A DNA stretch of 64,000 bases, from assembly GCF_004118155.1 (NCBI RefSeq), contig NZ_SAIQ01000002.1, positions 62,001 through 126,000 of the forward strand. The letters run 5' to 3'. The notes beneath the pieces are model-generated. The model had not been told where the DNA came from, ran no database searches, and saw nothing but the letters and a program-made list of their open reading frames with translations. The position numbers and the translations under genes were made by a program. The DNA is from Edaphocola flava. GTDB taxonomy: Bacteria > Bacteroidota > Bacteroidia > Chitinophagales > Chitinophagaceae. This document shows positions 1 through 64,000 of the stretch, piece by piece (the stretch's first letter is position 1; each line of letters opens with the position of its first letter).

Positions 1-490
1 TAAACGGGGCGGTCCACACACTGCGGCCGCTTACCGACATAGCCCCGAAGGTATCGCCATGATACGCATCTGTGAACGCCAGTATCTTCGTTTTCGGCAG
101 GCCTTTATTATATGACTGTTGCAGACACATCTTTAAGGCCACTTCTACCGCAGTAGAACCATTGTCAGAATAGAAAACCTTGCTTTGATTTTCGGGCAGT
201 AGCTCCAATAACCGCTCCGATAATACTATGGCGGGTTCATGGGTAAAACCCGCAAAGATCACCTGCTCCAGCGTATGCAATTGCTCCGAAACTTTCCGGG
301 CAATGTAGGGGTTTGCATGACCATGCAGGGTTACCCACCAGGAGGAAATCGCATCTATATAGCGATTTTCTTTATCATCATAGAGGTAAGCCCCCTCGCC
401 ACGAACAATAGGAACAGCCGCTGCCGCAGTCTGCATTTGCGTGTACGGGTGCCAGTTTACCTTCCGGTCCCGTTCACTTAATGTGCACAT
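1..490 (-). CDS. bioA: Adenosylmethionine-8-amino-7-oxononanoate aminotransferase BioA (C-terminus beyond window)
   Basis: This is the PLP enzyme that converts KAPA to DAPA in biotin synthesis with SAM as amino donor. About 163 N-terminal residues lie in the window. They show the family features WHPYTQM near the start, [15 protein letters not shown], the phosphate-binding [14 protein letters not shown] and [14 protein letters not shown]. The ATG lies inside the end of bioB, giving a 13-nt overlap in another frame, which suggests coupled translation. It is the fifth gene of the bio operon. The active-site lysine lies outside the window. Confidence 0.95.
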
Positions 491-1467
491 GTTGCCGCCT
501 CTTTTTGCAGTGGTTTCAGACCCAGGTTTTGCAGCATGAGCATGTCTTCTGAAATGCCCGGATTGGGTGTAACCAGGAGCGTCTCTCTTTCACCCGTAAA
601 GATAGAGTTGGCCCCGGCCATAAAGCACCATGCCTGCTCCGTTTCAGTCATTTCGATACGGCCGGCACTCAGTCTTACTGTTGCAGCTGGCATAATGATG
701 CGGGCAGTTGCGATCATGCGCACCATTTCCCAGGTATCCACTTTAGGATTATCTTCCAGTGGGGTGCCTTTTACACGGGCCAGTGCATTTACCGGAACAG
801 ATTCAGGATGTTTAGGCATAGTAGCCAGGGTGAGCAGCATCGCAATACGGTCCTGGTGCGTTTCTCCCAGACCTATGATACCACCGGAGCATACGGTAAT
901 GCCTGCCTTGCGTACATTGTTAATCGTATTGATGCGGTTGTCGAAAGTACGGGTAGAGATGATTTCGTTATAATACGCTTCTGAGGTGTCAAGATTATGA
1001 TTGTAAGCATGTAAGCCGGCTTCTTTCAATCTTTCTGCCTGGTCTTCTGTAAGCATACCCAGGGTACAGCATACTTCCATACCCATTTCATTTACCCCTT
1101 TTACCATATCAATAATGCGGTCAAAGTCCCGGTTGTTGCGCACTTCACGCCATGCAGCAGCCATACAGAAGCGGGTCGATCCGTTATCCTTCGCCTTTTG
1201 GGCATGCTCCAGTACTTTTTCCGTAGGCAGCAGTGCCTGTACTGTAATATCAGTATGATAACGGGCAGCTTGTCCGCAGTAAGAACAATCTTCTGGGCAG
1301 CCACCAGTTTTTACAGACAGCAGTGTACATACCTGTACGGCAGCTGCATCATGCCATTGACGGTGAACAGTTGCTGCCTGGTAGATCAGTTCCATCAGCG
1401 GTTGGTGATAGATAGCGTGGACTTCTTCTTTGGTCCAGTCGTTACGAATTGAGGTACTTTGTATCAT
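478..1467 (-). CDS. bioB: Biotin synthase BioB
   Basis: This radical-SAM enzyme inserts sulfur into dethiobiotin, the last step of biotin synthesis. The CxxxCxxC motif for the 4Fe-4S/SAM cluster is C57, C61, C64 ([12 protein letters not shown]). Conserved stretches follow: [40 protein letters not shown] and RLSAGR (the Arg ligand of the auxiliary cluster). The length of 329 aa is normal for the family. It lies 6 nt downstream of bioD and overlaps bioA by 13 nt, so all are probably read from one mRNA. Confidence 0.97.
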
Positions 1468-1473
1468 GTTAGT

Positions 1474-2097
1474 TTAAAAGAATTTGATTTGTTGTGCAGC
1501 AGCAGCAATCGTTTCAGGATTGATGTCTGCCAGTTCTGGTATGTGAATCGCACGGGCACTCCGCGGCAGGTGCTTGTACAGGACCCTGAACGTATCGGGA
1601 TCAAAATTGCCGTTGAATACCATATAGTCCAGCGGAATATTGCGCTGCTTCAGCGTTTCAATAGATAGTAAAGTATGGTTGATGCAACCCAGGTAATCCC
1701 TTGCCACCAGTGCCACCGGTGCATTGCATAATTGTATGAGGTCGATCATAAAATGATCATCGGACAATGGAACCCAGAGTCCACCAGCACCCTCGATCAG
1801 CAGTTGTTTCCGGCAATCCGGTACGGTAAAGTCCGAAAGCTTTATACTTATATTTTCCGCTGCAGCTGCATTATGTGGTGATGCTGCTTTTTGCAGGCGG
1901 TACCTTTCTGGATGTGTATGTATTTTGCCCGAACAAAGGGCGGATACCGTTATGCTGTCGGAGCAGTGCAGATCGCCTGCCTGTACCGGCTTCCAGTATT
2001 CCGCTTCAAAATGCAGGGCCAGTATCGCGGAGCAAATAGTCTTTCCTACGCCGGTACCGATACCACTGACGAATAAGGTCTCTCGTGTCATGTACAT
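1474..2097 (-). CDS. bioD: ATP-dependent dethiobiotin synthetase BioD
   Basis: It closes the ureido ring of DAPA with CO2 and ATP to give dethiobiotin. The P-loop is GIGTGVGKT at residues 12-20. WKPVQAG and the IEGAGGLWVPL segment are typical of the family. Its 207 aa is slightly short but within the family range. The start used is the first ATG, 3 nt after the bioF stop; the third codon is also ATG and could be the true start. It lies between bioF and bioB in the operon. Confidence 0.95.
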   Translation of the reverse strand: MYMTRETLFVSGIGTGVGKTICSAILALHFEAEYWKPVQAGDLHCSDSITVSALCSGKIHTHPERYRLQKAASPHNAAAAENISIKLSDFTVPDCRKQLLIEGAGGLWVPLSDDHFMIDLIQLCNAPVALVARDYLGCINHTLLSIETLKQRNIPLDYMVFNGNFDPDTFRVLYKHLPRSARAIHIPELADINPETIAAAAQQIKFF

Positions 2098-2100
2098 ATT

Positions 2101-3207
2101 TTATAAGAAAGCTGACACCGTTGTAGCCAGCAGCTCAATTTCATGGGGTAGGTTATAGCTGTGCAGGCATATCCTTAATCGCTCAGTACCTACCTGCACC
2201 GTAGGGCTGCATACGGCATAGCAGTTTATTCCCTCTTTCTGTAATGTTTGTTTCATTTTTTTGACTTCCTGCACGCCGGGGCAGTTAATAGTTTGTATTG
2301 GTCCCACCTGGTTTTGAGCACTTAGCTGATACCCTTTCCAATGCAGTATATTATCTTGTAATTGTTGTTGTGCTATGGCATCCGAAGACAAGAATGCATA
2401 AGCAGCCTTTATCGCGAGCCACTGGCTGTCAGGCGCAGCAGTGGTATAGATCAGCGGACTGGCTTTGTTGATCAGGTATTGTTTCACCGGTTCGGGACAC
2501 AATACCGCAGCACCATGACAGCCCATAGCCTTTCCATAAGTAATAGTAGTAGCCAGTACCCGCTCCTGTAAGGCAAGCTGGTGTACGAGTCCCAGGCCGA
2601 ATATGCCCATCGCATGTGCCTCATCTACAAGCAGAGCAGCTCCATACCGGGTACATAACTCCGCTATGTCCTGCAAGGGAGCCAGATCGCCATCCATAGA
2701 ATACAGGCTTTCGATACCTACAAAGCAATTACCGGAGGTCTTCTTAAGTTTGGATTCCAGGTCGTTGCAGTCATTATGCCGGAACTTCCATCGGGTGGCA
2801 GGTGAGAGGCGGCAGCCATCATGCACCGAACGGTGTATATACTCGTCCATGATAAGGGTGTCGCCCCGCTGCGGCAAGGCCGACCATAAGGCCAGGTTAG
2901 CCATATAGCCCGATGGAAATAATAATGCCGCAGCACTTTTGTGCTGCGCCGCAATGAAGGTCTCTGTATGCTCAGCCAGTAAAGAGTTGCCGCTGATCAG
3001 CCTGGAGCCTGTACTGCCGTAAAGTATTGCCGGGTTTGTTTGTATACATTGCACCAGCTGTTCGTGCAACTTGCTGTTCCGGGCAAAACCCAGGTAATCA
3101 TTAGAGCAAAAATCTATACCCGTTGCCGGTTGCTGCAGGCTTCTTAATGTCTGCAGACTGGCCGCGGTATCAAGATATTGGTCTATATGCCGGAGAATAT
3201 TATGCAT
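2101..3207 (-). CDS. bioF: 8-amino-7-oxononanoate synthase BioF
   Basis: This PLP-dependent alpha-oxoamine synthase condenses pimeloyl thioester with L-alanine to give KAPA, the first committed step of ring assembly. Visible features are FCSNDYLGFA near the N-terminus, YGSTGSRLISGN, DEAH at 195-198 and the Schiff-base lysine K226 in TYGKAMG. The length of 368 aa is typical. Its start codon lies 8 nt inside the end of the upstream ferritin-like gene, so translation of the two is probably coupled. Confidence 0.96.
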   Translation of the reverse strand: MHNILRHIDQYLDTAASLQTLRSLQQPATGIDFCSNDYLGFARNSKLHEQLVQCIQTNPAILYGSTGSRLISGNSLLAEHTETFIAAQHKSAAALLFPSGYMANLALWSALPQRGDTLIMDEYIHRSVHDGCRLSPATRWKFRHNDCNDLESKLKKTSGNCFVGIESLYSMDGDLAPLQDIAELCTRYGAALLVDEAHAMGIFGLGLVHQLALQERVLATTITYGKAMGCHGAAVLCPEPVKQYLINKASPLIYTTAAPDSQWLAIKAAYAFLSSDAIAQQQLQDNILHWKGYQLSAQNQVGPIQTINCPGVQEVKKMKQTLQKEGINCYAVCSPTVQVGTERLRICLHSYNLPHEIELLATTVSAFL

Positions 3208-3820
3208 ATGCCGGTTTTACCTCCTGTTGCAGGCACTCTGTCCATTGATTGAACAGCGTCTGTTCTATAGCGGCAACCGCGGCTGCATGTTCCTCCCATA
3301 CAGGAGAGAATCGCTGCAATTGCTGGATCATTTCTTCAAGATGCCCCGCTTCTTCCAGGATAATGGACTTTACCATTACCTTATGTCCTTGTTCAGTCAG
3401 TACCTGCTGGTAGACCGGATATAATTCATCTGCACGAACTTCTATGGCATAAGTCACAAACAGGTAAGCCGCATATTTAAGCGCTTTTCGGTCCAGTTGG
3501 AAATGTTGCAAGAGATATTTACAGGCCAGAATGTCTAGGCGATGCAGGTATTGGCGGGTAGCCACCGGAGCCAGTAAATGATCGGCATGATAGTCCGGGC
3601 AAAGTGCCGGATCTATCTTGTTAATCTGCTTTTTGAGATAATAAGCATGACGATGCTCTTCTGCAGCGTGTTTCAGCTGAATGATGTCTACCTCCGTTTC
3701 ATGCTCACAGGCCGATATTTTACGCGCACCGGCATTCTCCATGAAGGAAAGCGTGTTCAGCCAACGTGCGTGTAACTCCGGATTTGACGTGATCTGTTGC
3801 AGCAGTTCATAAAAGCTCAT
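3200..3820 (-). CDS. Ferritin-like (diiron-type) protein, first gene of the biotin operon
   Basis: A 206-aa, mostly helical protein of no family I can name. It has the four-helix diiron carboxylate pattern: E28 (FMENAGARKI), EEHRH at 54-58, a Glu in AIEVRADE (E127 or E132) and EEAGH at 156-160. That is two ExxH motifs plus two further Glu, as in ferritin-like oxidases and oxygenases. I chose the ATG at 3820; a longer reading frame upstream runs through the promoter and into the divergent gene. It overlaps bioF by 8 nt and leads the operon, which suggests a role in biotin formation. That role could be oxidative supply of the pimeloyl precursor, or iron supply for BioB. Function is inference; no signal peptide is visible. 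Confidence 0.8.
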   Translation of the reverse strand: MSFYELLQQITSNPELHARWLNTLSFMENAGARKISACEHETEVDIIQLKHAAEEHRHAYYLKKQINKIDPALCPDYHADHLLAPVATRQYLHRLDILACKYLLQHFQLDRKALKYAAYLFVTYAIEVRADELYPVYQQVLTEQGHKVMVKSIILEEAGHLEEMIQQLQRFSPVWEEHAAAVAAIEQTLFNQWTECLQQEVKPAYA

Positions 3821-3827
3821 AAGCGTA

Positions 3828-3840
3828 TTTTGCGCCAAAA
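3828..3840. promoter_or_regulatory. Palindrome over the bio promoter (candidate operator)
   Basis: TTTTG-CGC-CAAAA is an inverted repeat with 5-bp arms and a 3-bp centre. It overlaps the predicted -7 element and transcription start of the bio operon in the 63-bp gap to the MocR gene. It is a plausible binding site for that regulator, but this is inferred from position only. Confidence 0.35.
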
Positions 3841-3843
3841 GTA
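3836..3843 (-). promoter_or_regulatory. -7 promoter element of the bio operon
   Basis: TACTTTTG on the minus strand matches the Bacteroidota -7 consensus TAnnTTTG, 15 nt before the ferritin-like ATG. A clear -33 TTTG is not seen, so the promoter may need an activator. Confidence 0.5.
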
Positions 3844-3883
3844 GTATATTGCCGGTCTGTCTCGATGTGCCAGTTTTTATATT

Positions 3884-5380
3884 ATGAGTAGTCCGGTTGA
3901 AATACCATATAAGAGTTTTATACAAATCGTTCGTGACCTGGAGACCCCGATCTATATGCAGGTGACCCATCAGTTGATACAGGCGATACAGCGGGGCTAC
4001 CTGCCTGCCAACACCCGACTGCCGGGCACCAGGGCCCTGAGCGCTTTGCTGGATCTGCACCGGAATACCGTTGTGGCGGCTTATGAAGAACTGCTGACCC
4101 AGGGTTGGGTAGAGGCAAGACCCAATAAAGGAACCTTTGTTATAGGTATACCAGCCGGTAAGGGGCAGAAATTGTCCGGACTATCTGGTAGTGTCATTCC
4201 CTGGTCCGGATATCCACAGGAAACCGGCTTCACATTTCAGAAGACCAACCTGCTGGATAATCCTTTTGAGCATTCAGCATGCACCCATGTCTTTAATGAT
4301 GGTATACCCGATATCCGTTTATCGCATATCGATCAGCACTCCCGCTGGTACAGCGCACAGTTAAAACGGAGAAGCACTAAGAAAATGCTGGGGCACTATA
4401 ACCAGGACGGTAGTGAATTTTTTAAAAAGCATCTGGCCAATTACCTGAACCTGTCCAGGGGGCTGCATATCTCCCGTGAGAACCTGCTGATCACCCGCAG
4501 CACAGAAATGAGTATCTATATAGCTTCGGAAATATTGCTGAACAAAGGAGATATTGTACTGGTAGGGGAGTTGAGCTATTTTGCCAGCAATATGATTTTC
4601 CAAAAATCCGGTGCGGCGATCAAAACCGTATCCATAGATGAGGAAGGAATTGATGTGGCAGCAGTAAAAGCCATGTGTGAGCAATACCCTGTGCGTATGT
4701 TATACCTTACACCGCATCATCATTATCCCACGACGGTTACGCTTAGTGCTCAAAGGCGGCTTGCCTTGCTGGAGCTGGCTAAAACCTATGGCTTTATTAT
4801 CCTGGAGGATGATTATGATTACGACTTCCACTATGATAAAAATCCGGTATTGCCGCTGGCCAGTGCTGATACACATGGCATGGTAATCTACGTAGGTTCG
4901 TTTGGTAAATCACTGGCACCGGGCTTTCGTACCGGTTTTATTGTAGCGCCGCAGAACCTGATGGTGGAGATGCGCAAACTGCTGGGCATTATAGACCGGC
5001 AGGGAGATATCGTGATGGAGCAGGCCCTGGGCGAAATGATTGCCGAAGGGGAGATACACCGCTATCTGAAGAAATCACTGAAGATATATGAGCAACGCCG
5101 TGATGATTGTGCTGCGCTGTTACAGCAGTATCTTGGAGGCCATATACGCTTTCAGAAGCCTTCCGGAGGCCTGGCGATCTGGGCTGAATGGGCCGCACCT
5201 GTCAACCTGAGCCATGTCAGTAAAATCTGTGCCCGCAGCGATTTATTTATTCCCAAAACGATATTGTACCAAAACCGTAATATTACCGCTATGAGGCTGG
5301 GTTTTGGAGACCTGAACGCGACCGAAATGGAAAAGGCAATCGCTATTCTGGCGAAGGCAGTAAGTGACCTGGCTCGATAG
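3884..5380 (+). CDS. MocR-family regulator (GntR winged helix fused to class I aminotransferase fold)
   Basis: Residues about 15-90 form a GntR-type winged helix (TPIYMQVTHQLIQAI, LPGTRALSALLDLHRNTV, GTFVIG). Residues about 130-490 form a fold-type I aminotransferase domain with LEDDYDYDFHY and the PLP lysine K342 in SFGKSLAPGFRTG. Family members such as PdxR and GabR sense PLP or amino compounds and often control divergent genes. This gene diverges from the biotin operon across 63 bp, so control of that operon, which encodes two PLP enzymes, is a reasonable inference. Length of 498 aa is typical. Confidence 0.92.
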   Translation: MSSPVEIPYKSFIQIVRDLETPIYMQVTHQLIQAIQRGYLPANTRLPGTRALSALLDLHRNTVVAAYEELLTQGWVEARPNKGTFVIGIPAGKGQKLSGLSGSVIPWSGYPQETGFTFQKTNLLDNPFEHSACTHVFNDGIPDIRLSHIDQHSRWYSAQLKRRSTKKMLGHYNQDGSEFFKKHLANYLNLSRGLHISRENLLITRSTEMSIYIASEILLNKGDIVLVGELSYFASNMIFQKSGAAIKTVSIDEEGIDVAAVKAMCEQYPVRMLYLTPHHHYPTTVTLSAQRRLALLELAKTYGFIILEDDYDYDFHYDKNPVLPLASADTHGMVIYVGSFGKSLAPGFRTGFIVAPQNLMVEMRKLLGIIDRQGDIVMEQALGEMIAEGEIHRYLKKSLKIYEQRRDDCAALLQQYLGGHIRFQKPSGGLAIWAEWAAPVNLSHVSKICARSDLFIPKTILYQNRNITAMRLGFGDLNATEMEKAIAILAKAVSDLAR

Positions 5381-5435
5381 CTTATGGTTTTTTATCAATC
5401 CTGACATTTTAAAATCATTACCGTAATTGAATTAT

Positions 5436-6065
5436 ATGATCATTTTACCCCCACATTTTACCCGATTTCCTGATGTATCCCATGCCGACCCGGATGGTCT
5501 GCTCGCGATTGGCGGCAACCTGGAATGTGAAACCCTGAAAAAAGCCTATCAGCATGGGATATTTCCCTGGTATAGCGAAGGGGAGCCGATCTGCTGGTAT
5601 GCTCCGCCCGAGCGTTGTGTGATTGTGCCGGAGCAGGTGAGGGTGAGTAAAAGTATGCAGAAATTGATCCGGAGTGGGCGTTTTCAGGTCACCTTTGACC
5701 AGGCCTTTGAGCAGGTGGTCAGCCAATGTGCGCAAATAGAGCGACCGGGACAGGATGGTACCTGGATCATACCGGAAATGCAGGCTGCATACCTCCGGCT
5801 GCACCAGGCTGGGCATGCGCATTCGGTAGAAGTATGGGAGCATGGATCGCTGGTAGGGGGCATGTATGGCGTGGTGGTTAAGAATGTTTTTTGTGGTGAA
5901 AGTATGTTTAGCAGTGTTAGCAATGCTTCCAAGATGGCATTGATCTGGCTCTGCCGGCAGGGGAAGTTTAGTTTGCTGGACTGCCAGATACCTAACGATC
6001 ACCTGATGAGCCTTGGGGCCATTATGATACCACGGGACGAGTATAGACGATACCTGAAAAACTAA
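5436..6065 (+). CDS. aat: Leucyl/phenylalanyl-tRNA-protein transferase
   Basis: This enzyme adds Leu or Phe from aminoacyl-tRNA to N-terminal Arg or Lys of proteins, marking them for ClpS/ClpAP degradation in the N-end rule pathway. Signature segments are FPDVSHADPDGLLAIGG, YQHGIFPWYSEGEPICWYAP, VEVWEHGSLVGGMYGV and FCGESMFSS. I use the ATG at 5436 (209 aa). An in-frame TTG at 5427 would add three residues. Confidence 0.95.
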   Translation: MIILPPHFTRFPDVSHADPDGLLAIGGNLECETLKKAYQHGIFPWYSEGEPICWYAPPERCVIVPEQVRVSKSMQKLIRSGRFQVTFDQAFEQVVSQCAQIERPGQDGTWIIPEMQAAYLRLHQAGHAHSVEVWEHGSLVGGMYGVVVKNVFCGESMFSSVSNASKMALIWLCRQGKFSLLDCQIPNDHLMSLGAIMIPRDEYRRYLKN

Positions 6066-6091
6066 AGGCTGCTCCTGTGGGAGCAGCCTTT
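6064..6091 (+). terminator. Terminator after aat
   Basis: Perfect 12-bp stem (AAAGGCTGCTCC with its complement) and a TGTG loop, beginning at the aat stop codon. Its A/T ends and the convergent rlmD gene suggest it works in both directions. Confidence 0.8.
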
Positions 6092-6110
6092 AGCAAATGA
6101 GGTACTATGT

Positions 6111-7523
6111 CTATTTTAATTCCAGCAGCACCACATTCTCTATATGGTGTGTATGCGGGAACATATCTACCGGCTGTATTTTGAGTACTGCATAAGCCTC
6201 ATCCAGCAATTGCAGGTCACGGGCCTGTGTGGCAGGGTTACAACTTACATATACCACTCTTGGCGCGCGCATTTTCAGCAATTGCTGCACCAGCTTCTCA
6301 TGCATACCGGCACGTGGAGGATCGGTAATGATCACATCCGGACGGCCATGTTCTGCAAAAAAGGCATCTGTAGCAATATCCGCCACATCACCGGCGAAGA
6401 AAGCGCAATGCTCCAGGTTGTTCCAGGCGGCATTGATCTTGGCATCTTCAATAGCATCCGCTACCACCTCAATACCCACTACTTTTTTCGCACCTTTAGA
6501 ACAGAAGATACCGATACTTCCCGTACCGCAGTACAGGTCATACAACACCTCTTCTCCGGTCAGGCCGGCGAAATCGCGGGTGATCTGGTACAGTTTTTCT
6601 GCCTGTTTAGTATTGGTCTGGAAGAATGATTTCGGCGATATTTTGAAACGGAAGTCCTCCAGGTATTCCTCGATATAGGCCTTGCCATGATAATTGATCA
6701 CTTCCAGGTCATAGATCGTATCGTTCTTTTTACCGTTAATAGTATAGTTCAGTGAGCTGATTTCCGGGAATTGATCCTTCAGCGCATCCAGCAGTATAAA
6801 CAGCTCCGGGCGTTTATGGTGTACGATCAGGTTTACCATTACCTCTCCGGTAGTGGCTACCCTTACGATCATATTACGCAGCCAGCCTTCCTGTTTTTTG
6901 AAATCATAATAAGGAAGATCGTGCTCCTTCGCCAGCTGGCGCATCAGGTTTTTGATTTTATTAGAGGGCTCTGGTTGCAGATAGCAGGTTTCGATATCCA
7001 CCACTTTATCAAACATACCCGGTGCGTGGAAACCAAGAGCTGGTTCCCGTTCGATCACCTCACCCTGGGCAGCATCAATCTGCTCCTGGGTCAGGTAATG
7101 CTGGGTAGAGAAAGTAAACTCCAGTTTATTGCGGTAAAATTCGGTGTGCTCACTACCACAGATGGTCATAATCTCCGGTAATTCTACATTGCCGATACGG
7201 CGCAGTTGATCGGCGACCTGTTGTTGTTTATATTCTGCCTGTTTATGATAAGGAAGCATTTGCCATTTACAGCCACCACATACTCCGAAATGCTTGCAAA
7301 AAGGCTCAACACGCTCCGTTGCAGGGCTTTCGATTTGCATCACTTTAGCCTCTGCATAACTTTTTTTATTTTTTAACACGATCAGCTTTACGGTGTCTCC
7401 CGGCACACCACCCTGTACCAGCAAGGTTTTCCCGTCTTCCAGGTGTGCTATGGATTTACCCTCGGCAGCATATCGTTCCAACCTTATGCCGCTGAGGATT
7501 GTCTTTTTATTTTTACGTCCCAA
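6111..7523 (-). CDS. rlmD: 23S rRNA (uracil-5-)-methyltransferase RlmD/RumA type
   Basis: SAM-dependent enzyme making 5-methyluridine in 23S rRNA. A TRAM domain covers residues about 8-65. Cys ligands of a 4Fe-4S cluster are C76, C82, C85 plus the Cys in IETCYLQ. The methyltransferase core shows DLYCGTGSIGIF, DPPRAGMHEK and the catalytic-Cys motif YVSCNPATQARDL, ending with HHIENVVLLE. Length of 470 aa is normal. Bacteroidota paralogs differ in target uridine, so the exact site modified is uncertain. Confidence 0.92.
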   Translation of the reverse strand: MGRKNKKTILSGIRLERYAAEGKSIAHLEDGKTLLVQGGVPGDTVKLIVLKNKKSYAEAKVMQIESPATERVEPFCKHFGVCGGCKWQMLPYHKQAEYKQQQVADQLRRIGNVELPEIMTICGSEHTEFYRNKLEFTFSTQHYLTQEQIDAAQGEVIEREPALGFHAPGMFDKVVDIETCYLQPEPSNKIKNLMRQLAKEHDLPYYDFKKQEGWLRNMIVRVATTGEVMVNLIVHHKRPELFILLDALKDQFPEISSLNYTINGKKNDTIYDLEVINYHGKAYIEEYLEDFRFKISPKSFFQTNTKQAEKLYQITRDFAGLTGEEVLYDLYCGTGSIGIFCSKGAKKVVGIEVVADAIEDAKINAAWNNLEHCAFFAGDVADIATDAFFAEHGRPDVIITDPPRAGMHEKLVQQLLKMRAPRVVYVSCNPATQARDLQLLDEAYAVLKIQPVDMFPHTHHIENVVLLELK

Positions 7524-7551
7524 TGTATATATTTGTAAGGTTAAACCTTTG

Positions 7552-7559
7552 CAAATTTA
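7552..7559 (-). promoter_or_regulatory. -7 promoter element of rlmD
   Basis: TAAATTTG on the minus strand fits TAnnTTTG, 28 nt before the rlmD ATG. No convincing -33 element is seen. Confidence 0.45.
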
Positions 7560-7647
7560 GGCTGATTTTTTCGATGGGAAAATTTAGTTTTTTAGATTTG
7601 AAGGATGTATGCTTAATACAGAAGACTCATAACAGTAATTTTCAACA

Positions 7648-9090
7648 ATGAAGAAAATCTTATCCGTACTTACTGCCCTGGTGGCCATGACTGGCGCCGT
7701 TCAGGCACAAAAAAACGGTTATACCGTAAAAGTCAATTTTTCAGAACCGATCACTGACAAGTACGTTTACCTGGCACACTATTTCGGGAAAGGACTTCCT
7801 ACCATTTATAAAACAGACTCCGCCCAGGTGCAGAATGGCACCAGTGCTACGTTTCAGCATAAAGATAGCATATTAGGCGGTATCTATGTGGTGATGTATA
7901 AAGAACGTGGGGCTTTCTTTCAGTTATTGCTGGACAATGGTTATGATGTAGAAGCTACCGTTGGAGCAGACCACAGAGCGCACTTTGCTAAAAACGAGAT
8001 CAATAAAGATTTTGAAGCCCATGAAACCTTTATGGTAGGACAGGCGGCTAAGCGTAAAGCACTGCAGGATGAGGCCTCCAAAGCCAAAACAAAGGCCGAT
8101 ACCACTAAATTGCAGGAAAAGTATGAAAAGCTGAGCCAGGAAGATAAGGCCTACCGCAGAAAATACTTTGGCAGCCATCCGAAAAGCTTGCTGACACAGA
8201 TCTTCAGAGCTATGGATGCTCCGGATATAGATAAGAAAAAGCACTACATGGCCGACGGTAAGACCGTAGATTCTATGTATGCACTGAATAATTACAAAGC
8301 CCACTTCTGGGATAATTTCGACTTTACTGATAACAGATTGGCCAAAACGCCTATTCTTGACGGCAGATTGAACGAATACTTCTCCCAGCTGGTATACCCG
8401 GTACCGGATACCATTAATATGGAGATGGACAAACTGCTGAAGAAGGCGGAACCCGCCCAGGAAGTATATAAATATATCCTGCACTGGCTGGGTAATTATA
8501 CAGCCGAGAGCAAAATGATGGGTGTGGATGCCTCCTTTGTACACCTGGTAGAAAACTATTTTGGTAAAGGAAAGGCTTACTGGCTCGACACTGCCGGTGT
8601 AAACCGCTACCTGGACCGTGCGGCTAAAATTGCACCGAATGTATTGGGTAATCCGGCGCCGGATGTAACGCTGCAGGATTTGACAACCTTACAGGATGAG
8701 AGTATCCGTAGCGGAAGTTCACCGTATACCTTATTAATCTTCTGGTCTCCGCAATGCGGCCACTGTATGGAAGAGATGCCTAAGATCATTGACCTGTACA
8801 ATACAGACCTGAAAAAATATGGTGTTCGCGTGGTATCTGTACCAACCGACGGCGATCGTTCTGAATTACTGAAGTTCAATGCAGATCATAAGATTACAGA
8901 ATGGAAGACGCTGGTAGATGCAAAAAATAAGCTGGAATACAAACCACTTTATGATGTATACAGCACTCCGAAAATCTACCTGCTGGATAAGGATAAAAAA
9001 CTGGTGGGCAAGAGCCTTTCGAGCGGTACTATCCTGAAAGTAGTAGAGTTTGAAGAGGAAAAGAAAGCCAGAGCAGCAAAAAAATCATAA
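7648..9090 (+). CDS. Secreted TlpA-like thioredoxin-fold protein with DUF4369/DUF5106-type N-terminus
   Basis: The signal peptide (MKKILSVLTALVAMTGAVQAQ) indicates periplasmic location. The N-terminal region resembles DUF4369-type domains: a beta-rich segment ending near residue 115, then a charged helical stretch. A C-terminal TlpA/AhpC-like thioredoxin domain (about 330-475) carries CGHC at residues 370-373 in FWSPQCGHCMEEMP, followed by the cis-Pro segment YSTPKIYLLD. Thiol-disulfide exchange is likely; the substrate is unknown. It begins a run of same-strand envelope genes. Confidence 0.88.
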   Translation: MKKILSVLTALVAMTGAVQAQKNGYTVKVNFSEPITDKYVYLAHYFGKGLPTIYKTDSAQVQNGTSATFQHKDSILGGIYVVMYKERGAFFQLLLDNGYDVEATVGADHRAHFAKNEINKDFEAHETFMVGQAAKRKALQDEASKAKTKADTTKLQEKYEKLSQEDKAYRRKYFGSHPKSLLTQIFRAMDAPDIDKKKHYMADGKTVDSMYALNNYKAHFWDNFDFTDNRLAKTPILDGRLNEYFSQLVYPVPDTINMEMDKLLKKAEPAQEVYKYILHWLGNYTAESKMMGVDASFVHLVENYFGKGKAYWLDTAGVNRYLDRAAKIAPNVLGNPAPDVTLQDLTTLQDESIRSGSSPYTLLIFWSPQCGHCMEEMPKIIDLYNTDLKKYGVRVVSVPTDGDRSELLKFNADHKITEWKTLVDAKNKLEYKPLYDVYSTPKIYLLDKDKKLVGKSLSSGTILKVVEFEEEKKARAAKKS

Positions 9091-9096
9091 ACAATA

Positions 9097-9126
9097 AAAA
9101 AGCGAAGTCCACGGATTTCGCTTTTT
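9097..9126 (+). terminator. Terminator after the TlpA-like gene
   Basis: Stem AAAAAGCGAA pairs with TTCGCTTTTT across a 10-nt loop, ending in a T run. It separates this gene from the TPR gene downstream. Confidence 0.85.
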
Positions 9127-9165
9127 ATCGTTTATATAAGGTAAGATTACCTAAATTAGCACTGG

Positions 9166-10992
9166 ATGAACTGGACATACTGGAAATATGGTTTAATAGC
9201 TACAGCAATGTGGTTGCTGTCGGTACCGGCAATGGGACAGAGTACCCTGGAGGCAGAGCGAAATGCACAGATGATGCTGAATAATAAAGAGTATGATAAA
9301 GCATTGCCCCTGCTAAAGGAGCTGTATGTATCCGCGCCTTTCGATAAACGATTCTACGACAATTACCTTTCTGCATTATTGCAGACGAAAAACTATGATA
9401 CCGCAATAGCCCTGGGGCAATATATGAGCCGCATCCGCCGGGAAGACCTGAGTATTCTGGTCGATATCGGTAATGCATTTGAGTTGAAAGGAGATGCAAA
9501 ATCGGCCCGACAGTATTACGAACAGAGCCTTACCATGCTGAATGGCAATGAGTTTCAGGCTACAGGTCTCGTGGGTGCTTTCCGGTTTTATAAGAATGCG
9601 GACTATGAGCTCAAAACAATGGAAGCCTTCCGGGACAAAGTGCGTAATCCATACATTTTTAGTTACGAACTGGCATTACTGTACGACCAGAAGGGAGAGA
9701 CGGATAAGGCCGTGACACTGCTGCTGGAATCCATAGCAGCACAGCCATTCTCCATAGAAAATGCGAAGAACTCCATAGACCGTATCATACAGGGGAATCC
9801 TAAAAAGGTCAAAAAGTTTGAAACGGCTTTGTCGAAAAAGCTGAACCAGGAATCAAATAATTATTTGTGGAAAGAACTGTATACCTGGCTACAATCCGGT
9901 AAGGGAGATAAGTCTGAGCAGTTGAAAGAAATGATACAACTGGATGAAAACCAGCAAAGGCAGGGAGGACTGGTGATGAACTGGGCCAAAGAACAGTATC
10001 AGAAAGAGGAGCATGAGCTGGCACTCCAAGGTGTACGATATGTGATACAGCTGGGTAAGATCAGTCCGTCTTATATGCAGGCACGACAATTGTACCTGAT
10101 CATTATGCAGGAAAAGCTGGAGCATAGCTATCCCATAAATACGGCCATGTTGCAGCAATTGCAGCAGGACTATAGCTCATTTATACAAGAGTATCCGCAG
10201 TACAGGAACAATGATCTTGTATTGGATTATACCGGAAACATGGCTTTATATGCCCATCAGCCAGAGGCCGCTATAGATACCCTGGAGCATATGCTGGAGC
10301 AGCCCTACCTGGCGCCCGATCTGCAGGGAAAGATGAAACTGGCCCTGGGCGATTATAACATCCTGACCGGCAAGATCTGGGATGCAGCACTGCTCTATGC
10401 ACAGGTAGATAAAACCTTTAAAGAAGATTACCTCGGAGAGGAAGCCCGCTTTCGCAATGCCAAACTTTCTTATTACCGTGGAGACTTCGATTATGCGCAA
10501 GGGCAGTTATCTGTATTGAAAGCATCGACATCTGAACTCATTGCCAATGATGCCCTCTACCTTTCAGTGCTCATCACAGAGAATACACCGGAAGATAAAG
10601 ATTTTACAGTGCTCAAACGCTTTGCCAAAGCAGATTTGCTGCTGTTTCAGCATAAATATGATGAGGCAGATGGATTGCTGGACAGCATTGCAAAAGCCTA
10701 TCCCGATAATGACCTGCAGGATGATATAGCCATGCAAAGGGCTAAAATCGCTATGAAAAAACAGGATTATTACAAAGCAATCGACTATCTGCGCATCATA
10801 CAGGATAAGTACAGTGATGATGTGCTGGGCGATGATGCCACGATGAAGCTGGCCGAGATATTTGAAGAACAGATAAAAGATAAGGGTAAAGCAAGGGAGC
10901 AATACGAGCACCTGATCACCACTTACCCGGGCAGTACCTACATACAACAGGCCCGCACCAGATATGATGCTTTGAAAGGCGATACACCTTAA
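9166..10992 (+). CDS. Secreted tetratricopeptide-repeat protein
   Basis: A 608-aa protein with an N-terminal signal or anchor (WKYGLIATAMWLLSVPAMGQ) and many TPR-like helical pairs through its length. Examples are NKEYDKALPLLKELYVSAPF, GNAFELKGDAKSARQYYEQS near residue 100, and C-terminal repeats such as QDYYKAIDYLRIIQDKY and GKAREQYEHLITTYPGSTY. The C-terminal units resemble YbgF/BamD-type TPRs. It is probably a periplasmic scaffold in envelope assembly, with no enzyme motif. The DUF3108 gene follows closely on the same strand. Confidence 0.8.
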   Translation: MNWTYWKYGLIATAMWLLSVPAMGQSTLEAERNAQMMLNNKEYDKALPLLKELYVSAPFDKRFYDNYLSALLQTKNYDTAIALGQYMSRIRREDLSILVDIGNAFELKGDAKSARQYYEQSLTMLNGNEFQATGLVGAFRFYKNADYELKTMEAFRDKVRNPYIFSYELALLYDQKGETDKAVTLLLESIAAQPFSIENAKNSIDRIIQGNPKKVKKFETALSKKLNQESNNYLWKELYTWLQSGKGDKSEQLKEMIQLDENQQRQGGLVMNWAKEQYQKEEHELALQGVRYVIQLGKISPSYMQARQLYLIIMQEKLEHSYPINTAMLQQLQQDYSSFIQEYPQYRNNDLVLDYTGNMALYAHQPEAAIDTLEHMLEQPYLAPDLQGKMKLALGDYNILTGKIWDAALLYAQVDKTFKEDYLGEEARFRNAKLSYYRGDFDYAQGQLSVLKASTSELIANDALYLSVLITENTPEDKDFTVLKRFAKADLLLFQHKYDEADGLLDSIAKAYPDNDLQDDIAMQRAKIAMKKQDYYKAIDYLRIIQDKYSDDVLGDDATMKLAEIFEEQIKDKGKAREQYEHLITTYPGSTYIQQARTRYDALKGDTP

Positions 10993-11051
10993 ACTAAACC
11001 ATTGCGGTAAACATAGGTCTAAAAGGTCATATGAATGTTTGGAAGGAAAGA

Positions 11052-11852
11052 ATGAAGAAAATACTGATCATTATTGTTTTGCTCCTTGGGTTTACGATCG
11101 GGGAAAGCAAGGCCCAAAATGTCTTTTGCGGCTTAAAGAACCGTGTTGTCAAATCCGGGGAGACGGTGAACTTTACGGTTTATTATAACCTGAGTGCGGT
11201 ATGGGTGGCAGCAGCCAAAGCCAGCTTCAGTACCAAATTGGAGACCCTGGATGGACGTCCTGTTTTTCATGTAACCGGTCTGGGCAATACCATTAAGTCT
11301 TATGACTGGATATTCTCTGTAAAGGATAAATACGAGACCTATATTGACACGACAACTATGTTGCCGATGAAATTTGTCCGTGATATCCATGAAGATGGAT
11401 ACAAACTATACCAGTATGTACGGTTTAACCAGGCGCAGAAAAAGGCCTTTACACTTAATAATAAAGTCTTCGATGTGCCGGCCTGTGTCCAGGATGTACT
11501 CTCAGCGGTATATTATGCCCGTAATATAGATTACAGCCGTTATAAGCCCGGCGACAAGATTCCGTTTGATATGTTTCTTGACGATCAGGTATATCATCTG
11601 TATATCCGCTACATGGGTAAATTTCAGATCACAACAAAGTACGGAACCTTCAACACCATCAAGATTAAACCGTTGCTGGTAGAAGGTACGCTGTTCAAAG
11701 GTGGTGAGAAAATGGAGGTGTATGTAAGTGACGATGATAACCATATTCCGGTTCGGATCAGCAGTCCTATCCTGGTGGGTAGTATTAAGGTAGATATGAT
11801 GAGCTACAGCGGACTGAAATATCCCTTATCCTCACTGGTGAAAAAGAAATAA
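11052..11852 (+). CDS. DUF3108-family periplasmic protein
   Basis: A signal peptide (MKKILIIIVLLLGFTIGESKAQ) precedes a beta-rich domain with DUF3108 traits: SGETVNFTVYYN, AAKASFS, then KDKYETYIDTTTMLPMKFVR and DVLSAVYYARNIDY. I prefer the ATG at 11052 because it starts a normal signal peptide; an ATG at 11031 would add seven residues. The family has a lipid-binding-like barrel fold and unknown function. It is probably cotranscribed with the upstream TPR gene, 59 nt away. Confidence 0.82.
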   Translation: MKKILIIIVLLLGFTIGESKAQNVFCGLKNRVVKSGETVNFTVYYNLSAVWVAAAKASFSTKLETLDGRPVFHVTGLGNTIKSYDWIFSVKDKYETYIDTTTMLPMKFVRDIHEDGYKLYQYVRFNQAQKKAFTLNNKVFDVPACVQDVLSAVYYARNIDYSRYKPGDKIPFDMFLDDQVYHLYIRYMGKFQITTKYGTFNTIKIKPLLVEGTLFKGGEKMEVYVSDDDNHIPVRISSPILVGSIKVDMMSYSGLKYPLSSLVKKK

Positions 11853-11866
11853 TAAAACAGTAAAGA

Positions 11867-12418
11867 TTGGACGTAATAGACAAACATATTTTCGACAGGT
11901 ATCCGATAGATCACTATGGCGCCATCTGGGACAAACTCGTTCCGGTGCATTTTAGCCGTAAGACTGTATTGCCTAAAGATATCCTGTGTTTCCTGCAGAA
12001 AGGTTTGATACGCAAAGCAATAGTGGATAGCACTTCAGATCCTGAAACGGATATTTCTGTTGATTTTTTTCTTGATGGAGATATTTTTACCGCAAAAGCC
12101 GATAATGAGGTCGAGCGCCAGTTTAGCTACCAACCGATCGGTAAGGGTATATTATGGTATGTTGCTATGGATGAAGTCCGTAAACTGTTTCTGGAATCGA
12201 AGTTGTGCAGTGCCACGCAAAAAGTATTTTTAGAAGAGCAGTTGCGGGCGAAAGTGCTTCGCGAAATCCAGTTGCTAAAATCAACTCCGGAGGAGATGTA
12301 TCTGTTTCTCCTGAAACATAAGCCTCTTTTTGTACAATACGTCCCGCTTAAATACTTAGCCTCCTATATCGGTATAACGCCGCAGGCGCTGAGCCGCATT
12401 CGCAGGCGTATTTCTTAA
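11867..12418 (+). CDS. Crp/Fnr-like transcriptional regulator
   Basis: A 183-aa protein with a cupin-like cyclic-nucleotide-binding fold N-terminal to a helix-turn-helix (VPLKYLASYIGITPQALSR near the C-terminus). That C-terminal pattern is typical of the large Bacteroidota Crp/Fnr group. The canonical cNMP phosphate-binding motif is absent, so the effector is unknown. The start is an inferred TTG at 11867, since no ATG fits. It lies 14 nt after the DUF3108 gene. Confidence 0.82.
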   Translation: MDVIDKHIFDRYPIDHYGAIWDKLVPVHFSRKTVLPKDILCFLQKGLIRKAIVDSTSDPETDISVDFFLDGDIFTAKADNEVERQFSYQPIGKGILWYVAMDEVRKLFLESKLCSATQKVFLEEQLRAKVLREIQLLKSTPEEMYLFLLKHKPLFVQYVPLKYLASYIGITPQALSRIRRRIS

Positions 12419-12475
12419 CCAGGGTTCATTGTTTGCTTATAGCATTTTACCGTTCTTCGTAGTAAAATCAGCTAT

Positions 12476-12994
12476 ATGAAAAAGCAGGAATTAATTGCGG
12501 TTTTTGTCGCGAATCATCAACAGGTAGTTCAATATATTGATGGCCTGGAGGACAGTAAATGCTCTTATCGCTATCAGGATAAATGGACAGCCGAGGAGCA
12601 TTTAGTGCATATCTTACTGACCATAACCCCTTTTCCTAAGGTCTTATCCTCTAAAGAATTTATCAGCGCACAATTCGGGACGGTCGACCGGCAGACCTGG
12701 GATTATGAGACTGTTTTGCATCACTACGCACAAACCAGCTTAAAGGCACCAGAGGCATATCTGCCCAAAGGCGAGGTGCTGTATCAGCAAAAGGCAGCCA
12801 TTATTTCGGGTATGCAGCAGCATCTTACCGATATAGAGAATCTGCTGGGCAATTATTCCGAAGAGGAACTGGATACCCTTAGTTTACCACATCCCCTGCT
12901 CGGAAAATTAACGATACGGGAAATGTTCTACCTAATGTCCTATCATCCAGTACATCACCAGAAGCAAATAGAACGAATACTGGAAATGTACTGA
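12476..12994 (+). CDS. DinB/YfiT-like metal-dependent protein
   Basis: A 172-aa four-helix protein with DinB-superfamily histidines: one in WTAEEHLVHIL near residue 43 and a C-terminal pair in SYHPVHHQKQIER. The family binds a metal through three His. Many members are thiol-dependent transferases, others are uncharacterised; the substrate here is unknown. It stands alone downstream of the Crp-like gene. Confidence 0.78.
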   Translation: MKKQELIAVFVANHQQVVQYIDGLEDSKCSYRYQDKWTAEEHLVHILLTITPFPKVLSSKEFISAQFGTVDRQTWDYETVLHHYAQTSLKAPEAYLPKGEVLYQQKAAIISGMQQHLTDIENLLGNYSEEELDTLSLPHPLLGKLTIREMFYLMSYHPVHHQKQIERILEMY

Positions 12995-13081
12995 TCCCTC
13001 AAATGCTAATTAGAGGGCATAGGCTTGATTTCGATTAAGGCGAAAAAGAAATAATCTATATCATTTCCTTTTGCGAAGGCT

Positions 13082-13089
13082 TATCTTTG
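13082..13089 (+). promoter_or_regulatory. -7 promoter element of the DUF2480 gene
   Basis: TATCTTTG matches TAnnTTTG. It ends only 4 nt before the ATG, so the mRNA is predicted to be leaderless or almost so. Confidence 0.6.
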
Positions 13090-13093
13090 CAGG

Positions 13094-13600
13094 ATGGAAA
13101 CTATTGTAAATAAAGTTGCCGAGAGTGGTATCCTTACCCTCAACCTGGAGCATTTATTACCTGCTGCAGATACACTGGCAATGTTTGATATAGCCCCTTA
13201 TTTATTTAAAGGCATGATCCTGCGCGAAAAAGATTTCAGAACCGCATTGCAGGAAATGGATTGGGCTCCTTATGCTCATAAAAAAGTAGCTGTCTATTGC
13301 TCTGCAGAGGCCATTATACCTATGTGGGCTTATATGCTTATCTCCTCCTGGTTATACAAATGTGAGGCCGCGCCTTTTCATGGCAATGAAGCGCAGTTAA
13401 AAGAACAATTGCTGAACCAGGCCATTGATGCCCTGGACGTACAACCATATACTGATGGTCGTGTAGTCGTGAAAGGTTGTGGTGATGTACCCCTGCCGGA
13501 GAGTGCCTTCCTCAGAATAAGTGCACGCCTTTTGCCGGTGGTTAAAAGCCTTATGTATGGTGAGCCTTGCTCGACCGTACCCATTTACAAGAAAAAATAA
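13094..13600 (+). CDS. DUF2480 family protein
   Basis: A 168-aa protein of a family nearly confined to Bacteroidota. Family traits are NKVAESGILTLNLE at the N-terminus, ILREKDFRTAL, YCSAEAIIPMWAYMLI, VVVKGCGDVPLPESAF and the closing YGEPCSTVPIYKK. Function is unknown. The conserved N-terminus fixes the start at this ATG, which has almost no leader after the -7 element. The dehydrogenase gene follows after 29 nt. Confidence 0.9.
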   Translation: METIVNKVAESGILTLNLEHLLPAADTLAMFDIAPYLFKGMILREKDFRTALQEMDWAPYAHKKVAVYCSAEAIIPMWAYMLISSWLYKCEAAPFHGNEAQLKEQLLNQAIDALDVQPYTDGRVVVKGCGDVPLPESAFLRISARLLPVVKSLMYGEPCSTVPIYKKK

Positions 13601-13629
13601 TTCAGCAGATTATACCGTTTTCAGCTTTC

Positions 13630-14712
13630 ATGAAATATACATACCAGCATTTATACGATTTTGCTTATTCCGTATTTACAAAGATCGGTTGTCCGGAAGC
13701 CGATGCCCATACTGCAACCAAAGTATTACTCAGCGCCGATCTCAGGGGTGTAGACAGTCATGGCATTGCCCGGCTGATCGGGTATGTACGGCTTTGGGAA
13801 GTAGGCAGGGTAAATGCTACTCCAGAGATAAAGATCGTGCATGAAACACCCTCTACCGCAGTGGTAGACGGAGATCGGGGACTCGGTCTTGTTGTTGCAC
13901 CATATGCCATGCAGGTTGCAATCGAAAAGTCGCGTAACGCCGGTACCGGATGGGTAGCGGTTAAGAACAGCAATCACTTTGGTATTGCCGGCATTCATGC
14001 AATGATGGCGCTGGAGCATCAGATGATCGGTATGGCTATGACCAATGCCAGTGCGCTGGTAGCCCCCACATTCTCTACAGAACGGATGCTGGGTACCAAT
14101 CCTATCGCTTATGCGATTCCGGCAAAGGAACAGCCCCCTTTTGTAGCTGATTTTGCTACAACTACAGCGGCCAACGGCAAGCTGGAAATATTACAACGTA
14201 AGAAACAGGATACGCCTGCGGGCTGGGTGCAGGATGCAGATGGTAACCCTTCTGTAGATGCCAATATATTAAAACGACAGGGTGCATTATTACCCCTGGG
14301 CGGAGATCGGGTACATGGTAGTCATAAAGGTTATGCCCTGGGCAGTATTGTAGATATACTATCCGGTGTGCTGAGCGGCGCCTCTTATGGCCCCTGGGCA
14401 CCACCATTCCCGGCCTATGTGCCTTTGCCGCAGCATATGCCCGGCGAGGGATTAGGACATTTCTTCGGCGCTATGCGCGTAGATGCATTCCGTCCTGAAT
14501 CAGAATTCCTGGACCAGATGGATAACTGGATCAATCGTTTCCGTAATGCAGCAACCATACCGGGCGAAGAGCGGGTACTGATTCCCGGTGATCCGGAACG
14601 TGAAGCGGAAGCGGATCGACTGCAAAACGGTATACCTTTACATGAAGACGTAATCGCAGACCTGCAGCAGCTTTCAGATAAGTTTTCCGTAAGCATGATA
14701 CAGGCCATATAA
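13630..14712 (+). CDS. Malate/L-lactate dehydrogenase family (Ldh2-type) oxidoreductase
   Basis: NAD(P)-dependent dehydrogenase of the MDH/LDH2 fold, distinct from classical LDH. Family motifs are LLSADLRGVDSHGIARL, VVDGDRGLGLVVAP, VKNSNHFGIAGIHA, TNASALVAP, LGTNPIAYAIP and HKGYALGSIVDIL. The 2-oxoacid substrate cannot be read from sequence. I start at the ATG at 13630 (360 aa), where homology begins; the longer frame upstream overlaps the DUF2480 gene. Confidence 0.9.
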   Translation: MKYTYQHLYDFAYSVFTKIGCPEADAHTATKVLLSADLRGVDSHGIARLIGYVRLWEVGRVNATPEIKIVHETPSTAVVDGDRGLGLVVAPYAMQVAIEKSRNAGTGWVAVKNSNHFGIAGIHAMMALEHQMIGMAMTNASALVAPTFSTERMLGTNPIAYAIPAKEQPPFVADFATTTAANGKLEILQRKKQDTPAGWVQDADGNPSVDANILKRQGALLPLGGDRVHGSHKGYALGSIVDILSGVLSGASYGPWAPPFPAYVPLPQHMPGEGLGHFFGAMRVDAFRPESEFLDQMDNWINRFRNAATIPGEERVLIPGDPEREAEADRLQNGIPLHEDVIADLQQLSDKFSVSMIQAI

Positions 14713-14747
14713 GCCTATTTATTCCAGCGTTTTAAGCCATAGACACT

Positions 14748-15764
14748 ATGTTAACTGTTCAACAGAATATAAACTTACAAAGCCTGAACACCTTCGGGAT
14801 GCCGGCGCATGCACCATTCTTTTCCGTGATCCGTTCTGCAGCAGATTGCGAGCAGATACAGCAGCTTATACCGGAAGGCTATCCTGTGCTGCCTTTGGGC
14901 GGTGGCAGTAATATGCTCTTTACACAAGATCCGCATGCTTTCATCCTCAAAAATGAGATTAAGGGCATAACGCTGGTTAAAGAAGATGAAGGATCAGTAT
15001 GGCTGGAAGCCGGTGCCGGAGAGGTCTGGCATGACTTTGTATTGTACTGTGTGGAGCATGGCTATGCCGGTATAGAGAACCTGTCTTTAATACCGGGCAC
15101 CGTAGGAGCCGCACCCATACAGAATATCGGTGCATATGGCGTAGAAGTAAAGCAGGTAATAGAATCTGTTACCTACTGGAACTTTGACAAGCAGGTGTTT
15201 GAAACCCTGAATAATGAAGCCTGTAATTTTGGTTACAGAGACAGTATATTTAAAGGAGCACTTAAGGGAAAATTCCTGGTTACAACAGTATTATTCCGTT
15301 TATCCAAGGTGCCGCACTTTAATATTTCATATGGTAATATAAAAGAAGAACTAGAACAGCAGGGCATTACAGACCTCAGTCTGAAGGCTGTTTCTGATGT
15401 GGTGATCCATATACGCCGTACCAAACTGCCCGATCCGGCAGTGATCGGTAATGCGGGTAGCTTCTTTAAAAATCCGGAAGTACCCAAAGCAACTTATGAA
15501 GCCCTGAAAGCCAATTATCCGGCGATTCCGGGATATGTAGTCTCTGATACAGTTACGAAAATACCGGCGGCCTGGCTCATTGAGCAATGCGGCTGGAAAG
15601 GCTTCCGCGAAGGTGATTATGGTGTACATCAGCGTCAGCCGCTGGTGCTGGTCAATTACGGACAGGCAAAGGGTGAGGATATTTACCGCTTATCTGAGCG
15701 CGTGATCGCATCAGTAAAAGATAAGTTTGGCATCAGCCTCGAGCGTGAGGTACAGATCATATAA
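14748..15764 (+). CDS. murB: UDP-N-acetylenolpyruvoylglucosamine reductase MurB
   Basis: FAD enzyme reducing UDP-GlcNAc-enolpyruvate to UDP-MurNAc in peptidoglycan synthesis (cytoplasm). Signature parts are LQSLNTFGMPAHA, LPLGGGSNMLF, IENLSLIPGTVGAAPIQNIG, FGYRDSIFK (type I Tyr loop), and GNAGSFFKNP with the proton-donor Ser. The C-terminal Glu lies in SLEREVQII. Length of 338 aa matches type I MurB. Confidence 0.96.
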   Translation: MLTVQQNINLQSLNTFGMPAHAPFFSVIRSAADCEQIQQLIPEGYPVLPLGGGSNMLFTQDPHAFILKNEIKGITLVKEDEGSVWLEAGAGEVWHDFVLYCVEHGYAGIENLSLIPGTVGAAPIQNIGAYGVEVKQVIESVTYWNFDKQVFETLNNEACNFGYRDSIFKGALKGKFLVTTVLFRLSKVPHFNISYGNIKEELEQQGITDLSLKAVSDVVIHIRRTKLPDPAVIGNAGSFFKNPEVPKATYEALKANYPAIPGYVVSDTVTKIPAAWLIEQCGWKGFREGDYGVHQRQPLVLVNYGQAKGEDIYRLSERVIASVKDKFGISLEREVQII

Positions 15765-15781
15765 TATTCAGCATATCTGAC

Positions 15782-15819
15782 AATAAATAAGGGGCTTCAT
15801 ATGAAGCCCCTTATTTATT
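15782..15819. terminator. Bidirectional terminator between murB and the convergent gene
   Basis: A perfect palindrome with 19-bp arms centred on CAT|ATG. It has a GC-rich core (GGGGCTTC) and A/T-rich flanks that give a U run in either direction. Confidence 0.9.
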
Positions 15820-15834
15820 ATTGTTGGGTAGTCA

Positions 15835-17310
15835 TTAATACTGCAATCTTGCAAAAGATAGTTTCTTGTTTGATTTTACAACCGGTATCACCAGTTCTTT
15901 ATTGTCGGTCTGTACACTCATCTTAGGCAGCCACAGGCCATTTCCTTTCATGGTAGCAGCGATATCTTTTTCCTGTAGCTGGCCATCCATATCCAGTGCA
16001 GATACCTGCAACTTGATACTGTTGCGCTGAATGTCATTGTATGTAAATACCAGCTGGGCGCCACTGTTCAGCATATTGTAAGAAGAGTAGGTGCCGTAAT
16101 CGTCAATTGTACGCTGCTGTTTGCTGATGGCATTATACCAGTTATTGACGAAGGTATTATTGAAATCCATGATCAGGATATCACCGTAATTGTATTCTGT
16201 ATAGCTGGTGCTGGCCATGCCCATTCCTCCGAATCCCATACTGTAAAAACCACCGTTGTACATACCATTATTGGTGGTACGCGTAATGCTATAAGAGGCC
16301 TCTGCAGTGAGTATGCAGCCACCATCGTTTTTGATCACGATATCTTTAACGCGGTATTCATTCAGCAGGCGGCGGTCGCGGCCTTTGTAATTGCGCAGCA
16401 TACTGGTATCAAATGCGGTCAATGTTGCCGATACCGCATCTGTGCCGGATTGCAGACCCACTGTACCCATATAGGTACCTTCAATCACGCCATTACTGTT
16501 GCTTTTATAAAAGCCGGCAAAGTACAGCTGATCGCTGTGCGCCAGGTCTTCTTTAAGAAATATGCCGCTCAGGAACTGGTTTTTAAGTTCAAATGGCTTG
16601 ATGCTTACCTCGTTCTTTCCTTCATTTTTACGGATGGTATAGATTGCTGCGGAAGAGATAGACTGGTCGCGGCCCGAGCTCAGATCGCTTATGTTCAGTA
16701 CTATGGTTCCGTTGTCCTGCAGCAGGATCTGCTCTATATCCATATTGTTTTTACATTCCGCTTTGCCCGAAAGGCTTTGTGTTGCCAGGTTCGGGTCAAT
16801 GAGCATGATATGGTACTGCAATTTATTATCCCTTACCTGGTATCCTACAAGAGCCATTTTCTGCCGGTTCTCAGAAATTACAAACTGGTAGCGGGTTTTA
16901 CTGACCCCGAAAAAGTTTTGTTGCTGCTCATCCAGGTTTTTAGGTTTGCCGATAAGGCGGGCCTGTCCGTCCAGCTGGGCGGCATAATAATGTTCAGTGC
17001 TTCCGGACATGGCACTGTATAACAGGATGATCTTATTCTCCAGGGGTACTACCGAGATCTGTTTCGGTTTTTCCGGCATAAAACTCAGCGAGACAATCGC
17101 CTTACGATTCATCTGCTCATCATACAGGTCAATGAATGATTCGTTCTTCTGCGTGTAAAAAATAGCCAGGCGGTCACCGCTCCATCCGCCGATTTCAAAC
17201 AGGTCTTTAGCCACATTAAAATCCTGTGGGTTGGAGTAAAAAATAGTCTGTGCCTGAACCCCGTTGAGGGAGCCGATTAACCAAAAGCAAAGTGCTAATA
17301 TTCTTTTCAT
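15835..17310 (-). CDS. Secreted protein of unknown function
   Basis: About 491 aa with a signal peptide (MKRILALCFWLIGSLNGVQAQ). The rest is beta-rich with short repeated strands, as in WSGDRLAIFYTQKNESFIDLYDEQ and VISENRQKMALVGYQV, suggestive of a propeller-like fold. A Gly/Tyr/Met-rich insert lies near residue 380. No catalytic motif is recognised. An ATG six nt upstream (17316) is an equally possible start. Confidence 0.75.
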   Translation of the reverse strand: MKRILALCFWLIGSLNGVQAQTIFYSNPQDFNVAKDLFEIGGWSGDRLAIFYTQKNESFIDLYDEQMNRKAIVSLSFMPEKPKQISVVPLENKIILLYSAMSGSTEHYYAAQLDGQARLIGKPKNLDEQQQNFFGVSKTRYQFVISENRQKMALVGYQVRDNKLQYHIMLIDPNLATQSLSGKAECKNNMDIEQILLQDNGTIVLNISDLSSGRDQSISSAAIYTIRKNEGKNEVSIKPFELKNQFLSGIFLKEDLAHSDQLYFAGFYKSNSNGVIEGTYMGTVGLQSGTDAVSATLTAFDTSMLRNYKGRDRRLLNEYRVKDIVIKNDGGCILTAEASYSITRTTNNGMYNGGFYSMGFGGMGMASTSYTEYNYGDILIMDFNNTFVNNWYNAISKQQRTIDDYGTYSSYNMLNSGAQLVFTYNDIQRNSIKLQVSALDMDGQLQEKDIAATMKGNGLWLPKMSVQTDNKELVIPVVKSNKKLSFARLQY

Positions 17311-17350
17311 AACCAATCTGTCGATTTAATTAAAAGTAATGAACTATTCA

Positions 17351-17358
17351 CAAAAGTA
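17351..17358 (-). promoter_or_regulatory. -7 promoter element
   Basis: TACTTTTG on the minus strand, about 40 nt before the start of the secreted unknown gene. It is identical to the element of the bio operon. Confidence 0.5.
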
Positions 17359-17438
17359 ATGATGTTGTTTAAATTAATCCCATGTCTATGACCATGCATA
17401 TCCATTGATTTTGTTATTTTTACCCAAATATTCTCTTC

Positions 17439-18254
17439 ATGGTACCTCAATTATTACAAGGGAAGAAAGGCATCATCTTCGGTGCACTGGATGAGCGTTC
17501 TATTGCCTGGCAGGTGGCGCTTAAAGCAGTGGCGCATGGAGCAGACATTGTTCTGACCAATGCCCCGATTGCCCTGCGCATGGGCAAAATCCATGAACTG
17601 GCTGCTTTATGTAACGATGCTCCGGTGATCGGTGCTGATGCAACCAGTACGGAAGACCTTACTGCACTGTATCAGCAGGCTGTGGACCATTTTGGAGGGA
17701 AAATTGATTTCGTGCTGCATTCTATAGGTATGTCTCCTAATGTGCGCAAAGGCTTTCCTTATGAAGCCACCAATTATGATAATTTTCTGAAGACACTTGA
17801 TGTCTCCGCATTATCCTTTCATAAGCTGCTGCAATCGGCCCTGCAGCAGGATGCGATTAATGAATGGGGATCGGTGGTAGGATTGAGTTATATTGCCGCT
17901 CAGAGAGCATTTCCGGGGTATAACGATATGGCAGATGCCAAATCCATGCTGGAAAGCATTGCCCGCAGCTTTGGTTATATCTACGGTAAGCAGAAGAAAG
18001 TAAGGGTCAACACCATCTCTCAATCGCCAACGGTGACGACAGCCGGCAGCGGAGTGACTGGTTTTGATAAATTCTTTAATTATGCAGCAAAAATGGCACC
18101 TTTGGGTAATGCTACTGCTGATGCCTGTGCCGATTATTGTATTACCCTGTTCAGTGACCTTACCCGGTACGTAACCATGCAGAACCTGTTTCATGACGGC
18201 GGATTCTCCTTTACCGGTGTGAGTACCGATATTATTGATGCTTTGTATCCATAA
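17439..18254 (+). CDS. fabI: Enoyl-[acyl-carrier-protein] reductase FabI
   Basis: NAD(P)H-dependent last step of fatty-acid elongation. It is a divergent short-chain reductase: N-terminal GKKGIIFGALDERSIAW, LHSIGMSP, and the Tyr-x6-Lys pair in YNDMADAKSMLE, followed by VRVNTISQSPTVTTAG. Length of 271 aa is typical of Bacteroidota FabI. It is followed by porQ in the same direction. Confidence 0.94.
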   Translation: MVPQLLQGKKGIIFGALDERSIAWQVALKAVAHGADIVLTNAPIALRMGKIHELAALCNDAPVIGADATSTEDLTALYQQAVDHFGGKIDFVLHSIGMSPNVRKGFPYEATNYDNFLKTLDVSALSFHKLLQSALQQDAINEWGSVVGLSYIAAQRAFPGYNDMADAKSMLESIARSFGYIYGKQKKVRVNTISQSPTVTTAGSGVTGFDKFFNYAAKMAPLGNATADACADYCITLFSDLTRYVTMQNLFHDGGFSFTGVSTDIIDALYP

Positions 18255-18317
18255 ATTTCAGCTTTTGTTTATCAGTCGGGCGTATACACTTTACAGCCTG
18301 TTTTTCGTTTCCTTATT

Positions 18318-19427
18318 ATGAATATTAAATACTGTACATATATCTCTCTTGCCTTACTAACCGGACTGAGCACTGTTGAAGCCTCGGCCCAGGTAGTTGG
18401 AGGGGCGAGGGCATTTGAATTTTTGAATATGTCCAACAGTCCGCACGTCTCTGCATTAGGCGGTCTAGCGCCGGCCAATCCGGAGGCTGATGTCTCTCTG
18501 GCAATGCAGAATCCATCTTTGTACAGACCGGGTATTCACAACCAGCTGTCGGCAAATCATAACCTTTATTATGCAGATATCGGGATCACCAATCTGCAAT
18601 ACGCATATCATTCCCCTAAACTGCAGACCACCTTTGGGGTGGGGGTGCAGAGCATCAACTACGGCACCTTTCAGGCAACAGATATTTACGGAAGCTACCT
18701 GGGTACGGTGAGGGCCAGCGATTTTGCCTTAAATCTGTCTGCTGCCCGCCAGTATAAAGAGCACTGGCGTTATGGAGTTACCCTTAAATGGGCACATTCC
18801 ACACTTGCCGACCGTTCGGCCAGTGCGCTGCTCGGAGATGTTGGGGTTACCTATTTTGATACAGCCAGAGGCATTACGCTGGGTATTGTGGCCAAAAATA
18901 TGGGAGTTACCCTGAAACGGTACAATCCGAATAATCCGGCAGAACCATTGCCGTTTGATCTGCAAATAGGGCTGACCAAATCACTGAAAAATGTACCGCT
19001 GAGGCTATTTGTGGTTGCACACCACCTGTACCAGTGGGACATCCGTTATAACAACCCTGCAGATAAGAAAAGCAATATTTTCGGAGCAGATACCACTGCA
19101 GATAATAAAACATACTTTGCTGATAAACTGTTCCGCCATCTCACGATCGGCGGAGAGCTGACTATAGGTAAACGCCTGGGTATTTCCGTGGCTTATAACC
19201 ACTTGCGCCGTAATGAACTGAGTACCCTGGAGACTAAGGGTCTTGCCGGTTTTTCTTTTGGTGCAGGGCTATACCTCAATAAATTTCAGGTGCATTATGC
19301 ACGCTCCTTTATGGCTACCGCCGGAGCGTATAATGAGTTTGGCCTGAATATAGCTCTTGATAAACTGTTTAAGGTCGGTTCCAAAACAGAACCGTGGCAC
19401 TGGAACAATGATTATCCTAATTGGTAA
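18318..19427 (+). CDS. porQ: Type IX secretion system protein PorQ
   Basis: An outer-membrane beta-barrel protein of the T9SS, linked to PorU and the attachment complex in known systems. A signal peptide ends near ASAQ. The family-typical start of the mature protein is GGARAFEFLNMSNSPHVSALGG, split here as AFEFLNMSN and SPHVSALGG. Alternating strands follow to the C-terminus. Length of 369 aa fits. The T9SS cargo proteins elsewhere in this window are its expected clients. Confidence 0.9.
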   Translation: MNIKYCTYISLALLTGLSTVEASAQVVGGARAFEFLNMSNSPHVSALGGLAPANPEADVSLAMQNPSLYRPGIHNQLSANHNLYYADIGITNLQYAYHSPKLQTTFGVGVQSINYGTFQATDIYGSYLGTVRASDFALNLSAARQYKEHWRYGVTLKWAHSTLADRSASALLGDVGVTYFDTARGITLGIVAKNMGVTLKRYNPNNPAEPLPFDLQIGLTKSLKNVPLRLFVVAHHLYQWDIRYNNPADKKSNIFGADTTADNKTYFADKLFRHLTIGGELTIGKRLGISVAYNHLRRNELSTLETKGLAGFSFGAGLYLNKFQVHYARSFMATAGAYNEFGLNIALDKLFKVGSKTEPWHWNNDYPNW

Positions 19428-19461
19428 TCATTTATTTTGATGGTGGTGTTAGATATTTGGC

Positions 19462-19469
19462 TATTTTTG
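19462..19469 (+). promoter_or_regulatory. Promoter of the MlaD-like gene
   Basis: TATTTTTG (-7), with a TTTG at 19436-19439 lying 22 bp upstream as a possible -33. The ATG is 17 nt downstream. Confidence 0.5.
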
Positions 19470-19486
19470 GGCCCTAAAATCTTTAT

Positions 19487-20470
19487 ATGGCAGAAGGTAA
19501 AAAAAATAATGAGATTAAGATAGGCTTGCTGGCCCTGGGTGCCATTGTCGCATTATTCCTGGGTTTTAATTTTCTGAAAGGAAACAGCTTGTTTGCTAAA
19601 GATAAAGAATACTACGCCTATTACGAAAATGTAGAAGGATTGACTACCGGCAGTAAAGTGCTGGTAAATGGATATAAAATTGGCAAAATCTCAGATATTG
19701 AGATGACCGAAGATCAGAAATTCAAGATTAAAATTACCGTTACGGATGATTTTAAAGTTCCGGTTGGCTCCTTATTACAGGTGACTTCATCTGGCTTATT
19801 ATCTGAGGTAAAAAACCTGGAACTGATTGCCGGCAAGAGTGCGCAGATAGCACCGGAAGGTGCCGTGCTGAAAACAATGGCTGGTTCTGGTATGATGGAT
19901 CAGTTGTCTGAAAACATGCCTTCTGTAATCAGTAATGTAAACAGCGTAATGGCTAATGCAGATACCCTGATGGCCAACCTGAAAGGGGTGGTAACACCAA
20001 GTACAGGACAGCATATCGATCAGAGTGTAGCGGCACTGGAAATCACGATGAAGCAGCTGGAAGTATTGTCCAGAGCTTTATCTCAGCAATCCGGCAACAT
20101 TACTGCGGTTATGGAGAATGCCAATATGACCATGAAAAATACCAATGCACTGACGGCTAATCTGGCTAATAATAATGCTAAGATCAATGCAATTCTGGAG
20201 AATGCACAGGTAGCAACGAATCAGTTATCGCAGGCCAAAATACAGCAGACCATTGATAACCTGGAGGCAACGACTAATAAGCTGAATGGCCTGATGACCA
20301 AACTGGATAACAAAGATGGTACTGTAGGCATGTTGCTGAATGACCCTAAACTGTATGAAAACGTGAACAAAACAGTTAAAGAATTGGGTGAACTGTCTGC
20401 AGATCTCAAGGCACATCCCTCACGCTATATCAACATTTCGGTATTCCCGTCAAAAGCAAGAAAAGACTAA
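19487..20470 (+). CDS. mlaD: MCE/MlaD-family lipid transport protein
   Basis: A 327-aa inner-membrane protein with one N-terminal transmembrane helix (LLALGAIVALFLGFNFL), an MCE domain (about 38-115, ENVEGLTTGSKVLVNGYKIG) and a long helical C-terminus rich in Asn and Ala. MlaD binds phospholipid and works with an ABC transporter (MlaE/MlaF) moving lipids between membranes. Those partners are not in the window next to it. It is the substrate-binding component by homology. Confidence 0.88.
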   Translation: MAEGKKNNEIKIGLLALGAIVALFLGFNFLKGNSLFAKDKEYYAYYENVEGLTTGSKVLVNGYKIGKISDIEMTEDQKFKIKITVTDDFKVPVGSLLQVTSSGLLSEVKNLELIAGKSAQIAPEGAVLKTMAGSGMMDQLSENMPSVISNVNSVMANADTLMANLKGVVTPSTGQHIDQSVAALEITMKQLEVLSRALSQQSGNITAVMENANMTMKNTNALTANLANNNAKINAILENAQVATNQLSQAKIQQTIDNLEATTNKLNGLMTKLDNKDGTVGMLLNDPKLYENVNKTVKELGELSADLKAHPSRYINISVFPSKARKD

Positions 20471-20483
20471 ACAACTTAATAAT

Positions 20484-20531
20484 ATAAACGAAAAGATCTC
20501 ATACAGGCCTGTATGAGATCTTTTCGTTTAT
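20484..20531 (+). terminator. Terminator after mlaD
   Basis: A perfect palindrome with 24-bp arms centred on AGG|CCT, ending in TTTTCGTTT. It is unusually long for an intrinsic terminator. Confidence 0.85.
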
Positions 20532-20582
20532 AAGCTGTTGTAAAATGCACTATTTTAGCAATTAAATTAAAACAGTATAACT

Positions 20583-21227
20583 ATGAATGTGTACTCTATT
20601 GGCATCCTCTACGAAGAATTTGTAATGATCATCCTATCCATTGTGATCGGGTTGGCCATTGGTGCAGAGAGAGAGTATAAAGGCAAGTCTGCCGGCCTGC
20701 GTACATTTATACTGGTCTCTTTCGGGTCCTGTATGTTTACCATTCTGTCTATAAAGATAGGAGTGCAGAGCTATGATCGTATTGCGGCCAATGTCATAAC
20801 CGGTATCGGTTTTCTGGGTGCGGGGGTAATCTTCAAAGAAGATAACAAGGTAGGCGGTATTACCACTGCAACTACTATCTGGGCTACAGCCTCTCTGGGT
20901 ATGTGTGCCGGCTCCGGGCATTTGTACCTGGCCATCCTGGGTACGATCATTGTACTGGTGGTATTGGCATTCCTTTTTCCGTTACAAAGATTAATCGATG
21001 ATCGTAATCGTGTGAGGCTGTATAAAATCAGTACTGCCAATCTTGATGATGTTGCCTATTGTCAGCAATTGTTTGAGCAGCATAAACTGCGCTATACGCT
21101 GGAAGGACAAAAAAATACTGAAAGTGTGCTTAACAGCAGCTGGACGGTAGCGGGTAAGCGCTCTGATCATGATGCCTTTACCCGGGAGCTGATCGTCAGT
21201 CCTAAAATCAAGGCATTTCAATTTTAA
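20583..21227 (+). CDS. MgtC/SapB family membrane protein
   Basis: A 214-aa protein with four or five N-terminal transmembrane helices. MgtC motifs are IGLAIGAEREYKGKSAGLRT, ITGIGFLGAGVIFKE and GITTATTIWATASLG. A cytoplasmic C-terminal domain of about 70 aa follows, resembling the ACT-like tail of MgtC. Relatives act in low-Mg2+ adaptation and may regulate other transporters; the role here is unknown. Confidence 0.9.
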   Translation: MNVYSIGILYEEFVMIILSIVIGLAIGAEREYKGKSAGLRTFILVSFGSCMFTILSIKIGVQSYDRIAANVITGIGFLGAGVIFKEDNKVGGITTATTIWATASLGMCAGSGHLYLAILGTIIVLVVLAFLFPLQRLIDDRNRVRLYKISTANLDDVAYCQQLFEQHKLRYTLEGQKNTESVLNSSWTVAGKRSDHDAFTRELIVSPKIKAFQF

Positions 21228-21231
21228 ATAT

Positions 21232-21257
21232 AAAAGGCGCTGTGCACAGCGCCTTTT
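21232..21257. terminator. Bidirectional terminator after the MgtC-like gene
   Basis: A perfect 13-bp-arm palindrome (AAAAGGCGCTGTG with its complement). It is shared with the convergent small secreted gene. Confidence 0.85.
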
Positions 21258-21272
21258 TAGTGTGATTTGTAT

Positions 21273-21590
21273 CTAATCTTTCTTTGCCTTCAGTTTTCTG
21301 GCCAGTTCTTCCTGGCATGGGAGCGTGTCGTCCAGCAGCTTTTTCATTTGTTCTGCGTCCAGGTTCTCGCCTATTACAGCCAGATCTTCGTATGAATACT
21401 TCTTTAATAAGCGTTCCAGTGTACAGTTACAATACTCCTTAGCCAGTTTTTCAGAAATTGTGCCTTCTTTTGTTGCAGAGTTGACACAGGCATTTATATA
21501 GGATTTTTTAAAGGCCTTTTCTTCTTTCCTATTCTGGGCAGACAAGGTAAAGGGTAGCAGGATCAGGGCTGATAATAAGATCTTTTTCAT
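21273..21590 (-). CDS. Small secreted cysteine-containing protein (copy 2)
   Basis: A 105-aa protein with a signal peptide (MKKILLSALILLPFTLSAQ). The mature part is helical and has four Cys, in NACVNSAT, EYCNCTLE and LPCQEEL, and ends in a Lys-rich tail. It is clearly a paralog of its upstream neighbour, 54 nt away, with the same cysteine spacing. No function is recognised; disulfide bonding or metal binding is possible. Confidence 0.75.
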   Translation of the reverse strand: MKKILLSALILLPFTLSAQNRKEEKAFKKSYINACVNSATKEGTISEKLAKEYCNCTLERLLKKYSYEDLAVIGENLDAEQMKKLLDDTLPCQEELARKLKAKKD

Positions 21591-21644
21591 TTATAGCATT
21601 GTTTAGGTTTATGTAACAGGATGGCTTGATTTCAATGAAGCTTA

Positions 21645-21968
21645 TTAATCTTTATTTTTTTTCAGCTTCTTGACCAGTTCATCCAGGCAGGGCTGTGTCG
21701 CTGCACGCATAATCGCTGCTGATTCTTCCTCGCCTTTCTCCGAAATGGCGGTTACTTCATCCATGGTGTACTTTTTAGACAGGAGCTCAAAAGAACAGGC
21801 ACAGTATTCTTTTGCCATCTTTTCGGAAATATCACCACCTTCTGTGGCAGAACCGACGCAGGCATCCATGAATTCTTTTTTAAACTCTTCCGTGTATGTT
21901 TTTTGTTTATTCTGTGCCAATACCGAAAGGGGCAGAAGGGCTAAAGCGGAAAGTAGAATTATCTTCAT
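21645..21968 (-). CDS. Small secreted cysteine-containing protein (copy 1)
   Basis: A 107-aa paralog of the next gene downstream on the minus strand. It has a signal peptide (MKIILLSALALLPLSVLAQ) and the same pattern of Cys: DACVGSAT, EYCACSFE and QPCLDEL. The shared core is G-x-ISEK(L/M)AKEYC. The pair probably arose by tandem duplication and is likely exported to the periplasm. Confidence 0.75.
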   Translation of the reverse strand: MKIILLSALALLPLSVLAQNKQKTYTEEFKKEFMDACVGSATEGGDISEKMAKEYCACSFELLSKKYTMDEVTAISEKGEEESAAIMRAATQPCLDELVKKLKKNKD

Positions 21969-22094
21969 AAAAAATGGTTGTGTTTAAGTGAATATGCAGA
22001 ATGAAGGTACAAAAATTACAGTGTTTCTTGATAAAGGAGCGATGGATTTGCCTGATTTATATGTTTTTTGTATTATATATACCCGGATTGCATA

Positions 22095-22113
22095 CAATTA
22101 TTGCTAATAATTG
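22095..22113. promoter_or_regulatory. Inverted repeat upstream of gapA
   Basis: CAATTATT-GCT-AATAATTG has 8-bp perfect arms. It lies about 45 bp upstream of the gapA -7 element, a position that would suit an activator site. Confidence 0.35.
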
Positions 22114-22154
22114 GCTAAATCCCCTCTTGTCCCTTATGTAATATTTATTTTGCA

Positions 22155-22162
22155 TACCTTTG
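22155..22162 (+). promoter_or_regulatory. -7 promoter element of gapA
   Basis: TACCTTTG. The ATG at 22202 lies 39 nt downstream. The position rules out the longer upstream reading frame as the real start. Confidence 0.6.
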
Positions 22163-22201
22163 CACAAATTTTCATTCACACCCATTAAATTTTTTATAAA
22201 A

Positions 22202-23215
22202 ATGAGTAAAGTAAAAGTGGCCATCAATGGTTTCGGTCGTATCGGACGTTTAGCTTTCCGTCAAATCTTCAACCTGGAAGGTATTGAGGTAGTTGCCATC
22301 AACGATTTAACCAAACCAAATGTGTTGGCGCATTTATTAAAATACGACACTGCTCAGGGTCGTTTCAACCAGGACGTTACCAGCTCTGATAATGCAATTA
22401 CAGTAAACGGTAATGAAATCAAAATATATGCAGAGAAAGATCCTGCAAATATTCCTTGGGGACAACATGAGGTAGATGTGGTATTAGAGTGTACCGGCTT
22501 CTTTACTGATGCTGATAAAGCTCAAGCTCACATTACTGCAGGTGCTAAAAAAGTAGTAATTTCTGCTCCTGCTACCGGTGATTTGAAAACTGTAGTATTC
22601 AACGTAAACCACGATATCCTGGATGGTTCTGAAACAGTAATCAGCTGTGCATCTTGTACAACTAACTGTCTGGCTCCAATGGCTAAAGCGCTGCACGATA
22701 ACTTTGAAATCAAAGTTGGTCAGATGACTACCGTACACGCGTACACTAACGATCAGAACACACTGGATGCTCCTCACTCAAAAGGTGATCTGCGCCGTGC
22801 TCGTGCTGCTGCAGAAAACATCATCCCTAACTCTACAGGTGCTGCAAAAGCAATCGGTTTAGTATTACCTGCACTGAAAGGTTTACTGGATGGTGGTGCA
22901 CAACGTGTTCCTACTGTTACAGGTTCTCTGACTGAATTAACTACCGTTGTGGGTAAAAAAGTAACTGCTGAAGAAGTAAATGCTGCAATGAAAGCTGCTG
23001 CTAACGAATCTTTCGGTTACAACGAAGATGAAATCGTTTCCAGCGATATCATCGGTACTTCTTACGGTTCTCTGTTCGATGCTACACAAACTAAAGTAGT
23101 AACTGTTGGCGATTACCAAATGGTAAAAACAGTTAGCTGGTATGATAACGAAATGAGCTATGTATCTCAACTGGTTCGTACCGTTAAATACTTCGCACAA
23201 CTGATCTCTAAATAA
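22202..23215 (+). CDS. gapA: Glyceraldehyde-3-phosphate dehydrogenase, type I
   Basis: Glycolytic and gluconeogenic NAD-dependent enzyme. It has the Rossmann motif [16 protein letters not shown]-specifying Asp in INDLTKP, and the active site [12 protein letters not shown] with catalytic C152. HAYTNDQN and WYDNEMSY are also present. The length of 337 aa is normal. Codon choice (many GCT, GGT, GTA, AAC) differs from neighbours and fits very high expression. Confidence 0.97.
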
Positions 23216-23236
23216 GATTTAGTCTGACGATAAATG

Positions 23237-23264
23237 CAAAGGCCGGTTATAAAACCGGCCTTTG
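23237..23264 (+). terminator. Terminator after gapA
   Basis: 12-bp stem (CAAAGGCCGGTT with its complement), ATAA loop, followed by TCTTTT. Confidence 0.9.
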
Positions 23265-23278
23265 TCTTTTTATTACCC

Positions 23279-23286
23279 TAACTTTG
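23279..23286 (+). promoter_or_regulatory. -7 promoter element of rhlE
   Basis: TAACTTTG, 47 nt before the rhlE ATG and just after the gapA terminator. Confidence 0.5.
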
Positions 23287-23333
23287 CAGCAATAATTTTA
23301 ATTTTTCCCCGATAAATACCCGATTAAGCATAT

Positions 23334-24566
23334 ATGAAGTTTGAACAATACCAGATAGCCACAGAACTGAAAAGAGGCCTTGAAGAACTGGGTTTCCGGA
23401 AACCGACTGATATTCAGTTTAAGACCATCGGACCAGTACTGCAGGGCAATGATGTGCTGGCAGTAGCGCAGACAGGTACCGGTAAGACGGCCGCTTTTGT
23501 GATACCGATATTGCACAAACTGATGTATGTAAAACATCCGCCACAGGAAAATGAAGCCAAATGCCTGGTAATGGTGCCTACGCGCGAACTGGCCATTCAG
23601 ATTGCCAGCGTATTCCGCAGCATAGGAAAGTATACAAGGATGAAGACTACCGTCTTGCTGGGTGGGGTAGAGCAGGATCACCAGATCGAGCAATTGCAGA
23701 ATGGTACCGATATCCTGATTGCTACTCCGGGTCGTATGTTTGACCTGATCTACCAGAAAAAACTGAACCTTAACCACACCGAGATACTGGTACTGGATGA
23801 GGCCGATCTGATGCTGGACTATGGCTTTATCAAAGATATACGTGATGTGATCAAGTTTCTGCCGGATTACCGTCAGACCCTGTTCTTCTCTGCAACGATC
23901 AATAGTGAGATCAAAGAGATTGCCTACAGCATTGTGCGCAACCCGATCCGTATACAGATCTCTCCGAAAGATCCTGTGTCGAAAAATGTTACCCACTTCG
24001 TGGCACATATAGAGAAGGATGATAAACGCTTCTTCCTGGAGCGACTGGTAAGAGAACACCCCGAAGCTAAAATATTGATTTTTGTGCGTACCAAAGTGCG
24101 TGCAGAGCGTGTTGCAGCAGCGATGGACCGGGTAGAGATCAAAACCCTGACCATGCACAGTGGCAAAGATCAGAAAGAACGTGCAGAGATTATGGATGCG
24201 TTTAAATCGGGTGAGGTAAAATTACTGATTACGACCGACCTGAATGCTCGTGGTGTAGATATTCCTAATGTGGATTATGTGGTCAATTATGACCTGCCGG
24301 ATGAGTCTGAAAATTATGTACACCGTGTTGGACGTACCGGTCGTGGCATGGCTAAGGGGATCGCTTATACCTTCTGCAGCAAAGATGAGCTGGCTATACT
24401 GAAAGATATTGAGCAATACCTGGGTAAGAAGATCAACGAACTGGAGATCGATGCAGCTACCTATTCAGACACCATTGTATTTACAGAAGACGTAAAGGAC
24501 AATAACTGGAAAGCACTGATGAAAGCCGAAGAGGAGTACCTGGAAAAGAAGAAAAAGAAGAAATAA
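23334..24566 (+). CDS. rhlE: DEAD-box RNA helicase, RhlE-like
   Basis: ATP-dependent RNA helicase with all core motifs: Q-motif (GFRKPTDIQ), Walker A (AQTGTGKT), PTRELAIQ, TPGR, DEAD within VLDEADLM, SAT, and the C-terminal RGVDIPNVDYVVNYDLP and HRVGRTGR. The tail is short and ends in a Lys run. Length of 410 aa fits RhlE-like proteins active in ribosome assembly or cold adaptation; assignment within the family is tentative. Confidence 0.9.
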   Translation: MKFEQYQIATELKRGLEELGFRKPTDIQFKTIGPVLQGNDVLAVAQTGTGKTAAFVIPILHKLMYVKHPPQENEAKCLVMVPTRELAIQIASVFRSIGKYTRMKTTVLLGGVEQDHQIEQLQNGTDILIATPGRMFDLIYQKKLNLNHTEILVLDEADLMLDYGFIKDIRDVIKFLPDYRQTLFFSATINSEIKEIAYSIVRNPIRIQISPKDPVSKNVTHFVAHIEKDDKRFFLERLVREHPEAKILIFVRTKVRAERVAAAMDRVEIKTLTMHSGKDQKERAEIMDAFKSGEVKLLITTDLNARGVDIPNVDYVVNYDLPDESENYVHRVGRTGRGMAKGIAYTFCSKDELAILKDIEQYLGKKINELEIDAATYSDTIVFTEDVKDNNWKALMKAEEEYLEKKKKKK

Positions 24567-24573
24567 TATAGGT

Positions 24574-24601
24574 AAAAAGGAGGGCAGTCGCCCTCCTTTT
24601 T
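24574..24601. terminator. Bidirectional terminator after rhlE
   Basis: 12-bp stem (AAAAAGGAGGGC with its complement), AGTC loop, T run. The convergent beta-barrel gene ends just downstream. Confidence 0.9.
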
Positions 24602-24622
24602 TTATGCTCTTTTATCAGGATT

Positions 24623-25237
24623 TTATAGTCCGAAACCAACACCCAGCTGGATGTGCTGCGTTCTCCAGCGTTCATCTACCGTAGTATTATTGCGGTCAGA
24701 AATGCCGAATGCATAGCGTGCCGATACGTTAAGATGCAGCGGCAGCCTTATTTTCAGGCCTACAACACCAGATACATAACTTTCTTTGTAAACATTCTTC
24801 ACTTCAGTAAGGATATTATCCTTGTCACTCATGTCCACCACTTTGGTAAATTGTGGGCCAAACTCCAGCCAGGTAGCCGGGAATACTTTAACTCCCAACA
24901 ATACCGGCACAGATAATTCTGTAAAATCAAATGCTGCATTGCGCACCTGCTCCTTGCCATTCTGGATATAGGCGTGGTAAATATCATTAAAGTTATCGCC
25001 GGTAATCATGCGCGTCTGGGTAAATAAACCTTCTGCCACCAGGCTCATTTTCTCGCCCCTGATGCCCAGGTATACCCCGCCGAACGGGAAAACCTTGTAG
25101 TTATTTTCAATTTGATCACCGGTTGTTCGGTAAACGTTGGCTCCGATTTTAATTCCGGCCATAGGCTCTTGTGCTATTGCCGTAAGCGACAGACAAGCGG
25201 CACCAACAGTGGCCAGGAATGTACTTATTTTCTGCAT
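24623..25237 (-). CDS. Outer-membrane beta-barrel protein (PorT-like domain)
   Basis: A 204-aa protein with a signal peptide (ending LTAIAQ). Amphipathic strands such as AGIKIGANVYRTT, FPFGGVYLGIRG and LSVPVLLGVKVFP lead to the C-terminal HIQLGVGFGL with a final aromatic/hydrophobic strand. This is the usual small OMP_b-brl_2 type of Bacteroidota; function is unknown. It lies 5 nt downstream of folC, so cotranscription is likely. Confidence 0.82.
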   Translation of the reverse strand: MQKISTFLATVGAACLSLTAIAQEPMAGIKIGANVYRTTGDQIENNYKVFPFGGVYLGIRGEKMSLVAEGLFTQTRMITGDNFNDIYHAYIQNGKEQVRNAAFDFTELSVPVLLGVKVFPATWLEFGPQFTKVVDMSDKDNILTEVKNVYKESYVSGVVGLKIRLPLHLNVSARYAFGISDRNNTTVDERWRTQHIQLGVGFGL

Positions 25238-25242
25238 AGTTC

Positions 25243-26571
25243 TTATTTTTTTATTTTATCTAAGTAGTCCAGGGCCTCTCCAACTATGAAGAAGCTGCCG
25301 GTAATTAAAATAGTGTCTTCTTCCTGTGCATGGCTCAGTGCTGCAGCTACAGCTGCGGTTACTGTATCATATGCTGCACCCTGAAGATGCTGTTCTGCTG
25401 CGATTTGGGTAAGGGTTGCCGCAGGTAAGGCACGGGGTACCTGTGCCTGTGTGAAGTAGTACCTGGCTGTTGCGGGCATGATGGACAGGGCTTGTGGAAC
25501 ATCTTTATCTGCAACAAATCCGGTAACGATGTGTAAGTTACCACTTTTAAAGACAGCTTGCTCCAACTGGCCTATAATTGTATGAATACCATCGGGGTTA
25601 TGGGCCACATCAAGAACAATATTCGGTCCTGTCTGAATCCAGTCCCAGCGGCCTCGTAAACCTGTCGATTTTTTTACGGATTGCAGTGCATCAATACAGA
25701 TCTCTTCTGATACGTTCCAACCCTTTTGCTGCATCAGGCGGACAGCCGTTAGTGCTGTAATAATATTCTGTGCCTGGAAATTGCCCAGCAGATCGGTCTT
25801 CACGTTCAGGATACTCATCTGCGCCTTATCAACGATCTTCAGTTCCTGAGTACTGGCCGATCGGCCGGCGTATACGGCATCGAATAATTTGTCTGCAAAT
25901 ACAAGGCTGGTCTGGTTTAAGATCGCCACTTTAGAAAACACTGGTTCTGTTTCCGGTTGGCTCAATCCGATCACTACGGGTATGCCGGGTTTGATAATAC
26001 CTGCTTTTTCGCCTGCAATTTTCGCCAGCGTATCGCCCAGTATCTGCGTATGGTCCAGGCTGATATTGGTAATGACCGATAGTTCCGGTATAATAATATT
26101 AGTACTGTCCCAGGTACCACCCAGTCCGGTTTCAATAATAGCAATGTCTACCGCTTCGTCGGCAAATACCTGGAAAGCCATAGCCACATTCAATTCGAAG
26201 TAGGAAGGTTTGATCTCTGTGATCAGCTCTGTATGGTCATTGATAAATGCAGCGAGTTGCGCCTCCGTAATGGGCATGCCATTGATGCGAATGCGCTCAC
26301 GGATATCTATGAGGTGCGGAGAGGTATATAAACCGGTTTTATAACCTGCCTTTTGAAAGGTTGCTGCCAGGATATGGCTGGTACTGCCTTTCCCATTTGT
26401 ACCGGCGATATGAATGCTTTTGAATTTTTGTTCCGGATGGTCAAGGTGGGCTACCAGAGCTTTAATCTTGTCCAGGCTTGGGTTTAAAGCCTTTTCGCCT
26501 ATCTTGGAGAACATAGGCAATTGATCCATCATAAAGGATACCGCTTCGGTATATGATAATTGCTGCTTCAA
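25243..26571 (-). CDS. folC: Folylpolyglutamate synthase/dihydrofolate synthase FolC
   Basis: ATP-dependent ligase adding glutamate to dihydropteroate or folates (Mur ligase superfamily). Motifs are the P-loop HIAGTNGKGSTSHIL, LYTSPHLIDIRERI, IIETGLGGTWDSTN, ISLDHTQILG, KAGIIKPGIPVV and LDVAHNPDG. Length of 442 aa is normal. Confidence 0.95.
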   Translation of the reverse strand: MKQQLSYTEAVSFMMDQLPMFSKIGEKALNPSLDKIKALVAHLDHPEQKFKSIHIAGTNGKGSTSHILAATFQKAGYKTGLYTSPHLIDIRERIRINGMPITEAQLAAFINDHTELITEIKPSYFELNVAMAFQVFADEAVDIAIIETGLGGTWDSTNIIIPELSVITNISLDHTQILGDTLAKIAGEKAGIIKPGIPVVIGLSQPETEPVFSKVAILNQTSLVFADKLFDAVYAGRSASTQELKIVDKAQMSILNVKTDLLGNFQAQNIITALTAVRLMQQKGWNVSEEICIDALQSVKKSTGLRGRWDWIQTGPNIVLDVAHNPDGIHTIIGQLEQAVFKSGNLHIVTGFVADKDVPQALSIMPATARYYFTQAQVPRALPAATLTQIAAEQHLQGAAYDTVTAAVAAALSHAQEEDTILITGSFFIVGEALDYLDKIKK

Positions 26572-26590
26572 CGAAAATAATTATGAAGCA

Positions 26591-26598
26591 CAAAAGTA
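26591..26598 (-). promoter_or_regulatory. -7 promoter element of folC
   Basis: TACTTTTG on the minus strand, 19 nt before the folC ATG. Confidence 0.5.
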
Positions 26599-26745
26599 TT
26601 GTAACAAAACATGTTATGCGTCAAAATAAACAAATTGTAAAAAAAAATATTTTTTTATTAGCATTTTTTGTATAATTTCATCTTCTATAATTTAACCGAT
26701 TATTAAAATAGCATTATTTAACTGTTAAAAAACACGTTGTTGAAA

Positions 26746-28665
26746 ATGAAAAGAAGTTTACTTTTATTAGGTACATTCCTGACTTTAGCCGGAGTATCTA
26801 ATGCGCAAAAATTAGCATTATACGAAGAGTTCTCTGGTGAAAACTGTGCTCCTTGTGCTGCTCTGAATCCTGCATTGATGACTTTAATCAATGCTAACCC
26901 TTCAAAAGTACTGTTACTGAAATATCAGTCTCCGATTCCTTCTGCGGGATCTATATACCTGACTAACACTGTATTTACCGATAACCGTATGGGCTATTAT
27001 TCTGTACCGTTCGCGCCATATGGCCGTATCAACGGTAAAGTAGTAGGTACAGGTTCTAATGCAGGTAACATCAGCATGACTACACAGGCGATCATTGATG
27101 GTGCTGCTGCTGAGGCATCTAACTTTACTATTGCAGTAAGCAACCCTACTTACAATGCTGATGGTCAAACCTTCACTGCAACTGTAACAGTAACTGCTAC
27201 TGCTGCTAATACTACCAATAACTTAAAATTACGTTTTGCATTAGCTGAAGAGCTGCAATATGCAACTGCTCCTGGTAGCAATGGTGAAACTCACTTCCAG
27301 AATGTAGTTCGTCAGATGTATCCTAACGCGGATGGTCAGACTGTAGATGCTGCATGGACTGCTGGTCAGGTAAGAACATACACTGTTACAGGTTCTATTC
27401 CTTCTTACGTAAGCGCTACAGCTCCTACACGTATGTTCGTTGCTTTCCTGCAAAACGAAACTACTAAAGAGGTGCTGCAAGCAGGTAAAACAGGCAACAT
27501 CACGATCACTAAACCAGCGGCTGATGCATCAATCACTGCGGTAACTCCTGCTACTAATTTGTTATGTCAGGTGCCAGCAGCCTTGAATAATATTACTACA
27601 ACCATCAAAAATACCGGTACAGCTACGCTTACTACCGCTACTGTTTACTACCGTGTAGGTACTTCAGGCGCATGGCAAACAGCTACTTGGAATGGTAACT
27701 TGGCTGCAGGTGCAACTGCTAACTTCACTTTACCTACTATCAATATCACTACTCCAGGTCAGATTGCTATCCAGGATTCTATTGCATTACCAAATGCTAA
27801 GATTGATCTGAATGATTATGATAATAAAGGTGCAGGTACATTAACTGTACTTGACGCAAATGCTGTTAATATTCCTCTGACAAATAGCTTTGAAACAGCT
27901 AATACTTCATGGGTTGCATATGCTCCGGCTAATGGTTATCCTTTTAATCGTGCCTCTAGTCAAGGTTTAGGTCGTAATGGATCAAACTATATGTTATACT
28001 ATCCTTGTTTCAATCTGCCTGCTGGTGTTAGCGGATATCAAATATTCCCTAAAACAACTTTACCTGCTGGTGCTAAAGCTTTAGATTTCTATCTGAACTA
28101 TGCACAGTATATTGATCAGAATGGTCAAACTTCAGGTGATAAACTGGAAGTAGTATATTCTACAGATTGTGGTACTTCTTGGACTTCTGTTTGGTCTCAA
28201 CAAGAGGCTAACTTAGCTACTGCTGCTCCTACTGGTTCTAACTATTTACCTGCTGCTGATAAATGGCAACTGAGATCTATTGATATGACCAACGTTCCTA
28301 CTGATGCTTATATCGCATTCAGAACAACATCTGGTTATGGTAACAACATTTTCGTCGATGATGTTAATTTGCGTGTAGGTGAACCAACTGCTATTGGTGA
28401 TGTAGTTGCAGAAAACAGCATCAAAGTTTATCCTAATCCAGTGGTTAATGAACTGAATGTTGAAATGGAAATGACTAAAGCTACTAAAGTTACGTTCACT
28501 GTAATGAATGCTTTAGGCCAAGAAGTAATGGCTCCGGTTGCTCAGAACATGAGCAATGGTGTTCAAAGCACTAAACTGGATGTAACTGCTTTACCAGCGG
28601 GTATCTACTTCCTGAATATTGTGACTCCTAACGGAAAAACACAACAAAAATTTGTTAAAAAATAA
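26746..28665 (+). CDS. T9SS cargo protein with Omp28-like thioredoxin-fold N-terminus
   Basis: A 639-aa secreted protein. After the signal peptide (cleavage near SNA-QK) comes an Omp28/thioredoxin-like region with CAPC at 34-37 (EFSGENCAPCAALNP). Beta-sandwich segments follow, and a C-terminal type A sorting domain (IKVYPNPVVNELNVE ... GIYFLNIVTPNGKTQQKFVKK as separate parts). It should be exported by the T9SS and anchored or released at the surface. I use the ATG at 26746; two upstream TTG codons are unlikely starts. Codons are T-rich (GCT, ACT, GGT), as in gapA, suggesting abundant expression. Confidence 0.85.
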   Translation: MKRSLLLLGTFLTLAGVSNAQKLALYEEFSGENCAPCAALNPALMTLINANPSKVLLLKYQSPIPSAGSIYLTNTVFTDNRMGYYSVPFAPYGRINGKVVGTGSNAGNISMTTQAIIDGAAAEASNFTIAVSNPTYNADGQTFTATVTVTATAANTTNNLKLRFALAEELQYATAPGSNGETHFQNVVRQMYPNADGQTVDAAWTAGQVRTYTVTGSIPSYVSATAPTRMFVAFLQNETTKEVLQAGKTGNITITKPAADASITAVTPATNLLCQVPAALNNITTTIKNTGTATLTTATVYYRVGTSGAWQTATWNGNLAAGATANFTLPTINITTPGQIAIQDSIALPNAKIDLNDYDNKGAGTLTVLDANAVNIPLTNSFETANTSWVAYAPANGYPFNRASSQGLGRNGSNYMLYYPCFNLPAGVSGYQIFPKTTLPAGAKALDFYLNYAQYIDQNGQTSGDKLEVVYSTDCGTSWTSVWSQQEANLATAAPTGSNYLPAADKWQLRSIDMTNVPTDAYIAFRTTSGYGNNIFVDDVNLRVGEPTAIGDVVAENSIKVYPNPVVNELNVEMEMTKATKVTFTVMNALGQEVMAPVAQNMSNGVQSTKLDVTALPAGIYFLNIVTPNGKTQQKFVKK

Positions 28666-28685
28666 TATTTTTTAATATAAACACT

Positions 28686-28721
28686 ACGAAAGGCCAATAA
28701 AATTTATTGGCCTTTCGTTTT
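28686..28721 (+). terminator. Terminator after the Omp28-like gene
   Basis: Near-perfect 16-bp-arm palindrome (ACGAAAGGCCAATAAA with its complement) ending in a T run. Confidence 0.9.
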
Positions 28722-28784
28722 TATATAGAATTTATACTTAAATTTGATAATAAGTTTTTAAAAAAATTGATATAATATTAAATT

Positions 28785-29519
28785 ATGAAAAAAGTTTTTA
28801 CACTGTTGTGCGCTGGTTTTGGGATAGGATTGACATCCGCTTCAGCTCAGGTTTTTGAATTGGCTCGTCCTACGATGACTGCCTCTACTCCAGGTTATGC
28901 TGGTTCCAATTGGGATGATGGTGCAGTGAAACTGATCAATTACGTAAGAAATCTTGGTGCTGCGCCAATCACAGATCTGAAATGGCAGATTGTGGAGAAA
29001 AATTTTCCGTTTGCCTGGACTTTATACACTTTCTGTGATAACGAAACCTGTCTGACAGAAGGCCAGATTCCACAGTACATTACTTCTCCTAAAACATTCC
29101 AGCCGATTGCGGTAGGAGATAGTTCTCTGTTTGAGCCTGCTTTCAAAATTCCTACTACTGCAGATAATGGTGTGGGAACCTTAAAAGTACGTGTATATAA
29201 TAATGCGCAGTCTGATACTGGTATTTTCATCGTAACCAAAACACCAACCGGTATCAACACTATCAAGGTTAATGATAACCGAGTAACAGTTTATCCTAAC
29301 CCTGCTGTTCAGGATGATGTTACAATCTTTGTAAACAAAGACCTGAAAGCAAAGTATACTAAAGTGTACAATGTAATCGGTGCTGAAGTTGCTGTTGCAA
29401 ATATCAACGGCGAATTAGCTCAGATCAATACAGCTGCTTTTGCAAAAGGTACTTATATTGTACAGGTAGTTGCTGCTGACGGTTCACTGGTTGCAACCCG
29501 CAAACTGATCAAGAACTAA
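28785..29519 (+). CDS. Secreted protein with T9SS type A sorting domain
   Basis: A 244-aa protein with a signal peptide ending SASAQ, a beta-rich middle with two close Cys (CDNETC) and a type A C-terminal domain (NRVTVYPNPAVQDDVTIFVN then YIVQVVAADGSLVATRKLIKN as separate parts). The middle looks like a CARDB/Ig-type fold (AAPITDLKWQIVEKNF), so an adhesin or structural role is possible. Own terminator upstream and downstream suggest a monocistronic unit. Confidence 0.82.
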   Translation: MKKVFTLLCAGFGIGLTSASAQVFELARPTMTASTPGYAGSNWDDGAVKLINYVRNLGAAPITDLKWQIVEKNFPFAWTLYTFCDNETCLTEGQIPQYITSPKTFQPIAVGDSSLFEPAFKIPTTADNGVGTLKVRVYNNAQSDTGIFIVTKTPTGINTIKVNDNRVTVYPNPAVQDDVTIFVNKDLKAKYTKVYNVIGAEVAVANINGELAQINTAAFAKGTYIVQVVAADGSLVATRKLIKN

Positions 29520-29537
29520 TATTAGCAATACAAGATT

Positions 29538-29586
29538 AATATATAGAAAAGGGAATGCGTTTGACGCATTCCCTTTTCTATATATT
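29538..29586. terminator. Bidirectional terminator between two T9SS cargo genes
   Basis: Perfect 23-bp stem around a TTG loop with core AAAAGGGAATGCGT and A/T-rich ends. The genes on both sides converge on it. Confidence 0.9.
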
Positions 29587-29597
29587 GTAACAGAGCA

Positions 29598-30635
29598 TTA
29601 CTTTTGCAGTATTACTTTGAATTTTTCCTGTCCTGCCAGGATATAATAAGTACCGTTTGACAGATTGCTCAGGTTCAGGTTTGTTTGCTGAGCACCTTGC
29701 TCAGATGCAACCTGCTGTACCTGGCCCAGGTTATTATAAACATATACCTGCTCTGTATTGCTTAAGCCAATCAGGCTTATATTGCCGCTTGTCGGGTTAG
29801 GGTACGCCATAACAGTAGCTTTAGTAGCTTTACTACCTTCTACAGAAACGATAGCAGAATATTCATATGCTGCATTCATATCTATTTGCTTTAAACGATA
29901 GTATGCTTTTTTACCAGTATTCAGTTCAGCGTATTGATATGATAAAGCTTCTTTGCTATTACCTGCTACAGCTTGTGTTGCTACAAAACCAACCGTTGTC
30001 CATGATGTGGCATCATTGCTGCGCTCGATTTCAAAACCTTTATTGTTTTGCTCACTTAAGGTTTCCCAATACAGTACTGTATTCTGTCCTTTAGCAGCAA
30101 CGGAGAATTTGCTTAACGTTACTGGCAATGGGGCAACAGCAGTAGGTGTTCCTGTAGCAGTTGTATTTACACCCGGTGCATTTACAGCCAGTTTTACGCC
30201 ATCCACGATATCATTAATTACATCATTGTCTGTATAAAGACCTGTTCCGGTAACTTTTGAAGCTGTACCATTATTAGGACCATAAGAGGTCATGGTACCT
30301 GTACGGGTGTTCAACGGAATAGCAGAATTGCTTTGTGCACTCTGGAAATAGTTGTTGTTTTTGGCAAAAAATACCTGGTAAGAGTAAAATATGCCGTTGC
30401 TTCCGGGACCGGTAATGGTATTCGTGTACGACAGCTTGATATTGTACTGAAAGTTACCAGGTCCGTAATAGTTTACTACATCGATACCGGTGATTGTGAT
30501 TTGTGTGTTTACCGTATACCCGTTAGTAGAAACGATCGGACTAATAGTGTACGCTACATCTGCACGTGCAGAGAGAGAGAAGGAAGTGATTGCCGTCAGG
30601 CATAATACAGCTCTTTTGAAAAACGATGTTTTCAT
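29598..30635 (-). CDS. Secreted protein with T9SS type A sorting domain
   Basis: A 345-aa protein with signal peptide (ending LSARA). An N-terminal beta-rich region is rich in Thr, Asn and Tyr. A fibronectin-like segment (LPVTLSKFSVAAKGQNTVLYW ... GFEIERSND as separate parts) is very common ahead of T9SS domains, and YPNPTSGNISLIGL to KVILQK forms the type A sorting domain. It is surface-exported; the role of the N-terminal part is unknown. Confidence 0.84.
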   Translation of the reverse strand: MKTSFFKRAVLCLTAITSFSLSARADVAYTISPIVSTNGYTVNTQITITGIDVVNYYGPGNFQYNIKLSYTNTITGPGSNGIFYSYQVFFAKNNNYFQSAQSNSAIPLNTRTGTMTSYGPNNGTASKVTGTGLYTDNDVINDIVDGVKLAVNAPGVNTTATGTPTAVAPLPVTLSKFSVAAKGQNTVLYWETLSEQNNKGFEIERSNDATSWTTVGFVATQAVAGNSKEALSYQYAELNTGKKAYYRLKQIDMNAAYEYSAIVSVEGSKATKATVMAYPNPTSGNISLIGLSNTEQVYVYNNLGQVQQVASEQGAQQTNLNLSNLSNGTYYILAGQEKFKVILQK

Positions 30636-31212
30636 GAATTTTGTTTGAGGGGATTAAACAAATGGTTAATAAATCTGGAGTACTCTTTGCTTTCATAGGG
30701 TTGGGTTGGTGTTTATAATTACATGCTTAATTCATTATTAAATGATTGTTATGTAATTATCAGGCCGCAAAAGTAATTGTATGTACAAATAAATTAAAGT
30801 AAAATATGCTATATAACATCACGTTAACTTCGGTTAACATAATCGCTATTACATATATTTATCAATAGTTTTTTTTCTATCATACTGCTTCTTTTACCTC
30901 TTTAAACCAAAATGGTTTTACCCAGACTTCAATTAATACTCAATATCTAAATCTGTAAAGATTGTTTGGGAGAGTATATGCCATAACCGTGCCAAAGGAA
31001 ATACGTATTGATATTCAATTGATTACGCGTGTGTTTTTGATTTTTATGTTCCATTTTCCGGAAAGGCATTCTGGATGTTGGAATGATTTTCATCATTAGT
31101 GTATCATTACCCCAATAAATCACCAGAATAATGATCGTTACAGGAAGCTTAAAATAGGGGAGTATCAATATTAATTAATTGTTACCTTTTTATTTTTTCG
31201 TATATTTATATT
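30636..31212. other. 577-base intergenic stretch
   Basis: AT-rich with no convincing gene; a 73-codon frame on the minus strand (30947-31168) has no family features. A TACTTTTG -7 element lies at 30768-30775 on the minus strand, about 130 nt before the T9SS gene. A double GTTAAC motif is at 30823-30838. No terminator or RNA gene is evident. Confidence 0.6.
30823..30838. promoter_or_regulatory. Paired GTTAAC motif
   Basis: GTTAAC-TTCG-GTTAAC: each half is a palindrome and the pair forms an inverted repeat. A near copy (14 of 16 bases) lies at 54861-54876, also in a gene-free stretch. Candidate protein-binding site; no known regulator is assigned. Confidence 0.3.
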
Positions 31213-32406
31213 GTGAATTGCTTATGGAAAACAGGATATCAATGGGCGTTAAGCTGTATGCTGCTACTGGCAGGCTATAGCAGTTATGCGCAGACTATTG
31301 ATATTTACAAAGAAGCATTTCAGATTCCGGCCATTGAGGTTGATTATCCTCAGGTAAAAGGCCCTATTACTGCAGATAAGGTTGCTATGTATGCAGCTGC
31401 ATTTGATAACAGTAGTTTCCGGCAGGTGGCCGCCGCATTAAATGAGTATAAAACAGCCCATCAGCTGAGCGACTGGATGTACTACCAGATGGTACGCAGA
31501 ACAGCCAATTATTTCTATCACAAACCAGATAATTACGAAGGGTACACTTTACTGAAATGGTATCTTATGCGCGCATCAGGTTTTGATGTACGACTGGCTG
31601 TAATCGGAGAGCGGTTATTGTTTTATGTGCAGAGCAATGAGGAGGTGTATGATATACCTTTCTTTATGTACGAAAACAAAGCATATCTCTGTTTGAATAA
31701 ACATGATTATAAAGATGTTGATTTTGAACATCAGCAATTATATAACGTGCCTTTACCGGCTAGTACAGTAGCATTAAAATCATTCTCTTATAAAATAAAC
31801 CAGTTGCCCGATTTCACGGATAATAACTTTACCAATAAACTGATCGATTTTACATTTAATAATGTGGAGTACCAGTTTGACATTAAAGTAAACAAGTCTA
31901 TTGATACCTTATTTGTCAACTATCCCGTACTGGATTATGATGCCTACTTCAATATTCCATTGAGCAACAATACGTATGCCACGCTGATTCCTAAACTGAA
32001 ACAAGTGACTAAAAAAATGTCGCAAAGCCAGGGTGTAGAGTACCTGATGGAATTTGTGCGGAATGCTTTTCAGTATGAAAGTGATATTGTAGCTACAGGC
32101 AAAGAACAGCGCTTCTCTCCTGAGCTTACGCTGATCAATGACAAAAGCGATTGCGATGACCGCATAGCCTTATTCTATTTCCTGGTAAAAGAAATTTACA
32201 ATTTGCCCATGGTTGTCGTGCGTTATCCCACACACGTAATGCTGGCGGTGAAGCTGGATAAAACGAAGGGTAAAACTGTGTCTTACAACAACCAGGAATA
32301 TGTGATCTGCGAGCCTACACCACAGGCCCGCAACCTGAAGATAGGGCAGATGGCTGAAAAGTATAAAAACCAGCCATACGAAATTGCATATGCCTACCAT
32401 CCTTAA
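31213..32406 (+). CDS. Secreted transglutaminase-like protein
   Basis: A 397-aa protein with N-terminal signal (ALSCMLLLAGYSSYAQ). The C-terminal third has the layout of a papain-like transglutaminase core: Cys in NDKSDCDDRIALF, His in VRYPTHVMLAV, and an acidic residue in YVICEPTPQ, where Glu sits in the usual Asp position. The rest is unassigned. Start is an inferred GTG. An imperfect hairpin at 32421-32442 follows. Function is unknown; peptidase or structural roles are possible. Confidence 0.72.
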   Translation: MNCLWKTGYQWALSCMLLLAGYSSYAQTIDIYKEAFQIPAIEVDYPQVKGPITADKVAMYAAAFDNSSFRQVAAALNEYKTAHQLSDWMYYQMVRRTANYFYHKPDNYEGYTLLKWYLMRASGFDVRLAVIGERLLFYVQSNEEVYDIPFFMYENKAYLCLNKHDYKDVDFEHQQLYNVPLPASTVALKSFSYKINQLPDFTDNNFTNKLIDFTFNNVEYQFDIKVNKSIDTLFVNYPVLDYDAYFNIPLSNNTYATLIPKLKQVTKKMSQSQGVEYLMEFVRNAFQYESDIVATGKEQRFSPELTLINDKSDCDDRIALFYFLVKEIYNLPMVVVRYPTHVMLAVKLDKTKGKTVSYNNQEYVICEPTPQARNLKIGQMAEKYKNQPYEIAYAYHP

Positions 32407-32490
32407 TAAGCATAAAAAATGGTGACAGAAGAATCTGCCACCCTAATACACCTACTATATGTAGAACAAAACGTCTTTATATTGGTACTG

Positions 32491-33303
32491 CTATTGCAGT
32501 ACCATTTCATTTCTGTTATTTTTAGAACTTTTAGTACCGGTCTTTTCCGTTTCCGGGGTTTCTTCTTCCTCGCCTTTCTTACGTATTCTCAGTAGTCGGT
32601 TTACAGATCTTATTTTATACAGGTCATACACAATTACAAACAGCAGGAACAAGCTCACAATATAGAATACTTTAAACTTCAGGAAACTGTATCCCATACT
32701 CGATACAAGGGCTCCAGCCAGGTATGATGCAAAAATGCTTACGAGGAGTTTTGCCTTGTCTATAATATGCTGTTTGTTGCGGTACTCTTTATGGGTAAAC
32801 ATAGAGAATAGTATAGCCAGGTCTGTAGTAGCACCGGTAAGGTGGGTTGTCTTCACCGCGAAGTTGGAAATACTTGCAGTAAGGCCGTTTTGCAGTCCCA
32901 TAGCAAAAAGCATGAGCAACAGCAGCACCTCAGTCTCCATAAGCGTATCCTTATAATAATAGCTGCCGTAGACACCTACAAATAATAAACAAGCCATCTC
33001 CAGTATGATGGGCATAGCATGCGCCAGGTAAGCATTACGCTTATTGAAGTGGATTACGATAAAGTTGGATAAAAAGCTTCCGAAAAAGAAGGAAGATATC
33101 CATATGGCCACCACTGCAAACTGATACAGGTTACCTTTGATCAGCTCCGACATCATTACCGCATAATATCCGGTTACATTAGAGCTAAAGGAAAAAAACA
33201 GCAGGAAGGAGGCTACATTCACCATGCCGGCTACGAAAGCCGTAAGGGTGCCCAGTTTGATGTTATCACTTAATGTTCTGCTATTGCTATATTTCCGTAA
33301 CAT
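32491..33303 (-). CDS. DUF1275 (YoaK-like) membrane protein
   Basis: A 270-aa protein with about six transmembrane helices and DUF1275 traits: GTLTAFVAGMVNVASFLLF, SSNVTGYYAVM, FAMGLQNGLTASISN and KTTHLTGATTDLA. The tail is charged (Glu/Lys-rich, KKGEEEETPETEKTG). Function is unknown; transport has been suggested for the family. It lies 11 nt after the upstream lipocalin-like gene and probably shares its mRNA. Confidence 0.88.
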   Translation of the reverse strand: MLRKYSNSRTLSDNIKLGTLTAFVAGMVNVASFLLFFSFSSNVTGYYAVMMSELIKGNLYQFAVVAIWISSFFFGSFLSNFIVIHFNKRNAYLAHAMPIILEMACLLFVGVYGSYYYKDTLMETEVLLLLMLFAMGLQNGLTASISNFAVKTTHLTGATTDLAILFSMFTHKEYRNKQHIIDKAKLLVSIFASYLAGALVSSMGYSFLKFKVFYIVSLFLLFVIVYDLYKIRSVNRLLRIRKKGEEEETPETEKTGTKSSKNNRNEMVLQ

Positions 33304-33314
33304 AATTTCTTTCT

Positions 33315-33770
33315 TTAAGTCTTCTCAAAAATTAATTTTGCTGATTCTTTTACATGCATATCTGATAAGTAATTCAGTTCTATCTTGTCGTTTTCCACTG
33401 TAGAGATATCATAGTGCTCTGTCACAGAGCCATCGGTAATCTCCAGTACATTGCCCCTTCCTTTAAGCGACCACCTCATGGTTTTGATCGTATCGTCATG
33501 TTTGGTCAGTAGTAAAACACCGTTTTTTTTAAAATTCCAGGTTTCACCGGTATGGATGCGAACGTCTTCTTCATTGGCAGTGGCGATCCTGTTCTGTTTA
33601 TCGGCCAGTTGGTGCAACAGGAAACGGTCTGCTTCTTTGTATTCCCAGGCGGCCTCTTTCCAGATACCTAAAAAGTTTTTCTCCGGAGTCTTCAGTTTTG
33701 TGAAGAGCAGGTATGCCGGACTCAACAGCAGCAAAAAGGCCAGGGTGTATATTACTTTTCTCAGTATCAT
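33315..33770 (-). CDS. Small membrane-anchored protein, lipocalin-like pattern
   Basis: A 151-aa protein with one N-terminal transmembrane segment (VIYTLAFLLLLSPAYLLF), then a beta-rich domain beginning FLGIWKEAAWEY and including TGETWNFKKNGVLLLTK and MRWSLKGRGNVLEI. This resembles the lipocalin-like 'GxW ... FxxdG' layout, but family membership is uncertain. It is the middle gene of a three-gene unit (Usp-like, this, DUF1275), with gaps of 11-12 nt. Confidence 0.65.
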   Translation of the reverse strand: MILRKVIYTLAFLLLLSPAYLLFTKLKTPEKNFLGIWKEAAWEYKEADRFLLHQLADKQNRIATANEEDVRIHTGETWNFKKNGVLLLTKHDDTIKTMRWSLKGRGNVLEITDGSVTEHYDISTVENDKIELNYLSDMHVKESAKLIFEKT

Positions 33771-33782
33771 AATGTGTTGTAT

Positions 33783-34289
33783 TTAGCGGCTTAGGGCCAC
33801 GTTATTGTTGAATAGGGAAGAGATATCTGCCGTATCTGCGTTCTTAGGAATTTCCTGTTCACAATTCAGTTTAGTGACCGGCGTTTCAGCCCTAAGTGCA
33901 TATTTGGTGATGTCGAAACTCTTCTTGTTATGAGGTTTAAAGGTCAATTGTTCCGAAAGAATAATCTCATCGATCCTGTTACCGGTAAGGTAGTTTTCAA
34001 AAGCACTCTGGTTATGCCCGGTAAAAATGTCGATATGAACATTACGTAATTTGCTGTCGTACTTATTCTGCAGAATTTTCACAGCATCTTCAAAGTGCTC
34101 AATATTCAGCTCTTTCAGTATGCGGTATTTAGAGAAAAAAAGCAGGTCGCTTATAGAATCAGACAAGGTTTGGCCATGTACCAGTACAACATCCAATACT
34201 GCTTCCTTACTACTTTTCTGTAAATAATGCTTTAATACATTTAAGGATTCAATTGAGAAATCGGTTGGCAATAAAATCTTGTGCGCCAT
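33783..34289 (-). CDS. Universal stress protein-like protein
   Basis: A 168-aa single-domain protein beginning MAHKILLPTDFSIESLNVLKH, the usual UspA strand-helix start. It also has VVLVHGQTLSD and a C-terminal DEIILSEQLTF. ATP-binding GxxG residues are not clear. I start at the ATG at 34289; the longer frame upstream crosses the -7 element. First gene of the Usp-like/lipocalin-like/DUF1275 unit. Confidence 0.72.
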   Translation of the reverse strand: MAHKILLPTDFSIESLNVLKHYLQKSSKEAVLDVVLVHGQTLSDSISDLLFFSKYRILKELNIEHFEDAVKILQNKYDSKLRNVHIDIFTGHNQSAFENYLTGNRIDEIILSEQLTFKPHNKKSFDITKYALRAETPVTKLNCEQEIPKNADTADISSLFNNNVALSR

Positions 34290-34316
34290 AATCGAACGTT
34301 TTTTTGATGTATAATG

Positions 34317-34324
34317 CAAAAGTA
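34317..34324 (-). promoter_or_regulatory. -7 promoter element of the Usp-like operon
   Basis: TACTTTTG on the minus strand, 27 nt before the chosen ATG. Confidence 0.5.
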
Positions 34325-34440
34325 GTTCGGGCACATTAGAGGCTCCTAAGAGCCATGTAAGAATCAGATTAAAATAAAAGGGGTGAAATTAGAATCGGAT
34401 TAGAATCCGTTTCTTAACAGTTCTGTAGCAGATTTTGCGT

Positions 34441-35838
34441 TTAATTATCATTTGCAATAGGCAGGTCTATCTGTACCGTAGTACCCTTGTTCTCCATAGC
34501 CCTTACGGTTATCTTGCCGGAGTGCATCCGTATAATATTGCGGGTGAGGGGCAGGCCTATACCATAACCCTCGTAGTTCTTCGTATTAGATGCGCGGAAG
34601 AACGGATCGTAGATATACTTCAGTTCATCATTAGGAATGCCGATGCCGGTATCTCTGATGATGATAAATACTTTTTCATTAGAAGACCCAATGGATACAT
34701 GCACCATCTGGTTGTCGGAATATTTACAGCCATTACTGATGATATTGGTAAAGGCCAGGTGCAGCAATTGCTCATTGCCCACCACCCTTAGTTTCTTTGA
34801 ATTTTCAGGTAAGAGGCTGGTATCGAAATACACCTTATTCTGCTGATCCAGTTTCTCGATTGTGGCAATACAATCCCATAACAACTGATCGATACGCAGT
34901 TTTTCAAACTTCTGTACTTTGCCGTCAAACCCGGTCTGGGCCAATGACAGCAGGGCTTTGGTCTTACGGTCCAGCTTGCCGGCTTCGTCAAGAATGATAG
35001 AAAGCGTCTCGATATATTCTTCCGTAGACCTGATCTTGGAGAGGCATACATCAGCCGTACCGATAATGCCCGTCAGGGGGGTACGCAGCTCATGTGATGC
35101 GTTGCTGATAAAGTTATTCTGCGTTTCGAAAGAGGTTTCGATACGGTTAAGCATATCATTAAACGTAGCGATAAGCTTATTCAGTTCATTGTTATACTTC
35201 TCCTCATCCAGGCGTAAGTGCAGGTTTTCGGAACTGATCTGTTTTACCCTGTTGGTAATCCTGTTGATGGGTTTAAATATATTTTTGGATACATATACAG
35301 AGGCGATCAGTGCAATCAGCGTAGCAATCGCAATGGACACCAGCAGGGTACGCTGCAGGTATTTTATCAGCTTGTTTTCGAAATAATTTTCGGCAGATGC
35401 GATTACATAATAAGTGCTGCCTCGATAGCGATACAAAACCCCTTTGTAAAGGATCTTGCCATGTGTATATTCCGCATCGCCTGTTTTGTACAAGGTAGTA
35501 AAGAAGTTCAGCGGAACGGCAACAGAGTCGGCCAGTTTCTTTTGTTGTGCTACAACAGGCTCTGATGCCTGGAAAACGTAATCGTTCTCATTTTTAAGTT
35601 TCTCCGCCACTTCTTTATGAATGGCATTGTAGCCCGATACGAACGCAGAGTCCTGGTGTGCCGCATCAATACTGATCTTTGCCACCGTATTGGCCCGGAT
35701 CTTAAGGGTGTTGAAGAAATCATCATACATATAATTATTGATCGAGATATACACGATCACACCAAGAATAATGGTCAGGCCAATGATGGAGAAGAACAGC
35801 ATCATGATTGCCTTGAATTGTATGTTGATTTTTGCCAT
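34441..35838 (-). CDS. Sensor histidine kinase (HAMP, HisKA, HATPase)
   Basis: A 465-aa membrane kinase. TM1 is about 10-33, a periplasmic sensor lies about 34-165, TM2 about 167-187, and a HAMP domain follows (KPINRITNRVKQIS). The HisKA motif SNASHELRTPLTG has phosphoacceptor H249. HATPase motifs are NIISNGCKYSDN, DTGIGIP and GYGIGLPLT. It is the partner of the OmpR-type regulator 17 nt upstream in the same operon. The signal is unknown. Confidence 0.94.
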   Translation of the reverse strand: MAKINIQFKAIMMLFFSIIGLTIILGVIVYISINNYMYDDFFNTLKIRANTVAKISIDAAHQDSAFVSGYNAIHKEVAEKLKNENDYVFQASEPVVAQQKKLADSVAVPLNFFTTLYKTGDAEYTHGKILYKGVLYRYRGSTYYVIASAENYFENKLIKYLQRTLLVSIAIATLIALIASVYVSKNIFKPINRITNRVKQISSENLHLRLDEEKYNNELNKLIATFNDMLNRIETSFETQNNFISNASHELRTPLTGIIGTADVCLSKIRSTEEYIETLSIILDEAGKLDRKTKALLSLAQTGFDGKVQKFEKLRIDQLLWDCIATIEKLDQQNKVYFDTSLLPENSKKLRVVGNEQLLHLAFTNIISNGCKYSDNQMVHVSIGSSNEKVFIIIRDTGIGIPNDELKYIYDPFFRASNTKNYEGYGIGLPLTRNIIRMHSGKITVRAMENKGTTVQIDLPIANDN

Positions 35839-35855
35839 GCGGGAAAATTAAACTG

Positions 35856-36557
35856 CTATTCACTCTTTAGTACATACCCCATACCGATAACGGTATGAAT
35901 CAGTTTACCCTGATTGTATCCCTCGATTTTTTTACGCAGGTAATTGACATAAACGTCCACTACATTGGTAGACATATTGAAGTCTACATGCCAGACCTTC
36001 TCCAGTATCTCCATACGGGACAGAACCTTGTTTTTGTTTTGGAGAAAATACAAGAGCAGGCGGTATTCGGTGCTGGTCAGCTGTATGTCTATACCGTCGC
36101 GGGTTACCTTTTTAGTATAATCGTTAAGGATCAGGTCATCGATAGTATATATAGCCTCCTGCTCTTCGGGGTGCAGGTGCTCCTGATCATTATTGCCGGT
36201 GCGGCGCAGCAGGGTTTTGATACGGGCTACCAGTTCTATAAATTTAAAGGGCTTCACCAGGTAATCATCTGCTCCGGCCTCCAGGCCGATCACCACATTT
36301 TCTGAAGTGCCCAAAGCCGTAAGAAACAGGATCGGCACTTTGGTATTCTTTTTACGAATGGCTTTACATACTTCAAGACCATTCATTTCCGGGAGCATGA
36401 TGTCCAGGATGATCAGGTCAAAACCATTCTGATCTGCCATAGACAAGCCCGTTTTGCCATCCAGTGCAACACTGACTTCATAACCATCCTCACTAAGTCC
36501 TTTTGTAATAAAAGAGACCACATGAGCTTCATCTTCTACCAGTAATATTCTGTTCAT
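35856..36557 (-). CDS. OmpR-family response regulator
   Basis: A 233-aa regulator: receiver domain with acidic pocket (LVEDE), phosphoacceptor D52 in LIILDIMLPEMNG and Lys in LVKPFKF, then a winged helix (about 135-230, STEYRLLLYFLQNKNKVLSR, VDVYVNYLRKKIE). It pairs with the histidine kinase downstream. A CTGCAGCAGCTGCAG palindrome lies 29 nt upstream of the ATG. Confidence 0.95.
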   Translation of the reverse strand: MNRILLVEDEAHVVSFITKGLSEDGYEVSVALDGKTGLSMADQNGFDLIILDIMLPEMNGLEVCKAIRKKNTKVPILFLTALGTSENVVIGLEAGADDYLVKPFKFIELVARIKTLLRRTGNNDQEHLHPEEQEAIYTIDDLILNDYTKKVTRDGIDIQLTSTEYRLLLYFLQNKNKVLSRMEILEKVWHVDFNMSTNVVDVYVNYLRKKIEGYNQGKLIHTVIGMGYVLKSE

Positions 36558-36585
36558 CTATTATAAATGTCTTGTGTATACCGTA

Positions 36586-36600
36586 CTGCAGCAGCTGCAG
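36586..36600. promoter_or_regulatory. Palindrome upstream of the response regulator gene
   Basis: CTGCAGC-A-GCTGCAG, perfect 7-bp arms. Possible autoregulatory site. Confidence 0.3.
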
Positions 36601-36665
36601 ACTGCAAACTCGAAGATAAGAAAATCTTGTATAAGCTTTTCCTTTTTAAGGATTTATGACCGAGT

Positions 36666-36719
36666 AACGACTTAAAATATACAGGCTGCCCTGAGGCAGC
36701 CTGTATATTTTAAGTCGTT
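36666..36719 (-). terminator. Terminator of lutB
   Basis: 25-bp perfect stem around a CTGA loop. The lutB stop codon lies within the stem. Confidence 0.85.
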
Positions 36720-38095
36720 TTATTTTTCTGGTATTCTTTCCAGATTTTAGCAAAATTCTTTTTCGGGAATACCGGTGTAACTCTCGATTCGCCCCACATC
36801 GGTGCAAACAGTTTTGTGAATACTTTATTCTTCATATTGCTGCTCGCCATATTCATCAGCGGACGATAGGAGACTCCGGTGCGGAACAGCTTCCAGCCCA
36901 ACCGCTCTTTTACCTCACTGTTGCCCTCATCTACAAAAATACTACGGTTCTCCAGCAGCATCTCATGTATGTTGATCTTAACCGGGCATACCTCAGTACA
37001 GTTACCGCAAAGGCTGGAGGCAAAGCTCAGGTGACCGTTTTCCTGCATACTGGTCAGGTGTGGCGTAATCACCGCACCGATAGGTCCGCTGTAGGTTGTA
37101 CCATAAGCATGGCCACCGATATTTTTATACACCGGGCAGGCATTCAGGCAAGAGCCGCAGCGGATGCAGTACATACTCTCCCTTACCTCTTTACGCAGCA
37201 GATTGGTACGTCCGTTGTCCAGCAGGATCACATACATCTCTTCCGGACCATCCATTTCATTGGCGGTCTTAGGTCCGAAAAACAAGGTGTTGTATACCGT
37301 TAATTTCTGACCTGTTCCAAACGTAGATAAGAGTGGCCAGAAATGAGCAATGTCTTTTAAAGAGGGGATGACCTTCTCAATGCCCACAATGGCAATATGC
37401 ACCTTGGGTAAGGTAGTGGTCAGTCTGCCGTTACCCTCATTTTCAGTCAGGGCAATAGCACCGGCATCAGCAACAATAAAGTTGCCACCGGTAATACCGA
37501 TATCAGCAGTTATAAATTTAGAGCGTAAGCGCTCCCTGGCAATAAGGGTCAGTTCTTTAGGACTCAGGTTAGGGGCCACGCCCAGTTTCTGGTGAAACAG
37601 TTCTGCGATATCCTCCTTGCTTTTGTGCATGGCAGGCGTCACAATATGGTACGGTGGCTCATCATCGAGCTGCTGTATATATTCACCCAGATCAGTCTCT
37701 ACAGACTCCAGGCCCAGCTTCTCCAGGAATCGGTTCAGGTGTATTTCCTCCGTCACCATCGATTTGGATTTTACCACACTTTTCGCCTTCACCTTATCAC
37801 AGATCTCAGCAATAGCGGCCAGTGCCTCATCTGCATCTTCTGCCCAGATTACTTTCCCGCCTTGCTCACAGAATTTCTTTTCGAAGGTTTCGAGGTGCCT
37901 GTCCAGTTCTTCAATAGCCTTCCATTTAATATTTTTGGCCCTTTTGCGCGCCATTTCCAGGTCTGCATACTGTTTCTTTCCGTTAACTACCGCCGTATTG
38001 TACTTGTCAATATTAAACGCAATGGTTTTGCGATGTTTGGCATCGTTAACCTTCTCCTTACTTTTCTCCAGGAATATATCTTTAATCTCACTCAT
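36710..38095 (-). CDS. lutB: LutB-type lactate utilization iron-sulfur protein
   Basis: A 461-aa protein of the LutB/LldF family, part of the LutABC L-lactate oxidation complex. The N-terminal domain is LUD-like (SVVKSKSMVTEEI, FIVADAGAIALTENEGNG). The C-terminal ferredoxin domain has two 4Fe-4S motifs: CIRCGSCLNACPVY and LCGNCTEVCPVKI. lutA and lutC are not adjacent here, which is unusual for an operon-encoded complex; they may lie elsewhere. Confidence 0.92.
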   Translation of the reverse strand: MSEIKDIFLEKSKEKVNDAKHRKTIAFNIDKYNTAVVNGKKQYADLEMARKRAKNIKWKAIEELDRHLETFEKKFCEQGGKVIWAEDADEALAAIAEICDKVKAKSVVKSKSMVTEEIHLNRFLEKLGLESVETDLGEYIQQLDDEPPYHIVTPAMHKSKEDIAELFHQKLGVAPNLSPKELTLIARERLRSKFITADIGITGGNFIVADAGAIALTENEGNGRLTTTLPKVHIAIVGIEKVIPSLKDIAHFWPLLSTFGTGQKLTVYNTLFFGPKTANEMDGPEEMYVILLDNGRTNLLRKEVRESMYCIRCGSCLNACPVYKNIGGHAYGTTYSGPIGAVITPHLTSMQENGHLSFASSLCGNCTEVCPVKINIHEMLLENRSIFVDEGNSEVKERLGWKLFRTGVSYRPLMNMASSNMKNKVFTKLFAPMWGESRVTPVFPKKNFAKIWKEYQKNKTT

Positions 38096-38316
38096 AAGCA
38101 GTAATCCTTGCTATTCAGGCACTAAGATAAGGCGATTATGGTAAAATATGCCGACAAGCTTGTAGCAAGTGCCTAAAAAGGCGGGTCGATCTCAGATATA
38201 AGCAGAATATTTATGCTGTATTTTGTTGATATTCATTTGGTAGCAGTGGTTTGAGCATAAATTTAAAGAAAATGTGAAACTGCGTGCAAACAGGCAGGCA
38301 TAAACGTTATTAATAG

Positions 38317-38324
38317 TATCTTTG
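38317..38324 (+). promoter_or_regulatory. -7 promoter element of the LOG-family gene
   Basis: TATCTTTG, 28 nt before the ATG. Confidence 0.55.
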
Positions 38325-38352
38325 ACGATTAATCAATACCATATTTTTTTTA

Positions 38353-39048
38353 ATGGAGTATTTCAAAAAGGTCAGAGAGAGAGATTGGACAGAACCTAAA
38401 GCACATTCCAGCTGGCAGATTTTTAAAATTATGGCCGAGTTTGTTGAAGGATTTGAAAAGCTTAATAAGATTGGTCCTTGTATTTCCATCTTCGGTTCGG
38501 CAAGAACGAAGCCAGAAGATAAATATTATAAATTAACGGTAGAGATCGCTCAGAAGTTGTCTGAGATCGGTTTCGGAATCATCAGTGGTGGTGGCCCGGG
38601 TATTATGGAAGCCGCTAATAAAGGTGCCTATGAGATCGGTGGTAAATCAGTGGGACTGAACATTTTTCTGCCACATGAGCAACACCATAACCCATATTTA
38701 GACATAGATAAGAACCTTAGTTTCGACTATTTCTTTATCCGTAAGCTGATGTTTACCAAATACGCCCAGGGCTTTATTATGATGCCGGGCGGATGGGGTA
38801 CTATGGATGAATTTTTTGAAATTGCTACCCTGGTACAAACGCAGAAGTCTATCAACCTGCCCCTGATATGTGTAGGCAAGTCCTACTGGCAGGGCCTGTT
38901 TGACTGGATGAAGAGCACCATGCTGGAAACACACCATAATATCAGTGAGCAGGACCTGGACCTGATCAAGATATATGACACTGCAGATGAGGTGGTAGAT
39001 TATATCAACGAATTTTATGCCAATAATAAACTGGTTCCTAATTTCTAA
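38353..39048 (+). CDS. LOG-family Rossmann-fold protein
   Basis: A 231-aa protein of the LOG/TIGR00730 family, which includes cytokinin riboside 5'-monophosphate phosphoribohydrolases and pyrimidine/purine nucleotide nucleosidases. Motifs are ISIFGSARTKPED, ISGGGPGIMEAANKGA and PGGWGTMDEFFE (the PGGxGTxxE signature). Nucleotide N-glycosidase activity is likely; the substrate is unknown. The O-methyltransferase gene follows after 2 nt. Confidence 0.88.
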   Translation: MEYFKKVRERDWTEPKAHSSWQIFKIMAEFVEGFEKLNKIGPCISIFGSARTKPEDKYYKLTVEIAQKLSEIGFGIISGGGPGIMEAANKGAYEIGGKSVGLNIFLPHEQHHNPYLDIDKNLSFDYFFIRKLMFTKYAQGFIMMPGGWGTMDEFFEIATLVQTQKSINLPLICVGKSYWQGLFDWMKSTMLETHHNISEQDLDLIKIYDTADEVVDYINEFYANNKLVPNF

Positions 39049-39050
39049 GC

Positions 39051-39707
39051 ATGGAGGCACAATATCAGATCACATCAGAAGCGATCAATACATATGCAGA
39101 GCAGTATTCTACACCGGAAACACCGGTACTGAAGGCGCTTAATGAAACGACCGTGGCAGAGGTGAGGGGCGCACAAATGCTGTCCGGTGCCCTGCAAGGG
39201 TCGTTCCTCAGCATGATCAGCAAACTGATTCGGCCTAAAAATATACTGGAACTGGGTACCTATACCGGTTATTCTGCAATATGTCTGGCGCAGGGATTGC
39301 AGGATGGAGGGCAGCTGCATACTATCGATACAGATGATCAGCTGCAGACTATACGGGATAAGTACTGGAAAGAAGCAGGACTGGAGCAGACTATTGTACA
39401 ACATATAGGACCGGCAGCAGAGGTATTACCACAAATCAATACAATCTTTGATTTGATCTTTATAGACGCCGATAAGAAAAACTACGGCGTATACTTTGAT
39501 ATGCTGATCGATCAGGTGCCTGTAGGTGCCTGTTTTATAGCCGATAATGTTCTGTTCCATAGCGAGGTGGTACAACCCCTGGAAAACCAGAGCAAGTCCG
39601 CTAAATATATGCACGAGTTCAATGAGAAAATAAAACATTCAGACCGTGTAGAGCAGGTGATATTACCTATCCGTGATGGGATTACCCTGATCCGTAAAAT
39701 TAAATAA
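39051..39707 (+). CDS. Class I SAM-dependent O-methyltransferase
   Basis: A 218-aa member of the catechol/caffeoyl-CoA O-methyltransferase family. Motifs are SGALQGSFLSMI, ILELGTYTGYSAICLAQGL (SAM site), FDLIFIDADKKNYGVYF (metal-binding Asp) and VGACFIADNVLFHSEVV. The substrate is unknown. It is translationally linked to the LOG gene. Confidence 0.9.
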   Translation: MEAQYQITSEAINTYAEQYSTPETPVLKALNETTVAEVRGAQMLSGALQGSFLSMISKLIRPKNILELGTYTGYSAICLAQGLQDGGQLHTIDTDDQLQTIRDKYWKEAGLEQTIVQHIGPAAEVLPQINTIFDLIFIDADKKNYGVYFDMLIDQVPVGACFIADNVLFHSEVVQPLENQSKSAKYMHEFNEKIKHSDRVEQVILPIRDGITLIRKIK

Positions 39708-39730
39708 GTAACTAAAAACTAACTTAGAGT

Positions 39731-41572
39731 ATGATGAGCAGACCATTTTACGGACTACTAGCTGCAGGCTTACTTTTGACTTGCGGCACCGTTAAGGCCC
39801 AAACTCAGAATAAAGACGTACTGGATTATATTGCAAAATATAATTCGGTGGCTATTGAAGAACAGCAGAGAACCGGTATCCCGGCAGCTATTACCCTGGC
39901 ACAGGGTATACATGAGTCTGCCTGTGGTAAAAGCGAGCTGAGTCTCAATGCACATAATCATTTTGGTATTAAATGTAAAAACACCTGGACGGGTGAAACA
40001 TATACCTATACCGATGATGCAAAGGATGAATGTTTCCGTAAATATGAAAGTGATATGCATTCCTATAAAGATCATTCCGATTTTCTGAAGGGGAATGCCC
40101 GTTATGCTGCTTTATTTGCACTGGAGCAAAGCGATTATAAAGGCTGGGCTTTCGGGCTGAAGAAATGTGGTTATGCAACCAATCCGCAGTATGCTATAAA
40201 ACTGATCGACCTTATTGAACGGTATGATCTGCAGCAATACACCCTCGCTACTAATTACAAAGCAGTCAGTAGTACCGATGGTGCAATCGCCTCTACGGAT
40301 AAGTACTTTGGAGTAAGCAGCAGTACACAGGATACCGTACCACGTAAGACCAGACGCCGTACCGATGATGGTAATGTGTTTGCCAATGTACCCGCTGAAG
40401 AAGATGCCGCACCGGCTGCAGCGAAATATACCATGGCTCCTGCACAGCAGGGCAGTACAGGATTTTATGAGCTCACTACCCGTAACGGACTGAAAGGTTT
40501 TTATGCCCCTAAAGGCGAACTCTTATTAAGTGCTGCTAATAAGTTTAATGTACGCTATGCCAAACTGCTGGACATCAATGACCTTGCAGATGCACCATTG
40601 CCGGAGGATATGTTTATCTACCTGAGCCGCAAAAATAAAACCGGTTATGAGCCTATGCATACCGTAAAATATGGTGAAACGGTAAGCATTATTGCACAGG
40701 ATCAGGGTATACGTATGAAAGATTTGCTGGCATTCAATCAATTATTGCCGGGAGAAGAGCCTGCAGAGGGTAGTGTACTATACCTGCAGGGTATGGCTCC
40801 GCAAAAACCAGACCTGAGCCGTCAGCAATTTAATACTTCTAAATATAATACAATTGACCGTAGTACACCGGCATCAGGCCAGGAGTACATTGCGACAGGC
40901 AATAAGCCTAAATATACCAGCGAGCCGAATGATCCTAAAATGAAAGCATTGCAGGAACAGGAAATGCAGGCGCTGGATAAGCGTACCGCAGAAGCAGCAG
41001 CTACAGAAGAATTTAATATTGCCAATGAGCCAGCTGTAGAAGAACAGATCGCTGCAGAAAGAGGAGATGAGGAAGAAGTAGCTGCTCCAAAAGGAGCATC
41101 TGCCACTGCTAATACTGAACTGTCTTCTCTGGATAAGCTGAAAGCTAAATTGGACAGATCGGTATACGGAAATACCCCACCGGCTGAACAAAACGCAACT
41201 ACACGACCTGCTGCAAAAAATAAACCAGGTGCGGTGGTAAATGCCAATCCGGAAGTGAATCCGGCGGCCTCTATTGATACCCGCAGCGCACATGCCAGTC
41301 TGAAAAGCAAAATAGATCAGCATCAGAAAGAGTTACAGGAACAGCCTGCACCGGTAGTTGAGCCATACAGAGCACCGCAGACTTCTGCCCCTGTACGTAC
41401 TCCGGTTCCCAACGTGGCCAAAAGTAACAATGGCGTTCACATCGTGAAAAAGGGAGATACCGCATTCAGCATTGCCAAAAATTATGGCATCAGCCTGGAT
41501 CAGCTGATCAAATGGAATAAATTACCATCAAGTGGTGCAGTGACTGTAGGTTCGAAGCTGAAAGTCAAATAA
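39731..41572 (+). CDS. Secreted glucosaminidase with two LysM domains
   Basis: A 613-aa protein: signal peptide ending TVKAQ, then a FlgJ-type N-acetylglucosaminidase domain (about 28-180) with catalytic Glu E62 in GIHESACGKSELS and NHFGIKCK. One LysM-like unit is near 312-360 (HTVKYGETVSIIAQDQGI), a low-complexity Ala/Glu-rich linker lies about 380-560, and a clear C-terminal LysM is about 568-612 (HIVKKGDTAFSIAKNYGI). It should bind and cut peptidoglycan in the envelope. Confidence 0.9.
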   Translation: MMSRPFYGLLAAGLLLTCGTVKAQTQNKDVLDYIAKYNSVAIEEQQRTGIPAAITLAQGIHESACGKSELSLNAHNHFGIKCKNTWTGETYTYTDDAKDECFRKYESDMHSYKDHSDFLKGNARYAALFALEQSDYKGWAFGLKKCGYATNPQYAIKLIDLIERYDLQQYTLATNYKAVSSTDGAIASTDKYFGVSSSTQDTVPRKTRRRTDDGNVFANVPAEEDAAPAAAKYTMAPAQQGSTGFYELTTRNGLKGFYAPKGELLLSAANKFNVRYAKLLDINDLADAPLPEDMFIYLSRKNKTGYEPMHTVKYGETVSIIAQDQGIRMKDLLAFNQLLPGEEPAEGSVLYLQGMAPQKPDLSRQQFNTSKYNTIDRSTPASGQEYIATGNKPKYTSEPNDPKMKALQEQEMQALDKRTAEAAATEEFNIANEPAVEEQIAAERGDEEEVAAPKGASATANTELSSLDKLKAKLDRSVYGNTPPAEQNATTRPAAKNKPGAVVNANPEVNPAASIDTRSAHASLKSKIDQHQKELQEQPAPVVEPYRAPQTSAPVRTPVPNVAKSNNGVHIVKKGDTAFSIAKNYGISLDQLIKWNKLPSSGAVTVGSKLKVK

Positions 41573-41592
41573 GAAACCAAAGAATTCATAAC

Positions 41593-41627
41593 AAGAATGG
41601 GTGCCGCAACTAGCAGCACCCATTCTT
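41593..41627. terminator. Bidirectional terminator between glucosaminidase and yggS-like genes
   Basis: 12-bp stem AAGAATGGGTGC with its complement around an 11-nt loop, ending TTTTG. Confidence 0.85.
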
Positions 41628-41644
41628 TTGTTTTATAATTTTAC

Positions 41645-42319
41645 TTAAGCCCTTCTGCCAAACAGCAGGCTTCCGATCCGCACCATATTAGCACCTTCAT
41701 CAATCGCCAGCTGGTAGTCGCCGCTCATACCCATAGATAAGGTATCAAAGGTAGACTGGCCCAGGAAGGCACTGCCTTTCATGATTTCGAAAATCTGTTT
41801 CAGCTGACCGAACTCTGCCCTTACCAGTTCTGTATCTTCAGAAAAGCTGGCCATACCCATAAATCCGCGAATACGCACATGACTAAGGTTCGCTTTTTCG
41901 ATTTCAAAATAATCACTGAAGCGGCTCAGGTCTGTTTCGTCAAAACCGAATTTAGTCTCTTCCTGCGCAATATGTACCTGCAGCAGGCAATCTATCACGC
42001 GGTTATTCTTTTTACCTTCCTTATTGACCTCTTCCAGTAACTTAATACTGTCAATGCCATGTATCAGGTGCACAAACGGAGCAATATATTTAACCTTATT
42101 GCGTTGGAGGTGCCCGATAAAATGCCATTGTATGTCTGCCGGTAATTCGCTTTGTTTTTGTACTAATTCCTGTACATAGTTCTCGCCAAAATCTCTCTGG
42201 CCCAGATCATACAATTCCCGGATATCGCTTGCAGGCTTGATCTTGGATACTGCAACAAGCGTAGTTTTTTTAGATTTTAATTCAGAAATAATTTCCTGGT
42301 AAGCAATCTTATTGACCAT
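41645..42319 (-). CDS. YggS/PLPBP-family PLP homeostasis protein
   Basis: A 224-aa alanine-racemase-like barrel protein that binds PLP and buffers it without known catalysis. Motifs are LVAVSKIKP (PLP Lys), DFGENYVQEL, WHFIGHLQRNKVKY, TLSMGMSGDYQLAI and NMVRIGSLLFGRR. It lies 7 nt downstream of panB, so they are probably cotranscribed. Confidence 0.93.
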   Translation of the reverse strand: MVNKIAYQEIISELKSKKTTLVAVSKIKPASDIRELYDLGQRDFGENYVQELVQKQSELPADIQWHFIGHLQRNKVKYIAPFVHLIHGIDSIKLLEEVNKEGKKNNRVIDCLLQVHIAQEETKFGFDETDLSRFSDYFEIEKANLSHVRIRGFMGMASFSEDTELVRAEFGQLKQIFEIMKGSAFLGQSTFDTLSMGMSGDYQLAIDEGANMVRIGSLLFGRRA

Positions 42320-42326
42320 CCGTTGA

Positions 42327-43142
42327 TTAGTATTGTTCTTTTTCGTTAGGGAAATCGCGACTCTTTACATCAGCAATATATTGTGCCGTCGCATTATGAA
42401 TATCGTCTCTGAGATTGGCATAACGACGCAGGAATCTTGGAGAGAAATCCTTCGTAATGCCGAGCAGATCATGCATCACCAATACCTGGCCATCTACGTG
42501 CATACCCGCTCCGATACCGATAACCGGGATATGCAGCTCCTCGGCTACGCGTTTACCTAACTCTGCCGGAATTTTTTCCAGTACGAGTGCAAAGGCTCCC
42601 GCATCCTGTACCGCATGTGCATTTTTGATCAGTTCTTCTGCTTCCTCTTCTTCTTTGGCCCTTACCGTATAAGTCCCGAATTTGTAAATCGATTGCGGTG
42701 TAAGGCCCAGGTGACCCATTACCGGAATGCCCGAAGTGACAATACGCGTAATGGAATCGCAGATCTCAATACCGCCTTCCAGCTTTACCGCATGTGCACC
42801 GGCTTCCTTCATGATACGAATGGAAGAGTTCAGTGCTTCTTTACTATTGCCCTGGTAAGTACCGAAAGGCATATCGCATACCACAAAACAACGTTTGGCG
42901 CCACGCACCACAGAGCCCGCCATAAAGATCATCTGATCCAGGGTGATCGGCAATGTAGTCTCATGACCTACCATTACATTAGAGGCAGAGTCGCCCACCA
43001 GAAGAATATCTATGCCCGCTTCATCGAAAATACCTGCAAAGGCATAATCATATGCGGTGATCATAGATATTTTTTCCCCTTTCAATTTCATTTTCTGAAG
43101 GGTGTGGGTAGTTACTCTTTTGATTTCGCTATGTACTGACAT
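42327..43142 (-). CDS. panB: 3-methyl-2-oxobutanoate hydroxymethyltransferase PanB
   Basis: First step of pantothenate synthesis: adds a hydroxymethyl group from methylene-THF to ketoisovalerate. Motifs are MITAYDYAFAGIFDEAGID, LLVGDSASNVMVGHETTLP (metal-binding Asp), DMPFGTYQ, VKLEGG, MGHLGLTPQS and IPVIGIGAG. Length of 271 aa is standard. First gene of a two-gene unit with the YggS-like gene. Confidence 0.96.
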   Translation of the reverse strand: MSVHSEIKRVTTHTLQKMKLKGEKISMITAYDYAFAGIFDEAGIDILLVGDSASNVMVGHETTLPITLDQMIFMAGSVVRGAKRCFVVCDMPFGTYQGNSKEALNSSIRIMKEAGAHAVKLEGGIEICDSITRIVTSGIPVMGHLGLTPQSIYKFGTYTVRAKEEEEAEELIKNAHAVQDAGAFALVLEKIPAELGKRVAEELHIPVIGIGAGMHVDGQVLVMHDLLGITKDFSPRFLRRYANLRDDIHNATAQYIADVKSRDFPNEKEQY

Positions 43143-43170
43143 CGTGGTTAATTTTAGAGAAATGATTTTT

Positions 43171-43178
43171 CAAAAGTA
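43171..43178 (-). promoter_or_regulatory. -7 promoter element of panB
   Basis: TACTTTTG on the minus strand, 28 nt before the panB ATG. Confidence 0.55.
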
Positions 43179-43253
43179 AGGCTTTATTTAAACTTGCGGA
43201 TAATAATTGTCTATACATATTATGTTAGAAAAGCATGATTCCCCGGTGAAATA

Positions 43254-43284
43254 TTGCATTTAATGTCTTTTGTTTTTATCTTTG
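43254..43284 (+). promoter_or_regulatory. Promoter of the S8 peptidase gene
   Basis: TTG at 43254-43256, a 20-bp spacer, then TATCTTTG at 43277-43284. The predicted leader is about 130 nt. Confidence 0.6.
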
Positions 43285-43420
43285 GCTTTACTAATAGATG
43301 ATATTGTATGTTGTTATAATATTATCATTAAGCTGTTACATGTTTGAGATTTAATTGATGTATAAAACAATTTGTTTATGCATTAAAATTTGCTTTATTA
43401 AATCAACAAAAAACACAAAT

Positions 43421-46400
43421 ATGAAACACGCTTTACACGCCATGTTCCTAGGTGCCTTAATTGCAGGTACTGTGCAGCAGGCCGCCGGACAGCAGTTGCT
43501 TACTGCCAAAGGAATCCTCCCGCTTCAATCCAGATCAGCTACACAATTTTTAAGTACCCGTACCATAGATTTCGGTACAAAAGAAAAGCAGTATGTGCTG
43601 CTGTCCTTCGATCATCTGCTGTCTGCCGAAGAGCGTTCCCGTATAGAAGCCGCAGGCATACAGCTGAAAGACTGGTACCCTGGCAATAGTTACATTGCCC
43701 AGGTCAGCAACTTGTCTCAGAATCTGGCAGCATTACAACAAATGGCCAACAATCGCCTGGTGCCCCTTACCGGAATCAATGACCTGCCGACTACTGTGAA
43801 AATAAGTACAGCCTTATCAGCGCTCAGCAACCTCAAAGGGCAGGAGATCACGGTTTCGGTTTATGATAAGACTGACATGCCCGCGCTGGTACAGTATCTG
43901 GGTACTGCAGGACTGAAATATACCAGAACCGATTATTGTGGAGATAATGAGATCGTACTTACCAGCATGAGCCATAATCAGCTAGAAACCCTTGCAGGAC
44001 TGTCTTTTGTTGCTTCAGTTGATCTGTACGCAGGAGCACCGGAAGAGGAATGGGCTTTTAAAATGTATTCCAACCAGGTTTTGCCGGCCAACTATCAATA
44101 TCTCTCCGGAGCGGCCGGAAATGGGGTCTATTTTGGTAATTATGAAACATTCGGCGTAGATACGCTGTATGATTTCAATATGAAAGGCCGACAGCATCCG
44201 CAATACTTCGGAACAGGTGTAAACGGTCACGGAACCTCCTGTGCCGAGATTGTGGGCAATGGCAATAATTATGATGAATATGAAGATCGGGGTATGGCAC
44301 CTGGTATTACCTCATTGTATGTAGGATGGTATAATACTGCAGAAAATTATTACCTGAACAATAATGTCAAACCAATGGTGAGTAACCATTCCGTGGGTTG
44401 GGGAGATGGTCAGACAACCTATAATAATGATGCGCGGGAACTGGACCGCATAGCCCGCAGCCTGGGCGGATACCTGCACAGCTGCTCGGCAGGTAACAGC
44501 GGAGGTTCAGGACCTTTCCTGGGATATCCTGCCGGATGGGCCAATCTGACGGGGAATATTAAAGTAAACAAAAACAATTTTGTGGTACACTCTGCCAGTA
44601 AGCCGGGCGAGCACCACGACTGGACCAATAAAGGCCCAGCAGCAGACGGCCGACTGAAGCCGGATGTCTGCGCCGAAGGCGGGGAGGGCAGTTCCTATGC
44701 TTCGCCTGGGGTCATGGGACTGGCCGCACTGTTGTACGAAGTGTATAATACTACCTATGGAACCACAGTGCCACGCAGCGATGTGGTCAAGGCCGTTATC
44801 CTCAATACAGCTTATGATATCGACAAGAAAGGGATTGATTTTAAAACCGGCTTTGGCACCATAGATCCGTTGCGGGCAAAAAGAGCCATCGAACAGCAGC
44901 ACCTGATGACCGGCAGCATGCCGCAGGGTGCCGGAGGTATGCTCTTCTACAACGTAGCCGTGCCGGCAGGAACAGCTGAAGCCAAGATTATGTTGTACTG
45001 GCACGATTACCAGGGTGCGGTAGGTGCAGCAAAGGCACTGGTCAATGATATGGACCTTTTTGTGATTACCCCGGTCGGAGATACCGTAAGGCCATGGGTG
45101 CTGAACCCTACGCCGGCAACCGTATACGATCTGCCACAGAGGAGAACAGATACGTTGAATAATGTGGAGCAGGTAACCATTGATAATCCTGTAGCGGGTA
45201 ATTACAGTGTGTATGTAAGGGGTACAGCAGTGCCTCAGGGACCACAGAATTACGCACTGACCTACGATATGGTTCCTTACCAGATCGAGATCACCAGTCC
45301 GGTACCGGCTTACCATATGCCTAAAGGCAAAAGCCTGATGATGACCTGGAATATCAGTAATCCCTTAGCCATAACTGCAGATAGCCTTGATGTGTATCTG
45401 CAGCGTAACAGTGCCGAGTCATTTACCAAACTCGCAACTGTGGCATATAATAAACGATATTACGAGTATACGATACCCACCTCTTTTCCCAACAGTGCTA
45501 CAGCGCGTATAGCCGTAACACAGCGTAATACCGGGCTCACCGACACGAGCGATAACTTTTATGTAATGGCTACGCCCGCAAATCTTGCTCTGACACGTAT
45601 GTGTACCGATACCATAGGTCTGCGCTGGGATACAGTGGCCGCTAATGCCGGAGGTAAATATATAATCTACAGGCTCGGAAATAAATACATGGAGCCGATC
45701 GATAGTGTAATGCACCCGGCCAATAAAATTCTTTTGTCTGCCACGACAATACTGGGTGCAGGGCAGCAGTGGAACGAGACGCAGTACTTTGCGGTAGCTG
45801 CAAGACATAGCAGCGGTGCGCTTAGTGTGCGCACATTACCCATCAGTACTGTGCTTAACGATCCGCTGATTGCTAGCGCTACACCATCTGTTGCCACCCT
45901 CTGTTACGGAGAAGTCACAAAATTGAACTCCGGTGATATCGAGCATGATAGCCTGCAGTGGTTCCGTGCCAGTAACAATGCGTTCTTGTCCGGTGCCGAT
46001 ACCTTACCCAGAACCATGCAGGATACCGGTGCCTATTATTTCAAAGCCTACCTGAACGGATGTATTTATACCAGTCCTGTGTATACGGTCAATGCCGGTG
46101 CTGCAGATATTGCCGATACTGCACTCTGGGGCAATTCCCAATGGCTGATCTCTGCCTACAATGGTGGCAATACTTCGTCTACCCCTTATTACGGAGCCAA
46201 TCCAAAGTATTACGGAAAGTTCAGTACAGACAGTCTTGGGTTTAACAGCAATGATTATTATGCATGGTATAGTTCAGGTCCCAGCAATGCTCCGGGTTAT
46301 CAGGGCTGTGCATTTTCTTCCGCTTCTGATGCCACAACCGTGTACAAACGCAAAGGCTTTGCTCCCGGTACCTACCAGATCAACCTGCGCAGGGCAGCCG

Positions 46401-47107
46401 GCAAAATGAAAATGACCATTAATAATGGAACAACAACACAATATGTAAGTCCGAATAATGCATTTACCATAAACAATATCTGGACCGGAACATTGGATGC
46501 TAACAGTACCATAAGGGTAGAGGCTTATGGTTCGCATAATTATATTGAGCTTGTACCGATCTCGACCCCATTGCCGGTTACGTTTAAGGCGGTTAAAGCC
46601 ACTGCTACAAAAGAAGGCACCGTGGTGCTGGATGTTGATATTGCTGTTTCTGAACACGGATCATCACTGTATGCGAGCCGTGCAGGTGATGCGCGCACAT
46701 TTGATCATCCCTTACCCTCTGTCATCTTATCTCCAGAATATCATAACTACCGCATCACAGACGAATACCCGCTGAGCGGTACGAACTACTACCGTCTGTA
46801 CTGGAAGAATGCAGATGGTAATGTGCAGTATAGCCCGGTAGTAAATGCTACGATCAGTGGAGACGCCTCCCTTAAAGTGTACCCAACAGTGACCGCAGAT
46901 GGCCAGGTTAATGTACTGCTGGGCTCCGGTTGGGAAAACGCAAAGATTGATGTAATCAACCTTTTAGGTCAGCAGGTACCGGTACTTCAGAAAGGAGGAA
47001 GATCTGGCAGAACAATAGCCCTGAATGCCCTGACTCCGGGTACTTACCTGATCAGGATAAAAGACAAGGAACGTATGCAGACCTTTAAAGTAGTTTACCA
47101 GCCATAG
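43421..47107 (+). CDS. S8 (subtilisin-like) peptidase with T9SS type A sorting domain
   Basis: A 1228-aa secreted protein. A signal peptide ends near residue 23, and a propeptide-like region extends to about 230. The S8 domain has H270 (NGHGTSCAEIV), oxyanion Asn near 359 (SCSAGNSGG) and S425 (GSSYASPGVMG). The usual catalytic Asp position holds E242 (FGNYETFG). Next come a KP-43-like beta-barrel (LVNDMDLFVITP), Ig-like repeats and a C-terminal type A sorting domain (KVYPTVTADGQ ... YLIRIKD, as separate parts). I start at the ATG at 43421, where the signal peptide begins. A surface protease is likely, if the altered triad is active. Confidence 0.88.
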   Translation: MKHALHAMFLGALIAGTVQQAAGQQLLTAKGILPLQSRSATQFLSTRTIDFGTKEKQYVLLSFDHLLSAEERSRIEAAGIQLKDWYPGNSYIAQVSNLSQNLAALQQMANNRLVPLTGINDLPTTVKISTALSALSNLKGQEITVSVYDKTDMPALVQYLGTAGLKYTRTDYCGDNEIVLTSMSHNQLETLAGLSFVASVDLYAGAPEEEWAFKMYSNQVLPANYQYLSGAAGNGVYFGNYETFGVDTLYDFNMKGRQHPQYFGTGVNGHGTSCAEIVGNGNNYDEYEDRGMAPGITSLYVGWYNTAENYYLNNNVKPMVSNHSVGWGDGQTTYNNDARELDRIARSLGGYLHSCSAGNSGGSGPFLGYPAGWANLTGNIKVNKNNFVVHSASKPGEHHDWTNKGPAADGRLKPDVCAEGGEGSSYASPGVMGLAALLYEVYNTTYGTTVPRSDVVKAVILNTAYDIDKKGIDFKTGFGTIDPLRAKRAIEQQHLMTGSMPQGAGGMLFYNVAVPAGTAEAKIMLYWHDYQGAVGAAKALVNDMDLFVITPVGDTVRPWVLNPTPATVYDLPQRRTDTLNNVEQVTIDNPVAGNYSVYVRGTAVPQGPQNYALTYDMVPYQIEITSPVPAYHMPKGKSLMMTWNISNPLAITADSLDVYLQRNSAESFTKLATVAYNKRYYEYTIPTSFPNSATARIAVTQRNTGLTDTSDNFYVMATPANLALTRMCTDTIGLRWDTVAANAGGKYIIYRLGNKYMEPIDSVMHPANKILLSATTILGAGQQWNETQYFAVAARHSSGALSVRTLPISTVLNDPLIASATPSVATLCYGEVTKLNSGDIEHDSLQWFRASNNAFLSGADTLPRTMQDTGAYYFKAYLNGCIYTSPVYTVNAGAADIADTALWGNSQWLISAYNGGNTSSTPYYGANPKYYGKFSTDSLGFNSNDYYAWYSSGPSNAPGYQGCAFSSASDATTVYKRKGFAPGTYQINLRRAAGKMKMTINNGTTTQYVSPNNAFTINNIWTGTLDANSTIRVEAYGSHNYIELVPISTPLPVTFKAVKATATKEGTVVLDVDIAVSEHGSSLYASRAGDARTFDHPLPSVILSPEYHNYRITDEYPLSGTNYYRLYWKNADGNVQYSPVVNATISGDASLKVYPTVTADGQVNVLLGSGWENAKIDVINLLGQQVPVLQKGGRSGRTIALNALTPGTYLIRIKDKERMQTFKVVYQP

Positions 47108-47162
47108 TTCTATTATGCGCTTAAGTACATAAACTTTAACCCGGCAAGTCTGTATAATTATG

Positions 47163-47170
47163 TACTTTTG
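47163..47170 (+). promoter_or_regulatory. -7 promoter element of the deoxyhypusine synthase-like gene
   Basis: TACTTTTG, 51 nt before the ATG. Confidence 0.55.
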
Positions 47171-47221
47171 CGGGACAATTTTAATCGGTACACAAAATAA
47201 AACTTATATAAAAGTATAATC

Positions 47222-48196
47222 ATGAGCAAAGGTCCTGTTTCTCAGTTTATAGAACATCATTACAGACACTTTAATGCTGCCGCACTGGTAGACGCAGCAA
47301 AGGGATATGAAACCCACCTGAACGAAGGCGGTAAAATGCTGGTATCTCTGGCTGGTGCGATGAGTACCGCAGAGTTAGGTATCTCTCTTGCCGAAATGAT
47401 CCGTCAGGATAAAGTAGCTATTATTTCCTGTACCGGTGCAAACCTGGAAGAGGATGTAATGAACCTGGTAGCACACTCTCACTACAAACGTGTGCCTAAT
47501 TATCGTGATCTGACACCTCAGGACGAATGGGATCTGCTGGAAAATCACTACAATCGTGTAACGGATACCTGTATTCCTGAAGAGGAAGCATTCCGTCGCC
47601 TGCAGAAGCACCTGGTAAAAGTATGGAAAGATGCTGAAGCCAAAGGCGAGCGTTATTTCCCTCACGAATTCCTGTATCAGGTAGTGAAAAGCGGAGAACT
47701 GGAGCAGTATTATGAAATTGATCCTAAAGATTCATGGATCGTTGCCGCTGCTGAAAAAAATATTCCGATCGTTGTACCAGGTTGGGAAGACAGTACTACC
47801 GGTAATATCTTTGCAAGCTATTGCATTAAAGGTGAATTACAGGTAAGCACTGTGAAAAATGGTATTGATTATATGATCTTCCTGACAGAGTGGTACCGTG
47901 CAAACAGCGGTGGCAAAGGTGTTGGCTTCTTCCAGATTGGTGGTGGTATTGCCGGCGATTTCCCGATCTGTGTTGTACCGATGATGTATCAGGATCTGGA
48001 ATGGCATGATGTACCGTTCTGGTCTTATTTCTGCCAGATTTCTGACTCCACTACTTCTTACGGATCGTACTCCGGTGCTGTGCCTAATGAGAAAATTACC
48101 TGGGGTAAATTAGATATTCATACGCCTAAATTTATCGTAGAAAGCGATGCTACTATTGTTGCTCCGCTGATCTTCGCTTATATCTTAGGACATTAA
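47222..48196 (+). CDS. Deoxyhypusine synthase-family protein
   Basis: A 324-aa NAD-binding protein of the DHS family. Eukaryotic and archaeal DHS transfers aminobutyl from spermidine to (e/a)IF5A, a protein bacteria lack. K296 in ITWGKLDIHTPK matches the catalytic WGK lysine (Lys329 in human). SLAGAMSTAELG, SCTGANLEEDV and DATIVAPLIFAYILG are family-like. The GGGxxKHH motif of eukaryotic enzymes reads GGGIAGDFP here (240-248). A polyamine-related reaction such as homospermidine formation is possible but not shown. T-rich codons suggest good expression. Confidence 0.85.
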   Translation: MSKGPVSQFIEHHYRHFNAAALVDAAKGYETHLNEGGKMLVSLAGAMSTAELGISLAEMIRQDKVAIISCTGANLEEDVMNLVAHSHYKRVPNYRDLTPQDEWDLLENHYNRVTDTCIPEEEAFRRLQKHLVKVWKDAEAKGERYFPHEFLYQVVKSGELEQYYEIDPKDSWIVAAAEKNIPIVVPGWEDSTTGNIFASYCIKGELQVSTVKNGIDYMIFLTEWYRANSGGKGVGFFQIGGGIAGDFPICVVPMMYQDLEWHDVPFWSYFCQISDSTTSYGSYSGAVPNEKITWGKLDIHTPKFIVESDATIVAPLIFAYILGH

Positions 48197-48204
48197 TACA
48201 TTGC

Positions 48205-48256
48205 TTTTAAACAGAAAGAGCCGGAGTCATTTGATTCCGGCTCTTTCTGTTTAAAA
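48205..48256 (+). terminator. Terminator after the DHS-like gene
   Basis: 21-bp stem (core ACAGAAAGAGCCGGA with complement), 10-nt loop. Confidence 0.88.
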
Positions 48257-48419
48257 TTGTGCAACAATGATGAGAAAAAATATTTTCTGATTATGTTATT
48301 TCACTATATTTGACCCCCATAATCATCGCCTTTATAATTTTTTGTGGCAGCAAAACGTTTGGTTTGAGGATAACAAGACCAACATAAACACATGCCGTCT
48401 GTATACTGCTGATTGGACT

Positions 48420-49883
48420 ATGAAATATCAAGAATTTGTATTACGCAAACTGAGCCTCACAGGAGCTATTGTATTAATTTTATGGGTATGCTGGTATAAC
48501 CTGGGAGGAATGACGATCAGGTTATGGGACGAATCCCGCATGGCCATTAATGCATTGGAAATGTATGAAAGCCGCCATTACTGGGTAACGACTTTTGAAC
48601 ACCAGCCAGACCTGTGGAATACCAAACCCCCACTTATGATCTGGTTACAGGTTTTATCTCTGCATATTTTCGGAGTACACGACTGGGCATTGAGGATTCC
48701 GGCTGCACTGGCAGCAACAGCAACATTTACAGCCATATTTCATTTCTGTTACAGAAGGTTGAACAACTTCTGGCTGGGCATATTCAGTGTAGTTGTACTG
48801 GCAACGTCTGTTGGTTATGTTCGGGAGCACATTACCCGGACGGGCGACTTCGATCCTTTGCTGATCTTATGGCTGGTACTGGCCTCGCTTAATTTTTTTA
48901 TTTTCCTGGAGCATAACCGTACACGTTCTTTATACGCCACTTTCATTTTCTTTGGCCTGGCGGTATGTACCAAAGGGGTTGCAGGATTAATTTTTGCACC
49001 GGGCGTATTACTCTATACTATTTACCGCAGGCAGTTAAAAAGATTGCTGACCAATCCGCATACCTACATAGGATTGCTGCTGTTCCTGGCTATTGCGCTG
49101 CCATATTATTTTATCAGAGAGCATTATAACCCCGGCTACCTGATGGCAGTAAGAGAAAATGAGCTTGGAGGAAGGTTTTTGAAAGCTAAAGAGGGGCACA
49201 ATCATCCATGGTATTGGTACCTCAATCTTGTGGCCACTGAATTATATGTAGAATGGTGGCCTGTATTTTTCCTGGGCCTTGTTTTCTTGTGGATAGAAAG
49301 ACGCTCTGATACCCTAATGAATAAGGGTGTCATTTATGCCGCAATATTGGCCATTTCTTATTTTACAATCATGTCAGCTGCCCAAACAAAGCTGGTATGG
49401 TATGTGGCACCAGTGTTCCCTTTTGCCGCAATTGTAGTCGCCTACACCATCTGTTTTATAGGAAGAAAAGTATACTTGGAAAGTGCAAAGATTTGGCGGA
49501 TCGGACAGCCCGTGTTGCCCGTTTTTATACTTTTTGTGGTGGTGCATAATATCTATAATGAATTGTATCTGGCAGACAGGCATAATAATTTAAGTGATAT
49601 CAATTATTATATCCGGGACAAGTTTATGGCTGAAAAGGATAAGCGCAATATGTTTGTATTGGCACCGGGTTATCAGCCGCACGTATGGTGGTATACACGT
49701 GTAGCTGCCAAACAGGGACAAAAAATAGTGCATGACTCTTCTGTAAAAATAAAAGCAGGAGACCGTGTCCTAGTCTCTAAGGGTGAATATATGGATACTG
49801 TTACCTCAAGGTATGAGGTAGATACCTTGTATCATACTAACTTTATTGGCGTGTTTGATATTAAGTGCAAGAAACAATTATAA
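48420..49883 (+). CDS. GT39/ArnT-like membrane glycosyltransferase
   Basis: A 487-aa polytopic protein with roughly ten transmembrane helices. D37-E38 in IRLWDESRMAINALEM match the acidic pair of GT-C glycosyltransferases (PMT/ArnT), followed by TKPPLMIWLQ and RIPAALAATATF. It probably transfers a sugar from a polyprenyl-phosphate donor to lipid A, protein or another surface molecule. I start at the ATG at 48420; the longer frame upstream has no homologous features. DUF1697 follows after 3 nt. Confidence 0.87.
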   Translation: MKYQEFVLRKLSLTGAIVLILWVCWYNLGGMTIRLWDESRMAINALEMYESRHYWVTTFEHQPDLWNTKPPLMIWLQVLSLHIFGVHDWALRIPAALAATATFTAIFHFCYRRLNNFWLGIFSVVVLATSVGYVREHITRTGDFDPLLILWLVLASLNFFIFLEHNRTRSLYATFIFFGLAVCTKGVAGLIFAPGVLLYTIYRRQLKRLLTNPHTYIGLLLFLAIALPYYFIREHYNPGYLMAVRENELGGRFLKAKEGHNHPWYWYLNLVATELYVEWWPVFFLGLVFLWIERRSDTLMNKGVIYAAILAISYFTIMSAAQTKLVWYVAPVFPFAAIVVAYTICFIGRKVYLESAKIWRIGQPVLPVFILFVVVHNIYNELYLADRHNNLSDINYYIRDKFMAEKDKRNMFVLAPGYQPHVWWYTRVAAKQGQKIVHDSSVKIKAGDRVLVSKGEYMDTVTSRYEVDTLYHTNFIGVFDIKCKKQL

Positions 49884-49886
49884 AGT

Positions 49887-50435
49887 ATGAACATAAGTAT
49901 AGCCCTGTTGAGGGGCATCAATGTAGGCGGGAACAACATTATTAAAATGGAAACCCTTCGTAAAGTGCTGACAGATGCCGGTCTGGAAGAAGTAAATACT
50001 TACATACAAAGCGGCAATATTGTATTCCGGCATAAAAAGAGCCTGAAGGATACAGACTGTGCTGCATTGATCGCGGCTGTAATCAAAGAACATTTTGGGT
50101 TGAGCATACCCGTAATTGTACGAAGCGCCGCAGAGTGGGAGCAGATATTGCACTCCAATCCCTTCGCTAACAACGGTCGTACCGATGCTGAAAACTGGCA
50201 TTATATGATGCTCAGCCAGGAACCAGCTGCAGACCTTATTCCTGCAATTGATAAAGCCCTTTATGAGCCCGACCTTTTTGATCGGGTTGGAAATAATGTA
50301 TTCCTGCATATTCAAAAATTCGGAAATACTAAGCTGTCTAATACTTTGTTCGACAAGAAATGGAAAGTCATCTCTACCGTGCGCAATCATAAAACCATGC
50401 TGGCTATAGCAGCATTGGCAGACAAGCTGAAGTAA
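49887..50435 (+). CDS. DUF1697 family protein
   Basis: A 182-aa soluble protein with the family start ALLRGINVGGNNIIKMETLR, the segment YIQSGNIVFRH and C-terminal KKWKVISTVRNHKTMLAIAAL. Function is unknown. It lies 3 nt after the GT39-type gene, so they are likely cotranscribed, though the link may be incidental. Confidence 0.9.
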   Translation: MNISIALLRGINVGGNNIIKMETLRKVLTDAGLEEVNTYIQSGNIVFRHKKSLKDTDCAALIAAVIKEHFGLSIPVIVRSAAEWEQILHSNPFANNGRTDAENWHYMMLSQEPAADLIPAIDKALYEPDLFDRVGNNVFLHIQKFGNTKLSNTLFDKKWKVISTVRNHKTMLAIAALADKLK

Positions 50436-50461
50436 GAAAAATTCCTTTGACAGAGAATTTG

Positions 50462-50469
50462 TATCTTTG
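50462..50469 (+). promoter_or_regulatory. -7 promoter element of the MATE gene
   Basis: TATCTTTG. It places transcription start after 50470, which favours the ATG at 50495 over a longer upstream frame. Confidence 0.6.
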
Positions 50470-50494
50470 CGGATTTCCCCCTATTTACAAATTT

Positions 50495-51856
50495 ATGTCA
50501 CTCAAAACAGAAGCTAGAAATACTACTAAGCTGGCACTGCCTATCATATTTGGAGAGCTGGCACAAATGGTATTGCATATAATCGATACCGCAATGATCG
50601 GGGCTACAGGCCCGGATAGCTATAAGCAGGTGGCCGCAGCGGCCCTGGCATTAAGCGTGATCAACATTCCATTTGTATTGGGTATTGGCATCACGATATC
50701 CGTATCACAACTGGTATCCATGGCCAAAGGCCGCGGAGATGATAAGGCAATATCTCACTATTTATATAACGGATTCTGGATCTGTGCGATTAGCGCAGTG
50801 CTTATTTCATTAGGCATTGAGGGCGGGCAGAATATATTATTTCACCTGGGACAGGACGAGGAAGTAGCCCGTCTGGCCCTTCCTTTCCTTAGGATTATGG
50901 GCATCTCAATCGTACCGATGCTGCTGTTCATGACACTGAAACAATTTACCGATGGCCTTGAGTACACCCGTACAGCTATGGTATTGTCCCTGCTTGCCCT
51001 GCCGATCAATATTTTTATCAACTGGTTACTGGTTTTCGGCAATATGGGATTCCCCAGGATGGAAATGTTGGGTGCAGCATATGGTACACTGATCACCCGT
51101 ACCCTTATTTTCGGAGTGCTGGCCTATGTAATCCTGACCCATCGTATCTATAAACCCTATATAGGTTTACGCAAAGAACAATGGAGCCTTAACCTGCAAA
51201 GCATTAAAGAGCTGTTGCGTATAGGCGTACCCAGTAGCCTGCAGATCGGTCTGGAGGCTGGAGTATTTGCTGTTTCGGGCATCATCGTTGGTACGATGGG
51301 CGGTGGCGGCAAGCAGCTCGCGGCACACCAGATTGCATTACAATGTGCCTCCTTTACCTTCATGGCTTCAATGGGACTGGCACAGGCAGGATCGATCCGC
51401 GTGAGTAATGCATTCGGGCAGGGCAGCTGGGCCAAGATCAGTGCGATCGGTAAAAGCACATTTTTATTAGCTTTGTTCTACGGAATCTTCTGTGCTATTT
51501 TGTTCATGTTGTTCCGGAATGTACTGCCAGAACTCTTCCTGCACAACCATTCCGAAGGCAATGCAGAAGTGATAACCATTGCAGCTAACCTATTGTTGCT
51601 GGCTGGTTTGTTCCAGATTTTCGACGCGACACAGGTAATCAGCGCTGGCTTGCTCCGGGGTATTAAGGATGTAAAGTTTCCTACAGTACTGGTTTTTATC
51701 GCCTATTGGGTGCTTGGCTTACCAATGGGTTACCTGCTGGCCGGTGCATTTGATATGCAGGCTTCCGGCATCTGGCTGGGCTTTATCATAGGACTGGCAT
51801 TTTCTTCCATATCATTAACCAAACGATTTTTAAATAAACTGAAAAGACATGTATAA
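50495..51856 (+). CDS. MATE-family efflux transporter
   Basis: A 453-aa inner-membrane protein with about 12 transmembrane helices in two repeats (LALPIIFGELAQMVLHIIDT ... and the second half from about residue 240). MATE proteins export drugs or metabolites using Na+ or H+ gradients. The family pattern GxAxx-TPD is not clear, but the layout is typical of the NorM group. Its last 8 nt overlap the next gene. Confidence 0.92.
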   Translation: MSLKTEARNTTKLALPIIFGELAQMVLHIIDTAMIGATGPDSYKQVAAAALALSVINIPFVLGIGITISVSQLVSMAKGRGDDKAISHYLYNGFWICAISAVLISLGIEGGQNILFHLGQDEEVARLALPFLRIMGISIVPMLLFMTLKQFTDGLEYTRTAMVLSLLALPINIFINWLLVFGNMGFPRMEMLGAAYGTLITRTLIFGVLAYVILTHRIYKPYIGLRKEQWSLNLQSIKELLRIGVPSSLQIGLEAGVFAVSGIIVGTMGGGGKQLAAHQIALQCASFTFMASMGLAQAGSIRVSNAFGQGSWAKISAIGKSTFLLALFYGIFCAILFMLFRNVLPELFLHNHSEGNAEVITIAANLLLLAGLFQIFDATQVISAGLLRGIKDVKFPTVLVFIAYWVLGLPMGYLLAGAFDMQASGIWLGFIIGLAFSSISLTKRFLNKLKRHV

Positions 51857-52838
51857 ATATTCTAAAATACTGCTGAGTGTACTGAGTACCTTATGTATCG
51901 GACCCGTTTGGGCGCAGCATAATGTTGATGCCAATGCCATTATACCAACGGATACCCGCATTTCCGGCTGGGCAACCGGCTGTACCGTGCAGCGTGGCTG
52001 GATGGATATTGCAGACCATAGCCAGGGAGTGGTGACTTTTGGCGTAGAAGCAAATGCAACGGGTGCGCCAGGTGCAAGCACGCAGGTGATCAGTCTGGGA
52101 GACAGTGGGGTAGCAGTACTTACATTTGCCACACCGATCCAGAACCTTGATGGTCCTGACTTTGCAGTATTTGAGAATGGTTTCCTGGATCCGGAAAATC
52201 CGCAGAATGCATTCCTGGAGTTTGCTTTTGTAGAAGTCAGTTCTGACGGACAAAACTATTTCCGTTTCCCTGCCCAATATACCGGTGCAGATACTCCTCA
52301 GTGCGAGAACAGCACTTATGTTGATGGAACAAAATATCATAACCTGGCGGGTCGCTATATCAATGGTTATGGTACACCATTTGACCTGGAAGAGCTTAAA
52401 AATACAGCAGGATTGAATGTGAACAGTATTACCCATGTACGTCTTATAGATGTAGTAGGAAGCATTGATCCGCTGTACGGATCGGGAGATAAGGATGGTA
52501 AACTGGTTAATGATCCATATCCGAGTGCTTTTGCATCGGGCGGATTTGACCTTTCTGCAGTAGCGGTTTTAAATCATAGAAGTAATGGAATTAAAGATCT
52601 GAAAGGAGCGCAATTGTCGTATATAATACCAAACCCTGCTACAGATAACATTAAGATCGAAGGATTTGCAGATAAGAATTTTTACTATAGAATCGTTAAT
52701 GTTTTAGGACAGGAAATGCTGTCCGGAAATACAACCGGTGCCGAGAATATAGACGTGTCAAGACTTACAGCCGGTAACTATTACATATGGATATCAGGTA
52801 ACAGTGCAAGAGGTACATTGAGATTTATAAAGCACTAA
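51849..52838 (+). CDS. Secreted protein with T9SS type A sorting domain
   Basis: A 329-aa protein with a signal peptide ending GPVWAQ. A conserved-looking beta-domain of about 210 aa has ISLGDSGVAVLTFATPIQN, GPDFAVFENGF and AFVEVSSDGQNYFRFPA. A C-terminal sorting domain follows (YIIPNPATDNIKIEGF; YYIWISGNSARGTLRFIKH). Similar 'DFAVFENGF' domains occur in Bacteroidota surface proteins, but I cannot name the function. Its ATG overlaps the MATE stop by 8 nt, so the two are coupled. Confidence 0.82.
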   Translation: MYKYSKILLSVLSTLCIGPVWAQHNVDANAIIPTDTRISGWATGCTVQRGWMDIADHSQGVVTFGVEANATGAPGASTQVISLGDSGVAVLTFATPIQNLDGPDFAVFENGFLDPENPQNAFLEFAFVEVSSDGQNYFRFPAQYTGADTPQCENSTYVDGTKYHNLAGRYINGYGTPFDLEELKNTAGLNVNSITHVRLIDVVGSIDPLYGSGDKDGKLVNDPYPSAFASGGFDLSAVAVLNHRSNGIKDLKGAQLSYIIPNPATDNIKIEGFADKNFYYRIVNVLGQEMLSGNTTGAENIDVSRLTAGNYYIWISGNSARGTLRFIKH

Positions 52839-52949
52839 ACTTTTGGAAGACATTTTGCGTCTATATAAATAACAGTTTTATTGAACTTTTTTATTTAAGT
52901 TTGATTATTCTTAAGCAGAGCATTTATAGATAATTAAAAGGATAAGAAC

Positions 52950-53327
52950 ATGAAAGTTGCGTTAGAAATTAAGCCGGCCTTTATCATCATAACCCCGGAA
53001 GGGGCTGTGTTGAACAACGAGTTTGTAGCAGCGATAGAAAGTAAGACGAAAGAAGGGAGTGAGGCCAATTCCGGACAGTGCTATATTGTTGATTTGTCTT
53101 ATGCTGAGTACATGGAGAATGAAGCCCTGGATGCCTTATTGAATATACATGAAAATGTATACGAAGATCAGGGGTCTATCGTCTTTACCAATCTCCAGGA
53201 GTCTGTAATGCAGAAAATGAAACAGGAACGCCTGCACTTAAGCATTAATATTGCGACCACCATGGCAGAAGCGGTTGACTTCATCAACCATGAGATCATG
53301 GAGCGTGGGCTATTGAACGAACTCTAA
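52950..53327 (+). CDS. STAS-domain-like protein
   Basis: A 125-aa protein with the strand-helix order of STAS (anti-sigma antagonist-like) domains: FIIITPEGAVLNNEF, CYIVDLSYAEYMENEALDAL, GSIVFTNLQESVMQKM. The phosphorylatable Ser of SpoIIAA-type proteins is replaced by the acidic NEAL segment, so regulation by phosphorylation seems unlikely. It lies 12 nt upstream of rnz. Confidence 0.68.
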   Translation: MKVALEIKPAFIIITPEGAVLNNEFVAAIESKTKEGSEANSGQCYIVDLSYAEYMENEALDALLNIHENVYEDQGSIVFTNLQESVMQKMKQERLHLSINIATTMAEAVDFINHEIMERGLLNEL

Positions 53328-53339
53328 TTTTGTAACATC

Positions 53340-54248
53340 TTGAAAGTAACCATACTGGGTAATAATTCTGCTATACCGGCACATGGTCGTAATCCTAGTG
53401 CCCAGATAGTGGAGGTGAAGGATCATCTTCTCCTGCTGGATTGCGGCGAAGGCACGCAAATGCAGTTTATAAAGTATGGCATCAAGAGAAGTAAAATACA
53501 GCATATATGTATCAGCCATTTACATGGCGATCACTACTTCGGCCTCATAGGGCTCATCAATAGCCTGGGTTTACTGGGCAGGACCGATCCTCTGCATATT
53601 TATTGCCCTGAAAAGCTACCCGCAATTATACAGTTGCAACTGGATGCCTGTGGCAGTATGATGCCTTACGAGATCATATTTCATACGATCAGCGATGAGG
53701 GAGAGTACAAGCTTATTGTAGATACGCCTTCTTATTCTATCAGTTGTTTTCCTGTCGATCATCGTATACCCACACACGGCTTCCTGGTTAGGGAGAAGAG
53801 CAGCGGTCGTAAGATAGTGCCGGAGGCATGCCGGGAATATCAGATTCCTCAATCGTATTATTACCGCTTAAAACAGGGAGAAGACTACCTCAGAAAAGAC
53901 GGTACACTGGTGCAGAATGATTGGGTTACAGAAGTGGGTAAACCGGATAAGGTATATGCTTATTGTGCCGATACCCGCTATACAGAATCATTTGCAGAAT
54001 ACATTCTCGGAGCAGATATGGTTTACCATGAATCTACCTATCTGGATGCAGAGAATGACCTGGCTAATATGCGTTACCATAGTACCGCAAAGCAAGCAGC
54101 CCAGCTGGCTGTTGTAGCCGAAATAAAGCAATTGCTATTGGGACATTATTCCAGTCGTTATAAAAACATTGAAGAATTTGAAACAGAGGCGAAAACTTTG
54201 TTTGTCAATACCAGAGCGACTTTCGAAGGGATGTCGATTGAATTATAG
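53340..54248 (+). CDS. rnz: Ribonuclease Z
   Basis: A metallo-beta-lactamase-fold endonuclease processing tRNA 3' ends, relevant for the three tRNA genes here that lack encoded CCA. It has LLLDCGEGTQMQ, the metal motif HLHGDH at residues 60-65, PVDHRIPTHGF, YCADTRYTES, HESTY and LLLGHYSSRYK. Length of 302 aa is typical. The start is an inferred TTG at 53340. Confidence 0.94.
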   Translation: MKVTILGNNSAIPAHGRNPSAQIVEVKDHLLLLDCGEGTQMQFIKYGIKRSKIQHICISHLHGDHYFGLIGLINSLGLLGRTDPLHIYCPEKLPAIIQLQLDACGSMMPYEIIFHTISDEGEYKLIVDTPSYSISCFPVDHRIPTHGFLVREKSSGRKIVPEACREYQIPQSYYYRLKQGEDYLRKDGTLVQNDWVTEVGKPDKVYAYCADTRYTESFAEYILGADMVYHESTYLDAENDLANMRYHSTAKQAAQLAVVAEIKQLLLGHYSSRYKNIEEFETEAKTLFVNTRATFEGMSIEL

Positions 54249-54267
54249 AAAAAAGTTCAAGAAAAAA

Positions 54268-54299
54268 TTTGGAAAATCCGGAAGTGAATCCTATCTTTG
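54268..54299 (+). promoter_or_regulatory. Promoter of tRNA-His
   Basis: TTTG (54268-54271), 20-bp spacer, TATCTTTG (54292-54299): a complete Bacteroidota housekeeping promoter. Confidence 0.8.
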
Positions 54300-54310
54300 C
54301 ACTCCGAAAT

Positions 54311-54385
54311 GGAGGCTATAGCTCAGTTGGTTAGAGCGTCGGTTTGTGGTTCCGAAGGTCGTGGGTTCGAGACCCATTAGCCTCC
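54311..54385 (+). tRNA. tRNA-His(GTG)
   Basis: The cloverleaf folds with acceptor GAGGCTA/TAGCCTC, D-stem GCTC/GAGC, anticodon GTG at 54346-54348 and T-arm GTGGG-TTCGAGA-CCCAT. The first base is the genome-encoded G-1, opposite C73 at 54385, the identity signal of tRNA-His. The top of the anticodon stem has a T-T mismatch. CCA is not encoded, so it must be added. Confidence 0.93.
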
Positions 54386-54386
54386 C

Positions 54387-54416
54387 AAAAGGAAAGTCAG
54401 TATTGACTTTCCTTTT
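54387..54416 (+). terminator. Terminator after tRNA-His
   Basis: 13-bp stem (AAAAGGAAAGTCA with complement), GTAT loop, then TTT. Confidence 0.9.
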
Positions 54417-54950
54417 TTTATGTATATCAGTTTTCATCTGCTTTACAATTCAAGAATCTTCTCCTGGAGGCGCTTGGTGGTTTTGATACCAAACTGATCT
54501 TGCTCTGGGATTCCCTGTATATATACTTGCCTGAAAAAATGAAAGCTCTGACTGGAAAATCAAAGCTTTTAAAAACAAAACAAAATCCTGAAAAGGAGTT
54601 AATAAACATCCGTGGCTTCTTTGTTTGAAACAATGAAACCCTTCATCATCTTATACAATATTAGCATTAATCAGCTTTTGTAAATAACCTGTTCGGGAAT
54701 CGTTTGTTGAGTATCAATAAACGATTTTTATTGACAGGATAAGTTGCTTAATAAAAGAACGATACCAATTGAGATTGATTTGCATATGATCCCACTTTTT
54801 GGTGACAGATGGGTGTTTTTTTAGCAAAGCCATATGCTGAAAAGTTCTTTGTGGAGTGAAATTAACTTTGGTTAACCTTTTTTAACATAAGATTTTCTGC
54901 AACAATGCTTTAACTATTGCGTAAATACTAATGTCTAAAATATTGAAATT

Positions 54951-54974
54951 GAATAATTATATATATAATTATTC
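54951..54974. repeat. 24-bp perfect A/T-rich palindrome
   Basis: GAATAATTATAT followed by its exact reverse complement. It may be a protein site or a cruciform-prone element; no gene is near. Confidence 0.5.
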
Positions 54975-55265
54975 GCGTTATTTCATAATTTGTCATTTCT
55001 TCAGGAAATAATTCCTTCGCGTATAACATTCTGTTATCATATTTTAATACGCGCTACCTTATTTTTACCATAGGTTGTACGGAGTTGGAAAGTTTAGAGT
55101 GTTGCCTTACAGCCTTTATATAGTTTGTATTTTTCATGTTTAATACAGATAATGAGACAGCTTTGTTGTATAAATGTATGTGTCATACAGAGCAAAGTAA
55201 GAGCGCAAAATATTCAACGGTTTAGCCTAAACTTGATTGATCTTATTGTTGTATTGAATGAATGT

Positions 55266-55295
55266 AAAAACGGCTCCTGTTCAGGGGTCGTTTTT
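55266..55295 (+). terminator. Orphan intrinsic terminator
   Basis: 13-bp stem AAAAACGGCTCCT with AGGGGTCGTTTTT (two G-T pairs), GTTC loop, ending in a T run. No recognised gene precedes it on the plus strand. Confidence 0.65.
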
Positions 55296-55389
55296 CTTTA
55301 TATCTACTGTTCATTATCCGGATGATTTCTTTTATATTTACAAGTTTCGATTCCTTACCTTTACACCCGTATTGTAAATTTTTAATGCA

Positions 55390-56679
55390 ATGAAATACTT
55401 ACCGATCGATTCAGGTTTATTTAAGAAGAACAGAGAACGTTTTGTGAAGGCGATGAAGTCTAATAGTATTGCTATATTCAATGCCAGCCCTGTAATAGCA
55501 GAAAATGGCGATGCTGTGTATAGCTATAAAGCCAACTCCAACATTACATGGCTTTCCGGTATTACACAGGAACAAACCATGGTGATTTTATATCCGGATA
55601 ACAAAGACACATCTGCAAGAGAAGTGCTGGTCATTCAGCGTCCTGATGAGTTACTGGAGAAATGGAATGGCCATTTACTGCGTAAGCATGAGGCGACGGA
55701 ATTGTCCGGTATTAAAAATGTACAATACGTAGATAGCATTGATGCCATGCTGCAGGTATGGATGCATCATGCAGAATATGTATACCTCGATACAAATGAG
55801 AATGACCGCAGAGGCACCGTACTCCGTACTGACCTGCAGTTTGTCAATAAGATACGCGAACAATATCCATTACATAAATATGAGCGTGCTGCTGTATTGA
55901 TGAAGGAATTACGTGCTATCAAAACAAAAGAAGAAGTAGCCATAACACAAAAGGCCGTTGATATTACGCATCAGGCTTTCCTGAGGGTGATGAAGTTTAT
56001 TCGCCCTGGTGTATTTGAGCATGAAATAGAAGCAGAAATTACACATGAGTTCATCCGCAACCGTGCGACCAGACATGCATATGGATGTATTCTGGCCAGT
56101 GGCGATCGCGCCCGTGTATTGCACTATGTAGACAATAACCAGGAGTGTAAAGACGGAGAGTTGATCCTGATGGATTTTGGAGCAGAGTATGGTAACTATT
56201 GCGCCGACCTGTCCCGTACGATCCCGGTAAATGGGAAGTTCTCCAAAAGACAGGCCGAAGTGTACAATGCCTGCCTCAATGTACATAACTACTGTGTATC
56301 TATCCTGAAGCCAAAGATCAATTACGCTGATTATATAGAGAAAGTAAATGCAGAGATGGAAAAGCAACTGATGAAAATCGGGCTGATCTCCAAAGCAGAC
56401 ATCAAAAATCAGGACCCTGCTAATCCTGCATACCGCAAATATTTTTATCATGGTATCGGTCACCACCTGGGGCTGGATGTACATGATCTCGGTATTCGTA
56501 ATGAACCTGTAAAAGAAGGTATGCTCTTTACTATCGAGCCTGGTATCTATATTGAAGAAGAGCAGATGGGCATTCGTATAGAAAATAACTACTGGCTCAC
56601 TAAAAATGGCAGTGTAAACCTCTTCAAAGGTATCCCGATCACTGTAGAGGAGATCGAGCGTTACATGAAGCGCAAATAA
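55390..56679 (+). CDS. Aminopeptidase P-family (Xaa-Pro) metallopeptidase
   Basis: A 429-aa cytoplasmic peptidase cutting N-terminal residues before Pro. An N-terminal creatinase-like domain (about 1-170) precedes the pita-bread domain. Metal ligands are Asp in LMDFGAEYGNY, Asp in CADLSRT, His in YHGIGHHLGLDVHD, Glu in FTIEPGIYIE and Glu in GIRIENNY. The conserved HLHYVDN-like His is HYVDNN. The length is standard for PepP. Confidence 0.93.
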   Translation: MKYLPIDSGLFKKNRERFVKAMKSNSIAIFNASPVIAENGDAVYSYKANSNITWLSGITQEQTMVILYPDNKDTSAREVLVIQRPDELLEKWNGHLLRKHEATELSGIKNVQYVDSIDAMLQVWMHHAEYVYLDTNENDRRGTVLRTDLQFVNKIREQYPLHKYERAAVLMKELRAIKTKEEVAITQKAVDITHQAFLRVMKFIRPGVFEHEIEAEITHEFIRNRATRHAYGCILASGDRARVLHYVDNNQECKDGELILMDFGAEYGNYCADLSRTIPVNGKFSKRQAEVYNACLNVHNYCVSILKPKINYADYIEKVNAEMEKQLMKIGLISKADIKNQDPANPAYRKYFYHGIGHHLGLDVHDLGIRNEPVKEGMLFTIEPGIYIEEEQMGIRIENNYWLTKNGSVNLFKGIPITVEEIERYMKRK

Positions 56680-56714
56680 TTTCAATATTCAATTAACAGC
56701 CTTTAGCATCTTAT

Positions 56715-57056
56715 ATGGATCAATACAATCCTTATGATATTAACAAGCCCCGTCAAAAGAAAGGGGCAGACAATGCAGTGATCGGATTGCTTACCGGACT
56801 GGCTTCGGCCCTGGTAGGTCTGGTGCTGGTATACTTCCTGATGTATAACAGTGTAGGCCTGAGCTTCTATCTGAATCTTTTTAAAGGACAACCAACTTTT
56901 GCAGCAGCATCCAAGCCTATAAGCCTGGCAATGATTGTAAACCTGGTTCCTTTTTACTACTTCCTGAACCGCAAAGCGTACCAGAGTACCAAAGGGGTAA
57001 TCATTGCTACTGCTTTACTGGGCGTACTGTTCGTACTGTATAAATTTGTCTGGTAA
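56715..57056 (+). CDS. Small membrane protein of unknown function
   Basis: A 113-aa protein with a charged N-terminus (DQYNPYDINKPRQKKGADN) and three hydrophobic helices (about 22-44, 70-84, 93-112). No family is recognised. It is a short distance after the aminopeptidase gene and could be cotranscribed. Confidence 0.65.
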   Translation: MDQYNPYDINKPRQKKGADNAVIGLLTGLASALVGLVLVYFLMYNSVGLSFYLNLFKGQPTFAAASKPISLAMIVNLVPFYYFLNRKAYQSTKGVIIATALLGVLFVLYKFVW

Positions 57057-57079
57057 ACAGATATTTTTCTTCAAAAATA

Positions 57080-57111
57080 TTTGGAAGTAAAAAAAACAGT
57101 TTGTACTTTTG
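57080..57111 (+). promoter_or_regulatory. Promoter of tRNA-Gln copy 1
   Basis: TTTG (57080-57083), 20-bp spacer, TACTTTTG (57104-57111). Confidence 0.8.
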
Positions 57112-57135
57112 CCATCCCAAACGGGAAAAGCGGAT

Positions 57136-57206
57136 AGTTCTATGGTGTAAAGGTAGCACAACTGATTTTGGTTCAGTTAGTCTTGGTTCGAATCCAGGTA
57201 GAACTA
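57136..57206 (+). tRNA. tRNA-Gln(TTG), copy 1
   Basis: Acceptor AGTTCTA/TAGAACT, D-stem GTG/CAC, anticodon stem ACTGA/TCAGT with TTG at 57168-57170, T-arm CTTGG-TTCGAAT-CCAGG, discriminator A. CCA is not encoded. It is identical to copy 2. Confidence 0.94.
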
Positions 57207-57215
57207 CTTCAACAG

Positions 57216-57237
57216 AAGGCACTCAATTGAGTGCCTT
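57216..57237 (+). terminator. Terminator after tRNA-Gln copy 1
   Basis: Perfect 11-bp-arm palindrome AAGGCACTCAA with its complement, followed by a T run. Confidence 0.88.
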
Positions 57238-57302
57238 TTTTATTGCCTGTAAGTCCCGTCAGGCTTTGCTTTCAGGTATTTTTGAAAAAATACAGAAACA
57301 GA

Positions 57303-57334
57303 TTTGGAAGTAAAAAAAACAGTTTGTACTTTTG
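57303..57334 (+). promoter_or_regulatory. Promoter of tRNA-Gln copy 2
   Basis: Same TTTG-N20-TACTTTTG arrangement, inside the duplicated unit. Confidence 0.8.
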
Positions 57335-57358
57335 CCATCCCAAACGGGAAAAGCGGAT

Positions 57359-57429
57359 AGTTCTATGGTGTAAAGGTAGCACAACTGATTTTGGTTCAGT
57401 TAGTCTTGGTTCGAATCCAGGTAGAACTA
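57359..57429 (+). tRNA. tRNA-Gln(TTG), copy 2
   Basis: Sequence identical to copy 1, including the anticodon TTG. It is followed by its own terminator. Confidence 0.94.
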
Positions 57430-57431
57430 CA

Positions 57432-57472
57432 AAAAGAAAAAGCACTTGCAATATGCAAGTGCTTTTTCTTTT
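57432..57472. terminator. Terminator after tRNA-Gln copy 2
   Basis: 19-bp stem (core AGCACTTGCA with complement), ATA loop and T run. The LytTR gene converges on it from the other side. Confidence 0.88.
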
Positions 57473-57494
57473 ATACCTGTGCCCAGATAATTGT

Positions 57495-58232
57495 TTACCA
57501 CACTTTCCTGATCGATTGCAGAAACTTATCTTTTCGCGATGCAGCAACCTCAACAATAATATTACCCGTTAATACTACCTGCCCCACACGTCCCTTGATA
57601 TATTTCGTAACATGATTCATATTGATGACATGCGAATGGTGTACTCTGTAAAAAACCGTATCCGGCAGTAAAGCCTCACATTCTTTTAATCGCATACTCA
57701 CCATAATTTTCCGGCCATCAGCCAGGTGAAAATTGCTGTAACTTCCCGAGGCTTCGCAGCGCAGGATATCGTTGTAATCAATAAATAAAAAACCTTCCAA
57801 TGTAGGTAAGCTTACCTTAGTCTGTACAATAGGTGCAGTATACGCCTGTCGGAGTTGCCGTTGCTGCTGAATGAAATTTTCTGCTTTGGTGACAGCCTCC
57901 TGCAAGTGGCCAATTGTAATCGGCTTAAGCAGGTAGTCTATTGCCTGCGCACGAAAGGCCTCAATAGCATACTGGCTGTAAGCAGTCGTAAAAACGGTCT
58001 TGAAAAATACATTGGGAAACATTTTTAATAAATCAAATCCCGTATTCCCGTTCAGTTCAATATCCAGGAAGACGAGGTCAGGTTGATGGCGGTTGATTGC
58101 AATATATCCATTCTCAATGTCGGTGGCCGTATCCAGAATTTGTACAGAAGGGCAGAACTGTCCTAAAAGTTGCTGCAGGATTTCAATATTTACTTTCTTA
58201 TCATCGATGATGATGGCATTTATTTTATTCAT
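57495..58232 (-). CDS. LytTR-family response regulator
   Basis: A 245-aa regulator with a receiver domain (D10-D11, phosphoacceptor D57 in LVFLDIELNG, Lys in YLLKPI) and a LytTR DNA-binding domain (about 140-240; EGFLFIDYNDILRCEASGSY, FYRVHHSHVINMNHVTKY). I start at the ATG at 58232, 11 nt after the kinase stop; a longer frame would overlap the kinase. It pairs with the propeller kinase upstream in the operon. Confidence 0.93.
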   Translation of the reverse strand: MNKINAIIIDDKKVNIEILQQLLGQFCPSVQILDTATDIENGYIAINRHQPDLVFLDIELNGNTGFDLLKMFPNVFFKTVFTTAYSQYAIEAFRAQAIDYLLKPITIGHLQEAVTKAENFIQQQRQLRQAYTAPIVQTKVSLPTLEGFLFIDYNDILRCEASGSYSNFHLADGRKIMVSMRLKECEALLPDTVFYRVHHSHVINMNHVTKYIKGRVGQVVLTGNIIVEVAASRKDKFLQSIRKVW

Positions 58233-58243
58233 GGATAATACGT

Positions 58244-61063
58244 TTAGATTAATTCCGGTAACCATACAGTTACCCTGGTTCCTTGTGTATGCTCTTTTTT
58301 CAGATCTTCGATAAGGAGTCTTATCTCACCAGATTTTCTATTGATCAGGTTTAAAGTTTCAATACGCTGGTAAATTAAAGATAGCCCTTTGGACTGATGC
58401 GTGGATGCTTTCTTACGGCTATCTATGCCCGGGCCGTTGTCCTCTATGGTGCATACCAGTAACCCGGATGCAGCCCGGTGGATGTTTATGGACAAGATGC
58501 CGGGATCGCTGGCATGGCAGAGTCCATGTTTAATGGCGTTCTCTACCAGTGGTTGCAGGATCATATTTGGAAATAATGTCTTTGACTGATTTATCTGCGG
58601 ATCAATGCTAATTGTGTATTGAAACGGTTCGTTTACTTGCAGGCGCTCCAGCTCAATATAATGTTGCAAATAACTGAGCTCTTCCTGCAGGCTGATGTGC
58701 ACTTTAGGCGCATTGTCCAGTGTTTCCCGCACCAGGCCTGCAAATCGGGAGAGATAGTAGTTAGCTCCGCTGACGTCCTGCTTCAGAACATAATTCTGAA
58801 TAGAATTCAGACAATTGAATATAAAATGAGGATTCATTTGTGCCCTTAAGGCCATTTGCTCCAGTTCAATCATTTTGTAATGAATGCTTCTTTGTTTTTC
58901 TTCCTTTTTCCGGATTTTCCGTATCCATATTTTCATTGCAAACCAAATGATCGATAAGCTGAAGAGTAGTACCAGGGCTATAAACCACCAGTATTCAAAT
59001 ATGGCCTTCTGCACCCGGAATTTTTTTTCAATAATGGGACTTTGATACCCTGAAGGATGAATGGCCTGTATCTGTACCGTGTAGGCGCCGGAGGGAAGAG
59101 ATATCAGGTTGAGCAGGGGTTCCGAAATATACTGCCAGCTTGTGTCCAGGCCCAGTATACGGTATCGGTAACCGATATTGCTCAGGGAAAAAGAAATTGC
59201 AGAAAATTCAAATTTAATATGATTATTCTGATGAGGCAGAAGGATGTTCCCGCTGATATCAATGATGCTGTCCTGCACATATATCCCCGTAAATGCCAGA
59301 TTTAACAAGGGTTTTTGAACAGACACGGGTTCCCGGAAGATATTGAGTCCTTTAGGTGTACCTACGTATAAGACTGTGTCTTTGATAAGCACCGAATTGA
59401 TCAGGTTGCTGTTTAGCCCGTCCTGGGTAGTATATATGTATTCGAGGTCCAAAGTATTTGCCTGAATGCGGAATTTATGCAGCCCTTGGTCTGTTCCGAT
59501 CCATAAAAAACGACCATCATTATAGATGCAGCGGCAAAGATTACTGCTCAGTTTGCTGTTATATATAGTGAAGCTATCCGTTTTCTGATTGTTCTGTACC
59601 CGGAAAAAACCCTTGTTATAAGTACCCACCCATAGCTCATCAGTTTTAGTTCCCCGGGCGAGACAACTGATATGCGCTTTGACCGGCTTGGCCACCGTTG
59701 CATATTGTTTATTCAATATCAGTAATTCTTCCAAAGTGCCCAGGCAGTAATATCCGTTACAGGTGATAGCAGTAGTGGTACGCCCGGTATATATCTTTTC
59801 TACCCATACCGACTGTCCCGTTTTGTTGTATAATGCAGCATCCCTGTGCGTAGCCAGTAACAGGCTGTCCTTATATACAAATACACTTTTGATATTGCCC
59901 ACATTTCCCGGCAATTTTAGAATATTATTCCGCACACTCAATAATTGGTTTTGAGCATTTCTGATCAGATCAGCAAGGTTTAGCTGACTTTTCTTTTGCT
60001 GAAAGACAGGGGGGAAGTGGTCTTCAGAGGTTGTCGGACCAAGTTGCCATATCACATCCTGGTCATTTCCGGTATAGATGTATTTTCCTTTTTCAAAGAT
60101 AAAATTCACGGGAGAAGGTGCACCTGTAGTAAAAGCGTATGTCAGTATCCGCAGTACCCCGAGTTTATATATGCCATTACCGTTGGTACAAAACCAGATA
60201 TTGCGTTCAGCATCTTCGAATACACCATTGATCTGGTATTGTGGTAAAAATACCGCTGTGACCTTTTGGGTAGTTAGGTTATAAATGCAGGCCCCTCCAG
60301 AAGCATAAACTCCGAGTATATTACCATCCTTCATTACCCATCTGAGGCGCAATCCCTTTTCACTGATCCTGGAAAACCGGTTTTCTTTACTATTCCAGAT
60401 AATACTATACCATTTGTCAAAAGTGAAGACCAGTATGTCCGGGGCGATCTTCAATACTTCAATGGCCCGTACGGCAGTCGTTCGGAAATGCTGCAATACA
60501 AATGCATACGTCTGCTCCGGTAATTGCAGCATACTGAAATTAATGCCACCGTTTACAGGCAAGGCCCGGTAATTCAGTTTAAACTGATTTTCGCTATAAT
60601 GCTGCACCCTTTGCCCCTTAATGGTTATGGCTCTCCTTAAATCATCATTGATAATAATCAGCCCGGTCTGATCTTTGGATGCGTCTCGAAACTGACCCCG
60701 GAGTACGATCTTTCTGACCAGGGGATCATTGAACTTTTGATAGATCCTGCCATTTTTATAATAGGCAACCTCTTTAGAAAAGGACTGTATCCATATACGA
60801 TGCAGGAAATCTTCTCTGGTCCCGAATACTTCATTAGAAGGTAAGCCGTCGTTCGTGGTGAAATTTCGGAAATGCACTCCATCAAACCGGCTCAGACCGG
60901 ACTCTGTGCCAAACCATATAAAGCCATCCTGGCTTTGTGTGCCGGTATAGGTCGTTTCTCCGCTCAGGCCATCTTTTGTGGCATAATGCATATAGTTATA
61001 TTCCTGGCTATAAGCCTTTACTGTGCATAACAAAAATAGCAGCAGTAGTAATCTTCTGTTCAT
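58244..61063 (-). CDS. Propeller-type sensor histidine kinase (LytS-like output)
   Basis: A 939-aa protein. After a signal sequence (LLLLLFLLCTVKAYSQ), periplasmic two-component propeller repeats run to about 600 (IWFGTESGLSRFDG, IWIQSFSKE, LWIGTDQGLHKF, LYVGTPKGLNIF). A Y_Y_Y-type Ig domain lies about 610-690, followed by one transmembrane helix (WWFIALVLLFSLSIIWFAM). The cytoplasmic His_kinase domain has H746 in MNPHFIFNCLNSIQN and an ATPase domain (LQPLVENAIKHGL, EDNGPGID). It lacks the fused DNA-binding output of hybrid systems and signals to the LytTR protein. The ligand is unknown. Confidence 0.93.
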   Translation of the reverse strand: MNRRLLLLLFLLCTVKAYSQEYNYMHYATKDGLSGETTYTGTQSQDGFIWFGTESGLSRFDGVHFRNFTTNDGLPSNEVFGTREDFLHRIWIQSFSKEVAYYKNGRIYQKFNDPLVRKIVLRGQFRDASKDQTGLIIINDDLRRAITIKGQRVQHYSENQFKLNYRALPVNGGINFSMLQLPEQTYAFVLQHFRTTAVRAIEVLKIAPDILVFTFDKWYSIIWNSKENRFSRISEKGLRLRWVMKDGNILGVYASGGACIYNLTTQKVTAVFLPQYQINGVFEDAERNIWFCTNGNGIYKLGVLRILTYAFTTGAPSPVNFIFEKGKYIYTGNDQDVIWQLGPTTSEDHFPPVFQQKKSQLNLADLIRNAQNQLLSVRNNILKLPGNVGNIKSVFVYKDSLLLATHRDAALYNKTGQSVWVEKIYTGRTTTAITCNGYYCLGTLEELLILNKQYATVAKPVKAHISCLARGTKTDELWVGTYNKGFFRVQNNQKTDSFTIYNSKLSSNLCRCIYNDGRFLWIGTDQGLHKFRIQANTLDLEYIYTTQDGLNSNLINSVLIKDTVLYVGTPKGLNIFREPVSVQKPLLNLAFTGIYVQDSIIDISGNILLPHQNNHIKFEFSAISFSLSNIGYRYRILGLDTSWQYISEPLLNLISLPSGAYTVQIQAIHPSGYQSPIIEKKFRVQKAIFEYWWFIALVLLFSLSIIWFAMKIWIRKIRKKEEKQRSIHYKMIELEQMALRAQMNPHFIFNCLNSIQNYVLKQDVSGANYYLSRFAGLVRETLDNAPKVHISLQEELSYLQHYIELERLQVNEPFQYTISIDPQINQSKTLFPNMILQPLVENAIKHGLCHASDPGILSINIHRAASGLLVCTIEDNGPGIDSRKKASTHQSKGLSLIYQRIETLNLINRKSGEIRLLIEDLKKEHTQGTRVTVWLPELI

Positions 61064-61389
61064 TTACCGGAACCGGTTTAATATCTGTGGTGCTAAACTA
61101 CAATTTTATCACAAAGGCGTGTGATTTTTTGCTGAGCTAAGTAGTGATGTTTGGCATGAATTATGGGATAAATCGACATGCCGGCAAACCCGTAGCACCA
61201 AATGGTGAACTGCATATTTTTTAGCAGAACAGGGAATTGTAAGTTACAGTGTATTTCGCGAATACAGCATCAGGATAAAAGCATCATATTCCGGGTGAAA
61301 CTTAAAAGATGCCCGCTGAAAAGCCCTCTATGGTGGTTAAGACAAGAGTATGTACTAACTATTAATTAACCATTAAAAATCTAAGTATC
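61064..61389. other. 326-base divergent intergenic region
   Basis: It lies between the propeller kinase and a small secreted protein. It holds ACCGG-AA-CCGGT at 61066-61077, next to the kinase start, and TGTATT-TCGCG-AATACA at 61250-61266. Either may be a regulator site. No gene is seen. Confidence 0.5.
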
Positions 61390-61701
61390 ATGAAAAAAGT
61401 AATGATTATTGCTGCTGCAGCATTGTGTTTTCTTACTGCCGGTTACTCCGTTTTTTCCAGCTCAACAAGCAATGCTGCACCTATTGGGCCTACCACTACT
61501 GATTGTCTGCCTGGCTATCAGCTGACCATGAGAATCAATATCTATGTGTACGGCACTTCTGTAAAGATTGACTCTTACATTAAAGGATTTCACAGTTCTG
61601 CAGATTTATGGACCTATGTAAGCAATTATAATGCAGGTAATACTACTACCATTATGGGTTTCGAAGAGATCTGCAGAATGGCTCCGGGACCTGTTTTATA
61701 G
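61390..61701 (+). CDS. Small secreted protein of unknown function
   Basis: A 103-aa protein with a signal peptide (cleavage near residue 30, SNA-AP) and a mature part of about 73 aa with two Cys (TTDCLPGYQ and EEICRMAPG). No family is recognised. It is divergent from the propeller kinase/LytTR pair, which makes it a candidate target of that system. Its own terminator follows. Confidence 0.65.
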   Translation: MKKVMIIAAAALCFLTAGYSVFSSSTSNAAPIGPTTTDCLPGYQLTMRINIYVYGTSVKIDSYIKGFHSSADLWTYVSNYNAGNTTTIMGFEEICRMAPGPVL

Positions 61702-61735
61702 ATCATGGTATTATACTCCCTGTGATGAAAGAACA

Positions 61736-61764
61736 AAAGTCTGTCTCCCTGAGAGACAGACTTT
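61736..61764 (+). terminator. Terminator after the small secreted gene
   Basis: 12-bp stem AAAGTCTGTCTC with complement, CCTGA loop. The convergent lipoprotein gene is downstream. Confidence 0.85.
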
Positions 61765-61798
61765 ATTATTGTAACTAAGGTGTCATTGTATACTGTTA

Positions 61799-62365
61799 TT
61801 ATCCTTTCAGGAAAAAGATCCAGGACCAGCCATCGGGCTCCGTGCCACCGGCACTGGGTCTGTATAAAAACATCTTTACCTGTTCTGAGGGATGCTGCTG
61901 CAGGAACGATCTGACTACATCCAGTTTTTGTATGGCGAACCAGGCCGGGGTATAGTCATAAGTGTGCTGGTACGGATTACATACATCTGCAAAACCACTG
62001 ATAGGGTATACCGTATCGGATACCGGCAGGTAGTTGAACTGGCTGGCAGGGCTAAGCTGCGGGTAATGTATTTCAACGGTGCCCATCCACATCAGGCTAG
62101 CGTCAAATACAGTGGTATTAAACTCTCTATAATATATCTTTACATAACCATTATCAATTGGCCAGTCAAATTCATTTTCCAGGGTAAATGTAGTGTCAGT
62201 ATGTGTAAAGCTAAAGATATGCGCTCCCTGGAAGGCATTGGTCTGGTAATCGACTTTCAGCACCAGTAGCTTTTGCGGTGCAGCATAGTTAGGGCTGTTT
62301 GCGTTCTTCTTATTACAGGAAGCCCATAATAGCAGTACAGCACATAAAATAAAGATGTTTTTCAT
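61799..62365 (-). CDS. Putative lipoprotein of unknown function
   Basis: A 188-aa protein with a lipobox-like end to its signal (CAVLLLWASCNKK, Cys 17). The mature part is beta-rich and aromatic-rich (FSFTHTDTTFTLENEFDWP, WMGTVEIHYP). It should be lipid-anchored in the envelope. No family is recognised. Confidence 0.65.
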   Translation of the reverse strand: MKNIFILCAVLLLWASCNKKNANSPNYAAPQKLLVLKVDYQTNAFQGAHIFSFTHTDTTFTLENEFDWPIDNGYVKIYYREFNTTVFDASLMWMGTVEIHYPQLSPASQFNYLPVSDTVYPISGFADVCNPYQHTYDYTPAWFAIQKLDVVRSFLQQHPSEQVKMFLYRPSAGGTEPDGWSWIFFLKG

Positions 62366-62539
62366 GAGTGGGAATTTTATTACAAAATAATTGAAAAAAT
62401 GGAATAATAATACTTGATTATCTGCTTACAGGAAACAAAGATTTACCTTTTTTCCGAGTTCCTTTTATGGCTACCTTTTGCCTTGATGCCGGATTTATAA
62501 GGCCATTTTAAGCGATCTGTTCTGTACGGATCGCTTATT

Positions 62540-62714
62540 GTTTTCATCACAGCGATAGCCATTTTGGAGTGGAGATGCGATCGTTGAGCAGCGAATACAT
62601 CTAACGTTAAGCTCAAACGATCAATGCACGCAACGGTACAAAATGGCGGTGCACTGCAATCGCCTTGATGAAAACAAAGGCACTTTTGGTCCTTTTGTTG
62701 CCGGACAAAAGGAC
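62540..62714. repeat. Long imperfect inverted repeat plus hairpin
   Basis: GTTTTCATCA (62540) pairs with TGATGAAAAC (62675). Inner pairs include CATTTTG with CAAAATG and GATCGTTGAGC with GCTCAAACGATC, around TAACGTTA. GTCCTTTTG ... CAAAAGGAC follows. It may be a REP-like or MITE-like element or a structured RNA. Confidence 0.5.
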
Positions 62715-62770
62715 GAATAAAAGAGTTGACTACAAGCGACTAGTTGGTTAATAATATTTGAACTTAAAGT

Positions 62771-62796
62771 AAAACACCTGCGTTTGCAGGTGTTTT
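62771..62796 (-). terminator. Terminator of the HsdR_N-type gene
   Basis: 11-bp stem AAAACACCTGC with complement, GTTT loop, T run on both strands. Confidence 0.88.
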
Positions 62797-62798
62797 AT

Positions 62799-63893
62799 TT
62801 ATTCTGGTTTAATCTTTATTTCCTCATATTGTTTTAAAGTAGACAAAAGCTCTGCTTTGTATGAATACAAATCATCTAAAGATGCAAGTTGCTTACGTTC
62901 TCCGTTATCTTTTCCGTTGTGAAATAATTCTATGTATTTATTTGTAGCGTTGAAATGTAGTCTGCACAACGGTTTTCGGTTATTGTCATCCAACAAAATG
63001 CCAAAATATGATTGTGTATCCCGGAATGCAATTCTTGAAGCAGGAAGAGACTCTCTGAGTATTGCCTTCACTATTTGAGAGCCTTCCATTTCCTCTTCTG
63101 TTGTAATGAATCTTGGAGCTTCCGTGTTTTCATGAATAGGCGTAATCTGCTCAAGCTCTTTAGAGGGAACGCTATCATTTATATGAAGTGCGTTTTTTAG
63201 CCTGAAGCTTATTGATTCATTGATGGAATTGGAGAATGCTTTTCTTGTATATTCTTTAAAAGTTGCTAAACGAGAAGAGGTGAGCGGTCGATCGAAAAAA
63301 CGACTCACTAGAAGTTTGACCATTTCATCTGAAGGTTCCTGTAGTTCTTTCTCAAATTCATTCCTTATCGCTTTAATATATTTTAATGCTTCAGCAGAGT
63401 CAAGAATGCTTTCTAAGTTATATCCTTGTTTCGTAAAGTTCTCTAAAATCTTCAGGCTAGATGTTTTTAGATCAGATAAGTCTAATGTAAAGAAAGGTTT
63501 TTCATCCATAATGTTAGGCTTCTCCAGATCAGCATAGAAATTGTAGGTATGTCCGTTTGTGAGTACACCAAAGCGTGCCTTGGAAACATGATAATACCGA
63601 TGCAATTGAGAATTGTGTGCATCTGCATGCTCTTTCCAGTGTTTGCATTCGATTATTAATATTGGCTCTCCATCTTTTTTAATTACATAATCAACCTTTT
63701 CTCCTTTTTTTGTGCCAATGTCGCAAATGAATTCTGGTATAACTTCCGTAGGGTTAAATATGTCATATCCTAATATCTGGATAAAGGGCATAACAAAAGC
63801 ATTTTTAGTTGCTTCTTCAGTATTTATCTGATCTTTGAGTGCATCGACCCTTTTATGTAGCTGCTCTAGCTTTAATTTTAAATCTGCTTCCAT
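62799..63893 (-). CDS. Orphan HsdR_N-domain (PD-(D/E)xK nuclease-like) protein
   Basis: A 364-aa protein with the type I restriction R-subunit N-terminal nuclease fold: EEATKNAFVMPFIQILGYD, D69 in EKVDYVI and E82-x-K84 in LIIECKHW, then GVLTNGHTYNFYAD. The motor domains of HsdR are absent, and no HsdM or HsdS is nearby. The C-terminal part (about 260-364) is unassigned. It may be a stand-alone defence or genome-maintenance nuclease. Confidence 0.82.
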   Translation of the reverse strand: MEADLKLKLEQLHKRVDALKDQINTEEATKNAFVMPFIQILGYDIFNPTEVIPEFICDIGTKKGEKVDYVIKKDGEPILIIECKHWKEHADAHNSQLHRYYHVSKARFGVLTNGHTYNFYADLEKPNIMDEKPFFTLDLSDLKTSSLKILENFTKQGYNLESILDSAEALKYIKAIRNEFEKELQEPSDEMVKLLVSRFFDRPLTSSRLATFKEYTRKAFSNSINESISFRLKNALHINDSVPSKELEQITPIHENTEAPRFITTEEEMEGSQIVKAILRESLPASRIAFRDTQSYFGILLDDNNRKPLCRLHFNATNKYIELFHNGKDNGERKQLASLDDLYSYKAELLSTLKQYEEIKIKPE

Positions 63894-64000
63894 TGTTTGT
63901 GATTTTTGACGATTTTAACACACAATTTAAAATTCTGATTACGCAAATAAAATGGGTGTTTTTCACCTTTTATTTAGGGTGTTATTTTCTTTTTAACACG

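Follow-up and report, generated by a model that had tools for sequence, protein, structure and literature searches.

The window analyzed here, a 64,000-nt stretch of the Edaphocola flava genome, carries the biotin genes bioE, bioF, bioD, bioB and bioA in that order, as a single run headed by bioE, with a MocR/GntR-type gene, bioL, diverging from it (Table 1). The preliminary description of this DNA had placed a 206-aa reading frame at the head of the biotin operon, in a promoter-proximal position and overlapping bioF by 8 nt, and all of this was confirmed: the minus-strand frame runs from an ATG at 3820 to a stop at 3200, no other gene of the run precedes it, its start codon lies 63 bp from that of the divergent MocR gene, and its 3′ end overlaps the start of bioF (3207) by 8 nt. 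The arrangement suggests that bioE-F-D-B-A is one transcript. Among the downstream genes, the bioF product has TIGR00858 as its best model at 303 bits, below the cut-off of 426, with PF00155 above cut-off, and bioA begins at a start codon at 490, its family match lying at G000:C8:61234-62454.

Table 1. Genes and predicted regulatory elements at the bioE–bioL locus (positions in the window).
Feature	Positions	Strand	Basis
bioA, 5′ part; gene runs past the window	1..490	-	TIGR00508, 543.6 bits, above cut-off 405
bioB, biotin synthase	478..1467	-	TIGR00433, 408.7 bits, above cut-off 225
bioD, dethiobiotin synthase	1474..2097	-	TIGR00347, 99 bits, above cut-off 83.3
bioF, 8-amino-7-oxononanoate synthase	2101..3207	-	TIGR00858 best model; operon position
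bioE, 206-aa diiron oxygenase, putatively pimeloyl-thioester-forming	3200..3820	-	ORF; six ligands at published BioE positions
Predicted bioE promoter -7 element, TACTTTTG (TAnnTTTG type)	3836..3843	-	Part of the same motif as the predicted operator
Predicted BioL operator, direct repeat ACTGGCAC-N10-ACCGGCAA, 18-bp period	3849..3874	-	Conserved motif
bioL, MocR/GntR-type PLP-binding repressor (by orthology), divergent from bioE	3884..5380	+	PF00392 and PF00155 above cut-off

Searches of Pfam and NCBIfam with the bioE product returned no family at its cut-off, the rubrerythrin family PF02915 giving a weak and partial match (16.8 bits vs. a cut-off of 22.8). Its AlphaFold2 model is all-helical (pLDDT 90.6, pTM 0.88), and Foldseek retrieved 383 matches from the PDB at E ≤ 10, with none at E ≤ 0.001. 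Among the 50 matches listed, the highest TM-scores (about 0.58–0.61) belong to haem-oxygenase-like proteins and to a MiaE-type hydroxylase—specifically, AetD and Sden_3740 near 0.58 (E 0.11 and 0.26, not significant) and the ferritin-like 2itb at 0.59/0.61 (E 0.96)—and an aldehyde-deformylating protein (5ux2; TM 0.43) is a weak lead. Since no family reached its cut-off and no PDB match was significant, fold comparison offers weak matches only toward a BioE identity. The chlamydial protein CADD, with which the preliminary description had drawn an analogy, has a PDB entry; phmmer against the PDB recovered no relevant chain up to E 10 and two unrelated matches at E 0.23, and the analogy thus finds no counterpart in sequence kinship. 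Plasmid records held no BioE homolog at E ≤ 1e-5.

A family that accounts for this protein has already been named and characterized in the 2025 literature. BioE is described as a ferritin-like diiron oxygenase that cleaves the C7–C8 bond of long-chain acyl-ACP or acyl-CoA to yield pimeloyl-ACP or pimeloyl-CoA (Zhang et al., Adv Sci 2025, PMC12915131), its discovery being credited there to a 2025 paper in PNAS, and Chitinophagaceae are listed among the families that carry it. For enzymes of relatives, the same source reports conversion of stearoyl-ACP to pimeloyl-ACP and undecanoic acid, abolition of function when ligands are mutated, about two Fe per CpBioE, a need for O2 and a reductant, and the ability of BioE to replace BioC–BioH in E. 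coli. Elizabethkingia lacking bioE is reported to be a biotin auxotroph (PMC12915131, section 2.2), the outcome that the preliminary description had set as a test of its proposal. BioE is also reported from Chryseobacterium, and its partner BioL is presented as a MocR repressor of biotin genes with 8-amino-7-oxononanoate as effector, a C. indologenes bioL mutant being a biotin auxotroph (PMC12915131).

The residues of the window protein follow this family closely. Each Glu and His position that had been proposed for a diiron site is present (E28, E54-E55-H56-R57-H58, E127, E132 and E156-E157-A-G-H160), and six of them—E28, E55, H58, E127, E157 and H160—are invariant across 91 BioE rows (89 different records, L010/L033 and L011/L035 being identical), as are E54, E156, H51 and D131. 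E132, in contrast, is kept in 83 of the 91 rows and is, for that reason, unlikely to be a ligand. The iron ligands given for EmBioE (E26, E53, H56, E125, E155 and H158; PMC12915131) map onto the six invariant positions, 6/6, at an offset of +2 throughout. Extended to 18 different residues listed for EmBioE, the comparison gives 17 agreements at +2, whereas the remaining offsets between -20 and +39 each give five or fewer; by class, six of seven CoA-face residues and all six inhibitor-pocket residues agree. Against CpBioE, the ligands again correspond (6/6, offset -13), together with 9 of 11 acyl-channel residues. Sequence identity was taken against a C. indologenes homolog (L086) from strain AA5, possibly not the studied strain, in place of EmBioE itself; the window protein shares 66% identity with this homolog over 206 aa, which exceeds the >40% identity and >85% coverage criterion of PMC12915131.

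The divergent gene encodes a 498-aa protein whose R50 and PLP lysine (K342) are invariant in 85 of 85 rows. The relatives that lie divergently from bioE are 57–98% identical to it, and its best NCBIfam model is PdxR (300.6 bits, just below the cut-off of 320) rather than a biotin regulator. Judged by these residues and by its context, the MocR protein of the window is an ortholog of BioL. Elsewhere in the same genome (G000:C8:661530-662996) lies a further MocR paralog, which shares 40% identity with BioL.

Linkage to biotin genes extends well beyond this locus. A scan of named genomes yielded 513 confirmed relatives, from which the best 80 loci were kept (71/80 titled Chryseobacterium) and their neighbors identified with six window proteins as queries. 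In these best 80 of 513, bioE has a divergent MocR neighbor no more than 400 nt away in 79, and bioF (78), bioD (78), bioB (80) and bioA (77) occur on the bioE strand. For the order, 396 genomes were sampled from a larger group and searched for BioE with the window protein alone (E ≤ 0.001). BioE was present in 11 and bioB in 171; every one of the 11 also carries bioB (hypergeometric p = 8e-5), and in 10 of them bioE sits among bio genes. The expectation that homologs would be found mostly with biotin genes is borne out by these counts. In the remaining genome (G311), bioE lies in a 16.5-kb stretch away from bio genes, next to what look like sugar-nucleotide genes by their first residues, and bioB is on another contig. 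A Sphingobacterium lumbrici locus (L076) holds a complete bioEFDBA, with a BioE 68% identical to that of the window and no MocR gene in its 12.6 kb.

Models of BioW, BioC and BioG were also searched against these genomes. BioW (PF03744) was found in none of the 396 at E ≤ 1e-10, the window's own genome included, and in 2 of 14 controls. The BioC model TIGR02072 reached at best 63.3 bits in the window's own genome against a cut-off of 184.95 and exceeded its cut-off in none of the 396, where six candidates were scored per listed genome and one weaker match appeared at E ≤ 1e-25; because just one of the 14 control genomes scored above the cut-off of this model, absence of BioC is weak evidence. 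BioG (PF04301) matched 0/396, but it matched no control either and is not used as evidence for that reason. Neither a BioE nor a BioW match was present in 160 of the 171 bioB-positive genomes, so another pimeloyl route probably exists in this order, by which most bioB-positive genomes appear to obtain pimeloyl.

A conserved motif was also recognized between the start codons of bioL and bioE. The consensus ACTGGCAC-N10-nCCGGCAA-N5-TAnnTTTG is exact in 71 of 85 bioL–bioE intergenic regions and present in a looser form in 83, which amounts to 69 and 81, respectively, of 83 records, all from related species whose agreement is not independent. Its last element, TAnnTTTG, has the form of the Bacteroidota -7 consensus. 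A degenerate pattern of the repeat has a single exact match in the 3.54-Mb genome. Read as a direct repeat, the best 8-mers agree at 6/8 positions vs. 5/8 for an inverted reading, which favors the former only slightly; MocR regulators often use direct repeats as operators (PMC5320631). We infer that the conserved site is a BioL operator, and, placed between two start codons, it could control both bioL and bioE. The two loci without the motif are from Chitinophaga (L054 and L104), where the bioL–bioE spacers of 121–122 bp contain several CCGG-type repeats, some in each orientation, which may form a BioL operator with multiple sites; there bioB follows bioE, and no bioF was detected in the 12.6 kb of the locus. 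Among the matches listed in a literature search there was no further BioE–BioL paper, and, while the PNAS discovery paper or the supplements of PMC12915131 may map an operator, the predicted operator and promoter add to the BioE–BioL description as cited here.

Because ligand residues, kinship and operon context all match the published family, we are highly confident that the window gene is bioE, encoding a diiron oxygenase that makes pimeloyl-ACP/CoA for BioF within a BioL-repressed operon. The helical model, the co-occurrence with bioB in the order, the lack of a BioW match at E ≤ 1e-10 and, more weakly, the lack of a BioC match over cut-off also speak for it. The suggestion in the preliminary description that the protein makes the pimeloyl precursor is thereby upheld by tests at both the residue and the operon level, and the protein is another ortholog of an established family. 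Its alternative suggestion, a role in supporting the iron–sulfur chemistry of BioB, gained no support. An accessory protein for BioB or BioF, engaged in iron or sulfur handling or in peroxide protection rather than in pimeloyl formation, would be in keeping with the weak rubrerythrin match and with the Chitinophaga-type loci in which bioE directly precedes bioB. Yet the acyl-channel residues reported to be needed in chlamydial BioE are kept in 9/11 cases, and replacement of BioC–BioH in E. coli (PMC12915131) is not expected of a BioB accessory, so that we regard such a role as very improbable.

We give still less credence to the idea that a CADD-like diiron oxygenase of the haem-oxygenase fold, with some other product and self-sacrificing chemistry of the pABA type, lies in the operon by chance. 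The TM-scores near 0.58 to AetD and Sden_3740 point that way at E-values that are not significant, but the MiaE-type ferritin-like hydroxylase does equally well by TM, phmmer gave no related PDB chain, and linkage to individual bio genes in 77–80 of the best 80 of 513 loci speaks against chance. The possibility that BioE in this genus has shifted to a different acyl substrate, pimeloyl arriving by an unrecognized route, draws on the many bioB-positive genomes of the order that have neither a BioE nor a BioW match and on the other route that is probable there. The ligands are all retained, as are almost all of the listed pocket residues, the intergenic site and the complete operon; this argues against such a shift, which we consider barely plausible.

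Under the preferred assignment as a pimeloyl-forming BioE, an all-helical, non-heme diiron enzyme would use O2 and electrons to cleave the C7–C8 bond of a long-chain acyl-ACP or acyl-CoA, the resulting pimeloyl-ACP/CoA would serve as the BioF substrate, and BioF, BioA, BioD and BioB from the same operon would complete biotin. BioL would repress the operon through the site between the bioE and bioL start codons and would probably respond to the BioF product, 8-amino-7-oxononanoate. By analogy with relatives, their reaction, metal content, mutant auxotrophy, repression and effector may be expected to hold in Edaphocola as well, and the window enzyme probably accepts acyl-CoA like that of Elizabethkingia. 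This places a gene that lies beyond the reach of Pfam and NCBIfam cut-offs in a named pathway step, and the residue signature together with the predicted operator provides a means of finding the BioE–BioL module.

The same bacterial family also contains a second BioE lineage, an addition to the published description as far as the cited text extends. Five genomes (G148, G303, G197, G285 and G311; loci L113–L117) encode a BioE 51–56% identical to that of the window with no MocR neighbor, arranged as bioB-F-D-A-E in three, as bioF-D-A-E in one and unlinked in one (G311, L117), so that bioE is the last gene of the bio cluster in four of the five. A genome-wide search with the window BioL recovered an ortholog of 60–65% identity in each of the two BioL-linked genomes used for comparison (G315 and G343). 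Of the BioL-less genomes, G148 yielded a relative of 24% identity, and the remaining four had no match at E ≤ 1e-20. In a tree built after dropping duplicates, 84 rows (L076 included) split from the five BioL-less rows with support of 100/99, though long branches meet among the latter and leave their order unsure, and the split alone is drawn on here.

The two groups also differ at the CoA face. Across the 85 rows with a MocR neighbor (L076 excluded), the residues are F26 (81), R/K33 (85), K34 (85), Q48 (85), R or K89 (70, with S in 15), Q90 (78) and H93 (82). In the BioL-less group, the five rows differ at four of these seven published positions, with M/L at 26, V/I at 48, H/Y/F/Y/M at 89 and H/Y/Y/Q/R at 90 (a difference in four of five), and retain R/K33, K34, H93 and all iron ligands. 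From two enzymes, Zhang et al. derived the idea that promiscuity of BioE, i.e., acceptance of acyl-CoA, creates the need for BioL, the chlamydial enzyme being acyl-ACP-only (PMC12915131); the BioL-less pattern fits this suggestion and is no proof of it. We hypothesize that one family may contain two BioE types, one linked to BioL and held by it at a conserved operator, with an EmBioE-like CoA face, the other BioL-less with a changed face, predicted to use acyl-ACP only and hence to need no repressor. We hold this to be rather unlikely. The Sphingobacterium lumbrici protein has the “linked” face and no MocR neighbor, three face positions (33, 34 and 93) are kept in the BioL-less rows, and the acyl-ACP-only chlamydial enzyme differs again at these positions (PMC12915131). 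If true, the two-type reading would extend the promiscuity-needs-BioL idea to relatives outside Chlamydia. The published speculation that acceptance of acyl-CoA by BioE calls for a repressor becomes testable across relatives. In Riemerella anatipestifer, said to be without bioC, bioH, bioI and bioW (PMC6168606), a “hypothetical protein” (AS87_RS09185) is numbered beside bioF, bioD and bioA, and by this position it may be a BioE of the BioL-less type.

Compared with the known systems, as far as they are described in PMC12915131, the window module most resembles that of Elizabethkingia meningoseptica and Chryseobacterium, with ligands, inhibitor pocket, six of seven CoA-face residues, bio operon and MocR regulator alike. 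It differs from EmBioE at the CoA face, where K46 is replaced by Q48 (Q48 in 85/85 rows with a MocR neighbor), and in operon layout, as bioEFD and bioBA are treated as separately promoted in E. meningoseptica whereas bioE-F-D-B-A form a single run here. The Chlamydia psittaci enzyme shares the six ligands and 9/11 acyl-channel residues but only 2/6 carrier-face residues, and the chlamydial bioE loci are described as being without BioL, whereas the window bioE has a BioL ortholog. BioI of Bacillus subtilis, a haem P450, belongs to an unrelated protein family. The window BioL resembles the published protein in its GntR and aminotransferase-like domains, R50, PLP lysine (residue 342 vs. 340 in EmBioL) and bioE-adjacent position, and, while the published BioL probes of ~50 bp are called palindromic, the site in the window reads as a direct repeat.
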